Shown: positions 1 through 64,000 of the stretch, piece by piece | Layout of the letters: every line of letters starts with the position of its first letter | How positions within the stretch are numbered: the stretch's first letter is position 1 | Assembly (NCBI GenBank): GCA_027484165.1 | Contig: JAIXWH010000066.1 | Span: forward strand, 23,939 to 87,938 | Length of the DNA: 64,000 nucleotides | Direction: 5' to 3' | Source of the DNA: Chitinophagaceae bacterium | GTDB taxonomy: Bacteria > Bacteroidota > Bacteroidia > Chitinophagales > Chitinophagaceae | Position numbers and translations under genes: made by a program | Notes under the pieces: generated by a model | What the model saw: only the letters and a program-made list of their open reading frames with translations | What the model was told of the DNA's origin: nothing | The model's database searches: none

Positions 1-108
1 GTGAAACTATTGGATGTTGATCCTAAGACCGGTAAATTCAAGCTGAGCAGAAAAGCGCTGATGCCAAAGCCTGAAGCTCCAGCAAAACCTCAGGGAGATA
101 ATAATTAA
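1..108 (+). CDS. pnp: polyribonucleotide nucleotidyltransferase, C-terminal end (truncated by window start)
   Basis: Open frame from base 1 to TAA at 106-108; [25 protein letters not shown] resembles the PNPase S1-domain end. Confidence 0.75.
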
Positions 109-131
109 ACAGATATTAAAAATAAAACATC

Positions 132-167
132 AAGCTACAGTACTAAATAATACTGTAGCTTTTTTTT
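132..167 (+). terminator. intrinsic terminator after pnp
   Basis: AAGCTACAGTA-ctaaataa-TACTGTAGCTT, 11-bp perfect stem followed by a T-run. Confidence 0.85.
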
Positions 168-170
168 ACC

Positions 171-1010
171 ATGGAGTATATAGAAATCAAATTTGAAATA
201 GCTTCATCTGATGATTCTGAAATGATAGTCGCTTTAATGGATGACCTGAAATTTGAGGGATTTGAAGTAGGGGAAAGTCAGTTGAAAGGGTATATTAAAA
301 ATGATTATTTTGACCAAAATTTATTTAATAATTTAATTTATCAAAACAACATAAAATACTCTATATCAATATTAAAAGATAAAAATTGGAATGAAGTTTG
401 GGAGTCAGGATTTGACCCTGTAAATATTTTGTATCCAGGTTCAGATCGGATTTTTGCACATGTGAGAGCCTTTTTTCATGAGCCTTTTTCCAATGCCACA
501 TACGATTTACTGATAACACCTAAAATGAGTTTTGGTACAGGACATCATGCAACAACTTTTCAAATGATGCAGCAAATGTCATTAATTGATTTTTCAAGAA
601 GAAATGTGATTGATTTTGGATCAGGAACCGGATTGTTATCAGTTTTGGCTGAAAAAATGGGAGCTAATTCTGTTTTAGCTATAGATAATGACCCTTGGAG
701 TATAGAAAATTCAAAAGAGAACCTTGTTGCTAATCATTGTAAAAAAATTGAAATCGTACAAGCTGAAACATGTGTAATGCCTTTGAATAAAGCTGATATT
801 GTTTTAGCTAACATCAATTTGAATGTTATTATTACAAATTTGGATAATATCATTGATTCTTGTTTGCCTCAGTCTATAATTTTATTCAGTGGAATTTTGA
901 TTGATGATGAAGCCCAAATTACTAATGAATTGACTCGTAAATCAATTAAAATTAATAAGATAGAAAAGAAAGACAATTGGCTGTTTTTGCATTGTACTGC
1001 TCCTGAATAA
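171..1010 (+). CDS. prmA: ribosomal protein L11 methyltransferase
   Basis: SAM-binding VIDFGSGTGLLSVLAEKMGA; PKMSFGTGHHATT motif. Confidence 0.88.
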   Translation: MEYIEIKFEIASSDDSEMIVALMDDLKFEGFEVGESQLKGYIKNDYFDQNLFNNLIYQNNIKYSISILKDKNWNEVWESGFDPVNILYPGSDRIFAHVRAFFHEPFSNATYDLLITPKMSFGTGHHATTFQMMQQMSLIDFSRRNVIDFGSGTGLLSVLAEKMGANSVLAIDNDPWSIENSKENLVANHCKKIEIVQAETCVMPLNKADIVLANINLNVIITNLDNIIDSCLPQSIILFSGILIDDEAQITNELTRKSIKINKIEKKDNWLFLHCTAPE

Positions 1011-1083
1011 CAACGGTTTATTAATAAATTGTTAACTCTATTAATTTTTTCTGTAAATTTACATTCACGCTCAGAAGAAAATA

Positions 1084-1734
1084 ATGAAAGAAATACTCCT
1101 TATCCTTTTGGCTTATTTAATCGGTTCAATTCCAACCGCATTACTCATTAGCAAGAAATTTTTCGGTATCGACATAAGAGACTATGGTAGTGGTAACATG
1201 GGTGCAACAAATGCATTCAGGGTAATGGGGCCAAAATTTGGAACTATTATCATGATTTTGGATATTCTAAAAGGTATGTTGGCTGTAGGCCTTTTTTATT
1301 TTCTTCCTTACTATTTAACCAACGAATTAGATAGAACCAATTTTATGATGGCTCTCGGTCTATCTGCAGTAATGGGACATATTTTTCCCATTTTCGCCAA
1401 CTATAAAGGTGGAAAAGGTGTTGCAACACTTTTGGGAATGTTATTAGCAGTTCAGCCATTAGTTGCGTTATGCTGTGTTGGAGTGTTTGTTTTAGTTTTA
1501 TATTTAACCCGCTATGTATCTCTAAGTTCTATACTCGGAGCAATCATGTTGCCCGTTTCTGTTTTATGGATATGGAATGAACATGAATTATCGTACAGGA
1601 TTTTTGCTTTAATTGTTGCTTTTATAGTTATCATCACCCATCAAAAAAATATTGGAAGATTAATTAGAGGTGCTGAAAACAGAATCCCCATTCTAAAGCA
1701 TAGGGATAAAAAGAAATCATCCAATCGTAATTAA
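1084..1734 (+). CDS. plsY: glycerol-3-phosphate acyltransferase PlsY
   Basis: AYLIGSIPTALLISK, GSGNMGATNAFRVMG, GGKGVAT motifs. Confidence 0.93.
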   Translation: MKEILLILLAYLIGSIPTALLISKKFFGIDIRDYGSGNMGATNAFRVMGPKFGTIIMILDILKGMLAVGLFYFLPYYLTNELDRTNFMMALGLSAVMGHIFPIFANYKGGKGVATLLGMLLAVQPLVALCCVGVFVLVLYLTRYVSLSSILGAIMLPVSVLWIWNEHELSYRIFALIVAFIVIITHQKNIGRLIRGAENRIPILKHRDKKKSSNRN

Positions 1735-1737
1735 AGA

Positions 1738-2532
1738 ATGAAAATCAAGCATCTTTTTATCGTTTCAATAATACTATTATCCTGTAACAGAAATGCAATC
1801 ACTGGAAGAAATCAACTTTCTTTATTCAAAGAAGCAGATTTGCAGCAACAATCGCTTACCCAATACCGTAATTTTTTAAATACAAATAAAGTCCTTTCAA
1901 AAGAAAATAATAAGGATGCTGAAATGGTTACAAGGGTAGGTGCTAAAATTGCTCATGCCATTAATGAATATTACTCCAGTAAAGGATTAAGCAGTGAGTT
2001 GGTGGGTTACAAATGGGAATTTAATTTGGTAAAAAATGATGAAATTAATGCATGGTGTATGCCAGGAGGAAAAGTGGTTGTTTATACAGGCTTATTATCT
2101 GTTACACAAAATGAAGATGCACTCGCAATTGTTTTAGGTCATGAAATCACTCACGCAGTGGCTCATCATGGAAATGAAAGAATGAGTCAGGCAGCAATTG
2201 CACAGGGAATTCAAATTGCTGGTGATGCTTGGACAAAAAATAAGGAGCAAACTAATCAAATATTTAATTCTGTGTTTGCTCCCAGTGCACAAGTTGGATT
2301 TTTGTTGCCTAATTCAAGAAAACAAGAATACGAATCCGATCATTACGGCTTGATATTTGCTGCAATTGCAGGGTATAATCCTCAGGAAGCAATTTCGTTT
2401 TGGCAAAGAATGTCTAAATCAGGAGGGAAGAAGCCCCCAGAGTTTTTAGCGACGCACCCCTCTGATGAAAACAGAATTGCAAAACTTAAAGAGTATATGC
2501 AAGAAGCATTGAGATATCGCAAGAAAAACTAA
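1738..2532 (+). CDS. M48 family metallopeptidase, putative lipoprotein
   Basis: HEITHAVAHH zinc-protease motif; ESDHYGL; N-terminal lipobox-like LLSC. Confidence 0.88.
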   Translation: MKIKHLFIVSIILLSCNRNAITGRNQLSLFKEADLQQQSLTQYRNFLNTNKVLSKENNKDAEMVTRVGAKIAHAINEYYSSKGLSSELVGYKWEFNLVKNDEINAWCMPGGKVVVYTGLLSVTQNEDALAIVLGHEITHAVAHHGNERMSQAAIAQGIQIAGDAWTKNKEQTNQIFNSVFAPSAQVGFLLPNSRKQEYESDHYGLIFAAIAGYNPQEAISFWQRMSKSGGKKPPEFLATHPSDENRIAKLKEYMQEALRYRKKN

Positions 2533-2584
2533 CGGTAAAATTATATTTATTTTCATTTTATTTTGTATATAAGAAAATAAACAC

Positions 2585-2592
2585 TATCTTTG
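2585..2592 (+). promoter_or_regulatory. Bacteroidota-type -7 element TATCTTTG
   Basis: Matches TAnnTTTG, about 95 bp upstream of the likely start at 2688. Confidence 0.55.
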
Positions 2593-2687
2593 CATCCCTC
2601 CCTTTGAATGCAATTATTTTAGTAAGCCGATTTAAAAAAGGCTTTGCTAATTCAATATTGATTAATCACATAATTAATTCAAACATT

Positions 2688-3152
2688 ATGGCTATTCAAA
2701 CAGTATTAGAAAAATTGCAAATCAGCAACGAAAAAAATATTCTAGTTCAAGGTTTACCTTCTTCAATTGAAAAACAATTTATAAAGCTATCGTTTGCTAA
2801 AAGTGTAACTCCATTATTGAAGGTAAAAAAAATTGAATTTGCTCTAATCTTTGCAGTGAGTAAAAAGCAACTGACAGATATTTTAAATGAAGTGATGCCT
2901 TCTTTACAAGCTAACGCTAAACTTTGGATTTCTTATCCAAAGGCTACTGCAAAAATTGCAAGTGATTTATGCAGAGAACCACACTGGCAAGTTTTGGAAG
3001 ACCATTGTTTAGAAGCTATTCATCAAGTAGAATTGGATAATGTTTGGTGTGCTACACATTTCAAATTATCTGGCAATGTCAATTTGGACAACAATAGTAT
3101 TCCCCGTTACATGCTTATTGAGAAAGAAGTTATTGAAGAAGCAGTATTATAA
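2688..3152 (+). CDS. conserved hypothetical protein
   Basis: ORF 2604-3152; internal ATG at 2688 (MAIQTVLEKLQISNEKN) preferred because 2604 lies at the expected transcription start. Confidence 0.6.
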   Translation: MAIQTVLEKLQISNEKNILVQGLPSSIEKQFIKLSFAKSVTPLLKVKKIEFALIFAVSKKQLTDILNEVMPSLQANAKLWISYPKATAKIASDLCREPHWQVLEDHCLEAIHQVELDNVWCATHFKLSGNVNLDNNSIPRYMLIEKEVIEEAVL

Positions 3153-5084
3153 TTATTTGTAAATAACTGTTCCAATTTTTTTTGTGATTTCTGATTCCAA
3201 TTTTTTTAAGTGCTGGTGTGTTTGCATGCAAATCATTTGTTCGTTGCTATCTGCTGTCCTTTGCATTTCTTCTTGATTTTCTAATATGAGTCTTTTAATT
3301 TTTCTAAGCTGAAGGTAATTCATAGTTGATAAAACCTCTTCTTTATATAATTCCTCTCTTGTAGGTATATGTCCTTCATAATGTTCTTTCCATTTCGGAC
3401 TAATTTCTGATTGTACATCCATAATTTTTATAATCAATTCATTCAACTCTTTATCTTCATTGTAGAGAAAGTTTTTAACAGTAGGTTCTTCATCTTCTCT
3501 GTAAAGAGTTCTGTATAAATTGATTATTGTAACTAATTTCTTATTATCAATTAAATCCTCGAGTTCATCATAATAATTAAAAAAGTAATCAGCTACTTTT
3601 TGTTTGTCATCCCAGTCTTTCATTCCGAATTCAAGTAAACTTCTTACTAAGGCTTGTTCATGCAATTCATCCTTGGTTAATAAATCGCTTATTTCTATTT
3701 CAGGTTGCTGAAAGTTATCAGTTTCAGAGAAATCTATATTTGGTTTTGTATTCTTAAATTCTTCTTTGTTTATTTTTTCTCTGATAACTTTATTTACCAA
3801 GGCATTAAATCCAGACTCTTCCACTTTTAAAAGTTCTGATACTTTTTTGATGTAATCTTGTCTCTTTGTAAAATCTTCAGTCTTGTTTATTTTGGAAATG
3901 GTTTCAGCAATTTGATTAATTATTGCAGATTTTTTGGATGAATCATTTCCTGCATCTTTCAAAGCGATTTCAAGTTGAAATAAAATAAAATCTTTCTTTT
4001 CTGTTTTAACGAAATCAATGAATTCTGCTGCTCCGATTTTATTTACATAACTATCAGGATCTTCTTTGTCAGGAATCAAAACAAGTTTAACGTCCAAGCC
4101 TTCTTCCAAAGCTAAATCCAAACCTCTTAAAGCTGCTTTTATTCCGGCGCTGTCACCGTCGTAAATAATGGTGAGGTTCTTGGTGTATTTTTTTATTAAT
4201 CGCAGTTGATCAATAGTTAATGAAGTGCCACCACTCGCAACCACATTCTCAATACCTGCCTGATGTAAACTCACTACATCTGTATAGCCTTCAACTAGTA
4301 AGCACTCATCAGCTTTGTCAATAGCAGTTCTAGCAAAATATGATCCGTATAAAATTTTACTCTTGATGTATATTTCATTTTCAGGAGTATTAATGTACTT
4401 AGGTGCCTTGTCGTTTGATTTAATGATTCTCGCACCGAAGCCTAAAATTTTGCCACTTTGATTGTGAATTGGAAAAATTATTCTGCTTCGGTAGTTGTCC
4501 ATTAATTTTTCATCTCTGGAAACAACTAATCCTGTTTTAATCAATAAATCTTTGTTGTATTGGCCTTCTATTGCTGCTTTTGTAAAAGCATCTTTTGTAG
4601 ATGGGTTATATCCCAGTTGAAATTTCTCAATGGTTTGCGAATTGAATCCTCTTTCTTTAAGATAGCTCAATGCGATATCTGTGCCTTCTTCTGTATTTAA
4701 TAATGCATTTGAAAAGAAATCTTTAGCAAAGTTATTGATGATAAAAAGGCTATCGGATGTAAGTTGAATGGCTTTAAATTCAGGACTTGTTTCTGTTTCT
4801 TCTAGTTCAATATTGTATTTATTGGCCAACCATCTTAATGCTTCAACGTAACTGTATTTTTCATGATCCATTACAAATCCAATTGCATTGCCACTTTTTC
4901 CGCAACCAAAACATTTGTATATTTCTTTCGAAGGAGATACTGTAAATGAAGGTGTTTTTTCATGGTGAAAAGGACAGTTTCCTAAATAATTAGCACCGCG
5001 CTTTTTTAACTTTATGAAAGAACCAATGATATCTATAATATCAATTTGGCTTTGGATTTGTTGTATGGAATTTTGACTTATCAA
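3153..5084 (-). CDS. dnaG: DNA primase
   Basis: Zinc-finger CPFHHEKTPSFTVSPSKEIYKCFGCG and TOPRIM LLVEGYTDVVSLHQAG. Confidence 0.95.
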   Translation of the reverse strand: MISQNSIQQIQSQIDIIDIIGSFIKLKKRGANYLGNCPFHHEKTPSFTVSPSKEIYKCFGCGKSGNAIGFVMDHEKYSYVEALRWLANKYNIELEETETSPEFKAIQLTSDSLFIINNFAKDFFSNALLNTEEGTDIALSYLKERGFNSQTIEKFQLGYNPSTKDAFTKAAIEGQYNKDLLIKTGLVVSRDEKLMDNYRSRIIFPIHNQSGKILGFGARIIKSNDKAPKYINTPENEIYIKSKILYGSYFARTAIDKADECLLVEGYTDVVSLHQAGIENVVASGGTSLTIDQLRLIKKYTKNLTIIYDGDSAGIKAALRGLDLALEEGLDVKLVLIPDKEDPDSYVNKIGAAEFIDFVKTEKKDFILFQLEIALKDAGNDSSKKSAIINQIAETISKINKTEDFTKRQDYIKKVSELLKVEESGFNALVNKVIREKINKEEFKNTKPNIDFSETDNFQQPEIEISDLLTKDELHEQALVRSLLEFGMKDWDDKQKVADYFFNYYDELEDLIDNKKLVTIINLYRTLYREDEEPTVKNFLYNEDKELNELIIKIMDVQSEISPKWKEHYEGHIPTREELYKEEVLSTMNYLQLRKIKRLILENQEEMQRTADSNEQMICMQTHQHLKKLESEITKKIGTVIYK

Positions 5085-5220
5085 GGTGTAAATTTATTGA
5101 AATTTAACGAGAGTTCAATTCTTAAGTTTTGATAATAATTATTGTTTTAAAACAATAAAAAAGTTACTAATTCTCGTTTCTGAAATAAAATATCCAATAT
5201 CTTTATCAAAAAAAAATCTA

Positions 5221-6492
5221 ATGAAGAAACTATTCATCTTATGTGCACTATTTTTTACCCAATTGTTTTCGTATGCTCAGGATTTAGAAGATATCAATGA
5301 GATGCTTGGTAAAATGAAATACCAAGAAGCAAAAGAAGCAATTGATAAATACCTGCAAAATCCTAAAAAAGAAAAGGATGCAGAAGCTTGGTACTATAAA
5401 GGCAGGATTTACAGCTCTTTATCACAGCAGGAAAACATGGATCCCTCTCTATCATTTGAATTAAAAAATGAAGCTTTTGTTGCTTTTAAAAAGAACCAGT
5501 CATTAGATGCAAAAGACGTTCTACTATTGTTTGAGGGGTATAATTCATATTTGAATCTATATTCTGGATATTATGATTTGGGTTCTGTTTTTTTTGGTGC
5601 TAAGAAATATAAGGATGCAATCAATTCATTCAAAAAAGCGATTGATGTAAAAGATTATATTTTGATTAAAAAATATGAATATCCTGGAGTTAAATTATAT
5701 GCTTTAGATACATCAATTGTTTTTAACATCGCAATTTGTGCTTTGCAGGACAAAAATGAAGCAGAAGCGGTTAATTATTTTAAAATACTTGCTGATGCTA
5801 ATGTAGTAGCTGAAGGGTACAAAGATTTTTATGAGTTTGTTGCCGATTATTATGAAAGGAAAAATGAAGAGTCAAATTTGATTTCGTTTCTGAATAAAGC
5901 AAGAAAATTATATCCTGATGATGAAGTGTGGAATGATTTGGAAATCAAACAAGCTGGAAAAACAGGGGATGAAAAAATACTTTTTACAAAATATGAAGAG
6001 ATGATTGCGAAGCAACCTAATAGTTTTTTATTGACATACAATTATTCAGCTGAGTTGTACAATAAATTACATGGTAAAGATGCCGCAGAGGATGTAGATA
6101 GCTTAGCTTCTAATAAGTTGATTGAATACCTAAAAATCGCTATAAAAAATGAAGGAGAAAAAGATGTGTTAGCTACCATGCTTTTGACAAATCATCTTTA
6201 TAATACATCTGCTATAAAAATCAACTTGTCTAATATTATTAAGGGAAATAAACCTGCTGATATTAAACAAAAATCCTTGCTTAAATCACAATCTAACAAA
6301 TTAATGGATGATTGTATTGTATATGCAGAAAGAGTAGAATCTTTTTATACTAATCTGTCAAATAAAACTCCGATTCAAAAAGCAAATCTTAAAAAGGTGT
6401 TGAATTATCTTGAAGATATTTATGGTCTAAAAAAGAATGCAGCCAAATTGGCTGAATATCAAAAGAAGAATACCTCTTTTGAAAAATTATAA
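5221..6492 (+). CDS. TPR-containing secreted/periplasmic protein
   Basis: Signal peptide (MKKLFILCALFFTQLFSYAQ) and TPR-like helical repeats. Confidence 0.65.
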   Translation: MKKLFILCALFFTQLFSYAQDLEDINEMLGKMKYQEAKEAIDKYLQNPKKEKDAEAWYYKGRIYSSLSQQENMDPSLSFELKNEAFVAFKKNQSLDAKDVLLLFEGYNSYLNLYSGYYDLGSVFFGAKKYKDAINSFKKAIDVKDYILIKKYEYPGVKLYALDTSIVFNIAICALQDKNEAEAVNYFKILADANVVAEGYKDFYEFVADYYERKNEESNLISFLNKARKLYPDDEVWNDLEIKQAGKTGDEKILFTKYEEMIAKQPNSFLLTYNYSAELYNKLHGKDAAEDVDSLASNKLIEYLKIAIKNEGEKDVLATMLLTNHLYNTSAIKINLSNIIKGNKPADIKQKSLLKSQSNKLMDDCIVYAERVESFYTNLSNKTPIQKANLKKVLNYLEDIYGLKKNAAKLAEYQKKNTSFEKL

Positions 6493-6510
6493 ATTAAAAT
6501 TCGATCCAAT

Positions 6511-6539
6511 AAAAAGTCCCGAAAATTTCGGGACTTTTT
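6511..6539. terminator. bidirectional intrinsic terminator
   Basis: AAAAAGTCCCGAAA-a-TTTCGGGACTTTTT between convergent genes. Confidence 0.9.
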
Positions 6540-6547
6540 ATAAACTA

Positions 6548-7426
6548 TTAATCTCTACCACCCCTCATAAATACTCCACCGCCGCCTCGACCTCCAAACA
6601 TGTTCTGCATTTCTTTCATTGGTTTCATTTCCACATCCTTTGGAAGTTCAAATTCTTTTTCAGTTATATCTTTATCTAATTCAATTTTTGTAACCTCAAC
6701 TTCCATTCTTCTTCCTCTTCTCATATTCATCTCATAACGCATTACAAATCCATCCAACATTTCTAAGCCATTAAGAGTAGGGGCCATATTTCCCATCATG
6801 CCCGGCATGTTTGAAAAGCCTCCTGTTGAAAATAAATTATTGAATTTAATAGCTGGAGTGTACCAAAAAATAGAGCTGTCTTTTACTCCAAGAATTCTTG
6901 TAGTTACCAAATAGGCTTTTTTACAATCATATCCAGCAATTTTTTTACTTTCATTAGTATAGGCAATCTCAGTAGTGAATTTGCTTCTGTCTACTTGTGG
7001 TGCTTGTTTTTGAGTTGTATCTTTTTTTCTTCTTTCTGCCATCATACTGTCTCTTCTTTTTTGCATTTCCACTTGTTCATCATCAGTTACATAAAATCCC
7101 ATTTTATTACCCATCATTTCAAAAATTGTACTGGTTAATTTTTTATCATTGTCTCTATATATAGAACCTTTAGCAGTTTCAGACTTCATGTTTGTTTTAA
7201 CCATGTTGTCTTTTAAATAAGTTACAAACTTCGTTTCTCCATCCATCATATTTCTAAAATTAAAACCTCTTCCGCCTTCAGAATTATTTTGCATATTTTG
7301 AATTTCTTCATCTTCTGGTGCGATCACATTTGTGGTTGTACTGATAATAGCTTTGCTATATAATTTGGACTGTGCATTTACACCAAAAAATAAAAAAACT
7401 GATAAGCCCATTAGTAATAATCTCAT
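6548..7426 (-). CDS. GLPGLI family protein
   Basis: Secreted protein with conserved 'KKIAGYDCKKAYLVT...IFWYTPAI' arrangement; Gly/Arg-rich C-terminus. Confidence 0.7.
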   Translation of the reverse strand: MRLLLMGLSVFLFFGVNAQSKLYSKAIISTTTNVIAPEDEEIQNMQNNSEGGRGFNFRNMMDGETKFVTYLKDNMVKTNMKSETAKGSIYRDNDKKLTSTIFEMMGNKMGFYVTDDEQVEMQKRRDSMMAERRKKDTTQKQAPQVDRSKFTTEIAYTNESKKIAGYDCKKAYLVTTRILGVKDSSIFWYTPAIKFNNLFSTGGFSNMPGMMGNMAPTLNGLEMLDGFVMRYEMNMRRGRRMEVEVTKIELDKDITEKEFELPKDVEMKPMKEMQNMFGGRGGGGVFMRGGRD

Positions 7427-7685
7427 GTTGATAAGTTTTAGTTATAACACAAAAATAAGTGGGTTTTAATTTGATTTTTTTTATTTTGTCTACTATGCAC
7501 TAATTTTTATCAAAATTGTGATAAAACTGTGTATAAGAAGCTGCGTCAAAACTTAATGCCTTTGATATTTTGTTTTCAAATACATTAAATTTAAATTCGC
7601 TATTAAATAACAAATGCTATAAATTATAAATATGAAAAGGATTTTGGTGTTAGTTACTTTTTTAGTTAAAAACAATGTTTTAACG

Positions 7686-7693
7686 TAGGTTTG
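7686..7693 (+). promoter_or_regulatory. -7 element TAGGTTTG upstream of smc
   Basis: TAnnTTTG match 26 bp upstream of the GTG start. Confidence 0.5.
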
Positions 7694-7718
7694 TTCTCCA
7701 AAAATTAAATTAGAAAAA

Positions 7719-10700
7719 GTGCGTTTAAAGAGTTTAGAAATCAAAGGATTTAAAAGTTTTGCCGATAAAACCGTTCTCAATTTTGATGAAGGTATAACCG
7801 GAGTTATAGGCCCTAATGGTTGTGGTAAAAGTAATATCATCGACAGTATACGTTGGGTAATCGGAGAGCATAAAATCAGTAATCTCAGAAGTGAAAATTT
7901 GGAGAGTTTGGTTTTCAATGGCAGTAAAACCAGAAGTGCGAGCGGTTTGGCGGAAGTGAGTTTAACCTTCGAGAATACCAAGAATTTATTACCCACTGAA
8001 TTCAGTACTGTTACTATTTCTCGTAAATATTATAAAAGTGGAGAGAGCGAGTATCGTTTAAATGATGTTACCTGCAGGTTGAAAGATATTCATAATTTAT
8101 TTATGGATACAGGAGTAAGTACTGACAGTTATGCGATTATAGAATTGGGTATGGTTGATGACATCATCAAAGACAAAGAGAATAGTCGTAGAAAGATGTT
8201 GGAGCAAGCTGCCGGAATCACCATTTACAAGACAAGAAAAAAAGAAGCGAAGCTTAAGCTAGATGCAACAGAGCAGGATCTTGCTCGTATTGAAGATTTG
8301 TTATTTGAGATCAATAACCAATTAAAGAGTTTAGAGAGCCAAGCTAAAAAAGCAGAGAAGTATTTTGAAATTAAAAAAGAGTACAAAGAAATCAGTATCG
8401 AATTAGCCAAAGCTGCGTTGGAAGGATTTAATATTACTTATCGTGATTTAAATCAACAACAACAAGAAGAAGTGGATAAAAGAATTGAGTTGGAAACTTC
8501 TATTGCTAAAGAAGACGCTGCATTGGAACAAGAGAAGTTAGCTTTTATAGAAAAAGAAAAAGCGCTACAACTAAAACAACAGCATTTCAATGAAATGTTG
8601 GATAAGGTTCGTAATAAAGAAAATGAAAAAAGTTTAACAGCTCAGAGACTTCAGCATTTAAAAGAAAGAAAATTAAGTCTGGATGAATTTTTATTAAAAG
8701 CTGCCGGACAAAAAAGTGGTTTGGAAGAAAGTATCGGTTTTACAGGAAAGCAAATTCAGGAAGAGCAATTGAAGATAGAAGATTTGGAGAAAACACTTGA
8801 ACAATTAAAAACAGAAGTAGAGAACAAAAGAAAGCTATATGATGATCAGCGCGCAGCGATTGATTCATTGAGAAGAGAAAATCAAAATATCCAAAGAAAC
8901 CAATTTGATGCTGAAAAGAAAGTAGCTGTAGCAGATACCTCCATTCAAAATTTACAACGTTCCATCTCTCAGTTAGAAGAAGAGTTGTCTAATAGAACTG
9001 AACAATTGAAACAATTGGAGCAGGATAAGAAACAAAAAGAATCAGATTTGGATTTAGCTAAGAAAAGCTTGCATCAATTGCAGGAACAGCATGAATTTAC
9101 TAAAGAGCAAATTTTCCAAACTCAAAGTGTTTTAGAGGGATTAAGAAATAATCTGGCGGATGAAAATAGGAAATTTGATTCCAAAAAAAATGAACATGAC
9201 TTGCTGAAGAGTTTGGTTGATTCAATGGAGGGGTATCCAGAAAGCGTTAAGTTTTTAAATAAAAACTCTGGATGGAACCACAAAGCGCCTTTACTTTCTG
9301 ATGTAATTTATGTTAAGGAAGAATATAGGGCAGCTGTAGAAAATGTTTTAGATCCGTATTTGAATTACTATGTGGTTAATGATTTGAGCGAAGGTTTACA
9401 GGCAGTTCATTTATTGGATAACAACAAGAAAGGGAAAGCCAACTTTTTCCTTTTAGATAAATTCAAGAATATAGAAAGTGTTCAGCAGCCAGCAAATACT
9501 ATCAAAGCGTTGGATGTCATTGAAATCGATTCTAAATATGCATCTTTAGCACAATATTTATTAGGCAATGTTTTTATAGCCGAAAACGAAGAAGGATTAA
9601 ATGACGATAGCAATGCTATTATTTTAGAAAAGAGTGGAAAATTTGTAAAAGGAAAATACTCTTTAACTGGTGGTAGTGTTGGATTGTTTGAAGGAAAGAA
9701 AATTGGACGTGCGAAGAATCTTGAGAAGTTAGCAAAAGAAATTCAGGCTCAGGAAAAAATAGTTAATGAACTAAAAGCTGAGATTCAGTTAAAGCATAAT
9801 GAAGTAATCGCATTCAATACACAGTTGAAAGAAAATGCGATTAAACAAACTGAACAAGAAATTAATCAGTTTACTAATCAGGTATTTGCCTTACACAATA
9901 AAATTGAAAATTTAACCCATCAAAATACTTCAGCAACAACTCGATTGGAAGAATTGAACAAACAATTAAAATCCAATCATGATGCAATCGCAGATACTCG
10001 TATTGAATTATCCAAATTTAACGAAGAGTTGGAAGCGATGCAAAAGAAAATGGTTTTGGTTGAGGAGGATTATTCATCTGCTGAAGGTAATTACAATGCT
10101 GCCAATACTAATTTTAATGAAGGCAATCTGAATATAACGAGACAACAAAGTAAGATTGCATCTATCAATCAGGAATTGGAATTTAAAACAAACCAATTAG
10201 CTGATTTGGATGAACAAGTAACATCAAGCAATATTCAATTATCCGAATCAAACGAGAATATAAATGAGGCTTCACTTTCATTAAAAGAAATTGAAGAAGG
10301 ATTAGTGAAGCTTTTACATGATAAGGATGTCGAAGAAAAGAGCTTAAATGAAGCAGATCAAGATTACTACAATTTGAGAAATGTTTTATCTGAAAAAGAA
10401 AGTGAATTGAGGTTAAAACAGAAGTCAAAAGAAGGGATTGATCATTTGTTGAATGAGATTAAAGATCGTTTGACTGAATTGAAGTTGCAATTGGCTGGAA
10501 TGAAAGAGCGTTTGAATGTTGAATTTAAAGTAGATTTGGATGCAATTATAGATGAGCCAAGAACAACAGAGACGCCTTTAGAAGAGCTTCAGGATAAGAA
10601 TGAAAAAATGAAAAAGCGTTTGGAAAATATTGGCGAAGTGAATCCAACGGCAATAGAAGCGTTCACCGAAATGAAAAAGCGTTATGAATTCATTTTAGAA

Positions 10701-11234
10701 CAGAAAAATGATTTGGTAACGGCAAAGGATAGTCTAATGCAAACCATTCAGGAAGTAGAAGCAACGGCAAACCAGCAATTCCTAGATACTTTTAATAAAA
10801 CAAGAGAGAATTTTCAAAAAGTTTTCAAAGCCTTGTTTACTGAAGAGGATACAGCTGATATGGTTTTGGTTGATCCTGAAAATTTAGCAGAAACAGGAAT
10901 TGATATTGTGGCTAAACCTAAGGGAAAAAGACCAAGCAGCATCGGTCAGTTGAGTGGAGGAGAAAAAACTTTAACTGCTACAGCTTTGTTGTTTGCAATT
11001 TATTTAATCAAGCCAGCACCGTTCTGTATTTTAGATGAGGTTGATGCTCCTTTGGATGATGCTAACGTAGGTAAATTTACCAATATGATCAAGCAATTCA
11101 GCGAAAATTCACAATTCATCATTGTTACACATAACAAAATGACGATGAGTGCTGTTGATGTGATTTATGGTGTTACTATGCAGGAAGCCGGTGTGAGTAA
11201 ACTTGTTCCTGTTGATTTCAGAAGTTTGAATTAA
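7719..11234 (+). CDS. smc: chromosome segregation protein SMC (GTG start)
   Basis: Walker A [20 protein letters not shown], coiled coils and hinge, C-terminal [17 protein letters not shown], Walker B [13 protein letters not shown]. Confidence 0.96.
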   Translation: [1171 protein letters not shown]

Positions 11235-11252
11235 GATTTAGATATTTTAATA

Positions 11253-11280
11253 TAAAGCCCGATAGAAATATCGGGCTTTA
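11253..11280. terminator. bidirectional intrinsic terminator
   Basis: TAAAGCCCGATA-gaaa-TATCGGGCTTTA, 12-bp perfect stem, GAAA loop. Confidence 0.88.
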
Positions 11281-12321
11281 TTATTTTATCAGTTTGCCAA
11301 TTCTACCGCCACCTCCAGCCAAAAATACAGCATTGCCTTTTTTTGCCTTTCTGCAAACATGAAATCCAGTTTCAGATATTTTTGTAAAATTCAAGCCATC
11401 ATCTTTACTGTAATCAACACCATTTATGCCGCATGTAATCCAATTCTTTTTATTGAGATATTCAACACAGCTTCTGTATCCATTGGGATTAGTTTTGGAT
11501 GACAACCAAGTTTTTCCTCCATCCTTTGTTACATAACAATTTTTTGTGGTGTCATCTTTGTTATTAAAATCTCCACCAACAATCATAAAGGTGTTGCTGT
11601 TTTTTATTGCGATTGAATTAGCTCCAGTACTTTCTTTGCCTTGAATGATACCCGTATTTATTTTTTTATCTTTTATGAAACAATTTGAATGATGACCTCC
11701 TGATATAAATATAGCTTCCTGTTTATTTATTTTTTTGATGTTGGTTCCACTGCTTGCAAAGCAGGCTTCTCCACTATCTGCTATAGGTCTGTTTTGATAG
11801 GAAATAGGAATCCAATTTTTTCCGCCATCAAAAGTTCTTGCAATAAAGAATCTTCCGTCAATAGGATCGCCAATTACAATACCACTTTGATCGTTCCAGA
11901 ATTCCATAGCATCTAAAAACATTCCTCTTGCAGTGTCTTTAAAAACGATATCCCAGCTTGTACCCCCATCTATTGTTTTAAGGATGTAAGCTGGGACATC
12001 TGTTCCCATAACAATAGCAGTCATGTCGTCAAAAGCTTCTATATCTCTGAAATCAATTTTTTCAAATCCTTTTATGGTTATGAATTTCCATGTGGTTCCG
12101 CCATCTATACTTTTTCCAATAGTTCCATTGCTTCCGCTAACCCAAATTGTTTTATTATCAACAACACTTAGTCCTCTGAAAGATGCTTTGGTGTTACTTG
12201 ATATTATACTTACCGATTGGGCATTTGATTCAGCAAGAAGATGAATTAGAATAAATAGGCAAATAAGCTTTTTTATCAAAATATTATGTTTCAAATGTTG
12301 TGTTTTAATAGATTTTATCAA
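11281..12321 (-). CDS. secreted YCF48-like/BNR-type beta-propeller protein
   Basis: Repeated 'DGGTTWKF/DGGTSWDI/DGGKNWIP/DGGKTWLS' blades. Confidence 0.7.
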   Translation of the reverse strand: MIKSIKTQHLKHNILIKKLICLFILIHLLAESNAQSVSIISSNTKASFRGLSVVDNKTIWVSGSNGTIGKSIDGGTTWKFITIKGFEKIDFRDIEAFDDMTAIVMGTDVPAYILKTIDGGTSWDIVFKDTARGMFLDAMEFWNDQSGIVIGDPIDGRFFIARTFDGGKNWIPISYQNRPIADSGEACFASSGTNIKKINKQEAIFISGGHHSNCFIKDKKINTGIIQGKESTGANSIAIKNSNTFMIVGGDFNNKDDTTKNCYVTKDGGKTWLSSKTNPNGYRSCVEYLNKKNWITCGINGVDYSKDDGLNFTKISETGFHVCRKAKKGNAVFLAGGGGRIGKLIK

Positions 12322-12346
12322 ATAGAATTAAGCAAGAAATTTTCTT

Positions 12347-12354
12347 TACTTTTG
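12347..12354 (+). promoter_or_regulatory. -7 element TACTTTTG upstream of hutH
   Basis: TAnnTTTG match 40 bp upstream of the ATG. Confidence 0.5.
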
Positions 12355-12393
12355 GCCATATTAAAAATAAGAATTTAACCACACTAAAGATAA

Positions 12394-13884
12394 ATGGATA
12401 AGAAGAAATTTAATATTGATGATTCCATTGTTAGTCTTGAACAGATTAATGATTTATTGAATGATTTAAAGATTGGATTGACAGATGCGGCGTTCAATAA
12501 AATTGAAAATTGCAGGAATTATTTGGATGAAAAAATGTCGGTTTCAGAGGATTTGTATTATGGAATCAATACTGGGTTTGGATACTTGCAAAATGTGAAA
12601 ATTGACAAATCGCAATTAGAAACTTTGCAAGAAAATCTAATTAAATCTCATGCATGCGGTATGGGGGATGAAGTGCCATCAGCAATTGTAAAAATTATGA
12701 TGGCATTAAAAATTAAATCGCTTAGTTATGGTAATTCTGGTGTTCAAAAAGTAACAGTCCAGCGCCTCATTGATATGTATAATAATGATGTGCTTCCTGT
12801 AGTCTATACTCAGGGCTCTCTTGGTGCATCAGGAGATTTGTCTCCATTGAGTCATATGTGTTTACCTTTGATTGGTTTGGGGGAAGTTTATTTTAAAGGA
12901 GAAAAGAAATCATCTGTTGATGTTTTGACTCAACTCAAATGGGAAAAGATTTCCTTACAAAGTAAAGAAGGGTTGGCTTTAATTAATGGTACTCAATTCA
13001 TGAGTGCTTATGGTGTTTATGCATTGCTCAAATCAAAGAAATTGTTGAAATGGGCAAATATTATTTCCGCTATTAGTTTTGATGGATTTGATGGTGTACT
13101 TTTTCCATTTAATGAAAATATTCATGCTGTAAGATCACATGCTGGCCAAGTTGCAGTTGCAACAGAGATGAGAAGTTTACTTAAGGGTAGTGAAATTGCG
13201 AATCAAAAAAAATCTCAAGTACAAGATCCCTATTCATTTAGATGTATTCCGCAGGTTCATGGTGCAAGTTGGGATGCATTTCACTATGTAGAAAGTGTGT
13301 TTTTGAAAGAAATCAATTCTGTTACAGATAATCCCAATATTTTTCCTGAGCAAGATTTAATTATAAGTGGGGGTAATTTTCATGGGCAACCTCTTGCTTT
13401 GGCATTGGATTTTCTTTCTATTGCTATGAGTGAAATTGCGAATATTAGCGAAAGAAGGACCTATCAGTTAATTAGTGGATTAAGAAATCTTCCTCCATTC
13501 CTCGTTAAAAATTCCGGTTTAAATTCAGGATTTATGATTCCTCAATATACTGCAGCTGGTATCGTTAGCGAAAACAAGCAACTGTGTACACCAAGTAGCG
13601 TTGATTCTATCCCTTCAAGTATCAATCAGGAAGACCATGTGAGTATGGGAGCTAATGGTGCTGTAAAATGTAAAAGAGTGGTTGATAATGTTGAAAAAGT
13701 GCTTGCCATAGAACTATTAACTGCTGTTCAGGCTATTGAATTCAGAAGGCCTTTAAAAACATCTGAACAATTGGAAAAAATAATTGTTTCTTACAGAGAT
13801 ATTATATCATTTAATGATGCAGACAGAATCATGCATGATGATATGATGAAATCAGTACAATTTTTATATAACCACCCATTATAA
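12394..13884 (+). CDS. hutH: histidine ammonia-lyase
   Basis: MIO-forming ASG motif in [41 protein letters not shown]. Confidence 0.95.
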
Positions 13885-13895
13885 AATATTATTTC

Positions 13896-15566
13896 ATGAT
13901 TACTGCGAAATACGATTTTGAAAAATACAAAACACCAACTGGTACTCAATTAAATTGCAAAGGCTGGGTTCAGGAAGCCGCTTTAAGAATGTTATTGAAT
14001 AATCTCGATCCTGAAGTTGCAGAACGTCCTGAAGACTTAATTGTTTATGGTGGTAGAGGAAAAGCTGCGAGAAATATAGAATCACTCGATTTGATAATTA
14101 AAGGACTGAAAGATCTCGAAGAAGATGAAACCTTATTGATACAGAGTGGTAAACCTGTTGCTATTTTAAAAACACACAAAGATTCACCACGAGTATTGAT
14201 CAGTAATTCTCAACTGGTACCCAATTGGGCAAACTGGAAACATTTTGATGAGTTAGAAAAAAAAGGTTTGATGATGTACGGCCAGATGACCGCAGGAAGT
14301 TGGATTTATATAGGAAGTCAGGGTATTGTACAAGGTACATATGAAACTTACGGTTCCGCAGCAACGAAGCATTTCGGTGGAACATTAAAAGGAACTTTAA
14401 ATGTAACTGCAGGTTTAGGTGGAATGGGAGGAGCTCAGCCGCTAGCAATTACGATGAATGAAGGTGTGGCTCTTGTTGCTGAAGTTGAAGAGTGGAGAAT
14501 TGACAAACGTATCGAAACAAGATACCTTGATGAGAAGTATCTTAATATTGATGATGCAATTGATAAAGCATTGCAATATAAAAATAAAGGTAAAGCTGTT
14601 AGCATTGGAGTATTGTGTAACGCCGTTAATTTATTACAACGTTTAATCGACAGAAATATCATTCCAGATACGCTTACAGATCAAACGAGTGCCCATGACC
14701 CATTGATTGGATATATTCCTCATCATCTGTCTAATGAAGAAGCTAATGTTTTAAGAGAAACTAATCCTGATGAATATATCAATTTAAGTTATCAGAGCAT
14801 GAAGCAACATGTGTTGTTAATGTTGCAATTACAGAAGATGGGTGCAATCACATTTGATTATGGTAACAATATCAGAGCAAGAGCAAAAGAAAGGGGAGTT
14901 GAAAATGCTTTTGATTTTCCTGGATTCGTACCTGCTTATATCAGACCACTATTTTGTGAAGGGAAAGGTCCATTCAGATGGGCTGCATTGAGTGGAGATC
15001 CAGAAGATATCAGAGTTACAGATGAATTAATGATGGAACTATTTCCAGAAAATAAAGGGATGATTCGCTGGATGAAAATGGCTAAAGAAAAAATTGCATT
15101 CCAAGGACTTCCTGCAAGGATATGTTGGATTGGTCAAGGTGAAAGAGAGAAAGCAGGTTTGGCCTTTAATGAGTTAGTAAAATCAGGAAAAGTTAAAGCT
15201 CCGATAGTTATAGGCAGGGATCATCTGGATACTGGATCAGTAGCTAGCCCTAACAGAGAAACTGAAGCAATGCTTGATGGAAGTGATGCTGTTGCAGATT
15301 GGCCCATATTAAATGCTCTTGTTAATACAGCTGGTGGGGCAAGTTGGGTGTCTTTACATCATGGTGGTGGCGTTGGTATGGGTTACAGTATACATTCAGG
15401 TATGGTGATTGTAGCCGATGGAACTGATGACGCATCAAAGAGATTAAGCAGAGTGTTAAGAAATGATCCTGGTATGGGTGTTATCAGGCATGCAGACGCA
15501 GGGTATGAATTAGCAATTAAAACAGCACAAGAAAACAACTTGGATCTCAAAAAAAGATTGAAATAA
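13896..15566 (+). CDS. hutU: urocanate hydratase
   Basis: [55 protein letters not shown]. Confidence 0.96.
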
Positions 15567-15601
15567 AAGAACCGTACCCTTGTAATAGGGTACGGTTCTT
15601 T
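15566..15601. terminator. bidirectional intrinsic terminator
   Basis: AAAGAACCGTACCC-ttgtaata-GGGTACGGTTCTTT, 14-bp perfect stem. Confidence 0.9.
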
Positions 15602-15613
15602 AGATTTGATTTT

Positions 15614-16315
15614 TTAGAAAGTTGTTCCGATACCAATATTAAAATCTAAAACTCCAACTTCTTGTATGAAGTCTTCTTCAGTTGCACTTCCTTTCCATTT
15701 AGGTTTCATAAATCCATAATCCACATTAACAAAGGCACAATATCTAGATGCAAAATTGTATCTTAAATTTGAACCTACTTGTAAAGCAAATGCATCTGTC
15801 CATCTGTCTTCAGATGTAGCTAGAACTTCCCCAGTTACAGCATCAGAAATTTTTATTCTTGGAGAATTGACCCTTGCAAACCCAGCCATTGCTTTAAAGT
15901 CAACTTTAATATTATCCATTACATTTATGGTAGTCATCGGGCCTAGAACAATACCTCCATATTGCCAATGATCTGTTTCAAATGAATAGGTATTAGAAAT
16001 CGAAAACATTGAGTTTAAATTATTTATTAATTTTTGATTGACATTGTATCTTGAATAAAAAAATGTTCCTGATATACCAAATCTGTCAGTAATCTCATAT
16101 CCTGCATTGAGATTTACATTGTATCCTAAATTAGCATATCCAGCTCCTGTTTTATTAATATCTGTAGAACTAAATATACCAACAGGAATTGATGGTCCAG
16201 CAGAAAGAACAAGAAACGCTTTGTTTTTATTTATTGTTGAAGAAGATGGAGTGTTTTGCGCTAAGAGGTAATTTGTTATTAATGCGGCAATAATAAACAA
16301 GGTTATTTTTTTCAT
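15614..16315 (-). CDS. outer-membrane beta-barrel protein
   Basis: Signal peptide; alternating amphipathic strands; C-terminal aromatic (GIGTTF). Confidence 0.65.
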   Translation of the reverse strand: MKKITLFIIAALITNYLLAQNTPSSSTINKNKAFLVLSAGPSIPVGIFSSTDINKTGAGYANLGYNVNLNAGYEITDRFGISGTFFYSRYNVNQKLINNLNSMFSISNTYSFETDHWQYGGIVLGPMTTINVMDNIKVDFKAMAGFARVNSPRIKISDAVTGEVLATSEDRWTDAFALQVGSNLRYNFASRYCAFVNVDYGFMKPKWKGSATEEDFIQEVGVLDFNIGIGTTF

Positions 16316-16346
16316 TTTATAATATTTTAATGATTAATAATAATAT

Positions 16347-16354
16347 CAAAAATA
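16347..16354 (-). promoter_or_regulatory. -7 element TATTTTTG (minus strand) for the beta-barrel gene
   Basis: CAAAAATA on the plus strand, 32 bp upstream of the start codon. Confidence 0.45.
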
Positions 16355-16376
16355 TTTTGAAATGATTATTTGAAAA

Positions 16377-16445
16377 ATGACAATCAATATCTTAAAACAT
16401 GACAATTATTATTAATCATAAAACCCGATGACATGATTAATGTCA
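16377..16445. promoter_or_regulatory. candidate operator: three ATGACA repeats plus TGACAT-gatta-ATGTCA palindrome
   Basis: ATGACA at 16377, 16399 and 16428; palindrome 16429-16445 in a divergent intergenic region. Confidence 0.4.
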
Positions 16446-16527
16446 CTATAATTTCCTTATTAAATCATTTAATGATAATTTATAGGTATAGAGATTTGAA
16501 TAATTGATTAACTAAAATCTATTTATT

Positions 16528-16869
16528 ATGAGTAATACAATGTTTTCGATTGCACGTGTCATTAAAAAAATCTATTCTTTCGAAATGAAGATTAACTTGA
16601 TAAATAACGTATTAAATGATGTTGTAAAAATTTATTTAAAAAGAAGTGATTCTGAAGATGTTTTGCATTTCAGGAGTAGAATAAATAATTACTATAGCGA
16701 TATAAAATACATCAAGAAAGAATTATTGATTAAATATGGAACTAATGATATGGTTTTAAATTCAAATTGCAATCTGATTAATGACGAAAAGTATAATCTT
16801 GGAAGGATTGATAGAAATGTTGATAAATTAACTAAGGAGTTCCAGGTTTATTTGATTAATAAAATTTGA
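16528..16869 (+). CDS. hypothetical small protein (113 aa)
   Basis: Intergenic ORF followed by its own terminator; no recognised family. Confidence 0.55.
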   Translation: MSNTMFSIARVIKKIYSFEMKINLINNVLNDVVKIYLKRSDSEDVLHFRSRINNYYSDIKYIKKELLIKYGTNDMVLNSNCNLINDEKYNLGRIDRNVDKLTKEFQVYLINKI

Positions 16870-16887
16870 TTTGTTCAGAACTGAATC

Positions 16888-16918
16888 AAAAGCCGACTTA
16901 TAATAGGGTCGGCTTTTT
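16888..16918 (+). terminator. intrinsic terminator
   Basis: AAAAGCCGAC-N11-GTCGGCTTTT then T. Confidence 0.85.
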
Positions 16919-16962
16919 ACATATTTTAATTAAACTCTTCAGTATTTTATATATAAAGCATT

Positions 16963-19440
16963 ATGGAAAATAATTCAAATGATAGCGGTTTGACCGATTC
17001 TGAAGTATTAGAAAACAGAAAGATTCACGGCTCAAATAAATTAACATTAAAAGAGGATTATATTTTCTTGAACATATTGAAAGACTTAGTTCGAGAGCCA
17101 ATGTTGATTATTTTGATATTATCCAGTATAATTTATTATTGGCTTGGGCAGAAAAACGAGAGTGTTATCATGTTGATTTCAGTTCTTTTAGTTGCAAGTA
17201 TTTCTTTTTATCAGGAGTATAAGAGTAAAAATGCTATAAGTGCATTAAAGAAGATATCGAACCCAAAGGTTAAAGTCAAAAGAAATAATTTCATTTTATT
17301 TGTTTCTGATGATGAAATTGTAGTAAATGATTTGATTATACTAAACGAAGGAGAAATCATTGCTGCTGATTGCTCCATAATTTCTTCAAACGATTTTTCA
17401 GTTAATGAATCTATTTTAACAGGGGAATCTTTTCCCTTAAGTAAAATTAAAAATGAGCATGTGTATAAAGGCACTTTGGTTACTAGCGGTAGCGCTTTTG
17501 TAAAAGTTGATACTGTTGGGTTAAAAACGATGTTTGGCAAAATAGGGATTTCATTGGAACAAATCAATTCAAGTTTGTCGCCATTGCAATTGAAGATTAA
17601 TCGATTTGTAAAAAAAATGATAGTCTTGGGTTTGCTTGCTTTTTTAATTATCGTATTTGCTAGATATACACAAACAGGAATGATAGTGACCTCAATTTTG
17701 GTTGGATTGTCATTAGCGATGAGTATTTTCCCTGAAGAAATACCAGTTGCGTTAAGTACTTTCCATGCATTAGGTGCCTATAAATTATTGAAGCTGCACA
17801 ACATAATTGTTAAGCAACCTAAATATGTTGAAACACTTGGTGAAGCAAGTGTAATCTGTATTGATAAAACCGGGACAATTACAAAAAACGAAATGATTAT
17901 TTCTAATTTGTATGAATTTAATAGTAATAGTTTCTTTGAAATAAATTCATTGAATATTAGTCCAGATTTGTTGATTGAATATGCAATGTGGTCAAGTGAA
18001 ATTAATCCGTTTGATCCGATGGAAAAATCTATTCATAATCTTTACCAAAAAACTTCAAAATCAGACAAGAGAAATCAATACAAACAAGTTCATGAATACC
18101 CATTAATAGGAAAACCACCACTAATGACTCATATTTTTAAAAATAATAATGATGTTATTATTGCAGCTAAAGGTGCTCCGGAATCTATTTTAAACCAGTC
18201 AAATTTACCAGATTATGATAAAAATAGAGTAATGTCTATTGTAAGAGAATACGCAAAAAACGGCTTCAGAATATTAGGGGTAGGCAAGGGTATTTGGACC
18301 GAAAAAAAATGGCCTGTATCTCAATCTGAATTTACATACGACTTTTTAGGATTGGTTATGTTTAAGGATCCTCCAAAGGAAAATATCAATAAAACAATTG
18401 AAATTTTTAAACAAGCTGGTATTAGAGTTTTAATGATAACAGGTGATTATAGTCAGACCGCTATATCTATTGCTAATAAAACAGGATTGTCTATTACAGA
18501 TAAATGTTTAGAGGGTGAAGATGTGATCAAAATGTCTGACCAAGAACTCAGGGAAAAAGTCAAGATTTATGAGGTTTATTCAAGAATGTTTCCTGAAGCC
18601 AAATTAAAAATTATTGAAGCATTAAAAGATAATGGAGATGTTGTTGCCATGACTGGAGATGGAGTAAATGACGCGCCAGCATTGAAGGCAGCAGATATAG
18701 GGATATCTATGGGACAAAGAGGCAGTGAGGTAGCAAAAAGTGCAGCAGATTTAATTTTAAATGATGATGACCTTTACCACATGACTGAAGCAATAGCATT
18801 AGGTCGTAATATTTATAATAATTTTAAAAATGCTATTCGATATATCATTTCAATACATATTCCCATCATATTATTGGTTTTGCTTCCTATTTTATTAAAT
18901 TGGAAATTTAGTGTTCTTTTTTATCCAGTACATGTTATCTTTTTTGAAATCATAATGGGTCCAACATGTTCTATTGTTTATGAAAATGAACCAATGGAAG
19001 CAGGAATCATGAATAAAAAACCAAATCTTCAATCCAAAGATTTTTTGACTTCACAACAATTGTTGGTCTCTGTAGTTCAGGGTTTAGCTATAACTTTTGG
19101 TTGCATTGCTATTGGATATTATTTTATTCAAAATGGGAGCAATGAATCACTAGTAAGAACAACTGTTTTTATCACTTTAATGTTTTCAAATATTTTCATA
19201 ACCTTAATTAACCGTTCAACAAAATATTCAATATTTACTTCTATACTTTACAAAAACAATCTTCTGTATGTAATTATAATAATAACATTTTCACTTACTA
19301 TATCATTTATTTTTATACCTCAATTAACGAACTTGTTTCAATTGAGTCATTTATCGTTTCAACATTTAATGATATGTTTTGTTGCCGCTTTTGTTTCAAC
19401 TTTTTGGATTGAGCCTTTTAAAAAATTAAAAAGAAAGTAA
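16963..19440 (+). CDS. cation-translocating P-type ATPase
   Basis: LTGES, CIDKTGTIT, MITGD, MTGDGVNDAPALKAADIGI; PEEIP in TM4. Confidence 0.92.
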   Translation: MENNSNDSGLTDSEVLENRKIHGSNKLTLKEDYIFLNILKDLVREPMLIILILSSIIYYWLGQKNESVIMLISVLLVASISFYQEYKSKNAISALKKISNPKVKVKRNNFILFVSDDEIVVNDLIILNEGEIIAADCSIISSNDFSVNESILTGESFPLSKIKNEHVYKGTLVTSGSAFVKVDTVGLKTMFGKIGISLEQINSSLSPLQLKINRFVKKMIVLGLLAFLIIVFARYTQTGMIVTSILVGLSLAMSIFPEEIPVALSTFHALGAYKLLKLHNIIVKQPKYVETLGEASVICIDKTGTITKNEMIISNLYEFNSNSFFEINSLNISPDLLIEYAMWSSEINPFDPMEKSIHNLYQKTSKSDKRNQYKQVHEYPLIGKPPLMTHIFKNNNDVIIAAKGAPESILNQSNLPDYDKNRVMSIVREYAKNGFRILGVGKGIWTEKKWPVSQSEFTYDFLGLVMFKDPPKENINKTIEIFKQAGIRVLMITGDYSQTAISIANKTGLSITDKCLEGEDVIKMSDQELREKVKIYEVYSRMFPEAKLKIIEALKDNGDVVAMTGDGVNDAPALKAADIGISMGQRGSEVAKSAADLILNDDDLYHMTEAIALGRNIYNNFKNAIRYIISIHIPIILLVLLPILLNWKFSVLFYPVHVIFFEIIMGPTCSIVYENEPMEAGIMNKKPNLQSKDFLTSQQLLVSVVQGLAITFGCIAIGYYFIQNGSNESLVRTTVFITLMFSNIFITLINRSTKYSIFTSILYKNNLLYVIIIITFSLTISFIFIPQLTNLFQLSHLSFQHLMICFVAAFVSTFWIEPFKKLKRK

Positions 19441-19481
19441 TTCCTGAGTTTTAAGGATTAAATTTGTTTCATTAAACAGAA

Positions 19482-20483
19482 ATGAAACAAAACAATTCAT
19501 TCATACAGATTAATAAAGTTTCAAAGAGCAATAATGGCAATGCTGCTATTGATGCTATCACTTGCAGACTAGATTTGAATAAAAGAATTGGGATTATTGG
19601 AGAGACCGGTTCGGGCAAAAGTACTTTGTTGAAAGTGATTGCTGGTTTGTGTCAGCCTGATGAAGGAGAGATTTATTATAATAATCATCGAATACTAGGC
19701 CCAGAGGAAAAATTAATTCCAGGCCATCCAAAAATTGCATATTTAAGCCAACATTTTGAACTCAGAAATAACTACCAAATCTGGGATATTCTTTCTTTTG
19801 AAAATCAGATGACAGAAGCAGATGCCAATGAATTGTACAATCTTTGTAAAATCAATCATTTACTCAATAGATGGACAGATGAGTTGTCGGGTGGAGAAAA
19901 ACAACGAATTGCTTTAGCTAAACTTTTAATTACACAACCTGAATTATTATTATTAGATGAGCCCTTTTCTAATCTTGACAATCAAAATAAAGCAATAATT
20001 CATGATGTAATTAATGACCTCATGAACAAGTTTGAAATATCCTGCATAATGGTTTCTCATGATACTACAGATATATTGTCGTGGTGTGATGAATTACTTG
20101 TGATTCAAAATGGATCTGTAATTCAACAAGATGAGACAAAAAAAGTATATCATTTTCCTGTTAATATATATGCAGCTGGATTACTAGGTGGTTTTCAATT
20201 GTTTCCATTAAATAGTTTCATCTATCAACAAATCAAGGCTCAGGCTACTATTACAGATAAAAGTTTATTTATAAGACCTCATTTTTTTACATCTTGTAAT
20301 AAAAATACATCTTCTAACATAATCAGTGGGTTTGTTAAATCAATTGACAAAAAAGGTTTTTATTGCCTCATTGATATTTCAGTTGAAACTGAGATATTGA
20401 AAATTGTAACACTGGATAATGAAATACAGGAAGGGGATATGCTGCATTTAAAATACAATCAAAATCAACATTGGTTTATCTAA
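19482..20483 (+). CDS. ABC transporter ATP-binding protein (no permease nearby)
   Basis: Walker A GETGSGKSTLL, signature LSGGEKQRIALAK, Walker B LLLLDEPFSNLD. Confidence 0.9.
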   Translation: MKQNNSFIQINKVSKSNNGNAAIDAITCRLDLNKRIGIIGETGSGKSTLLKVIAGLCQPDEGEIYYNNHRILGPEEKLIPGHPKIAYLSQHFELRNNYQIWDILSFENQMTEADANELYNLCKINHLLNRWTDELSGGEKQRIALAKLLITQPELLLLDEPFSNLDNQNKAIIHDVINDLMNKFEISCIMVSHDTTDILSWCDELLVIQNGSVIQQDETKKVYHFPVNIYAAGLLGGFQLFPLNSFIYQQIKAQATITDKSLFIRPHFFTSCNKNTSSNIISGFVKSIDKKGFYCLIDISVETEILKIVTLDNEIQEGDMLHLKYNQNQHWFI

Positions 20484-20563
20484 TTTTTTATCAACTCCTT
20501 TAGAATAAGTATAGTTACTTACTTTAAATGAGGATAAATTCCCAAAATTCTAATTCTGATTGC

Positions 20564-20600
20564 AATAACTTATGTCCGGGAATTTAAACAAGTTATTTTT
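20564..20600 (+). terminator. possible terminator after the ABC gene
   Basis: AATAACTT-N18-AAGTTATT followed by TTT; AT-rich stem. Confidence 0.4.
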
Positions 20601-20906
20601 ATATCACCGTTTTAAACCAATATCTATGATAAAGATTGCTGAGTTACATAATACTTATCAGTCTTGATCTTAAAACCGAATTTCTTTAGTTCTTTTTTAT
20701 TATTAAAAATGATTTGAATTATAAAAATAATGATTCCTATCAGTGTCTTTAAGTAATAATACTTATGTAAATCAGTCTTTATTACTAAAAGATACAGTTC
20801 TTCAATAGTTTAAATAATAAACGATAAAAATTTACGTCTTCATAATGTACAAGACAATAATTCAATATCCTAAAACCCGTTTTTAATCCAAACCTAGAAA
20901 ATCAAT

Positions 20907-20927
20907 TATCCAATCCAATCCAATGAA
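20907..20927 (+). repeat. TATCCAATCCAATCCAATGAA (copy 1)
   Basis: Related copies at 20935-20960 and 21198-21213. Confidence 0.7.
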
Positions 20928-20934
20928 GCCAAAT

Positions 20935-20960
20935 TATCCAAACCAATCCAATTCAATGAA
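20935..20960 (+). repeat. TATCCAAACCAATCCAATTCAATGAA (copy 2)
   Basis: Direct repeat of copy 1. Confidence 0.65.
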
Positions 20961-21010
20961 AACCAAGATTTAAAAAACTGATCTAATTAATTTTTTAAAT
21001 GAAAAACCTT

Positions 21011-21042
21011 TAAAGCTCTGATTATTCAGAGCTTTATTTTTT
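21011..21042 (+). terminator. intrinsic terminator of module A
   Basis: TAAAGCTCTGA-ttat-TCAGAGCTTTA followed by TTTTTT. Confidence 0.88.
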
Positions 21043-21197
21043 ATATAATTGACTTTAAGTAGATATACCTAAAACGTTTAATTCTTAATACTAAATATTT
21101 GATTTCGAGTTATAATAATACAATTATAATTACAATCAGTCGTTTTAATAACAAGAATCACAAAATGGTTCGTTGTTAATCCGAAACCCAATTAAAG

Positions 21198-21213
21198 TAT
21201 CCAATCCAATGAA
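21198..21213 (+). repeat. TATCCAATCCAATGAA (copy 3)
   Basis: Direct repeat shared with module A. Confidence 0.7.
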
Positions 21214-21275
21214 AAATTAATGGCTTCCAAATCCTTTTGAAATCAATAAATATATAATTTTAAAATGAAGCCATA

Positions 21276-21309
21276 GAGAGAGCCCTTAACTAGGCTCTCT
21301 CATTTTTTA
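21276..21309 (+). terminator. intrinsic terminator of module B
   Basis: GAGAGAGCC-cttaacta-GGCTCTCTC followed by ATTTTTT. Confidence 0.9.
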
Positions 21310-21356
21310 TAAACACTTCGTATTCAATAATAATTTAGACATTATAAATATTTCAA

Positions 21357-21530
21357 ATGCAATCTGTATTATGCGTTGGGTCAGTTTTAGTAGATGAACT
21401 TTATTTTTGTAATGAGAAGCCTAAAAATAATCTCAGAAAAATTAATGGGGAGAGTTTGGAAGCTAATATTACATTGATTAATAATTATGTCAAACTTGCT
21501 GCAAAATTTGCAGTTTCATATCAACAATGA
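21357..21530 (+). pseudogene. possible remnant of a PfkB-family carbohydrate kinase N-terminus
   Basis: MQSVLCVGSVLVDELYFCNEKPKNN... then TGA after about 57 codons; no downstream kinase domain. Confidence 0.3.
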
Positions 21531-21616
21531 TAGGTATCATAACACTTGTTTATTCTAAGTAATAGGGATTTATCAATTGGTCTCTATATTGTAATCGATA
21601 TCATTAAAGCTATTAT

Positions 21617-22711
21617 TTGATGATATATTGTATGATAAAAGCCCCTATTACAATCATTTTTATAGTCTATTTTATTTTAGTCAATTGTGTTTTTAGTCAA
21701 AATACAACGGATACCAAAAAGAAAAATTATTTATCTCAATCAATTCTTTTACAAGACCAACTGATTTATTTAGAAAAAAATAAAAGTTCATACGATTTAA
21801 TTCAAATTAAAAGAGTGAAAACAAATTATAAACTTGGAGATACTTCCAATGATATTATTTTTATTAAGAAAAAACTGATGTTATTGGGAGATATAAAATC
21901 CTTTAATGTGAATACTATATTTGACAGCTCTTTACTCACTGGGATCAATAATTATCAAAAAAGAAATGGATTAAGAATAAGTAATTTAATCAAGAATGAT
22001 TTGATACAAAAATTAAACCAGTCATTAGATAAAACCATTTTTTCAATTAAATTGAACATGAAAAGATGGTCATATTTTGACACATTAACCTTAAGTGAAT
22101 TTATCTTGATTAATATCCCTGAATATGAATTGAGGTTGATAAAAAACAAGGAAGTTCGAATAGAAATGAAAGTTATTGTAGGAAAGGCTACAAACAAAAC
22201 CCCACAACTGAATAGCGCTGTCAATTATATTGTATTTTGTCCTTATTGGAATGTGCCGAATAGTATTTTGACTAAAGAGATTATGCCACTGATTAAAAGG
22301 TATCCTAACTATTTGAGTACATTCAGTATGGAATGGAATAATGGTAAATTACGTCAAATGCCAGGAAGAAGCAATGCGCTCGGATTGATAAAATTTATTT
22401 TTCCTAATCCTTATGATGTATACATGCATGATACGCCGTTAAAAAACTTATTTAAAGAAAATGAAAGGGCATTTAGTCATGGATGTATCAGATTAGAACA
22501 ACCCAAAAAACTAGCTGAATATTTATTGAAAGACAGTCAACGATGGAGAGAAAATGATATTGATTTAACAGTTAATAAAAACAAAGAACAATGGGTCAAA
22601 ATAAATCAACCCATGCCGATAATGATAAAATATTTTACGGCATGGGTTGATGAAAATCAATCTCTTCAATTAAGAAAAGATATCTATAATTTGGATGAGA
22701 AATCAAAATAA
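21617..22711 (+). CDS. L,D-transpeptidase family protein (YkuD/YcbB-like)
   Basis: FSHGCIRLEQP catalytic motif; peptidoglycan-binding-like segment (LGDTSNDIIFIKKKLMLLGDI). Confidence 0.85.
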   Translation: MMIYCMIKAPITIIFIVYFILVNCVFSQNTTDTKKKNYLSQSILLQDQLIYLEKNKSSYDLIQIKRVKTNYKLGDTSNDIIFIKKKLMLLGDIKSFNVNTIFDSSLLTGINNYQKRNGLRISNLIKNDLIQKLNQSLDKTIFSIKLNMKRWSYFDTLTLSEFILINIPEYELRLIKNKEVRIEMKVIVGKATNKTPQLNSAVNYIVFCPYWNVPNSILTKEIMPLIKRYPNYLSTFSMEWNNGKLRQMPGRSNALGLIKFIFPNPYDVYMHDTPLKNLFKENERAFSHGCIRLEQPKKLAEYLLKDSQRWRENDIDLTVNKNKEQWVKINQPMPIMIKYFTAWVDENQSLQLRKDIYNLDEKSK

Positions 22712-22715
22712 AAAA

Positions 22716-23048
22716 CTATCTGTCTCTATTATTGAAGCCTCCACGGTTGTTGTTATTATTATTGTTTCTGTTGAAACCCCCGCCATTTGAAGGACGAGGA
22801 GCTGAAGGTCTTTCTTCTGCTGCTTTTACAACCAATGGTTTTTTCCCAAGAGAAATATCATTTAAACTGTCAATAGCTTCTAAAGCATCTTCTTTGTTTT
22901 CCATTTCAACAAATCCAAATCCTTTGCTTTTCCCAGTTTCTTTATCTAAGGCAACTTTAGCAGATACAACGGGACCAAATTTTTCAAATATTTCTTCTAA
23001 TTCAGCATCATCTAAATCATAAGGTAAGCCTGCAACAAAAATCTTCAT
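22716..23048 (-). CDS. RRM-domain RNA-binding protein with Asn/Gly/Arg-rich tail
   Basis: RNP2 IFVAGLPYDL and RNP1 KGFGFVEM; NNNNNNNRGGFNNRDR tail. Confidence 0.92.
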   Translation of the reverse strand: MKIFVAGLPYDLDDAELEEIFEKFGPVVSAKVALDKETGKSKGFGFVEMENKEDALEAIDSLNDISLGKKPLVVKAAEERPSAPRPSNGGGFNRNNNNNNNRGGFNNRDR

Positions 23049-23213
23049 AATTTCAATTTTAAACGAAATTACATAACTTAATTTTCTAATCGAAACAATC
23101 TTTATTTTTTTATTTAAAATGATTGTTTTAAAATAAATCGATGAATAGTACGAGTAATTGTGTTATAATATAAATGGATTCAATATTTTTGATGATAAAC
23201 TAATTTTAAACCA

Positions 23214-23663
23214 ATGAGCGACAATAATTTAACACTAGGCGAAATCCACACCAACAAAGGAGTTATGAAATTTGAATTGTATGATGATGATGCTCCGATC
23301 ACTGTAGGTAATTTTAAAAAATTAATTCAATCAGGTTATTATGATGGATTAACTTTTCACAGAGTGATACCCAATTTTGTGGTACAAGGTGGTTGTCCTG
23401 ATGGTACTGGTGCAGGCGGGCCAGGCTACTCAATACCTTGCGAAACAAGAGGATTAAAACAGGTCCATGAAAGAGGTGTTTTTTCAATGGCGCACAGAGG
23501 ACCAAACACAGGAGGTTCGCAATTTTTTATTTGTCATGACAGGATGAATACAAAACATCTCGATGGTGTTCATACTTGTTTTGGAAAAGTAATTGATGGG
23601 ATTGAAGTGGTTGATAAAATTGTAGCAGGTGATGTTATGGAAAAAGTAATCATCTTAAACTAA
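23214..23663 (+). CDS. cyclophilin-type peptidyl-prolyl cis-trans isomerase
   Basis: [29 protein letters not shown]. Confidence 0.93.
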
Positions 23664-23668
23664 ATTTT

Positions 23669-23690
23669 AGCCTTCTCTTAAAGGCTTTTT
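23669..23690 (+). terminator. short intrinsic terminator
   Basis: AGCCTT-ctctta-AAGGCT TTTT. Confidence 0.6.
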
Positions 23691-23706
23691 ATTTTATTAA
23701 AACATA

Positions 23707-24180
23707 ATGAGAGCTGCTTCGGTTAAAGAAATCAAAACTGGATTAGAAGAAATTTCTCCAAAGGAGTTGTTATCAATTTGTTTGAGATTATCAAAGTTTA
23801 AAAAAGAGAATAAGGAATTGATTACTTATTTGTTGTTTGAAGCACAGGATGAAGATGCTTACATACAAAGTGTGAAATCTGAAATTGACTTGTCTTTTGA
23901 ATCTTTGAACACAAACAGCATGTACATAGCTAAAAAGAACATCAGAAAAATTGTGAGAATTGCAAACAGGTATATTAAATATAGTAATCTGGAAACAACT
24001 GCAGTAACCCTATTGATTTATGTTTGCAGTAAAATAAAAAGTTCAGGGCTGGATTTAGATAAGAGTCAGGCACTATCCAATATTTTTTCATCATTAATAA
24101 AAAAAATAAAGCTTTCGATTTCCAATTTGCATGAGGATTTGCAGTATGATTTTAATTTAGAATTAAATGAAATCATGTAA
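23707..24180 (+). CDS. conserved hypothetical protein
   Basis: 157-aa ORF in a clean intergenic position; helical, no recognised motif. Confidence 0.6.
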   Translation: MRAASVKEIKTGLEEISPKELLSICLRLSKFKKENKELITYLLFEAQDEDAYIQSVKSEIDLSFESLNTNSMYIAKKNIRKIVRIANRYIKYSNLETTAVTLLIYVCSKIKSSGLDLDKSQALSNIFSSLIKKIKLSISNLHEDLQYDFNLELNEIM

Positions 24181-24245
24181 TGGGAATAAAATATCAATAA
24201 CTAATATTTGTATATCAATAAAATTAATCAATACTTAAAGAAGAT

Positions 24246-25622
24246 ATGATAAATAAGATAGACGATTTTGAAAATGTTTTTTTTATTGGTGTAGCTGGTA
24301 CTGGAATGAGTGCAATTGCACAATATCTTTCTGGAATCGGCAAAAAAGTAAGCGGAAGCGACAGGTATTTTAAGGAAAATGAAATCAATGACACCAGAGA
24401 TAAATTAGAAAATGCGAACATCGTTTGTTATGAACAAAATGGAATGGGTATCAATGAAAACACTTCTTTAGTTGTGGTGTCTACTGCCATAGAAGATACT
24501 GTTCCTGAAGTCCAAAAAGCCAAATCACTAAATATTCCTATAGTTAAGAGAAGTGAATTACTTGCAATTATTGCAAGAAGTAAGAAGACGATTGCAGTTG
24601 GTGGTACATCAGGAAAAAGCACTACAAGTGCGATGTTGTTTGATATTATGGAATATGCAGGATATGAACCAAGTATCATAAGTGGAGCAGGATTAGTAAG
24701 TATTATTAAAGAAAATAAAATAGGAAATGCAAAGGTGGGTTCAGGAGATTGGCTGATTATCGAAGCTGATGAAAGCGATGGATCTATTGTTAAATACACA
24801 CCTGAAGTAGGTTTATTATTAAATATCGATAAAGATCATCAGGAAATAAGTGAACTCATTTCAATATTTGATATATTTAAAAAGAATACAACACAATTAT
24901 TTGTAGTAAATCAATCCAATTCACTTGCAGCATCTTTAAGTGATAAAAAAGAAAATGATTTTTCCTCAAATGAAAAGGATGGTGGATATAAAGCAATTAA
25001 TTTTAAACAGCATGGTCTTGCGATTCAATTTGAAATTAATGGTCAGAATTTTGAAATGAATGTTGTTGGAAAACACAACATGGAAAATGCTCTTGCAGCT
25101 GTTGCTGTAGCCAATCAAATTGGCATTTCATTACTCGATTGTGCAAAAGGGTTAAAGAATTATGAGGGGATTTACAGAAGACATCAGTTGCTCGGAATTA
25201 AAAACGGAATATATGTAATAGATGATTATGCACATAATCCTGTTAAATGTGCAGCTTCAATCGAAGCTTGCCAGCACATCGCTCCTAAAGTAATTGCGTG
25301 GTTTCAGCCACACGGATATGGCCCAACACGTTTTTTAAAAAATGATTTTATACATGAGTTTAAAAATGTCCTTCGTTCAGAAGATGAGTTATGGATGAGT
25401 GAAATATTTTACGCAGGTGGAACTGCAACAAAAGATATATCTGCCAATGACTTGATTGTAGAAATTAAATTAGCTGGTAAAAATGCTTTTTTTGTTGACA
25501 ACAGAAATAATTTTTTAGAGCAAGTGAGACCACATTTAACCAACAATTGCGTATTATTGTTGATGGGAGCAAGAGATCCAGAATTGGAATATTTCTGTAA
25601 AGGTGTTTGGAAAAATATTTAA
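24246..25622 (+). CDS. Mur ligase family protein (MurC-like)
   Basis: GVAGTGMSAIAQYL; P-loop GGTSGKSTTSAM; IIEADESDGS; VGKHNMENALAAVAV; DDYAHNPVK. Confidence 0.88.
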   Translation: MINKIDDFENVFFIGVAGTGMSAIAQYLSGIGKKVSGSDRYFKENEINDTRDKLENANIVCYEQNGMGINENTSLVVVSTAIEDTVPEVQKAKSLNIPIVKRSELLAIIARSKKTIAVGGTSGKSTTSAMLFDIMEYAGYEPSIISGAGLVSIIKENKIGNAKVGSGDWLIIEADESDGSIVKYTPEVGLLLNIDKDHQEISELISIFDIFKKNTTQLFVVNQSNSLAASLSDKKENDFSSNEKDGGYKAINFKQHGLAIQFEINGQNFEMNVVGKHNMENALAAVAVANQIGISLLDCAKGLKNYEGIYRRHQLLGIKNGIYVIDDYAHNPVKCAASIEACQHIAPKVIAWFQPHGYGPTRFLKNDFIHEFKNVLRSEDELWMSEIFYAGGTATKDISANDLIVEIKLAGKNAFFVDNRNNFLEQVRPHLTNNCVLLLMGARDPELEYFCKGVWKNI

Positions 25623-25631
25623 AATATTTTA

Positions 25632-26876
25632 ATGGTTACTTTAATCAAAAATATCAAGTCATTAATTAATATTCGCGAAGAAGATGAGCTACTTCGTGGA
25701 AAAGAATTGTCAATACTTCCACAGGTCAACAATTCTTTTTTATTAATTGAAGATGGCTTTATTACAGATTTTGGTTCTATGAATGATATAGATAACAGAA
25801 TTAATAATCAGCCTTTGCATATCATTGATGCTAAAGATCAATTTGTTCTTCCTGCATGGTGTGATAGCCATACACATATTGTATTTGCAGGTAGCAGAGA
25901 AAATGAATTTTTAGATAAGATAAAAGGAAAAAGTTATGCTGAAATTGCAGCAAATGGTGGTGGGATATTAAATTCTGCAAAAAAAATACAGGATGCGTCT
26001 GAAGATTTTCTTTTTAATGAATCATGGAAACGATTGAATGAAGTATCGAAATTAGGAACAGGAAGTATTGAAATAAAAAGCGGATACGGGTTAACGGTAG
26101 AAGCTGAATTGAAAATGCTTCGTGTGATTAAGAAACTCAAAGAAAAATCAAACCTAAACATAAAATCTACATTTTTGGGTGCTCATACCTTTCCAGTGGA
26201 TTATAAAGATAATCATGAAGCCTATATTGATTTGATCATTAACGAGATGCTGCCAGTAATTGCTAATGAGAAGCTGGCTGATTATATTGATGTTTTTTGT
26301 GAGTCGGGATTTTACAATGTTGAAGAAATGGAAAGAATTTGCAATGCTGGAATGCAATATAATCTCAAGCCCAAATTGCATATTAATCAATTAAACAGTA
26401 TTGGTGGTATTCAGTCAGCAATTAAAATGAATGCCATTTCGGTTGATCATTTAGAAACTATGACTACTGATGATGTAAAGCATTTGTCTGCATCAAATAC
26501 CATTGGTACTTTATTACCAACGGCTGCTTTTTTTCTTAGTATGCCTTATCAGCCAGCAAGACAATTGATTGATTCGAATTGTGCAATTGCATTGGCATCA
26601 GATTATAATCCTGGTTCTACACCAAGTGGTAACATGAATTTTGTTGTTGCATTAAGTTGTATACAAATGAAAATGTTGCCAGAAGAGGCAATTAACGCTG
26701 CAACAATAAATGGAGCTTTTGCAATGGAGAGTCAGGTTTTAACAGGTAGTATAAAAAGAGGTAAACGGGCTGATTTAATTATAACAAAACCCATTCCATC
26801 TTTAGCTTATTTGCCTTATTCATTTGGTAGTAATTTAATTGACCAGGTAATAATCAAAGGTGATTTTATAAATTAA
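25632..26876 (+). CDS. hutI: imidazolonepropionase
   Basis: CDSHTHIVFAGSRENEF, EIKSGYGL, ALASDYNPGS. Confidence 0.95.
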   Translation: MVTLIKNIKSLINIREEDELLRGKELSILPQVNNSFLLIEDGFITDFGSMNDIDNRINNQPLHIIDAKDQFVLPAWCDSHTHIVFAGSRENEFLDKIKGKSYAEIAANGGGILNSAKKIQDASEDFLFNESWKRLNEVSKLGTGSIEIKSGYGLTVEAELKMLRVIKKLKEKSNLNIKSTFLGAHTFPVDYKDNHEAYIDLIINEMLPVIANEKLADYIDVFCESGFYNVEEMERICNAGMQYNLKPKLHINQLNSIGGIQSAIKMNAISVDHLETMTTDDVKHLSASNTIGTLLPTAAFFLSMPYQPARQLIDSNCAIALASDYNPGSTPSGNMNFVVALSCIQMKMLPEEAINAATINGAFAMESQVLTGSIKRGKRADLIITKPIPSLAYLPYSFGSNLIDQVIIKGDFIN

Positions 26877-26890
26877 TATAATTATAAGAT

Positions 26891-28567
26891 ATGATACAAT
26901 TAATTGAATGTGTTCCCAATTTTTCTGAAGGAAATGATCTAAATGTAATCAAACAAATTACAGATCAAATTGAATCCGTTGAAGGAGTAAGATTGTTGAA
27001 TGTGGATCCAGGTAAAGCAACTAACAGAACTGTTGTAACTATTGTTGGTCAACCAGAAGCTGTTATTGAAGCTGCTTTCAGAGCAATTAAAAAAGCAGGA
27101 GAATTGATTGATATGAGTAAACACAAAGGTGAACATCCAAGAATGGGAGCTACCGATGTTTGTCCGCTTATTCCTATTGCAAATATCACAATGGAGGAAA
27201 CTGCAAAATATGCTCAGCAATTGGCAAAGCGTGTTGGTGGAGAATTAAATCTGCCTATCTATTTGTATGAAGCAGCTCAACCTAACAAAGAGAGAAGTAA
27301 TCTATCTATAATCAGAGCAGGCGAATATGAAGGTTTCGCCAAAAAAATATTATTGCCAGAGTGGAAACCAGACTTCGGCCCAGCAGCATTTGATGTAAAA
27401 AGAGGGGCTACTGTTATAGGTGCTAGAGATTTTTTGGTTGCATATAATATCAATCTCAATACGACATCAACCCGAAGAGCTAATGCAGTAGCTTTTGATA
27501 TTCGTGAAGCGGGTAGGGTTAAACGTGAAAATGGAAAAATCGTAAATGATGAAAACGGAAATCCAATAAATATTCCCGGAAGTTTAAAATCTGTAAAAGC
27601 GATTGGATGGTTTATAGAAGAGTATGGAATTGCTCAAATTTCAATCAATCTTACCAATATTAATGTAACACCTGTTCACATTGCATTTGACGAAGCGTCT
27701 AGAAAAGCTAATGAAAGAGGATTAAGAGTAACCGGAAGTGAATTAGTAGGATTGATACCCCTAAAATCTATGACAGATGCAGGTCGTTATTTCTTAGAAA
27801 AACAACAAAGATCTACAGGTGTAAGTGAAAAGGAGTTAATCAAAATTGCAGTCAAATCTATGGGATTGGATGAATTGACTCCTTTTAATCCTCAGGATAG
27901 AATTATTGAATACATGCTTGCTAATACATCTGACAATAAATTGGTGAGTATGACACTTACTGATTTTGCTGATGAAACTGCAAGTGAAAGCCCCGCTCCG
28001 GGAGGAGGCTCCATTTCTGCTTATGTTGGTGCTTTAGGTGTTTCTTTGGCTACAATGGTTGCAAATCTTTCATCACACAAACAAGGGTGGGATGAAAGAT
28101 GGAAAGAATTCAGTGATTGGGCTGAAAAAGGACAGCATATTAAAGATCAATTATTAAAATTAGTAGATGAGGATACAAGGGCTTTCAATAAGATAATGTC
28201 TGCATTTGGATTGCCTAAAGGTTCACCCGAAGAAAAAGCAATCAGAACCCAAGCCATTCAGGATGCAACCAAAAATGCAATAGATGTGCCTTTTAAAGTA
28301 ATGCAACTTTCATTTGAAAGTATGGAAGTGATTAAAGCAATGGCTATAATAGGTAATCCAAACTCGGTTTCAGATGCTGGTGTAGGAGCATTGTGTGCAA
28401 GAAGTGCTGTAATGGGCGCATTCATGAATGTGAGAATCAATGCAAAAGATTACGCTGATAAAGGGTATGTAAATGATATTGTAAAAAAAGGGACTGAAAT
28501 TGAGTCTAATACTATCATTCTAGAAAAAGAGATATTGAGTATCGTGAACGAAAAGATAGGCATTTAA
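26891..28567 (+). CDS. ftcD: bifunctional glutamate formimidoyltransferase / formimidoyl-THF cyclodeaminase
   Basis: N-terminal ECVPNFSEG...HKGEHPRMGATDVCPLIP; C-terminal SESPAPGGGSISAYVGALG. Confidence 0.92.
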   Translation: MIQLIECVPNFSEGNDLNVIKQITDQIESVEGVRLLNVDPGKATNRTVVTIVGQPEAVIEAAFRAIKKAGELIDMSKHKGEHPRMGATDVCPLIPIANITMEETAKYAQQLAKRVGGELNLPIYLYEAAQPNKERSNLSIIRAGEYEGFAKKILLPEWKPDFGPAAFDVKRGATVIGARDFLVAYNINLNTTSTRRANAVAFDIREAGRVKRENGKIVNDENGNPINIPGSLKSVKAIGWFIEEYGIAQISINLTNINVTPVHIAFDEASRKANERGLRVTGSELVGLIPLKSMTDAGRYFLEKQQRSTGVSEKELIKIAVKSMGLDELTPFNPQDRIIEYMLANTSDNKLVSMTLTDFADETASESPAPGGGSISAYVGALGVSLATMVANLSSHKQGWDERWKEFSDWAEKGQHIKDQLLKLVDEDTRAFNKIMSAFGLPKGSPEEKAIRTQAIQDATKNAIDVPFKVMQLSFESMEVIKAMAIIGNPNSVSDAGVGALCARSAVMGAFMNVRINAKDYADKGYVNDIVKKGTEIESNTIILEKEILSIVNEKIGI

Positions 28568-28641
28568 TTAAGTATTTCAATATTGGATTTAAAACACTAA
28601 TTTTAACGTTCGAATTTTAAAAAAATATAACTACTTATAAG

Positions 28642-29541
28642 ATGTTTACAAAATCAACGATTGCAATAATTTCTTGTGTGATTTTATTAGTTTCATGTCA
28701 AAAAGATCCCAATTTAGTTACAACAACTTCTCCAGTTGGAAATCCAATCGTTGTAGCACCAGTTGCTCCACCTTCTGCAGCTTCCGACAGTACTATGTTA
28801 ATGGGTAATCCAAGTAACGCCTCTTTAAGTGTTTCTGACATAACCAATTATCTTTTAAAAGAAATCTATTACTCTGTTTCGTATAACAGTGTTGCAGGAA
28901 TTCCAAATTGGGTGAGCTGGCATTTATGTTCATCAGATTTAGGCCCTGTATCTCGTCAAAACTCATTTTCTTCAAACAATGCATTACCTTCTGGATGGTA
29001 TCAGGTTTCAAGTTCAAGTTATACAGGATCGGGTTTCGATAGAGGACATATGTGTCCTTCAGCAGACAGAACTACATCTTTGGATGCTAACAACTCTACA
29101 TTCTTTATGACGAATATTGTGCCTCAAGCACCACGTAACAATCAAATTACTTGGGCATCTCTTGAAAATTATTGCAGAGATTCATTAGTGGGTGTTCAAG
29201 GAAAAGAATTATATATCATTGCAGGTACTTACGGAGAAGGTGGAACTGCAACTTCAGGCGGTACACCTGAAATAAATATTGACAACGGTAGAGTAAAAGT
29301 CCCAGCTTATATTTGGAAAGTGATTGTAGTTTTATCTAATGGATCAAACGATTTATCAAGAGTTGTAAACAACACGAGAGTAATTAGTGTTGTTCTGCCC
29401 AATAATAATGATGTAGACACTGATTGGAGGACTTACAGAACTTCTGTAAATGATATCGAAACATTAACCAGTTATGATTTATTATCAAATGTTTCTACAA
29501 CAATTCAAAATACGATTGAAGCAAGAGTAGATAATCAATAA
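28642..29541 (+). CDS. DNA/RNA non-specific endonuclease, predicted lipoprotein
   Basis: Lipobox-like LVSC at N-terminus; DRGHMCPSADRT catalytic motif; TNIVPQAPRNNQITWASLENY. Confidence 0.88.
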   Translation: MFTKSTIAIISCVILLVSCQKDPNLVTTTSPVGNPIVVAPVAPPSAASDSTMLMGNPSNASLSVSDITNYLLKEIYYSVSYNSVAGIPNWVSWHLCSSDLGPVSRQNSFSSNNALPSGWYQVSSSSYTGSGFDRGHMCPSADRTTSLDANNSTFFMTNIVPQAPRNNQITWASLENYCRDSLVGVQGKELYIIAGTYGEGGTATSGGTPEINIDNGRVKVPAYIWKVIVVLSNGSNDLSRVVNNTRVISVVLPNNNDVDTDWRTYRTSVNDIETLTSYDLLSNVSTTIQNTIEARVDNQ

Positions 29542-29545
29542 TTAA

Positions 29546-30334
29546 TTATAACCATCCTGTTCTTCCTCCATCCACAGGCAAGTTAACTCCGTTTACATAA
29601 GAAGCTGCTGGAGAACATAGGAAAGCTACTACTGATCCGAATTCTTCTGTGCTACCCATTCTTCCAACAGGAATTTTGGAGAGTAATTCTTCCATTACTT
29701 TTTCTTCAGATAAGCCACTGTCGGCAACTTTCTTCTTTACAACATAATCAGCTCTTACTGTATTCGTAAATCCTGGCAGCACATTGTTTACAGTTATCCC
29801 AAATTTGCCTAATTCAACTGAAAGAGTTTTGCCCCAATTGGCTACAGCTGCACGAATGGTATTGCTCACTCCAAGTCCATATATAGGCTGCATTACTGAA
29901 GTTGAAATAATATTGATGATTCTGCCATATCCGGATTGTATCATACCTGGAGTTACTGCTTGTGTAAGAATCTGATTGCATATCAAATGATTATTAAAAG
30001 CTTGCAAATAATCAGCAGCTTTTGCATCAATGGCTCTTCCTGCAGCAGGCCCTCCGGTATTGTTGATTAAGATATCGATTGTATTACCATTTGAAATATA
30101 ATGATCAATAACCAGTTGTACATTTTTGCTGTCGTTGAAATCCGCAACCAAATAGGAGTGTAATTGATTATGTTCTGTATTCAACTGATTTAATGCGTTT
30201 TTTAATTTAGATTCATCTCTTGCCATCAAAATAATATTTGCTCCTAATATTGCAAGTTCAATTGCAGATGCTAAGCCTAATCCTTGTGAACTTCCGCAAA
30301 CCAATGCAGTTTTACCTGATAAATTCAAATTCAT
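29546..30334 (-). CDS. short-chain dehydrogenase/reductase
   Basis: TALVCGSSQGLGLA Rossmann motif, INNTGGP, PVDGGRTGWL. Confidence 0.9.
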   Translation of the reverse strand: MNLNLSGKTALVCGSSQGLGLASAIELAILGANIILMARDESKLKNALNQLNTEHNQLHSYLVADFNDSKNVQLVIDHYISNGNTIDILINNTGGPAAGRAIDAKAADYLQAFNNHLICNQILTQAVTPGMIQSGYGRIINIISTSVMQPIYGLGVSNTIRAAVANWGKTLSVELGKFGITVNNVLPGFTNTVRADYVVKKKVADSGLSEEKVMEELLSKIPVGRMGSTEEFGSVVAFLCSPAASYVNGVNLPVDGGRTGWL

Positions 30335-30345
30335 ATGTTCTAAGT

Positions 30346-30855
30346 TTATTGATCTTTAAATTTTGTTTCTATTTTTAATTGCTCAACCACATTATAGATA
30401 ATCGGACAAATACTGTAATGAATTAAAGTGCCGAATAATCTGTCATTAAAATTAGGTTTGTGTAAATGAGGAAACTCTCTGCATTCATTAAACCTGTTTT
30501 CATAAATTGAACATTTCTTCTCAGTTAAAAAATGACAGGGTATAGTATTAATGATATATTCACCAGCCAAACTTTCTTCAATATATTTATTCTTGAAATC
30601 TTCAACACTAATTTCAAGATGTTTTGCAGCAAGCTGTGCTTCGTTTTTTGTAACATTAATCATCAATCCATTACAACATGACCCACAAGAAGTGCAATCA
30701 ATCTTTTTTTCAATAGTTGAATTCAATTTAAAAACCAATTCATCTATTTGTTTACTATCTCTGTTTTTGATGAAACTTCTGAAAGCATCATTTTCATCTT
30801 CACGCATAGAAGCCAATTGAGCAATGGTTTCTTTATTGGTTTCTATATTATACAA
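30346..30855 (-). CDS. YkgJ-family cysteine cluster protein
   Basis: CTSCGSCCNG and CHFLTEKKCSIYENRFNECREFP. Confidence 0.85.
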   Translation of the reverse strand: MYNIETNKETIAQLASMREDENDAFRSFIKNRDSKQIDELVFKLNSTIEKKIDCTSCGSCCNGLMINVTKNEAQLAAKHLEISVEDFKNKYIEESLAGEYIINTIPCHFLTEKKCSIYENRFNECREFPHLHKPNFNDRLFGTLIHYSICPIIYNVVEQLKIETKFKDQ

Positions 30856-31069
30856 AATAATTATTTATCTTAATGGGTGTTCAAAACTAATAAATATGAA
30901 CAACTTTAAACGTAATCATCTATAAAAACTATTTTTTTGTGAAAAGAGTCATTTTACGCACATTTATAGCATTTTGTGGATAAAAGTTTGATTTAAAAAA
31001 TCGTCACATTCAATTATATTCGCAGGCTTAAAGAGTAAAATATCCCGCACATTTAGAAAACTATTTAAT

Positions 31070-32950
31070 ATGGCTGAAAAAGAATTGTATGCTTATAACG
31101 AAGACAGTATAAAAAGTCTTGATTGGAGAGAGCATATCAGATTAAGACCTGGAATGTACATCGGAAAATTGGGAGATGGTAGTAGCCCTGATGACGGGGT
31201 ATATGTGTTGATTAAAGAGGTAATTGATAACTGTATTGATGAGCACACCATGGGGTATGGTAAACATGTGGATGTAAATATTGAAGGAAAGTCGATTACA
31301 GTGAGAGATTATGGTAGAGGTATTCCACTAGGAAAATTGGTTGATGTTGTAAGTAAGATAAATACTGGTGCTAAATATGACAGTAAAGCTTTCCAAAAAA
31401 GTGTAGGTTTAAATGGAGTGGGTACTAAAGCTGTAAATGCTTTGAGCACGTCTTTTGTAGTAACCGCATACAGAGACGGGAAAGAAAAAACTGCGGAGTT
31501 TGAAAGAGGGGTACTCAAAAAAGAACATAAAGAAATAACCACCAAAGAAAGCAACGGCACTTTTGTAACATTCACTCCTGATGATACTGTATTTAAAAAC
31601 TTTCATTTTGTTCAGGAATATTTAGATAATCAATTTTGGAATTATTGCTATTTGAATGCAGGTTTAGTGATGAATCTGAACGGCAAGAAATATGTAAGTA
31701 AAAATGGGCTTCTAGATTTGTTGCAACGCAAAACCAACGAAGATGAAATTAGATATCCTATCATTCATCTTAAAGGAGAAGATATCGAAGTTGCATTTAC
31801 TCACGGAAACGGATATGGCGAAGAGTACTACAGTTTTGTAAACGGACAATTCACTACGCAAGGAGGAACGCACTTGTCCGCATTCAGAGAAGGATTCGTT
31901 AAAACAATCAGAGAATTTTATAAAAAAGATTATGATGCATCTGATATCAGAGGTAGTATTTGTGCTGCAATATCTGTAAGAGTTCAGGAGCCCGTTTTTG
32001 AGAGTCAAACTAAAACCAAATTAGGGTCTCAAACCGTTTATGAAAATGGCCCAAGCATGAAGAACTTTGTGGGCGATTTTTTGATGAAAGAGCTTGATAA
32101 TTATTTGCACCGTAATCCAACTATTGCTGATGCTATAAAAAAACGTATAGAGCAAAATGAAAGAGAAAGAAAAGAGCTTGCAGGTATAAAAAAATTGGCC
32201 AATGAAAGAGCTAAAAAAGCTAATCTTCATAATAAAAAATTAAGAGATTGCAAGTATCATTATAATGATGAGCCCACAGGCAAAGAAAAAGATACCATTC
32301 TCGAAAAACAAAAAGAGTCTACCATATTTATAACAGAAGGAGATAGTGCAAGTGGATCTATTACTAAGGCAAGAAGTGTTAACACTCAAGCTGTATTTAG
32401 TTTAAGAGGTAAGCCACTTAACTGTTTTGGGTTGACTAAAAAAATTGTATATGAAAATGAAGAGTTTAATCTGCTTCAGCACGCCTTAAATATTGAGGAA
32501 GGATATGAGGGTTTGAGGTATAATAACATTGTAATTGCAACCGATGCCGATGTTGATGGAATGCATATCAGATTGTTATTGATGACTTTCTTTTTGCAGT
32601 TCTTTCCAGATCTTGTAAAAAATGGACATGTTTATATTCTTGAAACACCATTATTCAGAGTAAGAAATAAGCAAGAAACGATTTATTGTTATGATGAATC
32701 GGAGAAGCAGGCAGCTATGAAAAAATTAGGGGTAAAGCCAGAAATTACCCGATTTAAAGGGTTGGGTGAAATCAGTCCTGACGAGTTTGCACGTTTCATA
32801 GGAACAGATATGAAATTGCAACCTGTAATCATGGACCAAGGTGAACATCTTCAGAATTTGCTGGAGTATTATATGGGCAAAAACACCCCTCAAAGACAGG
32901 ATTTCATTATTGATAATCTCAGAGTGGAATTAGATTTAATTGAACAATAA
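31070..32950 (+). CDS. parE: type IIA topoisomerase subunit B (topoisomerase IV-like)
   Basis: [55 protein letters not shown]. Confidence 0.88.
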
Positions 32951-32961
32951 AATTAATTGTC

Positions 32962-33756
32962 ATGTTTGAATTTCATGGAGACAGTAAAAGATACTTTGAT
33001 ATACAAGTTGAAAATACGAGGGATTATGTAATTCCTTTTATTCAAAAACATGTTGATTTAACGAAAGGGAAAAGAATTTTAGAAATCGGTTGTGGAGAGG
33101 CAGGAGTATTAAAGGCATTCACCAATATCGGTTGTACAGGAGTTGGGGTTGAATTGGAAGAACGAAGGTTAGTTAATGCAAGAAAATGGATGGAAGCAGA
33201 ATTAAACACTGGAAAAGTTACTTTGATTTCTAAAGATATTTATCTAGTTAATGCTAAAGAAGAATTCAAAGATTGTTTTGATGTGATTATTTTAAAGGAT
33301 GTTATTGAACATATTCATGATCATTCAAAATTGATTTCATGGATGAAAACTTTTTTGAATCCTGGTGGGGTAATCTTTTTTGGCTTCCCACCTTGGCATA
33401 TGCCATTTGGTGGTCATCAACAAGTGATGCAAAGTAAATTTCTAAGCAGATTGCCCTATTTTCATTTATTACCTTTTGGTTTATATGAGTGGATATTAAA
33501 ACTCATGAAAGAAGATGTTGCTCAATTTGCAGAAATTAAAGAAACAAGGATAACCATCGAGCGATTTGAAAAAATAACAACTCAAACAGGTTATAAAATA
33601 TTGAAAGGAGAACATTTTCTTTTTAATCCTATTTACAAGTATAAATTTAGAATCAAACCAAGAACACAGTTCGGTTTAATCAAAAGATTAAGATATTTCA
33701 GAAACTATTTAACCACCTGTGTATACTATTTAATTACACCGATAGAAAATAAATAA
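32962..33756 (+). CDS. class I SAM-dependent methyltransferase
   Basis: ILEIGCGEAGVLKAFTNIGC; DVIILKDVIEHIHD; GFPPWHMPFGGHQQ. Confidence 0.85.
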   Translation: MFEFHGDSKRYFDIQVENTRDYVIPFIQKHVDLTKGKRILEIGCGEAGVLKAFTNIGCTGVGVELEERRLVNARKWMEAELNTGKVTLISKDIYLVNAKEEFKDCFDVIILKDVIEHIHDHSKLISWMKTFLNPGGVIFFGFPPWHMPFGGHQQVMQSKFLSRLPYFHLLPFGLYEWILKLMKEDVAQFAEIKETRITIERFEKITTQTGYKILKGEHFLFNPIYKYKFRIKPRTQFGLIKRLRYFRNYLTTCVYYLITPIENK

Positions 33757-33763
33757 AAGAAAA

Positions 33764-34585
33764 TTGATGATACATATTGTTTTTAACGAAGCTGATGCGC
33801 AAGTTTTACAAAATGCAATTGATTTGGATGAATCTTTACAAGGAAAAATTGTTCTGATAAAAGACGATTATGCTTTAGGACCCATTGATCAGGTTTATAC
33901 CGAAGAAGGTATACAATGCAGAAAAGATTGGTGGGTAACAGTAATAGAAGGAGGTGATTTTGAACCTAAAAAAGTAATTGAAGATAAAACTGATAATGAT
34001 AAAGCAAAAGATTTAATAGAGACCTTAACAAATGATGAATCAGAAATGGTTTGGATTTGGGCTGCTCAAAACAGTCATGATGTTTGTGGCTATTATTGGC
34101 TTCTTACTTTTCTCAAAGAATTTCAGGGTAGGGTTTCTATTTTATACATGAACAATCTTCCATTTATTAATGAAAAAGGAAACATTTTTTATCCTTTGAC
34201 ATTATCTGAAATTCCAGCTAAGGAATTTTTGAAAGCAAAAAAATTAGCTCGTCCTGTTACTTTAAGCGAGTTTGAAGTAGATCCTGATGAATGGACAAAA
34301 CTTTGCTCTGAAAATAAAGGTATCAGAATTTTAGAAGGAGGTAAAAAATTAGTTCAGTATGACTATGATTTTTATGATTCTGATTTAAAAAAATATATCA
34401 TGCCTGATTGGCAAAAAGCGAATAAAATAATTAACAACTATGTTTCAAAAGCCAAACATCAAACCAGTGAAGCTTATTTGTTATGGAGATTAAAAGTGCT
34501 TATAGCAATGGATTTATATGAGGTTCAGGGTAAGATTGGTAATATGAAAGATTTTGAAATTAAATACAAATCCAAATCCGAGTAA
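33764..34585 (+). CDS. DUF1835-like protein
   Basis: IHIVFNEADAQVLQNAIDLDESLQGKIVLIKDDYALGPI; WIWAAQNSHDVCGYYWLL. Confidence 0.7.
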   Translation: MMIHIVFNEADAQVLQNAIDLDESLQGKIVLIKDDYALGPIDQVYTEEGIQCRKDWWVTVIEGGDFEPKKVIEDKTDNDKAKDLIETLTNDESEMVWIWAAQNSHDVCGYYWLLTFLKEFQGRVSILYMNNLPFINEKGNIFYPLTLSEIPAKEFLKAKKLARPVTLSEFEVDPDEWTKLCSENKGIRILEGGKKLVQYDYDFYDSDLKKYIMPDWQKANKIINNYVSKAKHQTSEAYLLWRLKVLIAMDLYEVQGKIGNMKDFEIKYKSKSE

Positions 34586-34606
34586 TCATCATTAGATTGA
34601 AAAAGA

Positions 34607-37123
34607 ATGGCAACAAAGAAAATTAAAGAAGAATATTCTCACAGCGATAAAGGAGTAAGTGGTCAATACAAGAATTGGTTTCTTGATTATGCGAGTTATG
34701 TTATTTTAGAAAGAGCTGTTCCTGCTGTTGAAGATGGTCTAAAACCTGTTCAACGCAGAATTCTTCATGCAATGAAAGAAATGGATGATGGTCGTTACAA
34801 TAAAGTTGCTAACATCATCGGACAAAGTATGCAATATCATCCTCATGGTGATGCAAGCATTGCAGATGCTATTGTAAACTTAGGTCAGAAAGATTTATTG
34901 ATAGATACACAGGGTAACTGGGGCGATGTAAGAACAGGAGATGATGCAGCTGCTTCTAGGTACATAGAAGCGCGTTTAAGCAAATTTGCGCTTGATGTAG
35001 CTTTCAATGCAAAAACAACAAACTGGCAACTGAGTTATGATGGTCGTAAAAATGAGCCTGTAACCCTTCCCATGAAATTTCCTTTATTATTGGCTCAGGG
35101 AGCAGAGGGAATAGCCGTGGGTTTGGCAACTAAAATTTTACCTCACAATTTTTGCGAACTAATTGATGCTTCTATAAAGGCTTTGAAGGGTAGAAAGTTT
35201 GAAATTCTTCCGGATTTTCAAACTGGTGGTACAATGGATGCAAGTAATTACAATGAAGGAAAAAGAGGTGGAAAAATAAGAGTTAGAGCAACCATTGAAG
35301 AGGTGGATAAAAAGACACTTGTAATCAGAAGTGTACCCTTTGGTGTTACTACCACTCAATTGATGGAGAGTATTGTAAAAGCAAATGATCAGGGAAAAAT
35401 AAAAATTAAAAAAGTGGCAGATCATACTGCTGCTGATGTTGAAATTATAATAGAGTTGGCTCAGGGTATTTCTCCCGACATCACAATCGATGCGCTTTAT
35501 GCATTTACAGATTGTGAAGTGAGCATTTCTCCTAATGCTTGTGTGATCGTTGAGCAAAAGCCGAGATTTTTAGCTGTTTCAGAACTATTAAGAATTTCAG
35601 CCGAAAACACAAAAGAACTGTTGAAAAAAGAGCTTGAAATCAAGCTTTCTGAATTACAAGAAAAATGGCATTACACTTCTTTGGAAAAAATATTCTTTGA
35701 AGAAAAAATTTACAAAGAACTGGAGAAGAAGCACGAGACATGGGATAAAGTGATATCTGCAATTGATAAAGCTTTTGAACCTTTCAAGAAAAAATTAAAA
35801 AGAGAAATAACCAAAGAAGATATATTAAAACTGACAGAAAAGCCAGTAAGAAGAATTTACAGATTAGATATTGATGAGCTTAATGATCAAATAAAAAATT
35901 TGGAGGCTGAAATTAAACAAGTTAAACATGACTTGAATAATTTGGTTGACTTTGCAGTGGCTTATTATGAAAACTTGTTGAAAAAATACGGCAAAGGAAG
36001 AGAACGTAAAACTGAGATTAAATTGTTCGACACGATTCAAGCAAAAACAGTTGCCATTGCAAATACAAAACTTTATGTGAATTATGCCGATGGATTTATT
36101 GGTACGTCTCTTAAGAAAGATGAATTTATATTGGAGTGCAGCGACTTAGATGATATTATCGCTTTCACCAAAGGTGGTGTTATGAAGGTTGTTCGAGTAT
36201 CAGATAAAGTATTCATAGGTAAGGATATATTACATGTAGCCATCTTTCAAAAAAATGATGAGCGTACTACTTATAATATGATTTATGTTGATGGTAAAAC
36301 AGGTACAAGTTTTGCAAAGCGGTTTAATGTAACAGGAATTACCAGAGAAAAAGAATACGATTTAACTAAAGGCTCTGAAAAAAGCAAGGTTCATTATTTT
36401 ACAGCAAATCCTAATGGTGAGGCAGAACAGGTTCGTATTATTTTAAGTCCAAATTGCAGTGCAAGAAACAAAGAACTTGATTTTTATTTTGAAGAAATGG
36501 AAATCAAAGGGAGAAGCAGCATAGGTAATCAAGTTACAAAATATCCCATAAAGTCAGTCAAGTTTAAAGAAGCAGGTAAGTCAACATTAAGCGCTAAAAA
36601 ACTTTGGTTTGATGATAAGTTCGGAAGATTGAGCACAGAAGAAAAAGGAGAGTACTTAGGTATGTTTGATGCAGAAGATAGAATTTTAGTGATTTATAAT
36701 GATGGTAATTATGAAATCACTGATCAGGAATTAACACAAAAATTTGATCCAGAAAAAGTGTTACTTATTGAAAAGTATAATGCAGATAAAATAATAACTG
36801 CAGTGTATCTTGATAATGACAAACTGCAATACAATATCAAGCGATTTAAAATAGAAACTACCACAGTGGGTACAAAATTCTTTTTTATCAAAGAAGGTAA
36901 AGGGAATGTACTTGAAACTGTTACAACGGTTTCCGATCCTATACTAAAAGTAAAGAGTGGAAGAGGCCAACAAATCAGTAATGCTAAGTTTAAAGTAGCA
37001 AAACTAGTGGAAGTGATGGGATGGAAAGCAGTTGGGTCTAAATTAGTTGATTTTTCTAAATCTGTTGAAATGGAATGGGAGATAGGAAAAGATGCCAACA
37101 ATAATCAGGGGGAATTATTTTAA
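34607..37123 (+). CDS. parC: type IIA topoisomerase subunit A (topoisomerase IV-like)
   Basis: GLKPVQRRILHAM, YHPHGDASIADAI, DAAASRYIEARLS (catalytic Tyr). Confidence 0.88.
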   Translation: MATKKIKEEYSHSDKGVSGQYKNWFLDYASYVILERAVPAVEDGLKPVQRRILHAMKEMDDGRYNKVANIIGQSMQYHPHGDASIADAIVNLGQKDLLIDTQGNWGDVRTGDDAAASRYIEARLSKFALDVAFNAKTTNWQLSYDGRKNEPVTLPMKFPLLLAQGAEGIAVGLATKILPHNFCELIDASIKALKGRKFEILPDFQTGGTMDASNYNEGKRGGKIRVRATIEEVDKKTLVIRSVPFGVTTTQLMESIVKANDQGKIKIKKVADHTAADVEIIIELAQGISPDITIDALYAFTDCEVSISPNACVIVEQKPRFLAVSELLRISAENTKELLKKELEIKLSELQEKWHYTSLEKIFFEEKIYKELEKKHETWDKVISAIDKAFEPFKKKLKREITKEDILKLTEKPVRRIYRLDIDELNDQIKNLEAEIKQVKHDLNNLVDFAVAYYENLLKKYGKGRERKTEIKLFDTIQAKTVAIANTKLYVNYADGFIGTSLKKDEFILECSDLDDIIAFTKGGVMKVVRVSDKVFIGKDILHVAIFQKNDERTTYNMIYVDGKTGTSFAKRFNVTGITREKEYDLTKGSEKSKVHYFTANPNGEAEQVRIILSPNCSARNKELDFYFEEMEIKGRSSIGNQVTKYPIKSVKFKEAGKSTLSAKKLWFDDKFGRLSTEEKGEYLGMFDAEDRILVIYNDGNYEITDQELTQKFDPEKVLLIEKYNADKIITAVYLDNDKLQYNIKRFKIETTTVGTKFFFIKEGKGNVLETVTTVSDPILKVKSGRGQQISNAKFKVAKLVEVMGWKAVGSKLVDFSKSVEMEWEIGKDANNNQGELF

Positions 37124-37131
37124 TATCAATA

Positions 37132-37169
37132 AATTGTTAGCTTTAGTTTTAAAGCCATAGCTAACAATT
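37132..37169. terminator. inverted repeat between convergent genes, possible terminator
   Basis: AATTGTTAGCT-N16-AGCTAACAATT overlapping the abc-f stop codon. Confidence 0.5.
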
Positions 37170-39105
37170 AATTTTCTAATTCCATTATTTTTTCAAAGAT
37201 TGTTTCATATTCCTTGTTTGCTAAATCTAAATCCTGAGATGTTAATTTATAGTCTGATTCAACCTTTAAAAATTTTTCTTTATCTCCATATACATCAGGA
37301 GTAGCCAATTGATTTTCCAATTCAGATTTCTTATCATTTAGTTTACTGATTTTCTCCTCAAGTTGTTTGAACTGATTTTTTAATTTTTGTAATTCCTTTT
37401 TTGCGTCGTTGGATAAGTTTTTTTCGATAGTTTTTTCTTGCTTGGGCTCTACTTTTTCAATCTTTGCAACTACAGTTTCATTTTTTTTATTTGCTGCTTC
37501 AGCCTTCAGTTTTCTTTCTTTCCAGTCTTCCCATTCAGCATAAGTGCCTTTAAATTCTCTTATTTTTTGATCATCAATCTCCCAGATTTTATTGGCAATT
37601 CTTGAAATGAAATAACGGTCATGACTAACTAAAATTAAACTGCCTTCATATTTATTTAAAGCTTCAACAAGCAAATCAACAGAATGGATATCCAAATGAT
37701 TGGTAGGTTCATCTAGCATTAAAAAATTGGCTTTGCTTGCAATAACTTTAGCCAAAGCAACACGAGCCTTTTCGCCTCCACTCAATACTTTTACTTTTTT
37801 CTCAACAGCATCTCCGCTAAAAAGAAAAGATCCCAACAAAGCCCTTAATTCAAGATCGTTTTTCCCACTTCTCGCATCCTTCATCTCTTCCAATATATCA
37901 TTGTTCAAGTTTAAAGCTTCAAGTTGATGCTGTGCGTAAAATGATTCCATTACATTATGCCCCCACTCACGCTCACCATCAAACGCTTCAGTATCTGCAA
38001 TGATTCTCAATAAGGTAGATTTACCTTTACCATTGGCACCAATCAATGCAATTTTATCTCCACGATCAATTTCGGCACCGGTGTTTTCAACAATATGAAC
38101 ATCTTTGAAGCGTTTGCTGATATTTTTTAATGTGCAAATGATTTTGCCTGGTTGTCTTTCAACAGCAAAATTAATTCTCATATTAGGTCGCTCAATTTCA
38201 ACATCTTCAATTCTATCGAGTTTATCCAAACGCTTTACGATACTTTGTGCCTGTGCAGCTTTGCTCGCTTTAGCTTTAAATCTTTCAACGAATCGCTCTT
38301 GCTGCCTGATGTAATCCTGTTGATTCTCAAACGCCTTTTTTTGCATGTCTACGCGAATCTCTTTCTCTTTTTCGTAATAAGAATAATTCCCAGTATAAAA
38401 ATTGAGTTGTTGTTGATACAATTCAACTATTTTATTACACATTCTGTCTAAAAAGAAACGATCATGTGAAACGATTACAACCGCTCCTTGATAATGAGAT
38501 AAATATTTCTCCAACCATTCAATACTGGGTAAATCAAGGTGATTCGTAGGTTCATCCAATAATAATACATCGGGATGTTGTAAAATCATTTTGGCTAACA
38601 AAACCCTCATACGCCAACCTCCACTGAAATTCTTGTAGGGTTTATGCAATTCAGCATTGGTAAATCCCAATCCTTGCAAAATCTCTTCAGTTCGATGATG
38701 TATGCTATATCCATCCAACACATCCATTTCGTGTAATAAATCTGCATACTGCATGGCCAATTTTTCATCGCCAGTAATGGAAAGTTCTTCACCCATCACT
38801 TCGATTTCTCTTTCCAATTGTTTTACTCTTTCAAACGCGCCCAATGCCACTTCCAGAATGGAATCTTCTGTATCGAAGCCTAGCAAATCCTGATGTAAAA
38901 AACCAATGGTAGTTTCTCTTCCTTTTTCAACAGTTCCCTTTGCAGGTGTATATTGACCAGTGAGAACTTTTAATAAAGTTGATTTACCGGTTCCGTTATA
39001 GCCAATTAGACCAATTCTTTCGTTGGGTTGAATATGCCATGTCGCATCTTCCACAATCGTTCTGGCCCCAAATTCAAATGTCACATTTTGTAATCCTAGT
39101 AGCAT
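37168..39105 (-). CDS. ABC-F family ATP-binding cassette protein
   Basis: Two ABC domains (GYNGTGKSTLLK, GANGKGKSTLLR; NFSGGWRMRV, LSGGEKARVALAK) and a charged coiled-coil C-terminus. Confidence 0.93.
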   Translation of the reverse strand: MLLGLQNVTFEFGARTIVEDATWHIQPNERIGLIGYNGTGKSTLLKVLTGQYTPAKGTVEKGRETTIGFLHQDLLGFDTEDSILEVALGAFERVKQLEREIEVMGEELSITGDEKLAMQYADLLHEMDVLDGYSIHHRTEEILQGLGFTNAELHKPYKNFSGGWRMRVLLAKMILQHPDVLLLDEPTNHLDLPSIEWLEKYLSHYQGAVVIVSHDRFFLDRMCNKIVELYQQQLNFYTGNYSYYEKEKEIRVDMQKKAFENQQDYIRQQERFVERFKAKASKAAQAQSIVKRLDKLDRIEDVEIERPNMRINFAVERQPGKIICTLKNISKRFKDVHIVENTGAEIDRGDKIALIGANGKGKSTLLRIIADTEAFDGEREWGHNVMESFYAQHQLEALNLNNDILEEMKDARSGKNDLELRALLGSFLFSGDAVEKKVKVLSGGEKARVALAKVIASKANFLMLDEPTNHLDIHSVDLLVEALNKYEGSLILVSHDRYFISRIANKIWEIDDQKIREFKGTYAEWEDWKERKLKAEAANKKNETVVAKIEKVEPKQEKTIEKNLSNDAKKELQKLKNQFKQLEEKISKLNDKKSELENQLATPDVYGDKEKFLKVESDYKLTSQDLDLANKEYETIFEKIMELEN

Positions 39106-39237
39106 TATGTTCTTTTTTGCTGATTTTTTGCAAAAATAGCTGATTAATCTCAGTACTTATCAATCACATCAGTTTACAAACAGAATAATTGAATAAATAA
39201 AGAACATTTAATGGGTGAGAAACGTTATTTAATACAT

Positions 39238-39245
39238 TAATTTTG
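39238..39245 (+). promoter_or_regulatory. -7 element TAATTTTG
   Basis: TAnnTTTG match 75 bp upstream of the ATG at 39320. Confidence 0.4.
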
Positions 39246-39319
39246 CAAATAATTTATACAACATCACAAAAGCTAATGAATTTTAAGCCAGAACATCTTT
39301 ATAAGACAAAATAATTAAT

Positions 39320-39934
39320 ATGATTAAAAGAATTTTAATTTATTTGGGATGTGCCGTAATCCTTTTTTTTGTTTACCAGCTTTTTCTGAAAAAAAAGAAA
39401 TCTGATACAGCAAAACAAGTTGAATTGATTACGCCCAAAAAGCACTCTCAAGCATTTAATGATAACATAAATAAAGTAGTAGATGCTTATTTAGATTTAA
39501 AAAATGCATTTGTAGAGGCAGATACAACTGAAATAAAATTAAAAACCAATAATTTTATTAATACACTAAATAAAATTGACACCGCTGAATTAAGAAAAGA
39601 TACTTCTAGTATTTTTGAAACAGTAATTATGACTATTAATGATATTCGTTCAAATGCAGAATCGATAAATAACCAGCATGATATCACTGAAATGAGAAAA
39701 GATTTCAGCAGTTTAACCGATATGATGTTCCCTTCATTTTTTTACGCAATCAAATATGAAGGACAAACTATGTATTTGCAAAATTGTCCGATGGCATTCG
39801 ATGATTCTATTCCTGCAAATTGGATCAGTAATAGCAGTGAAATCATGAACCCATATCTTGGAAAAAAACATCCTAAATATCTATCGGGTATGCTTAACTG
39901 TGGTGAAATCAAAGATTCAATTACTGCTCAATAA
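39320..39934 (+). CDS. membrane-anchored DUF3347-like protein
   Basis: N-terminal TM; 'YLDLKNAFVEADTTE...'; 'NCPMAFDD...WISNSSEIMNPYLGKKHPKYLSGMLNCGEIKDS'. Confidence 0.7.
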   Translation: MIKRILIYLGCAVILFFVYQLFLKKKKSDTAKQVELITPKKHSQAFNDNINKVVDAYLDLKNAFVEADTTEIKLKTNNFINTLNKIDTAELRKDTSSIFETVIMTINDIRSNAESINNQHDITEMRKDFSSLTDMMFPSFFYAIKYEGQTMYLQNCPMAFDDSIPANWISNSSEIMNPYLGKKHPKYLSGMLNCGEIKDSITAQ

Positions 39935-39940
39935 TTATAA

Positions 39941-42331
39941 ATGAATATCAATAAAATTGTTTTTACTTTAATTGCCATTTTCTTTATTTCTTATCATTCA
40001 ATTGCACAAGTAGATCAAAAAAAACAAAATTCAAAAAGGCATACAATTAATGGTTTTGTTCGCGATGGTGCCTCTGGGGAGTCTTTAATCGGTGCTAGTA
40101 TTTCCATTAAAGGAAAAAGCAAAGGAATTACCAGTAATCAGTTTGGGTTTTATTCAATCACTGTAGATGAAGGTACTTATGATATTATCTCTACTTTTAT
40201 TGGGTATAAATCTCAAATCATTTCTCTTGAAATCATTTCAGATACAACCATAAATATCAATTTGCTATCCGGGCAAAATTTATCTGAAGAAGTTATTATT
40301 ACCAGTAAAAAAAGAGAAAATAATATCAAGACTACTCAAATGAGTAAGAATGTATTGCCGATTGAACAAATCAAAGCCGTTCCTGCATTTTTAGGAGAGG
40401 TAGATTTATTAAAGGTGGTTCAATTATTACCAGGAGTAAAAAATGGCGGAGAAGGAAGTGCGGGTATTTATGTAAGAGGTGGTGGAGCGGATCAAAATTT
40501 GATTATGCTTGATGATGCTGTTGTTTATAATACTGGTCACTTATTTGGGTTCTTTTCAATTTTCAATTCTGATGCCATTAAAAATGTGTCACTGATAAAA
40601 GGGGGGATGCCTGCTCAATACGGAGGAAGATTGTCGAGTGTACTTGATATTTCTATGAAAGACGGTAATAATAAAAAGTTTCAAATGGAGGGAGGAATCG
40701 GTTTGATTGCATCCAGATTATCTATTCAGGGTCCCATTGTTAAAAATAAATCATCTTTTATTATTTCTGCAAGAAGAACTTACATTGACGCATTAACAAA
40801 ACCCTTTGTTAGTAAATCAAGTTCTTTTAATGGATCTGGATATTACTTTTATGATTTAAATACAAAATTGAATTATGAATTCAACGAAAAAAACAAATTG
40901 TATTTAAGTGGGTATTTCGGTAGAGATGTATTCGACTTTGCAAATTCAAAACAAGATCTAAAAATTAATATTCCATGGGGAAATGCAACAGGTACCATTA
41001 GATGGAATCATGTGTTCAACAAAAAACTTTTCGCAAATACTACAGGTATTTTCAATGATTATAGATTTACATTTAATGCTTTACAAAATAATTTTGAAAT
41101 CAAATTATCCTCAGGCATCCAGGATTTAAGCATCAAACAAGATTTCGATTTCTATCCTTATTCCAAACATAAAATCAAATTTGGTGGCATCTATACTTAC
41201 CATAAATTCTACCCATCTGTAATCAGTGGTAAACAAGATTCCGTAGTTTTCAACCCTCAGAATGCACAAATAAAATTCGCAAGAGAAGGTGGTATCTATT
41301 TTCAGGATGATTGGGAATTGAATTCAAAAATTCAGGTCAACCTAGGTATGAGATACAGTTTTTTCCAACAGGTTGGTCCTAATAAAATCTACTCAACGGA
41401 TGCTAATGGAAACAGTATTGATAGCCTTTCTTATAAAAAAGGAGAGCAAGTTAAATTTTATGGAGGATTTGAACCCCGTTTTTCTTTGCGTTACAGTATT
41501 AATGATAAAACAAGTATTAAAACTTCGGTAACTAGAAATCTGCAATACATTCATTTGGTTAGTAACTCAGGAAGTACTTTGCCTACTGATTTATGGGTAC
41601 CTAGTACATATAAAGTAAAACCGCAAATCAGTTGGTTATATGCAGCTGGGCTATTTAGAAATTTCAAAAATAACACTTACGAAACCTCATTTGAATTATA
41701 CTATAAACAAATGGATAACCAAATCGAGTATAAAGATGGTTATACTCCAAACACCCTAGAGGATACCGAAAATTCTTTTGTTTTTGGCAAAGGATGGAGT
41801 TATGGTACTGAATTGTTTATAAATAAAACAAAAGGTCGTTTAACCGGATGGGTTGGATACTCTTTAAGTTGGACATGGCGTAAATTTCCTGATTTAAATA
41901 ATGGTGAAAAATATCCGGCAAAATATGATCGTCGAAATGATTTAAGTATTGTTGCTTTATATGAATTGAATAAAAAATGGAAAATATCCGCATCGTTTGT
42001 ATATGGAACTGGAAATGCTACCAGTCTACCTGAAAGATTTTATTTAATTCAAAATGTGTTAACTCAAGAATATAGCAAAATAAATCAATACAGATTGCCA
42101 GCTTATCATAGATTAGATATATCAGCTATTTTAACGCCTAAAAAAAATGCTAACAGAAAATGGAAAACCGAATGGGTTTTCAGTTTATATAATGCTTACA
42201 GCAGAAAAAATCCTTATTTCATTTATTTCGATCAAACAGGAAGTGCTTCACAAGGTTCATTACAAATACAAGCCAAACAGGTTTCTATATTTCCAATAAT
42301 TCCTGCAGTAACCTGGAATTTTAAATTTTAG
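39941..42331 (+). CDS. TonB-dependent receptor with carboxypeptidase-D-like N-terminal domain
   Basis: GFVRDGASGESLIGASI..; plug PGVKNGGEGSAGIYVRGGGADQNLIMLDDAVVYN; beta-barrel. Confidence 0.92.
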   Translation: MNINKIVFTLIAIFFISYHSIAQVDQKKQNSKRHTINGFVRDGASGESLIGASISIKGKSKGITSNQFGFYSITVDEGTYDIISTFIGYKSQIISLEIISDTTININLLSGQNLSEEVIITSKKRENNIKTTQMSKNVLPIEQIKAVPAFLGEVDLLKVVQLLPGVKNGGEGSAGIYVRGGGADQNLIMLDDAVVYNTGHLFGFFSIFNSDAIKNVSLIKGGMPAQYGGRLSSVLDISMKDGNNKKFQMEGGIGLIASRLSIQGPIVKNKSSFIISARRTYIDALTKPFVSKSSSFNGSGYYFYDLNTKLNYEFNEKNKLYLSGYFGRDVFDFANSKQDLKINIPWGNATGTIRWNHVFNKKLFANTTGIFNDYRFTFNALQNNFEIKLSSGIQDLSIKQDFDFYPYSKHKIKFGGIYTYHKFYPSVISGKQDSVVFNPQNAQIKFAREGGIYFQDDWELNSKIQVNLGMRYSFFQQVGPNKIYSTDANGNSIDSLSYKKGEQVKFYGGFEPRFSLRYSINDKTSIKTSVTRNLQYIHLVSNSGSTLPTDLWVPSTYKVKPQISWLYAAGLFRNFKNNTYETSFELYYKQMDNQIEYKDGYTPNTLEDTENSFVFGKGWSYGTELFINKTKGRLTGWVGYSLSWTWRKFPDLNNGEKYPAKYDRRNDLSIVALYELNKKWKISASFVYGTGNATSLPERFYLIQNVLTQEYSKINQYRLPAYHRLDISAILTPKKNANRKWKTEWVFSLYNAYSRKNPYFIYFDQTGSASQGSLQIQAKQVSIFPIIPAVTWNFKF

Positions 42332-42333
42332 GT

Positions 42334-42858
42334 TTATTTCATTTTGGAGGAAGTAGATGCTAATATCATATAAATGGTAGGAGTTATAATAGACAATAAT
42401 AAAAGGGGTATAAACCACCAATCCAACATTGAATTATTTTGATAAGCTCCTTCTACTACTTGAGCTATAATTAATCCAAATAGAAGAGTAATATTCATTA
42501 GTATGATTCGCATTGATCTTAAAGCAATTCTGTATTGCTTTTCAGCATTTTCAGTTGTGATTTTAACGATATAATTAAATTTATGGGGATACTTAAACAT
42601 TATTCTAAAAAGTATAAACAAAAACGTGTTTACTGAAGGAAGAATCCATAATGTGTATTTTGATCCATAACCATCAACATCTCCTTTTAAATTAAAATGT
42701 GTGGGTATTGTATCAGGAAGTTTAGTAAAATGAAAGACAATATAAATCCAGATGTATATGAATCCAATGATTGTAACGCTATCAAGTATCCAATCAATTT
42801 TATCTTTTTTGACTTTAATGAAAGGTCGATTGTTGCTACTGCTATCTTGAAAATTCAT
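42334..42858 (-). CDS. DUF1648-like membrane protein
   Basis: LPDTIPTHFNLKGDVDGYGSK motif and several TM helices. Confidence 0.75.
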   Translation of the reverse strand: MNFQDSSSNNRPFIKVKKDKIDWILDSVTIIGFIYIWIYIVFHFTKLPDTIPTHFNLKGDVDGYGSKYTLWILPSVNTFLFILFRIMFKYPHKFNYIVKITTENAEKQYRIALRSMRIILMNITLLFGLIIAQVVEGAYQNNSMLDWWFIPLLLLSIITPTIYMILASTSSKMK

Positions 42859-42880
42859 TGTTGAAAATTATGATCAAAAA

Positions 42881-43942
42881 TCAATTTTTATTTTTTTTAA
42901 AAAATTGAATTTTTCCGCTTTTTTCCAAATCAGAAGTAATCCTGATTTCATATCTGTTTTTACCATCAGTAACCACCATTAAAGCAGTATTTGGAGGAAT
43001 CAGTCCAAGATTTTCAGCATACATAATCAAATCATTTGAATCCGAATCATCTTCAATATTGAGGTTGAAACTTATAGCCTTGTCCGTTAGTCTTTTCTTT
43101 GATAACAACAACTTACTGTTATAAAAAAGTGAAACGCTGTCGCCATCAATATCTCCATTGTCATACAAATCCACTTTAATAATTTTATTTTCAACCTCAA
43201 TTTTTTTCAGCAAAGTATTTTTTCTCTTTTCCAATTTTTTTAAATTATCATCAATTTCTGACTTCTCATCTGAAATGTCATCAATATCACCAAGGCCAAC
43301 TACACCAATTTCATGAGTTGCTTTTTCCTGTCCGGAATTTGATTCATTATTGTTGATTTTGATTTTAGTTTTAAATTCTTTGTTTTCTGATGATTTTTTA
43401 TTGGCAACTTTATTGTTGATTTCAATTGCTCTATTGTTTTTGGAAAAAGCAGATGGATAAGTATTTATCAATGATCTTCTAGTTAAAATAGTGCTTCCTC
43501 TTCCACAATTCCCTTTTTGATTTGGAGCAGGAACCCAATTACCTTCCAAAGTTTCATTGTCGCCCTGTTTAAAGTAAGTAAGTTTATGTATCTGTAAACA
43601 GTTATTTACATTAGTTGGGATATTGGTTTTTGTTCTTTCGGTTTCTGTGATTTCTGCATATTTTTTCTTGTTATCAAAACTGCCTTCAACTTTACATATG
43701 GTGTAGAATCTTCTTCCATTCTCCGTAAAATAAGTATAAGAAGTACCACTTATAAATTTGTCATTAAGGTCTAATTCCAAAACATATTCACATTTGTCTC
43801 CAGCATAATTTCCAATACTTGTGCTCTTATCATAAAATACTCCTTTCCATTGTCCTTTAAGATTTTGGGCATTAGAATTTTGAACTAATAATATGAATAA
43901 TGACAGTGTAAAGTTTTTGAACATATTGTGAAAAATTGACAA
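42881..43942 (-). CDS. secreted hypothetical protein with two domains joined by a charged linker
   Basis: Signal peptide; N-terminal LKGQWKGVFYDKS; C-terminal KVDLYDNGDIDGDSVSLFYNSKLL. Confidence 0.6.
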   Translation of the reverse strand: MSIFHNMFKNFTLSLFILLVQNSNAQNLKGQWKGVFYDKSTSIGNYAGDKCEYVLELDLNDKFISGTSYTYFTENGRRFYTICKVEGSFDNKKKYAEITETERTKTNIPTNVNNCLQIHKLTYFKQGDNETLEGNWVPAPNQKGNCGRGSTILTRRSLINTYPSAFSKNNRAIEINNKVANKKSSENKEFKTKIKINNNESNSGQEKATHEIGVVGLGDIDDISDEKSEIDDNLKKLEKRKNTLLKKIEVENKIIKVDLYDNGDIDGDSVSLFYNSKLLLSKKRLTDKAISFNLNIEDDSDSNDLIMYAENLGLIPPNTALMVVTDGKNRYEIRITSDLEKSGKIQFFKKNKN

Positions 43943-44011
43943 CGTGCAAAAATAATAAGGATTTATGGCTTAAAATATAGTTTGGGGCTATTAGATTAGC
44001 AAAGACTTCGT

Positions 44012-44019
44012 TAAATTTG
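44012..44019 (+). promoter_or_regulatory. -7 element TAAATTTG upstream of thrS
   Basis: TAnnTTTG, 28 bp upstream of the ATG at 44047. Confidence 0.55.
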
Positions 44020-44046
44020 CTCAAATTAAAGCAGAATCAATCAATT

Positions 44047-45981
44047 ATGATAAAAATCACACTTCCTGACGGGTCAAACAGAGAATATGCTGAAGGTATC
44101 ACACCAATCGAAATTGCCAAATCAATCAGTGAGGGGTTAGCCAGAAAAGTTTTAGCAGCTTCTGTAAATGGAGAAGTTTGCGATGTTACTCGTCCCATTA
44201 ATAATGATGCAACTTTTAAATTATTGACTTGGGATGATAATGAAGGAAAATCAACATTCTGGCATTCTTCTGCACATTTAATGGCTGAAGCTGTTCAAGC
44301 TACATTTCCTCATGCAAAATTTTGGGTAGGGCCAGCACTTGACAAGGGATTTTATTATGATATAGATTTAGGGGATGATAAAATGACAGAAGATGAATTG
44401 ATTGTTTTGGAAAAGAAGATGAATGAATACGCTAAACAGAACAATCCTTTCATCAGAAAATCAATTCCAAAAGCAGAAGCAACTCAATACTTCACTGAAA
44501 AAGGAGATGAATACAAATTGGATTTGCTCAGCAATTTAACCGATGGTGAAATTAGCTTTTACACTCAAGGGTCTTTTACTGATTTGTGCAGAGGACCGCA
44601 TATTCCATCTACAGGTTTCATTAAAGCAATCAAACTTACCAGTGTTGCAGGAGCATACTGGAAAGGAAATGAAAAAAACAAACAGCTTACAAGAATTTAC
44701 GGTGTAACATTCCCCAATCAAAAAGATTTGGATGAGTACATCCTTATGCTTGAAGAAGCCAAGAAAAGAGATCACAGAAAATTAGGAAAAGAGTTGGGTA
44801 TTTTTACCATGGATGATATGGTTGGACAAGGTTTGCCTTTGTGGTTGCCTAATGGCGGTATCATTATTGAGGAGCTTGAAAAATTGGCTAAAGAAACTGA
44901 GTCGGATGGTGGATATAAAAGAGTAGTTACTCCTCATATTGCTAAAGAAGAAATGTATCTTACCAGTGGGCATTTGCCGTACTATGCAGATAGCATGTTC
45001 CCTCCAATGGAATTGGATGGAACCAAATATTATTTAAGAGCTATGAATTGTCCGCATCACCACAAAATATTTGATGCTGAACCCAAAAGCTATAAAGATC
45101 TTCCATTTCGAATTGCTGAATATGGAACTTGCTATAGATATGAACAAAGTGGTGAATTGTTTGGACTCATGCGTGTAAGATGTTTGCACATGAATGATGC
45201 ACATATTTATTGCAGCAAAGAGCAGTTCGGGCAAGAATTCAGAGCGGTTAATGAAATGTATCTCAAATACTTTAAAATATTTGGTGTTGATAAATATGTT
45301 ATGAGATTAAGTTTGCACGATCCGGCTAAATTGGGTCAGAAATACATCAACGAACCAGAATTGTGGCATCAAACAGAATCTATGGTTCGTCAGGTTTTAA
45401 TTGATTCGAATATTCCATTTATTGAAGTACAAGATGAAGCTGCTTTTTATGGGCCAAAAATTGATGTTCAAATCTGGAGTGCTATAGGAAGAGAATTTAC
45501 TTTAGCAACCAATCAGGTTGATTTTAACAGCGGAAACAAATTTAAATTATCTTACACTACACAACATAATAGCTCGGATGTTCCATTGATTATCCATAGA
45601 GCTCCATTAGGTACACACGAAAGATTTATCGGCTTCTTGTTGGAACACTTTGCAGGAAAATTCCCAACCTGGTTGGCACCATTGCAGGTAAAAATATTGC
45701 CAATCAGCGATAAGTTTATGGATTATGCTAACATCGTTTTAGCAAAACTTAAAAAATTACATATCAGAGCAGAGATTGATGACAGAAATGAAAAAATCGG
45801 TAAAAAAATTCGTGATACCGAATTAATGAAAGTGCCTTATATGCTTGTTATTGGCGAAAAAGAAATGAATGAAGGAAAAATAGCTATTCGTCGCCAGGGT
45901 AAAGGAGATTTAGGTGCAAAAGAATTAGATGTTTTTATTTCTGAATTGTGTGCAGAAATTTCAGAAAGAAAATTGGATTAA
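44047..45981 (+). CDS. thrS: threonine--tRNA ligase
   Basis: TGS domain IKITLPDGSNREYAEGITPIEIAKSIS; HSSAHLMAEAVQ; MNCPHHHKIF; start set to 44047 because the 44017 TTG lies in the -7 element. Confidence 0.95.
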   Translation: MIKITLPDGSNREYAEGITPIEIAKSISEGLARKVLAASVNGEVCDVTRPINNDATFKLLTWDDNEGKSTFWHSSAHLMAEAVQATFPHAKFWVGPALDKGFYYDIDLGDDKMTEDELIVLEKKMNEYAKQNNPFIRKSIPKAEATQYFTEKGDEYKLDLLSNLTDGEISFYTQGSFTDLCRGPHIPSTGFIKAIKLTSVAGAYWKGNEKNKQLTRIYGVTFPNQKDLDEYILMLEEAKKRDHRKLGKELGIFTMDDMVGQGLPLWLPNGGIIIEELEKLAKETESDGGYKRVVTPHIAKEEMYLTSGHLPYYADSMFPPMELDGTKYYLRAMNCPHHHKIFDAEPKSYKDLPFRIAEYGTCYRYEQSGELFGLMRVRCLHMNDAHIYCSKEQFGQEFRAVNEMYLKYFKIFGVDKYVMRLSLHDPAKLGQKYINEPELWHQTESMVRQVLIDSNIPFIEVQDEAAFYGPKIDVQIWSAIGREFTLATNQVDFNSGNKFKLSYTTQHNSSDVPLIIHRAPLGTHERFIGFLLEHFAGKFPTWLAPLQVKILPISDKFMDYANIVLAKLKKLHIRAEIDDRNEKIGKKIRDTELMKVPYMLVIGEKEMNEGKIAIRRQGKGDLGAKELDVFISELCAEISERKLD

Positions 45982-46035
45982 CAAAATTTTCATTTAATTT
46001 TATTAACTAAATATATTACAAACCAAAATTTTTAA

Positions 46036-46671
46036 ATGGCATTTCCACCAAGACCACCCAGAGGAGCATTTAATCCTCGTTTCAAGAAAGAACAACAACA
46101 GGAACATCGTACCAATTACATGATTAAAGTTCCGGAAGTAAGATTAGTAGGAGAGAATTTAGAACCAGGTATTTATCCTACTCCAGAAGCTCTGAAAATT
46201 GCGCAATCACAAGAACTTGATTTAGTTGAAATTTCTCCGGGTGCTAATCCTCCAGTTTGTAAAATCATTGACTACAATAAGTTTTTGTACGATGAGAAGA
46301 AGAAGAAGAAGGAAATGAAAGCCAAAGCTAAAACTAGTGAAGTAAAAGAAATTAGATTTACTCCAAATACGGATGATCATGACTTTGAATTTAAAGTAAA
46401 ACACGCTGAAAAATTTCTATCAGATGGTGATAAAGTAAAGGCTCATGTTCAGTTTAAAGGAAGAGCAATCATGTTCAAAGAAAGAGGAGAATTATTGCTT
46501 TTAAAATTTGCAGATAGATTAAAAGATGTGGGGGCATTGGAAGGGTTACCAAAAATGGAAGGAAAAAGGATGCTCGTTATGTTTGCTCCAAAAGCGCAAC
46601 AAAAACAAAAGAAAGGTTCTGAGTTAGGTAAACTTGTTGAAAGAAAGACAGAGGAAGACAATAAAGAATAA
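46036..46671 (+). CDS. infC: translation initiation factor IF-3
   Basis: EVRLVGENLEPGIYPTPEALKIAQSQELDLVEISPGANPPVCKIIDYNKF. Confidence 0.95.
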   Translation: MAFPPRPPRGAFNPRFKKEQQQEHRTNYMIKVPEVRLVGENLEPGIYPTPEALKIAQSQELDLVEISPGANPPVCKIIDYNKFLYDEKKKKKEMKAKAKTSEVKEIRFTPNTDDHDFEFKVKHAEKFLSDGDKVKAHVQFKGRAIMFKERGELLLLKFADRLKDVGALEGLPKMEGKRMLVMFAPKAQQKQKKGSELGKLVERKTEEDNKE

Positions 46672-46693
46672 TTTTATAACACATTATAAAATC

Positions 46694-46723
46694 AAAGCTA
46701 TCTCTAGGGATGGCTTTTTTTTC
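46694..46723 (+). terminator. intrinsic terminator after infC
   Basis: AAAGCTATC-tctagg-GATGGCTTT(TTTTT), one G-U pair. Confidence 0.75.
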
Positions 46724-46740
46724 ATCAAAACACAACGGCA

Positions 46741-47481
46741 TTGGACATCAGTTTAAACAAATACATCAGTGACACCGGTTTTTGCAGCAGGAGAGAAGCC
46801 GATAAATATATTGAGGATTGCAGAGTAACTATAAATGGAATGGACGCTCATAAAGGCAACCGGGTAAAAGCCGGAGATGATGTAAGAATTGATGGAGAAC
46901 CCCTTAAAAAAAAGAAAGCTTCAGTCTATATTGCATTCAATAAACCCAAAGGAGTTACCTGTACTACAGATCTTAAAGACAAAACAAACATCATTGATTT
47001 TATCAATTACAAGACCAGGATTTTCCCAATTGGCAGACTGGATAAATTATCTAGTGGATTGATATTCATAACTAATGATGGTGATATCGTGAATAAAATT
47101 TTACGTTCTGGTAACGGTCACGAAAAAGAATATATTGTTACTGTAGACAAATCTATTGATCTCAATTTTATCAATAAAATGAGAAATGGGGTAATAATAC
47201 TGGGCACACAAACCTTAAAATGTTTTGTAAAGCAAGAAGGAGATTTAAAGTTCAGAATCATTTTAAAACAGGGATTAAATAGGCAAATCAGAAGAATGTG
47301 TGAATCACTTGGTTATAATGTTACTTCCTTAACAAGAATTCGAATAATGAATATAAATATTAATGGAATTCAGCCTGGGAAATGGAGATATTTTACTCAA
47401 AACGAACTCAGTACATTGCTTGAGAACATCAAAGACAGTAATAATTCTCATGAAAAAAATGAAGATGCTCTAGGGGAATAA
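46741..47481 (+). CDS. rluF: S4-domain rRNA pseudouridine synthase (RluF-like), TTG start
   Basis: S4 domain LNKYISDTGFCSRREADKYIEDCRVTING; catalytic FPIGRLDKLSSGLIFITNDGD; GLNRQIRRMCESLGYNV. Confidence 0.85.
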   Translation: MDISLNKYISDTGFCSRREADKYIEDCRVTINGMDAHKGNRVKAGDDVRIDGEPLKKKKASVYIAFNKPKGVTCTTDLKDKTNIIDFINYKTRIFPIGRLDKLSSGLIFITNDGDIVNKILRSGNGHEKEYIVTVDKSIDLNFINKMRNGVIILGTQTLKCFVKQEGDLKFRIILKQGLNRQIRRMCESLGYNVTSLTRIRIMNININGIQPGKWRYFTQNELSTLLENIKDSNNSHEKNEDALGE

Positions 47482-47629
47482 TACAAATGCGTAAATTGTA
47501 TAATTTATATTATTTTATGATGATTAATAAGTTTGTTTTTATAAATTCATTATTTAGTTCGGTACATTCTCAATTTTGATTAATTTGAATAAATCTTCAG
47601 CATTTATGTCTTTTTTAAAATAAAATAAC

Positions 47630-47637
47630 TACATTTG
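47630..47637 (+). promoter_or_regulatory. -7 element TACATTTG upstream of rpmI
   Basis: TAnnTTTG match just before the structured leader. Confidence 0.6.
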
Positions 47638-47642
47638 CACCC

Positions 47643-47738
47643 CGAAAAGTTAAGTCTTTTCGATCATTTCCCACAAGGCCCCATAAGTTTCCGTCAGTTC
47701 GGAACGCCAGCAGGGAGTAACTAAAATAAAGTTATACA
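47643..47738 (+). promoter_or_regulatory. structured 5' leader of rpmI-rplT (candidate r-protein autoregulatory element)
   Basis: CGAAAAG-ttaagt-CTTTTCG; TTCCG-tcagtt-CGGAA; TAACT-aaaataa-AGTTA just upstream of the ATG. Confidence 0.55.
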
Positions 47739-47936
47739 ATGCCAAAGGTTAAAACCAACAGCAGCGCAAAAAAGCGCTTTAAAGTTACCGGTTCAGGTAA
47801 AATTACATTCCAAAAAGCTTTTAAACGTCACATCTTAACAAAGAAATCTACAAAACGTAAACGTAACATGCGTATCGACGGTACTGTAGCTGACGCAAAT
47901 CTGCATTTTGTTAAACGTTTATTGGGTATGAAATAA
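47739..47936 (+). CDS. rpmI: 50S ribosomal protein L35
   Basis: [22 protein letters not shown]. Confidence 0.97.
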
Positions 47937-47987
47937 TTCTCACCTAATAAGTAATTCATCAATCTCTAACTTTAAAAAAATTAAAAT

Positions 47988-48332
47988 ATGCCACGTTCAG
48001 TAAATGCAGTAGCCAGTAGAGCTCGCCGCAAAAGAATATTAAAAGCCGCTAAAGGATATTACGGCAAACGTAAAAATGTATATACCGTTGCTAAAAACGT
48101 AATGGAAAAAGGTCTTACTTATAGTTATGTAGGACGTAAATTAAAAAAGCGCGAATACCGTACATTATGGATTGCGCGTATCAATGCTGCCGTAAGAGAA
48201 GAAGGTATGACTTACAGCCAATTCATCAACAAATTAAGCGAAAAGAAAATAGATTTGAACCGAAAAGTTTTAGCTGATTTGGCAATGAATGAGCCTGAAT
48301 CTTTCAAAAAGCTTGTTGCTTCTGTTAAATAA
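47988..48332 (+). CDS. rplT: 50S ribosomal protein L20
   Basis: [29 protein letters not shown]. Confidence 0.97.
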
Positions 48333-48365
48333 GACAGAACACTAATTGAAATAGATATCATTTTG

Positions 48366-48397
48366 AAAATCCGGGTACCTTATAGTATCCGGATTTT
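48366..48397 (+). terminator. intrinsic terminator after rplT
   Basis: AAAATCCGGGTAC-cttata-GTATCCGGATTTT. Confidence 0.82.
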
Positions 48398-48442
48398 AAT
48401 TTAAAATACTAACTCTTATAATTTAAATTCTTCAAATTGAGA

Positions 48443-49852
48443 ATGACTAAAGACAATATGAATAATACGTATAGTGATTTAGTAAATCAAACCTTTAATT
48501 TTCCACAGGAAGATTTTAAGTTGGTTAACGATTACTTACAATACAATGGACAGGATATCAAGGCGCTCATTGATAAATATGGCACCCCCTTAAAACTAAG
48601 TTATCTACCTAAAATTGGCAAACAGATCAACAAAGCAAAATCGATGTTTGCCAACGCATTTAAAAAACATAAATACACAGGCAAATACAATTATTGCTAT
48701 TGTACAAAAAGTTCCCATTTTTCATTTGTAGTAGAAGAAGCGTTAAAAAATGATATTCATTTAGAAACTTCTTATGCTTATGATATTGATATCATCAAGA
48801 AATTACACGCTAAGAAAAAAATAAATAAAGACATATTCATTATCTGCAATGGTTACAAACAAAAGCCATACACACAAAGGATTGCAGGTTTATTGAACTC
48901 AGGATTCAAGAATGTAATTCCTATTTTAGATAATAAAGAAGAATTAAAAGCTTATATCAAGTCGGTAAAAGTTCCTTTTAACTTAGGAATCAGAGTTGCT
49001 GCAGAAGAAGAACCTAATTTTCCATTTTATACCTCACGTTTAGGAATACGCGCAAAAGACATTCTTGAATTTTATGTAGATAAAATTGAAGGCAATGAGC
49101 ATCGTTTTCAATTAAAAATGCTTCATATTTTTCTGAACAAAGGAATCAAAGATGATATTTACTATTGGAGTGAATTGAATAAAGTGGTCAATCTTTATTG
49201 TCAACTCAAAAAAATCTGTCCAGAGTTAGATTCGATCAATATTGGAGGTGGATTTCCAATCAAACACTCTCTAGGATTTGAATATGATTATCAATTCATG
49301 ATTAATGAAATTGTTAGAAATATCAAAGTGGCTTGTACCCGAAACAAAGTTCCTATGCCCAATATCTTTACCGAATTTGGCAGTTACACAGTAGGAGAAA
49401 GTATGGCTCACATTTACAGTGTGATTGGTCAGAAGATGCAAAACGACAGAGAAACCTGGTACATGATTGATTCTTCTTTTATCACTACCTTGCCCGACAC
49501 ATGGGGAATTGGTGAAAAGTTTTTGATGTTGCCTATTAATAAATGGGATAACGAATACCAAAGAGTAGTTTTGGGTGGCATCACTTGCGACAGCCATGAT
49601 TATTATGATTCTGAAGAACATATCAATGAAGTATTCTTACCAAAACTTGAAGATGGTGAACCTTTGTTTGTGGGCTTTTTCCACACTGGTGCCTATCAGG
49701 ATCAAATCAGTGGGTATGGAGGAATCAAGCATTGCATGATTCCATCACCAAAACATATTATAATCGGACACGATAAAAATGGTAAATTAGTAGATTGGGT
49801 TTATGCTAAAGAACAAACAGCCCAAAGCATGTTAAGAATTCTTGGTTATTAA
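48443..49852 (+). CDS. arginine decarboxylase-like PLP enzyme (short SpeA-type)
   Basis: Alanine-racemase-fold decarboxylase features: YCTKSSHFSFVVEEAL, SINIGGGFPIKH, GITCDSHDYYDS. Confidence 0.75.
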   Translation: MTKDNMNNTYSDLVNQTFNFPQEDFKLVNDYLQYNGQDIKALIDKYGTPLKLSYLPKIGKQINKAKSMFANAFKKHKYTGKYNYCYCTKSSHFSFVVEEALKNDIHLETSYAYDIDIIKKLHAKKKINKDIFIICNGYKQKPYTQRIAGLLNSGFKNVIPILDNKEELKAYIKSVKVPFNLGIRVAAEEEPNFPFYTSRLGIRAKDILEFYVDKIEGNEHRFQLKMLHIFLNKGIKDDIYYWSELNKVVNLYCQLKKICPELDSINIGGGFPIKHSLGFEYDYQFMINEIVRNIKVACTRNKVPMPNIFTEFGSYTVGESMAHIYSVIGQKMQNDRETWYMIDSSFITTLPDTWGIGEKFLMLPINKWDNEYQRVVLGGITCDSHDYYDSEEHINEVFLPKLEDGEPLFVGFFHTGAYQDQISGYGGIKHCMIPSPKHIIIGHDKNGKLVDWVYAKEQTAQSMLRILGY

Positions 49853-49884
49853 AATCAAATTAAAAATTAAAAATAATAATAGTT

Positions 49885-50301
49885 ATGTATCCAGCTGAAA
49901 TTGTAATTCCAATGAAAGAAGAGTTAACTGAAAATGGTTTTCAGGAACTTCTAACTGCAGAACAAGTTGAAAAAGTAATATCTGAAAAAGGCACAACTTT
50001 AGTGATGATTAATTCTGTTTGTGGCTGTAGTGCAGGTACAGCAAGGCCTGGCGTTTTGATGGCAGTTAATAATGCTTCAAAAAAACCGGATCATATCACT
50101 ACCTCTTTTGCAGGTTTTGATGTTGATGCTGTAAAAAAAGTAAGAGAATATTTAATGCCATATCCGCCATCTTCTCCTGCAATTGCACTTTTTAAAGATG
50201 GCCAATTGGTTCACATGATTGAACGTCACAATATTGAAGGAAGAAGTGCTCAAATGATTGCTGATAGTTTACTAGGTGCATTCGAAACCCATTGTAATTA
50301 A
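49885..50301 (+). CDS. BrxA/BrxB (YphP/YqiW) family bacilliredoxin-like protein
   Basis: NSVCGCSAGTARPG motif (CGC) and YPPSSPAIALFKDG. Confidence 0.85.
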   Translation: MYPAEIVIPMKEELTENGFQELLTAEQVEKVISEKGTTLVMINSVCGCSAGTARPGVLMAVNNASKKPDHITTSFAGFDVDAVKKVREYLMPYPPSSPAIALFKDGQLVHMIERHNIEGRSAQMIADSLLGAFETHCN

Positions 50302-50312
50302 AATTTACTTCG

Positions 50313-51638
50313 ATGTATCCTAATTTATATTATGTTTTCAAGGATTGGTTCGGAGTAGAATGGGAAGCACTCAGCTTTCTAAATACATTCGGACTAATGG
50401 TAGCCCTAGGTTTCCTGGTTGGAGCCTGGTTGTTATCTCTTGAACTCAAAAGAAAAGAAAAGCAAGGGTTACTTCATCCTCTTGAAGAAACTATTGTTGT
50501 TGGGAAACCAGCTTCTTTTATTGAATTATTTTCTAATGGTTTGATTGGATTCATCTTTGGATATAAATTTTTAGGACTGTTTATTTCAAAGCCAGATAAT
50601 ATTTCACCACAGGAGTTTATTTTTTCATCGCAAGGTAGCTTTACAGGTGGGGTGATTTTAGCATTAGTAATTGCAGGAGTTAAATGGAATGAAAAAAACA
50701 AACAAAAATTAAAAGAGCCCGAATCCAGAATCATTAGAATATGGCCACACGACAGAGTGGGAGATATCGTAGTTTTAGGCTTAGTTTTTGGAATTTTTGG
50801 AGCTAAACTTTTCGACAATTTAGAACATTGGGATGATTTTTGGGCTCATCCTATTCAGAGTTTGTTTTCTCAAAGCGGCTTAGCTTTTTATGGTGGGTTA
50901 ATTGTTGCATCTATCGCAATTATTTGGTATTCAATTAAAAAGAAAATTACAATAAAATATTTAGTTGATGCTGCTGCTCCGGCATTAATCATTGCTTATG
51001 CCATAGGAAGAATTGGCTGTCAAATATCTGGTGATGGAGATTGGGGAATTTACAATAGCGCTTATGTAAGCGACAACTTTGGAAGGGTAAGTATTGCAAA
51101 CAAAGGTGCATTTGAAAATAATTTAAACCTATATTCAACATATTATTTAGAGGGCAAAGTTAATGATGGCGACAAATTAAGTTATGTTACAGATCGAATT
51201 TACCCATCCATAAAAGAGGTTCCTCATAAATCGATAATCGCACCTTCATTTTTACCTGTTTGGCTATTTGCATACAGTTATCCTCAAAATGTGAATACTG
51301 ATGGTATCTTAATTCCAAAAATTACTGATCCTCATAACAGAGTTTTACCACAACCCGTTTTTCCAACTCCTCTATATGAAATCATCATTTGCAGTATTTT
51401 ATTTACGATACTTTGGTGGAAAAGAAAGACAATCAAAACTCCATTAACAATGTTTGGAATCTACATGTCGTTAAATGGATTGGAGAGATTATTCATTGAA
51501 AAACTAAGAGTAAACAAATTTTACAATATTCTTGGTTTTCAATCTACTCAAGCTCAATTCATTGCTATCCTTCTGATATTAGGAGGAATGGTATTAATCA
51601 TGTATTCTCAGCTAAAATTGAAACACAAAGAATCTTAA
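50313..51638 (+). CDS. lgt: prolipoprotein diacylglyceryl transferase, with a long insertion
   Basis: SGLAFYGGLIVAS, YAIGRIGCQISGDGDWG, PQPVFPTPLYE, RLFIEKLR. Confidence 0.88.
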   Translation: MYPNLYYVFKDWFGVEWEALSFLNTFGLMVALGFLVGAWLLSLELKRKEKQGLLHPLEETIVVGKPASFIELFSNGLIGFIFGYKFLGLFISKPDNISPQEFIFSSQGSFTGGVILALVIAGVKWNEKNKQKLKEPESRIIRIWPHDRVGDIVVLGLVFGIFGAKLFDNLEHWDDFWAHPIQSLFSQSGLAFYGGLIVASIAIIWYSIKKKITIKYLVDAAAPALIIAYAIGRIGCQISGDGDWGIYNSAYVSDNFGRVSIANKGAFENNLNLYSTYYLEGKVNDGDKLSYVTDRIYPSIKEVPHKSIIAPSFLPVWLFAYSYPQNVNTDGILIPKITDPHNRVLPQPVFPTPLYEIIICSILFTILWWKRKTIKTPLTMFGIYMSLNGLERLFIEKLRVNKFYNILGFQSTQAQFIAILLILGGMVLIMYSQLKLKHKES

Positions 51639-51660
51639 TAATACAATTAAACAAATTTCT

Positions 51661-52152
51661 ATGCCATCATTTGATTTTGCAAGTAAAGTTGATTTACAAA
51701 CTTTAGACAATGCAGTAAATGTCGTTTCTAAAGAAATTACAAATCGTTTCGATTTTAAGGGCTGCCATGTGGTTATTGATTTGAATAAAAAGGAATTCAA
51801 ACTTAATTTGGAATCAGACAGCGATATGAAAATCAATCAGATTATTGATGTTTTAATTAGTAGAAGTATGAAACAAGGATTAGCTGCAGAAGTATATGAT
51901 TTAAGTAAAGAACCATATGTAAGCGGAAAAGTGACCAAAAAGGAGATACCTGTGAGAAATGGTATAAAACAGGAAGATGCTAAAAAAATAGTAAAAATGA
52001 TTAAAGAAAGTGGTTTAAAGGTTCAAGCTGCTATTATGGATGATATTATTAGGATAACCGGAAAAAAAATAGATGATTTACAGGAAGTTATAGCACTAAG
52101 CAAAAGCTGGGATCTAGGAATAGCTCTTCAGTATGTAAATATGAAGAGTTAA
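51661..52152 (+). CDS. YajQ family nucleotide-binding protein
   Basis: MPSFDFASKVDLQTLDNAVNVVSKEITNRFDFKG. Confidence 0.93.
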   Translation: MPSFDFASKVDLQTLDNAVNVVSKEITNRFDFKGCHVVIDLNKKEFKLNLESDSDMKINQIIDVLISRSMKQGLAAEVYDLSKEPYVSGKVTKKEIPVRNGIKQEDAKKIVKMIKESGLKVQAAIMDDIIRITGKKIDDLQEVIALSKSWDLGIALQYVNMKS

Positions 52153-52208
52153 GATAAAATTTCGTTTTTTGACCTAAATAGCCTATTTTCGCACCTCTAA
52201 ATTAACAA

Positions 52209-52226
52209 GTACGGCAAAATCCGTAC
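52209..52226 (+). promoter_or_regulatory. leader hairpin upstream of rpmE2
   Basis: GTACGG-caaaat-CCGTAC, 14 bp upstream of the ATG. Confidence 0.5.
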
Positions 52227-52240
52227 ACAAAACATAAAAA

Positions 52241-52498
52241 ATGAAACAGGAATTACATCCAAAGAATTACAGACCAGTTGTGTTTAAAGACATGAGTAAT
52301 GGTTACACTTTTTTAAGTCGCTCAACAGCATACAGCAGTGAAACAATAGTATGGGAAGGTGATGGCCAGGAATATCCAGTTATTAAATTGGAGATTTCAA
52401 ACACATCTCATCCTTTTTATACTGGTAAAAACGTTCTTGTTGATACTGCAGGTCGTATCGATAAATTCAAAAAGCGTTACGAGAAAAAAGCAAAGTAA
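52241..52498 (+). CDS. rpmE2: 50S ribosomal protein L31 type B
   Basis: [36 protein letters not shown]. Confidence 0.95.
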
Positions 52499-52517
52499 TT
52501 TACTTTACATATTTTTT

Positions 52518-52549
52518 AAAATCCCAACTCCAATAAAGTTGGGATTTTT
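52518..52549 (+). terminator. intrinsic terminator after rpmE2
   Basis: AAAATCCCAACT-ccaataa-AGTTGGGATTTTT. Confidence 0.88.
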
Positions 52550-52614
52550 AGTTAAAACTCGATATCATTACTTAATTTCAAATCTGCCTGGCTTTATTAA
52601 TCAAGAATCATTTT

Positions 52615-53658
52615 ATGAAGATTTATTTAGATGATAGTAAATGTAAACAAGCATTAATACCATTTTCTTTAACAAAAAATGTTGCACAATTCAGAATTGG
52701 AATATTCACCATCAAAGAAAAATGGGAATTGATTTTAAAAGAAGAAATTGAATGGATAGAAAACTACAATAATCAAGAACATGTCATCTACATTCCTTCC
52801 AATGTTATTCCCACAAAACAGAACTATAAATTAATTATTGAAACCTGTCAGAACAAATCTGACCAGATAGAAAATGAAGAAATCAAATTTATTGATCATC
52901 CATGGCATATTTTTCAGTTGAACGATTGGGCTATCAGAAAAGATTTTGAAATCATCACAGAAAACAGAGCTTCTCAAGCTATTTCAAAAACAAACAACAT
53001 TATTGGAGATGCGAAAAATATTTTTATTGAGGAAGGTGCAGTCATAGAACATTGCATTCTCAATGCAAATAGTGGTCCAATTTACTTAGGTAAAGATGCA
53101 TTAATCATGGAAGGTAGTATGATTCGTGGTCCATTTGCAATTTCAGAAAAGAGTGTTGTAAAAATGGGCTCAAAAATTTATGGTGCTACATCTATTGGAA
53201 ACGAATGTGTAGTTGGCGGAGAGATAAAAAATACTGTCTTTTTCGGATACAGTAATAAAGCTCATGATGGATATTTGGGTGACAGTGTTATTGGTTCCTG
53301 GTGTAATTTAGGAGCAGGTACATCTTGTAGTAATTTAAAAAATACAGGAGGTGAAGTGAAATACAAATTAAGTAATCAATCTAAACCTATTTCCGCTGGA
53401 AATAAAGGCGGACTGCTTATGGCTGATTACAGCAGATGTGCAATTAACACTTCCTTTAATACAGGTACAGTTGTTGGAGTTAGCTGTAATATCTTTGGAA
53501 GTAATTATCCTGAAAAATATATTGATCATTTTTCATGGGGTAATGAAAGATATGTCTTTGAAAAAGCTATCATAGATATTGATAATTGGAAAAAGATGAA
53601 AAATAAAAACATTACCGTTACTGAAACAGAATCATTAAAAAATATATTCTTTAATTAA
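52615..53658 (+). CDS. GlmU-like putative sugar nucleotidyltransferase (left-handed beta-helix)
   Basis: Hexapeptide-type repeats (IIGDAKNIFIEEGAVIEHCILNANSGPIYLGKDALIMEGS..). Confidence 0.8.
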   Translation: MKIYLDDSKCKQALIPFSLTKNVAQFRIGIFTIKEKWELILKEEIEWIENYNNQEHVIYIPSNVIPTKQNYKLIIETCQNKSDQIENEEIKFIDHPWHIFQLNDWAIRKDFEIITENRASQAISKTNNIIGDAKNIFIEEGAVIEHCILNANSGPIYLGKDALIMEGSMIRGPFAISEKSVVKMGSKIYGATSIGNECVVGGEIKNTVFFGYSNKAHDGYLGDSVIGSWCNLGAGTSCSNLKNTGGEVKYKLSNQSKPISAGNKGGLLMADYSRCAINTSFNTGTVVGVSCNIFGSNYPEKYIDHFSWGNERYVFEKAIIDIDNWKKMKNKNITVTETESLKNIFFN

Positions 53659-53670
53659 AATTGGAATTTT

Positions 53671-54432
53671 ATGCGCAAACAAATAGCTGCTGCAAACTGG
53701 AAGATGAATCTCAATCTTAGTGAAGCCAAAAATCTTGTAAATGAAATAATCAGTTCGAGTTATGGTCTAAATAATGATCAAATTGTTCTGATTGCAGTGC
53801 CATTCCCTTATTTAATTGAAATTCAACATTTATTAAAAGGTAATTCTCATTTTAATGTTTGTGCTCAAAATTGTGCATCCACTTGTAACGGAGCATACAC
53901 AGGCGAAGTAAGCGCTAAAATGTTGAATGAGCTGAATGTCAATTACGTAATTATTGGACATAGTGAAAGGAGATTATTATATCATGAAGACAATAAAACA
54001 CTTGCTCAAAAAGTTGATCTTGCGCTTGAAAACAAATTGACTCCTATATTTTGTTGTGGGGAGGCGCTTGAAACCAGAGATGATGAAAATCAAAATAATT
54101 TTGTAGAAAATCAACTCAAAGAAAGTTTGTTTCATTTGAGTGCTGAACATTTTTCTAAAATTGTTATCGCATACGAACCAATATGGGCCATTGGCACAGG
54201 CAAGACAGCTTCTAGTGATCAGGCACAAGAAATGCACAAACATCTAAGAAAAGTAATTGAAGGAAAATATGGTGTTGCAATATCGGAATCTACTTCAATT
54301 TTATACGGAGGTAGTGTTAAAGCTTCAAATGCAAAAGAAATATTTTCAAAGGCAGATGTTGATGGCGGATTGGTAGGTGGAGCAAGTTTAATTGCGAATG
54401 AGTTTATTGCAATTATTAATAGTTTGAAATAA
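53671..54432 (+). CDS. tpiA: triosephosphate isomerase
   Basis: AANWKMNL, YVIIGHSERR, IAYEPIWAIGTGKTAS, GGLVGGASL. Confidence 0.97.
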   Translation: MRKQIAAANWKMNLNLSEAKNLVNEIISSSYGLNNDQIVLIAVPFPYLIEIQHLLKGNSHFNVCAQNCASTCNGAYTGEVSAKMLNELNVNYVIIGHSERRLLYHEDNKTLAQKVDLALENKLTPIFCCGEALETRDDENQNNFVENQLKESLFHLSAEHFSKIVIAYEPIWAIGTGKTASSDQAQEMHKHLRKVIEGKYGVAISESTSILYGGSVKASNAKEIFSKADVDGGLVGGASLIANEFIAIINSLK

Positions 54433-54587
54433 AATTATTTCATTGATTGTTTTTAAAAAATGATTGAAATTATTAACAATAGGTCAAATGATACAAGGAA
54501 TTCTAGAGCCTTATTATCTAACAATTTTCATTATTAATGACAATGATATTACATTTTATTTTTAATGTAAATACACTAAAAATGAGC

Positions 54588-54595
54588 TATTTTTG
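54588..54595 (+). promoter_or_regulatory. -7 element TATTTTTG upstream of lepA
   Basis: TAnnTTTG, 26 bp upstream of the ATG. Confidence 0.55.
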
Positions 54596-54620
54596 TAAAC
54601 TAAATAAGACATTGAAGTAA

Positions 54621-56438
54621 ATGAAGAACATCAGAAATTTTTGCATTATCGCCCATATCGATCACGGTAAAAGTACCCTTGCTGACAGGTTATTGCAAAC
54701 TACTAATACCATCAGTGACAGAGATATGCAAGCCCAAGTTCTTGATGATATGGATTTAGAGCGTGAAAAAGGAATTACCATTAAAAGTCATGCTATTCAG
54801 ATAAATTACCCGTATAAAAACACTAATCCGAATTCAAATACTCCAGATGGTCTTTATATACTTAATTTAATCGACACACCCGGACACGTTGATTTTAGTT
54901 ACGAGGTTAGTAGAGCCTTGGCTGCTTGTGAAGGTGCTTTATTGTTGGTAGACGCTACTCAAGGGATACAAGCTCAAACTATCAGTAATTTATATTTAGC
55001 CATTGAAAATGATTTGGAAATCATTCCCGTAATCAACAAAATTGATATGGATGGTGCAATGATTCCAGAAGTGAAAGATCAAATTATTGATTTGATAGGT
55101 TGTAAAGAAGAAGAAATTTTATTAGCCAGTGGTAAATCTGGAATAGGGATCGAAGAAATATTAAAAGCTATTTGCGAAAGAATTCCCGCACCCAAAGGTG
55201 ACCCTAACGCTCCACTTCAGGCATTAATTTTTGATAGTGTTTTCAATTCATTTAGGGGAATTATTGTTTACTATAGAATATTTAATGGCTCTCTTAAAAA
55301 GGGTGATAAAGTCAAATTTTTCAGCACTGATAAAGAATATGAAGCTGATGAAGTGGGGATCTTAAAATTGGGTTTAGATAAAAAAGATCAAGTTCATTGT
55401 GGAGATGTAGGTTATATCATCACTGGAATTAAAAATGCAAAAGAAGTAAAAGTAGGAGATACACTAACGACTGTTATTAATCCAACAGATAAGAGGATTG
55501 ATGGATTTGAAGATGTAAAACCAATGGTATTTGCCGGGATCTTTCCAGTTGATACTGATAAATTTGAGGAATTGCGTGATTGTATGGAGAAACTTCAGCT
55601 TAATGACGCATCATTAACTTTTGAACTAGAAACCTCACAAGCACTGGGCTTTGGGTTCAGATGTGGATTCCTTGGATTGCTCCACATGGAAATCATCCAG
55701 GAACGATTAGAACGTGAATTCAATCAAACCGTAATCACAACAGTTCCAAACGTTAGTTTTATTGCATACACTGTTAAAGGTGAAAAAATAGATGTTCACA
55801 ATCCTGCTACATTACCTGACCCAACAAGAACAGAAAGAATTGAAGAGCCTTTTATTAAAGCTCAAATTATTACCAAACCTGACTATATCGGCAATATCAT
55901 GACTCTTTGTATCAGTAAAAGAGGCATGCTAATTAATCAAAGTTATTTAACACCAAGTAGAGTTGAACTTAATTTCGAAATGCCATTAACTGAAATAGTC
56001 TTTGATTTTTATGATAAACTAAAATCTCAAACAAGAGGATATGCTTCTTTCGATTATCATCCAATAGGTTTCAGAGAAAGTGATATTGTTAGAATGGATA
56101 TATTACTTAATGGTGAAAAAGTAGATGCCTTAAGTGCTTTAATTCACAGAAGCAGAGCTCAGGAATTTGGCAGAAAGTTATGTGAAAAGTTGAAAGAGTT
56201 ATTAACCCGTCAACAATTCCAAATTGCAATACAAGCTGCGATAGGTGCAAAAGTAATTGCACGTGAAAATATAAGTGCGATGCGTAAAGATGTAACAGCT
56301 AAATGTTATGGTGGTGATATTAGCAGAAAACGTAAGCTACTAGAAAAACAAAAAGAAGGTAAAAAGAGAATGCGTCAAATAGGTAATGTTGAAGTGCCTC
56401 AGGAAGCTTTTCTTGCGGTACTTAAATTAGATGATTAA
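54621..56438 (+). CDS. lepA: elongation factor 4
   Basis: [38 protein letters not shown]-terminal [32 protein letters not shown]. Confidence 0.97.
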
Positions 56439-57379
56439 TTTCCTTTTTCATCTGATTTTCTTCCTTTTAATTTATCATCTAAAATGGTACCTTTATCATT
56501 TCTCATGGGTTCGGGTATTGGAGCCTGATCTTCAGGTGTAACTTGATTAAATACTTTCAAGATGTATTTCCACTTGCCATTTTCCCATTTAAATCCTTCG
56601 TAATCACCATCTCCGATATAAGTATATTTTTTTAAGGGCTCATTGGTTTCAGATATCAAATGTTCCATGATGATGATTTGCATATCCTCATCAAAGGTTA
56701 ATCTGGGTCCTGTATGTTTTTTATATTCCATTACATACCTTAAGGGCGCTATAGGCATAATGGTATCGGGGATATCAAAATAGTCTCCTCCAAATATAGG
56801 TTTGCCATTTTCAAAGTGAAGCACATCGATGTATTTTTTATTACTTCTAATGTTATTTTCATCATATCCCAATAGAGTGTAGAATTTCTTATTATCAAAA
56901 CTAGTTTGTATTATTTTATAATAAATGGCTCCAACCCAAGCAAGATTATTAGTAACAGTATCTTCAACATTTTGTATCAAGTCAGATCTGTCAAATAAAG
57001 GAATCAAATTCAATGATCCATCTTCTGTTTTCATTTGAATTGCGCCTTGTTGAATCGTGTTGTTTTCATCAATTACAAGGTGCCATGTGAAAATCCTGAA
57101 ACTACTGTCATCCGGATATAGTTTTGAAATACTTGCTAAAGAATCAAATGGGTAATAAAAAGAATTTTTATTTTTTAATGCCCGTATAAATATTCTAATG
57201 AATAAACTATCTGCATTAGATCGATCTGTAATATTAATTCCATCTAAAATAATTGATGCTTTTTTCTTCAATGAGTCTTCACTGATTTTTAATCTTTTTA
57301 AATCATTGGTACTGATTAGTTGACTGAAACTAATAGAATGAAAAATAAAAACCAAAATACTAAGTATGGATATTCTCAT
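56435..57379 (-). CDS. secreted hypothetical protein
   Basis: Signal peptide; 314-aa ORF, no recognised domain. Confidence 0.65.
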
Positions 57380-57442
57380 TTTGTAAAAATAAGCAGCTCA
57401 CCATTAAAATGTGCAATAGATTTGATTTATTGTTACAATTAA

Positions 57443-58000
57443 CTATCTGTTAAATAATGTTCTTGAAAAGTCAATTAAAGAATTTTGAACCAAATCAATT
57501 CTTGAATCTGCATGGTCAACTTCGGGTCTTGTAGTTGGTAAAAAAACAGTAATCGCGCCTATATTTCTACCAAATTCCATATCACTTATGGTGTTGCCAA
57601 CCATGATAGATTTTGTAAAGTCAATTTCAGGAAAATCTTGTTGGGCCTGATATCCCATTCCTGGATTGGGCTTACGATTGGGACTGTTTTCATCTAAATC
57701 AGGACAAAAATATATAGCATCAATTCTGCCGCCTGCTAGTTGAATGGAAGATTTCATGTTGTTGTGAATTTCAGTAAGATTTTCTAAAAGGGTTAATCCT
57801 TTACCAACACCTTTCTGATTAGTTACAATAATAATCCTTTTGAAAATTGTAGAGAATGTTTTAATCGCTTCCTGAACGCCATCATAAAAAACAAATTCAT
57901 CCCATGTATGAATGTAATCTTTGTTTTTTTCGTGATTTATAACACCATCACGGTCTAAAAAAAGCGTCCACGATTGATCAATATTATTTAATGGTATCAT
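57443..58000 (-). CDS. gmhB: HAD-IIIA phosphatase, heptose-1,7-bisphosphate phosphatase-like
   Basis: LFLDRDGVINHEKNKDYIHT, TNQKGVGKG, KPNPGM. Confidence 0.8.
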   Translation of the reverse strand: MIPLNNIDQSWTLFLDRDGVINHEKNKDYIHTWDEFVFYDGVQEAIKTFSTIFKRIIIVTNQKGVGKGLTLLENLTEIHNNMKSSIQLAGGRIDAIYFCPDLDENSPNRKPNPGMGYQAQQDFPEIDFTKSIMVGNTISDMEFGRNIGAITVFLPTTRPEVDHADSRIDLVQNSLIDFSRTLFNR

Positions 58001-58003
58001 TGT

Positions 58004-58747
58004 TTATAAGGTTAATTCAATTCCTGCTCTTTTGAAATCTTCAGGAATTCCGATATCGATAAAGTATTCATCTTGTATTAATCCTAACATTGTATTTGTG
58101 TTGTAATATTTTTCCAAATAATCTTTTTCAAACGAAAATTTTTCTGGAAATTCTATTGACAAAAAGGATTTTCTGTTTATCGCATAAACGCCACCGTTAA
58201 TTAATCCTGATTTATAAAATTTCTTTTCATTGAAAGATTGAATACAGCCATCTTTGTTGATTTCAACCACGCCGTATCTGTCAAAATCATTCATAGGTTT
58301 AAGAGATAAGGAGCATTGAGCATTATTGTTGATGTGATAATTAATCAATTCGCTGATATTTATCTTGAACATGGTATCGCCGTTCATTATAATCACATTT
58401 TCAGTATTTGCATTTTTACATGCTAATGCAATTGCACCTCCTGTACCCAACGGTTCATTTTCTATTACGATTTTGTATGAGAGATTAGGATATGATTCTT
58501 TTAAAAAATCTTCTATAACCTCATGCATATAGCCAAGTGAAAAAATAAAATTTTTAATTCCTTGCTGTAAAAGATAATTAATTAAAAATTCTAGAAATGG
58601 CCTGCCAGAAATGGGGGCCATGCACTTAGGTAAATCAGGGACTTCAGAGCGCAATCTGGTACCTAAGCCTCCTGCAAGTATAATACAATCTACACTTTCA
58701 ATTGAATGTTGTTCTGGTCCTTTATGTATCATTTGATCAGTCATCAA
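58004..58747 (-). CDS. hddC: sugar-phosphate nucleotidyltransferase (HddC-like)
   Basis: IILAGGLGTRLRSEVPDLPKCMAPI; NGDTMF; next to HddA-like kinase. Confidence 0.75.
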   Translation of the reverse strand: MMTDQMIHKGPEQHSIESVDCIILAGGLGTRLRSEVPDLPKCMAPISGRPFLEFLINYLLQQGIKNFIFSLGYMHEVIEDFLKESYPNLSYKIVIENEPLGTGGAIALACKNANTENVIIMNGDTMFKINISELINYHINNNAQCSLSLKPMNDFDRYGVVEINKDGCIQSFNEKKFYKSGLINGGVYAINRKSFLSIEFPEKFSFEKDYLEKYYNTNTMLGLIQDEYFIDIGIPEDFKRAGIELTL

Positions 58748-58752
58748 ATATA

Positions 58753-59337
58753 TTATGAAGCAGTATTGAAATATTTTTCTTCAACCAAATGACAAATGAT
58801 ATGACCTAATAAAATATGACTCTCTTGTATTCTTGGAGTGTCTGTTGATGGAACATTTAATAAAAAATCACTGAGCTCTTTCATTTTGCCACCTGTAGCT
58901 CCGGTAAAACCAACAGTAGTCATTCCTTTCTCTTTTGCCATTTCAAAAGCTTTTACAATGTTTCCACTATTGCCGGAAGTACTCAATCCAACCAAAACAT
59001 CACCTTGATTCCCAATTCCTTTTATTAATCTGGAATAAACCACATCATAACTATAATCATTAGCAACAGCTGTTAAATATGATGTATTTACGTGTAAAGC
59101 CTCTGCAGGAAGTGCATCTCTATCGGTATAAAATCTTCCACTAAATTCAGCAGCCAAGTGTTGAGCATCTGCTGCACTTCCACCATTTCCACAAAACAAA
59201 ACCTTATTTCCATTTTGAAAAGCTTTTACAATCTCATTTGTACATTCTGTTAATACTTGAATTAACTTCTCGTCTTTTAAAATCTCTGCTTTTACATTGA
59301 TTGACTCCTGTATGATATCTGCGATTTTTTTATTCAT
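58753..59337 (-). CDS. gmhA: SIS-domain sedoheptulose-7-phosphate isomerase
   Basis: VLFCGNGGSAADAQHLAAEFSGRF, GLSTSGNSGNIVKA. Confidence 0.87.
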   Translation of the reverse strand: MNKKIADIIQESINVKAEILKDEKLIQVLTECTNEIVKAFQNGNKVLFCGNGGSAADAQHLAAEFSGRFYTDRDALPAEALHVNTSYLTAVANDYSYDVVYSRLIKGIGNQGDVLVGLSTSGNSGNIVKAFEMAKEKGMTTVGFTGATGGKMKELSDFLLNVPSTDTPRIQESHILLGHIICHLVEEKYFNTAS

Positions 59338-59368
59338 TTTTGATATTTTACTGTTAATCGTTATTAAA

Positions 59369-60391
59369 CTAAATACTCCAACTGCTTAATCCATATTTTG
59401 TAAAAGAGTAATCTTTTATATCTCCTCCAAATTTCTTCAATTCATTTTTAACTCTATAGCTAGTATTACCTGGGCAATAAAATATCATGAATCCACCTCC
59501 GCCAGCACCGCTTATTTTACCGCCTGTTGCTCCTGCTTTTTTTGCAGCATTATATAATTCCTCTATAGAGCTGTTGCTGATATTATTTGCCATTTTACGT
59601 TTTTGCTGAAATCCATAATCTAGAATTTCACCAAACTCATCCAACCTTCCTTTCAATAAAGCTTCTTTCATCATTTTTGCCTGTTCTTTCAATTGATGCA
59701 TTGCTTCAATACTCTTTTCGTTTTTACTGTTTACATTCTTAACTTGTTCTTTTATAATAGTAGCGCTTTCTCTTGATGTAGCAGTAAAATACAATACCAG
59801 ATTGTTTTCCAATTCGTGCATATAATGAGATCTTATTCTTAATGGATTAACAATAACTTTATCATTATCGTAAAACTCCATAAAATTTACTCCACCAAAA
59901 GTTGCAGCATACTGATCTTGTCTTCCTCCTGCCAATGCCAAATCATTTCTTTCAATTTCATAAGCGAGATGGGCTATATCATAATCTCCTAGTGGCAATT
60001 TAAGCATTTCAACAAACGCGCCAAGTATTGAAACTACAAGAGTAGATGAAGTACCTAAGCCAGATCCAGCAGGTGCGTCAACAAAAGTAGAAAGTCTAAA
60101 TCCAGATAGAGGCATATTGAATTGTTGATTAACTCTGTTATATACACCCTTTAGTAAATCTAATGTTCCATCTATAGGAAGTGAATTATTTAGCTCATGA
60201 ATTTGTTGTTCATTTCTGTCTAATGCCTGAACAATTATTCTTGGTTCATCTATAGGTTCAATACTTGCATAAGCCGACAATGAAATGGTAGCATTCAAAA
60301 TAGCACCGCCATACAAATCACTATATGGACTAACATCAGTTCCTCCGCCTGCTAATCCTATCCTTAATGGTGCTTTACTTCTGAAAATCAT
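59369..60391 (-). CDS. hddA: GHMP kinase, D-glycero-D-manno-heptose 7-phosphate kinase-like
   Basis: RSKAPLRIGLAGGGTDVSPYSDLYGGAILN; APAGSGLGTSSTL; start moved to 60391. Confidence 0.85.
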   Translation of the reverse strand: MIFRSKAPLRIGLAGGGTDVSPYSDLYGGAILNATISLSAYASIEPIDEPRIIVQALDRNEQQIHELNNSLPIDGTLDLLKGVYNRVNQQFNMPLSGFRLSTFVDAPAGSGLGTSSTLVVSILGAFVEMLKLPLGDYDIAHLAYEIERNDLALAGGRQDQYAATFGGVNFMEFYDNDKVIVNPLRIRSHYMHELENNLVLYFTATSRESATIIKEQVKNVNSKNEKSIEAMHQLKEQAKMMKEALLKGRLDEFGEILDYGFQQKRKMANNISNSSIEELYNAAKKAGATGGKISGAGGGGFMIFYCPGNTSYRVKNELKKFGGDIKDYSFTKYGLSSWSI

Positions 60392-60413
60392 GATCTTTAA
60401 ATAGATTGTGTAA

Positions 60414-61574
60414 TTAAGATTTAGAAACAAGGTTTAAAATTTCAGTTACCATAACTGACCAACTGTATTTCTTTTTTTCGCTAAGTAAACCGGGTATAAA
60501 ATTCTGTTTGCCAATGCTGAAATAAGATTCAATTTTTTCTGCAATTGAGTTTGAATTGGGTTCAGCAACAAGTCCAACTTTATTATCAGGCACCAAATCA
60601 GGAAGACCTCCCACATTGGTTACAATCATTGGTATTTCAAAATGATAAGCAAGAGGAGTTACTCCGCTTTGAGTCGCATTCTTGTAGGGCTGTATCACTA
60701 AATCTGAAGCGCACATGTAATATTTCACTTCACTGTCTGATATAAAATCTGTTCTCAAAATTAATTTATCCTGTATTCCCAAATCAGCAATCAGATTATC
60801 ATAAATTTTTTGATCTTCATAGAATTCTCCTGCAATTAAGAACTTAATTTCCTGATTGAAGGTTTTAGATTTTTTAAGTATTGAAATTGCTTTAAACAAC
60901 AAATCCAATCCTTTATATTTACGAATAAAACCAAAAAACAAAACAATAGGTTGATTTGAATCAATATTTATTTTTTGTCTAGCCAGACCTCGGTCTATTT
61001 TTTCACCAAAATTATCGTAGAGTGGGTGAGGAACATATTTGGCTGAAGTATTTTTTGAAAAAATACTCAAATCATTCAATACTTTTTGACTCATGGTAAT
61101 AAATCCGTCAATAGATTTTACGAAATATTGAGTGAATGCCTTATCTCCAAATCTTTTCTCATGCGGAATGATATTATCTGCAATGCAAACCACTTTTGAA
61201 TGTTGGTTCTTTTTTATAATTCTGAGTATAGTTCCTAAACAAGGTCCCATGAAAGGAAGCCAATATCTAACTATTACAAGATCAGGTTTTGATTTTTTTA
61301 TTTGAATCCCGATTTTAATCCAATTCAATGGATTTATAGAATTGATTACTTTTTTTATACGTAAATCAGTAGGAGGAGGTTCACTGGAAAATTGTGTTGT
61401 TCCTGGAAATAAAAAACCAGGATACTGCAGAGAAAAAGTATAGATTGTTACTTCAAAACCTTCTTTGATGAATTCTCTTGCTAATCTTTCATTATAGGAA
61501 GCCAAGCCACCCCTTAATGGATGAGCCGGTCCAATGAGTACAATATTTTTTTTTGATGATTCCAAAAATTTCAA
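60414..61574 (-). CDS. glycosyltransferase family 4 protein
   Basis: GPAHPLRGGLASYNERLAREF; FFGFIRKYKGLDLLFKA; C-terminal GT-B motifs. Confidence 0.87.
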   Translation of the reverse strand: MKFLESSKKNIVLIGPAHPLRGGLASYNERLAREFIKEGFEVTIYTFSLQYPGFLFPGTTQFSSEPPPTDLRIKKVINSINPLNWIKIGIQIKKSKPDLVIVRYWLPFMGPCLGTILRIIKKNQHSKVVCIADNIIPHEKRFGDKAFTQYFVKSIDGFITMSQKVLNDLSIFSKNTSAKYVPHPLYDNFGEKIDRGLARQKINIDSNQPIVLFFGFIRKYKGLDLLFKAISILKKSKTFNQEIKFLIAGEFYEDQKIYDNLIADLGIQDKLILRTDFISDSEVKYYMCASDLVIQPYKNATQSGVTPLAYHFEIPMIVTNVGGLPDLVPDNKVGLVAEPNSNSIAEKIESYFSIGKQNFIPGLLSEKKKYSWSVMVTEILNLVSKS

Positions 61575-61582
61575 TTTGAAAA

Positions 61583-62524
61583 TTATAATCCTAATTTATT
61601 TTCAATTAGATAATGATTTCGTTCAGATGAATTTCTGGATATTAATTCTCCGATAAATCCTGCCAAAAACAATTGAGTTCCCATAATCATTGCCAAAATT
61701 GCGAAGAAAAATAAAGGTCGTTGAGTCATTCCGATAGCATCAAAAAAGAATTTAGAAACTGTCAAGTATGCAAAAATTAATAACCCAGATAAAAATGAAA
61801 TAGTGCCCCATAAACCAAAAAAATGCATCGGTCGTTTTCCAAACTTTCCAACAAAAAAGATAGTCATTAAATCTAAAAACCCATTTACAAATCTTTCCCA
61901 TCCGAATTTTGTGACACCATATTTTCTTGCTCTATGCTCAACTACTTTTTCACCGATTCTTTTAAATCCTGCCCATTTTGCTAAAACAGGAACATATCGA
62001 TGCATCTCTCCATAAACTTCAATACATTTAACTACTTTATTTTTATATGCTTTTAATCCGCAATTAAAATCATTCAATTGGATTCCACTCATTTTTCTTG
62101 CGGCTGCATTGAATAATTTACTAGGGATATTTTTAGTAAGTGTATTGTCGTATCTCTTTTTTTTCCAACCACTAACAATGTCATAATTCTCCTCTAAAAC
62201 CATTCTTCTTAATTCAGGTATTTCATCAGGACTATCCTGCATATCAGCATCCATGGTAATGATTACTTGTCCAAGTGCTGCTTTAAATCCTTCATTCAAT
62301 GCTGCACTTTTACCATAATTACGTTGAAACTTGATTCCTTTGATATTTGAATTTGATGATCTCAGATTTTCAATAACGTTCCATGAATCATCAGTACTGC
62401 CATCATCAATTAAAATAACTTCGTAACTTAATTGATTAGCATTAACAACACGTTCAATCCAAGCTAACAATTCTGGAAGAGATTCTTCTTCATTAAACAA
62501 GGGTATTACTATCGATACGTCCAT
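61583..62524 (-). CDS. glycosyltransferase family 2 (DPM1/ArnC-like)
   Basis: VSIVIPLFNEEESLPELL, LIDDGSTDDSW, MDADMQDSPDEIP, two C-terminal TM helices. Confidence 0.9.
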   Translation of the reverse strand: MDVSIVIPLFNEEESLPELLAWIERVVNANQLSYEVILIDDGSTDDSWNVIENLRSSNSNIKGIKFQRNYGKSAALNEGFKAALGQVIITMDADMQDSPDEIPELRRMVLEENYDIVSGWKKKRYDNTLTKNIPSKLFNAAARKMSGIQLNDFNCGLKAYKNKVVKCIEVYGEMHRYVPVLAKWAGFKRIGEKVVEHRARKYGVTKFGWERFVNGFLDLMTIFFVGKFGKRPMHFFGLWGTISFLSGLLIFAYLTVSKFFFDAIGMTQRPLFFFAILAMIMGTQLFLAGFIGELISRNSSERNHYLIENKLGL

Positions 62525-62575
62525 TAATCTTTATTTATAATTACAAAAATTATTTATTGTGCTAATATAAGTCAA

Positions 62576-63061
62576 TTATTGTCTTTTACTAAAAATTCCT
62601 GCACAAAACATCGAAGTTACTGCTCCAATTAGCAGATGTATAAAAATATTTGTTGCAAGCATCATCGGAATAAAAATTGCTCTAAACTGCTGACTGTTTT
62701 CTGCAATTTCAGCAGGAGTTTTGTTTCCTTGTTTCATAATTAAGAGATTGTTTTCTGCAATTCCCGTTTCACAAATTTGTGGATTGATTTTGTAAAAGAT
62801 GTATGTAAAAAAAGTAGTAACCAATGTTACCACAATAAAAGCTTTGAATCCTTCAGAAAAAAGTGACTTGATATGAAAAAGTTGCATCTGAAATCTAGCA
62901 GCTGCAACAACCCAAATCAATCCGATAACATAAGTAATATAAATTATGATTTGCGATTTACTCTTTATTTGATTTTCCAGAATGTAAAAAGAAATCAATT
63001 GTATTACAATTAAAATCACTGAAATAATTATGCCTTTTTTTGAAGAATTCAATTGTTTCAC
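62576..63061 (-). CDS. DUF4199-like membrane protein
   Basis: Four predicted TM segments; overall pattern. Confidence 0.55.
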   Translation of the reverse strand: MKQLNSSKKGIIISVILIVIQLISFYILENQIKSKSQIIIYITYVIGLIWVVAAARFQMQLFHIKSLFSEGFKAFIVVTLVTTFFTYIFYKINPQICETGIAENNLLIMKQGNKTPAEIAENSQQFRAIFIPMMLATNIFIHLLIGAVTSMFCAGIFSKRQ

Positions 63062-63232
63062 CTGGATTTATTTTTTTAATATGTTTTGATCTATAAAATT
63101 ACTTAAAATTGATGTATTATTAATATTTTACACATGCTTCATTTTTACAATACAATGAATTCCATTCAAATAAAAGGAATAATAAGCGAAGGATAATGGT
63201 CTAAATTGCATCTTAAGCATAAATGAATTTTA

Positions 63233-63799
63233 TTGACAGAATATCCAGAATACATCGAGAATCTTAAAAACGGCGATAGGCAGGCATTTACTCAATTGGT
63301 TGATACTTACAAAAATCGTGTTTTTAATACCATTCTAAGTATAATTCAACAACAACAGGATGCAGAGGATTTAACTCAAGAGGTATTTATTCAGGTATTC
63401 AATAGTATTGGCAGTTTTAGAGGAGAGGCTAAACTTTCTACTTGGATTTATAAGATTTCAATCATGAAATCTTATGAATTTGAAAGAAAAAAGAAAGCAC
63501 AAAAGAGGCTTGATTTTTTTAAGAATATGGTAGGATTGGGAACCATTCAAAACGAATTTTCTGATTTTGTACATCCAGGAGTTGAATTAATAAAAAAAGA
63601 AAAAGCAAAACATTTGTTTTGTGCCTTAAAAAAATTACCTGATAACCAAAGAACCGTTTTTACATTAATAAAAATTGAAGGATTGTCGTATCAGGAGGTT
63701 GCTGAAATCATGAATAAAAGTGTGAAAAGTATAGAAGGATTAATGATTAGGGCAAAAGAACATTTGAAAATCATTTTAAAACCCTATCAAAACTTATGA
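63233..63799 (+). CDS. ECF-type RNA polymerase sigma factor (TTG start)
   Basis: DAEDLTQEVFIQVFNSIGSFRGEAKLSTWIYKI; KLPDNQRTVFTLIKIEGLSYQEVAEIM. Confidence 0.9.
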   Translation: MTEYPEYIENLKNGDRQAFTQLVDTYKNRVFNTILSIIQQQQDAEDLTQEVFIQVFNSIGSFRGEAKLSTWIYKISIMKSYEFERKKKAQKRLDFFKNMVGLGTIQNEFSDFVHPGVELIKKEKAKHLFCALKKLPDNQRTVFTLIKIEGLSYQEVAEIMNKSVKSIEGLMIRAKEHLKIILKPYQNL

Positions 63800-64000
63800 T
63801 TATGAATCAAAGAACAGAAACAGAAATCTATGAAATTATCAATTCTATTGATAACATAACCAGAGCAGAAGTATCACCTTATTTTAATTCAACACTCAAC
63901 GGCAGGTTACAAAAAGTTTCAGACATTGAATTCACTGGACGTTTAGTGATTATTTTAGCAGCATCAGTTTTTTTACTCCTTTTAAATACTTTTTTTTTAA
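63796..64000 (+). CDS. putative anti-sigma/membrane protein, N-terminal part (truncated by window end)
   Basis: Start overlaps the sigma-factor stop (ATGA); open to window end; TM segment FTGRLVIILAASVFLLLLNTFF. Confidence 0.6.
   Translation, partial: MIMNQRTETEIYEIINSIDNITRAEVSPYFNSTLNGRLQKVSDIEFTGRLVIILAASVFLLLLNTFFL

Follow-up and report, generated by a model that had tools for sequence, protein, structure and literature searches.

The GacS/GacA–RsmX/Y/Z system, and likewise BarA/UvrY–CsrB/C, uses a LuxR-type response regulator and a palindromic activating sequence placed well ahead of the start site; its small RNAs, present in several copies, carry repeated short unpaired motifs through which a protein is titrated (PMC2375449). 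NosP, a FIST protein of Pseudomonas aeruginosa, and the kinase NahK feed into rsmY (PMC11784011). FIST proteins whose genes share an operon with those for a histidine kinase and a response regulator bind haem and are responsive to nitric oxide (PMC12570481). A multicopy sRNA family of Bacteroides is bound in its single-stranded parts by the RRM protein RbpB (PMC11697453), and LhrC of Listeria (under LisRK) and the csRNAs of Streptococcus (under CiaRH) are multicopy sRNAs, each controlled by one two-component system and bearing C-rich single-stranded motifs (PMC4132741, PMC3091779).

For Bacteroidota other than Bacteroides, control at the post-transcriptional level has hardly been charted. To our knowledge, Bacteroidota generally lack Hfq and CsrA. 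Here we analyse a window, a stretch of 64,000 nucleotides from a Chitinophagaceae genome, in which an initial annotation had proposed two tandem sibling sRNAs with a common C-rich target seed. These modules, A and B, belong with near certainty to a real multicopy sRNA family. Judging from promoter sequence and gene linkage, control of the sRNAs by a FIST–kinase–regulator system is likely, and the family together with this control is, as a single claim, reasonably probable. No prior description of the family, its promoter or its regulator link was found in the open-access literature searched, which is no proof of novelty.

Tandem modules and a multicopy RNA family

All window features below lie on the forward strand. 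Module A is a predicted sRNA of about 194 nt (20849..21042), in which an unstructured AUCC-repeat tail (20903..20967) leads into a perfect 10-bp inverted repeat, ATTTAAAAAA (20968-20977) pairing with TTTTTTAAAT (20991-21000), and then into an intrinsic terminator with an 11-bp stem and a T run (21011..21042). Module B, predicted at about 155 nt (21155..21309), has the AUCC-repeat tail TATCCAATCCAATGAA (21198..21213), a helix of ATGGCTTC (21220-21227) and GAAGCCAT (21267-21274) that encloses a large loop containing AAAUCCU (21220..21274), and a terminator with a 9-bp stem and a T run (21276..21309). A terminator scan (11 and 9 pairs) and a reading of the sequence place the terminators and inverted repeats of both modules, as well as the shared TATCCAATCCAATGAA tails, exactly where the initial annotation had them; the scan gave three terminator-like sites, compared with 0.1 +/- 0.3 in shuffles. 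The 13-mer CCAATCCAATGAA has exact matches solely at 20915 and 21201 in the whole window, and TATCCAATCCAATGAA with at most one mismatch is confined to the A/B locus in the whole 2.5-Mb genome. In agreement with the earlier claim that the interval has no supported reading frame, no ORF of at least 40 aa was found in 20881-21310. The predicted transcripts fold more stably than their dinucleotide shuffles (z = -4.49 for B and -3.26 for A).

The count of two modules was right as far as A and B go, and too low: a diverged module 0, probably a third sRNA, lies upstream at about 20604..20698, where the transcript limits are estimates and the terminator is weak in the window genome. At this position relatives carry CCGTTTTAACCAATATCC-like sequence, most with a strong terminator, and one pair of relatives has an ATGGTTT/AAACCAT stem. 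A further copy in the window's own genome (G000:C6:15681-15756, locus L201) has its own operator and its own terminator.

The DNA search of relatives matched one genome of the same genus, in the syntenic region (L002/L022), where A-like and B-like modules lie downstream of the same ABC ATPase gene; the A-like module is the syntenic homologue of A, and the B-like module reads AATGGCTTCCAAATCC...GGAGCCAT and ends in a terminator of different sequence. ABC orthologues are present in 36 of 93 genus genomes, a good part of the loci with one to three modules downstream. A first MAFFT alignment that included the terminators misaligned them, and the covariance model was built without them (R1, from 11 modules, each cut before its terminator). 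Because the terminators were left out of the model, they are an independent test of the family. R1 matched 25 of the 93 genomes, with up to six copies each and many of them away from the ABC gene, and an intrinsic terminator follows within about 45 nt after 63 of 67 hits, compared with 81 of 1340 random stretches (6%) of the same loci. The motif-plus-terminator layout, on whose conservation in relatives the initial annotation had staked its proposal, is kept, and the idea of tandem sibling sRNAs is now backed by synteny, covariation, paralogues elsewhere, terminators after 94% of independent hits and a shared promoter.

The UGGCUUC/GAAGCCA helix covaries, with ATGGCTTC/GAAGCCAT changing to ATGGTTTC/GGAACCAT and other forms. 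In an alignment that leans towards structure because it was fitted to the model, 93.1% of cells are paired, double changes occur at six of eight pairs, and double-change cells number 22 versus 5.2 in shuffles (0/500 shuffles as high); sliding the partner by 1-3 columns lowers pairing to 26-46%. The double changes can be seen even when the 11 seed sequences are aligned without the model. Considering that B carries this conserved helix and A does not (R2 79.4 bits, E 1.8e-14, versus 24.0 bits, E 0.006), A is an aberrant family member, which keeps the tail and the terminator, lacks the helix and has an AT-rich hairpin instead (20968..21000). Both inverted repeats of the layout first described are real, and the AT-rich repeat of A is different from the family's helix, which B alone possesses.

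The predicted RNAs of the family are roughly 150-350 nt long. When the search was carried beyond the genus, R2 matched 4 of the 399 genomes searched in the order and 1 of the 395 in the class. All of these are in the genus apart from one (G434), which belongs to a different genus of the family and whose match, too, has a terminator after it; this distribution is a lower bound, since weak members are lost under the stricter filters applied to many genomes. Rfam release 15 gave no match in the window at the gathering score, and in E-value mode the region and six family loci gave sub-threshold matches only, the best being SpF36 at 44.1 versus a cut-off of 48. This match, to a Streptococcus RNA, lies on the terminator side of a family member (L090, 2930-2980, minus strand) and probably reflects terminator resemblance.

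Two readings would remove the trans-acting RNA altogether. First, the region 20881-21310 is AT-rich and of low complexity, as would suit chance repeats next to two ordinary gene terminators with no RNA gene; this reading is refuted by the conservation, the covariation, the terminators and the promoter architecture, and its probability is negligible. Second, the modules might be leaders, attenuators or mini-ORFs (ATGAAAAGATCAATGG...) that serve a downstream gene, considering that several members have short ATG-initiated frames and that some genes start within a few hundred bases downstream. A strong terminator nevertheless closes nearly every copy, and the downstream genes vary from copy to copy and are often on the opposite strand, which makes this reading very improbable. 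As for the mini-ORF or leader-peptide form, it was rejected, as the frames shift, lose their ATG or gain stops between members.

A 57-aa ORF in the window (21357-21530, forward strand) is a remnant of a PfkB-type (pseudouridine) kinase gene; two relatives, G012 (L402) and G101 (L404), have an intact kinase–PsuG-like pair between the sRNA cluster and a YkuD gene, which is lost in the window genome. At the metF-linked sRNA site of five genomes (L099, L106, L114, L117, L119), a conserved gene for a protein of ~100-115 aa (MALQEITIVTNTAF... type) adjoins the sRNA. Close to the copy on contig C6 of the window genome (L201/L270) are a further histidine-kinase/LuxR-type regulator pair and a gene for a KaiC-like ATPase.

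The composite promoter and its candidate regulator

A de novo motif search of 59 upstream regions found a 16-bp palindrome, TAMGTRNNNNYACKTA; 92% of copies have it with a score above 10, compared with 1.6% of control stretches. Anchored on this operator, the upstream regions align without gaps and share a second promoter element, approximately ACCnnATTTT, at +34 to +43 from the operator, and a TAnnTTTnAnATCA box at +88. Of 43 distinct promoters, 24 have TAnnTTT at offset 88, compared with a mean count of 0.07 at other offsets. An RNA-hairpin reading of the palindrome (TAAGTANNNNTACTTA) was rejected; since half-site combinations that would disrupt RNA pairing are common, the palindrome is a DNA site.

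Three such operators stand in the window. Operator 0 (TAAGTATAGTTACTTA, 20506..20521) matches the family operator exactly and is followed at exactly +88 by TATTTTT, within the -7-type promoter box of module 0 (TATTTTTATATCA, 20594..20606). Operator A (TAAGTAATAATACTTA, 20750..20765; motif score 18.7) is an exact palindrome match, and operator B (TAAGTAGATATACCTA, 21056..21071; motif score 15.9) has one mismatch to the consensus. In the operator-anchored alignment, module A has the promoter box ACGTCTTCATAATG (20833..20848), which reads ACGTCTAATAGA or CGTATAATAGATG in relatives. Both A and B carry a variant box near +88 instead of TAnnTTT; thus, their start sites are estimates. The initial annotation had missed these control elements, the first two of which (20506 and 20750) lie outside its interval and the third (21056) between A and B.

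When the composite pattern is defined as the operator, 72 nt and TANNTTT, exact matches occur in 32 of 93 genus genomes, and the reversed pattern used as a control gave 2 matches in total. The 2.5-Mb window genome has only three: module 0, the sRNA on contig C6 and a three-gene operon on contig 44. By Pfam domains, this operon encodes a FIST protein (PF08495, 158.6 bits; PF10442, 128.8 bits), a PAS-rich histidine kinase (HisKA_3 and HATPase_c) and a response regulator (Response_reg and a GerE/LuxR DNA-binding domain). The composite promoter precedes the same operon in G000 (the window genome), G012, G092, G099 and G103; in G003, it precedes a kinase–regulator pair with an sRNA in between. In six genomes (G005, G011, G087, G090, G101 and G102), an sRNA copy directly adjoins the regulator gene of the operon. 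The palindrome is absent from two operon-linked copies (L096 and L101), which suggests a changed promoter type. Sigma-54-like sequences, TGGCAC(G/A)nnnnTTG or GGCACGnnnnTTG, are seen upstream of the start at five loci beside the FIST operon (L100, L102, L111, L096 and L101).

The RNA and the operon also occur together. Among the 93 genus genomes, the FIST protein being searched in all and the regulator itself in 16 only, the RNA is present in every one of the 26 that are positive for the operon or the regulator and in three that are not, and 64 have neither, a statistic that is inflated by shared ancestry. In four of the 26 (G044, G089, G095 and G104), the RNA was missed by the model and found via the promoter alone. 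One of them has two tandem, further diverged members whose operators are 343 nt apart (L416, G089:C89). In the RNA-bearing genome of another genus (G434), the regulator is encoded with 55% identity. FIST proteins that are more distant (44-49% identity) occur in RNA-negative genomes such as G041 and G051 without this regulator; thus, it is the regulator, not FIST, that tracks the RNA. No regulator was detected at 1e-40 in three RNA-bearing genomes (G017, G098 and G100), which are fragmented assemblies, 90-95% complete.

Another DNA-binding protein with the same clade distribution might be the true regulator, with the FIST operon as just one more of its targets. We infer operator binding by the FIST-linked regulator, three RNA-bearing genomes are without a detected one, and other two-component genes lie near some copies, such as the pair by L201; all this leaves room for such a protein. 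Against it, the operon shows the pattern of autoregulation, sRNA copies are physically linked to it in the six genomes above, and the operon-positive genomes are wholly included among the RNA-positive ones. Inverted repeats with a 4-bp spacer are usual for LuxR-type regulators such as ComA, and the operator has this form; it differs from the GacA box, TGTAAG-N6-CTTACA. A separate regulator is therefore unlikely.

We propose that the tandem copies 0, A and B are part of a multicopy family of trans-acting small RNAs, each copy of which most likely owes its transcription to activation by the LuxR/GerE-type response regulator of the FIST/PAS histidine-kinase system. This regulator would bind TAMGTRNNNNYACKTA, some 95 nt ahead of the start site, and would also autoregulate its own operon. 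The signal may be nitric oxide or haem, by analogy with NosP. This resembles a hard-wired signalling circuit that puts out RNA instead of protein. The composite promoter is also found before a small secreted or lipoprotein gene (MKTSISILSVSFLVAVMMSSCAIN...) at L243 (G102:C4:117166-117260), with relatives of this gene near the sRNA cluster in G050, G083, G096 and G045; the gene is a possible protein-coding target of the same regulator.

AUCC tails and the putative mode of action

From the start site to the helix, the family tails contain 44% A, 24% C and 9% G. AUCCAAU occurs in them 91 times, compared with 3.6 expected, and UCC is present 2 to 16 times per RNA. The unpaired GGA motifs of the RsmY/RsmZ/CsrB class were looked for in these tails and are not the recurrent motif, which is AUCCAAU in sequence of 9% G.

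We consider two ways in which such tails could act. First, the same two-component-controlled RNAs may base-pair through their AUCC tails with GGAU-containing 5' regions of mRNAs, each RNA offering several identical seeds, as LhrC or the csRNAs do. Multicopy RNAs with C-rich single-stranded repeats before a terminator have an LhrC-type look (PMC4132741), the FopS sRNAs of Bacteroides pair near start codons (PMC11697453), and ATTGGAT and GGATTGG are marginally commoner upstream of genes than permuted words. The target test, which covered 1.08 Mb (43% of the genome) with crude start calls, weighs somewhat against pairing. Start regions of the window genome are A-rich, with about 7-10% G just upstream; thus, there is no evident Shine-Dalgarno region to block. 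In this 43% of the genome, ATTGGAT-type words near start codons show at most a marginal enrichment, and for 829 genes the duplex energies between tail and start region differ little from those obtained with shuffled tails. A motif number ranging from 2 to 16 is also odd for a unique seed. Lacking a Shine-Dalgarno region, a clear excess of complements and duplex energies distinct from shuffled tails, an LhrC-like seed is disfavoured, and the common target seed of the initial annotation, which had itself suggested looking for tail complementarity near start codons, found no support in this test. Base pairing in some form is still a tenable, though doubtful, mode of action.

Second, the AUCC repeats may titrate a single-strand RNA-binding protein, as RsmY and RsmZ titrate RsmA. 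The 5' tail, unstructured, G-poor and with repeated AUCC motifs, would be exposed, and the RNA would end at an intrinsic terminator preceded by the conserved hairpin. In Bacteroidota, an RRM-type protein would be the natural candidate for the titrated partner. An RRM_1 protein is encoded at 22719-23048, 1.4 kb from the locus; its gene order is kept in 5/5 relatives examined, which is weak evidence of a partnership because this order belongs to a larger conserved block. The likeness to RsmX/Y/Z comes from the variable motif number, the apparent LuxR-type activation via an upstream palindrome and the several copies per genome. By this analogy, titration by the AUCC repeats is slightly favoured over base pairing, as a tentative choice that falls somewhat short of an even chance.

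Comparison with known systems

The system nearest in architecture is Gac/Rsm, with which this locus shares a LuxR-type response regulator as candidate activator, a palindrome well upstream of the start and several sRNA copies with repeated short unpaired motifs; titration of a protein, a feature of the Rsm RNAs, is putative here (PMC2375449). Unlike Rsm/Csr, which use GGA motifs, these RNAs use AUCC with almost no G, the palindrome is another one and the phylum is different. The operon resembles NosP–NosK–NosR, in which histidine kinase, response regulator and FIST protein are likewise encoded together (PMC12570481); here the FIST N and C domains (PF08495 and PF10442) stand beside the kinase and the regulator. 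The outputs described for NosR are c-di-GMP domains, whereas the regulator here is a GerE DNA-binding protein with apparent sRNA targets.

Among Bacteroidota, FopS/GibS are also multicopy paralogous sRNAs with a single-stranded 5' part followed by a terminator (PMC11697453). Their partner is an RRM-1 protein, and here an RRM_1 gene lies nearby. FopS RNAs are about 65-70 nt long with one seed and canonical promoters; the present RNAs measure roughly 150-350 nt and have several repeats and a conserved helix, as well as an operator. A and B, at a predicted 194 and 155 nt versus 65-70 nt and with no match in Rfam 15, are set apart from FopS/GibS by size and by Rfam. LhrC and the csRNAs are comparable as multicopy sRNAs with C-rich single-stranded motifs under one two-component system (PMC4132741, PMC3091779). 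Their sequences are unrelated, and nothing corresponds to their anti-Shine-Dalgarno logic in a genome that lacks a G-rich Shine-Dalgarno region.

Each link of this scheme is open to test, since the sRNA family is structurally defined, its promoter is unusually rigid, a candidate regulator has been named and there is a candidate for the partner protein. The complete chain would be a separately evolved Gac/Rsm-like circuit in Bacteroidota, in which a FIST sensor kinase, possibly for nitric oxide or haem, acts on a LuxR-type regulator, whose main output besides itself would be sponge RNAs that titrate a global RRM-type protein via AUCC repeats; that all of its links hold is a speculative and rather unlikely proposition. 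If titration proves true, Gac/Rsm-type logic would have arisen at least twice, with unrelated parts.
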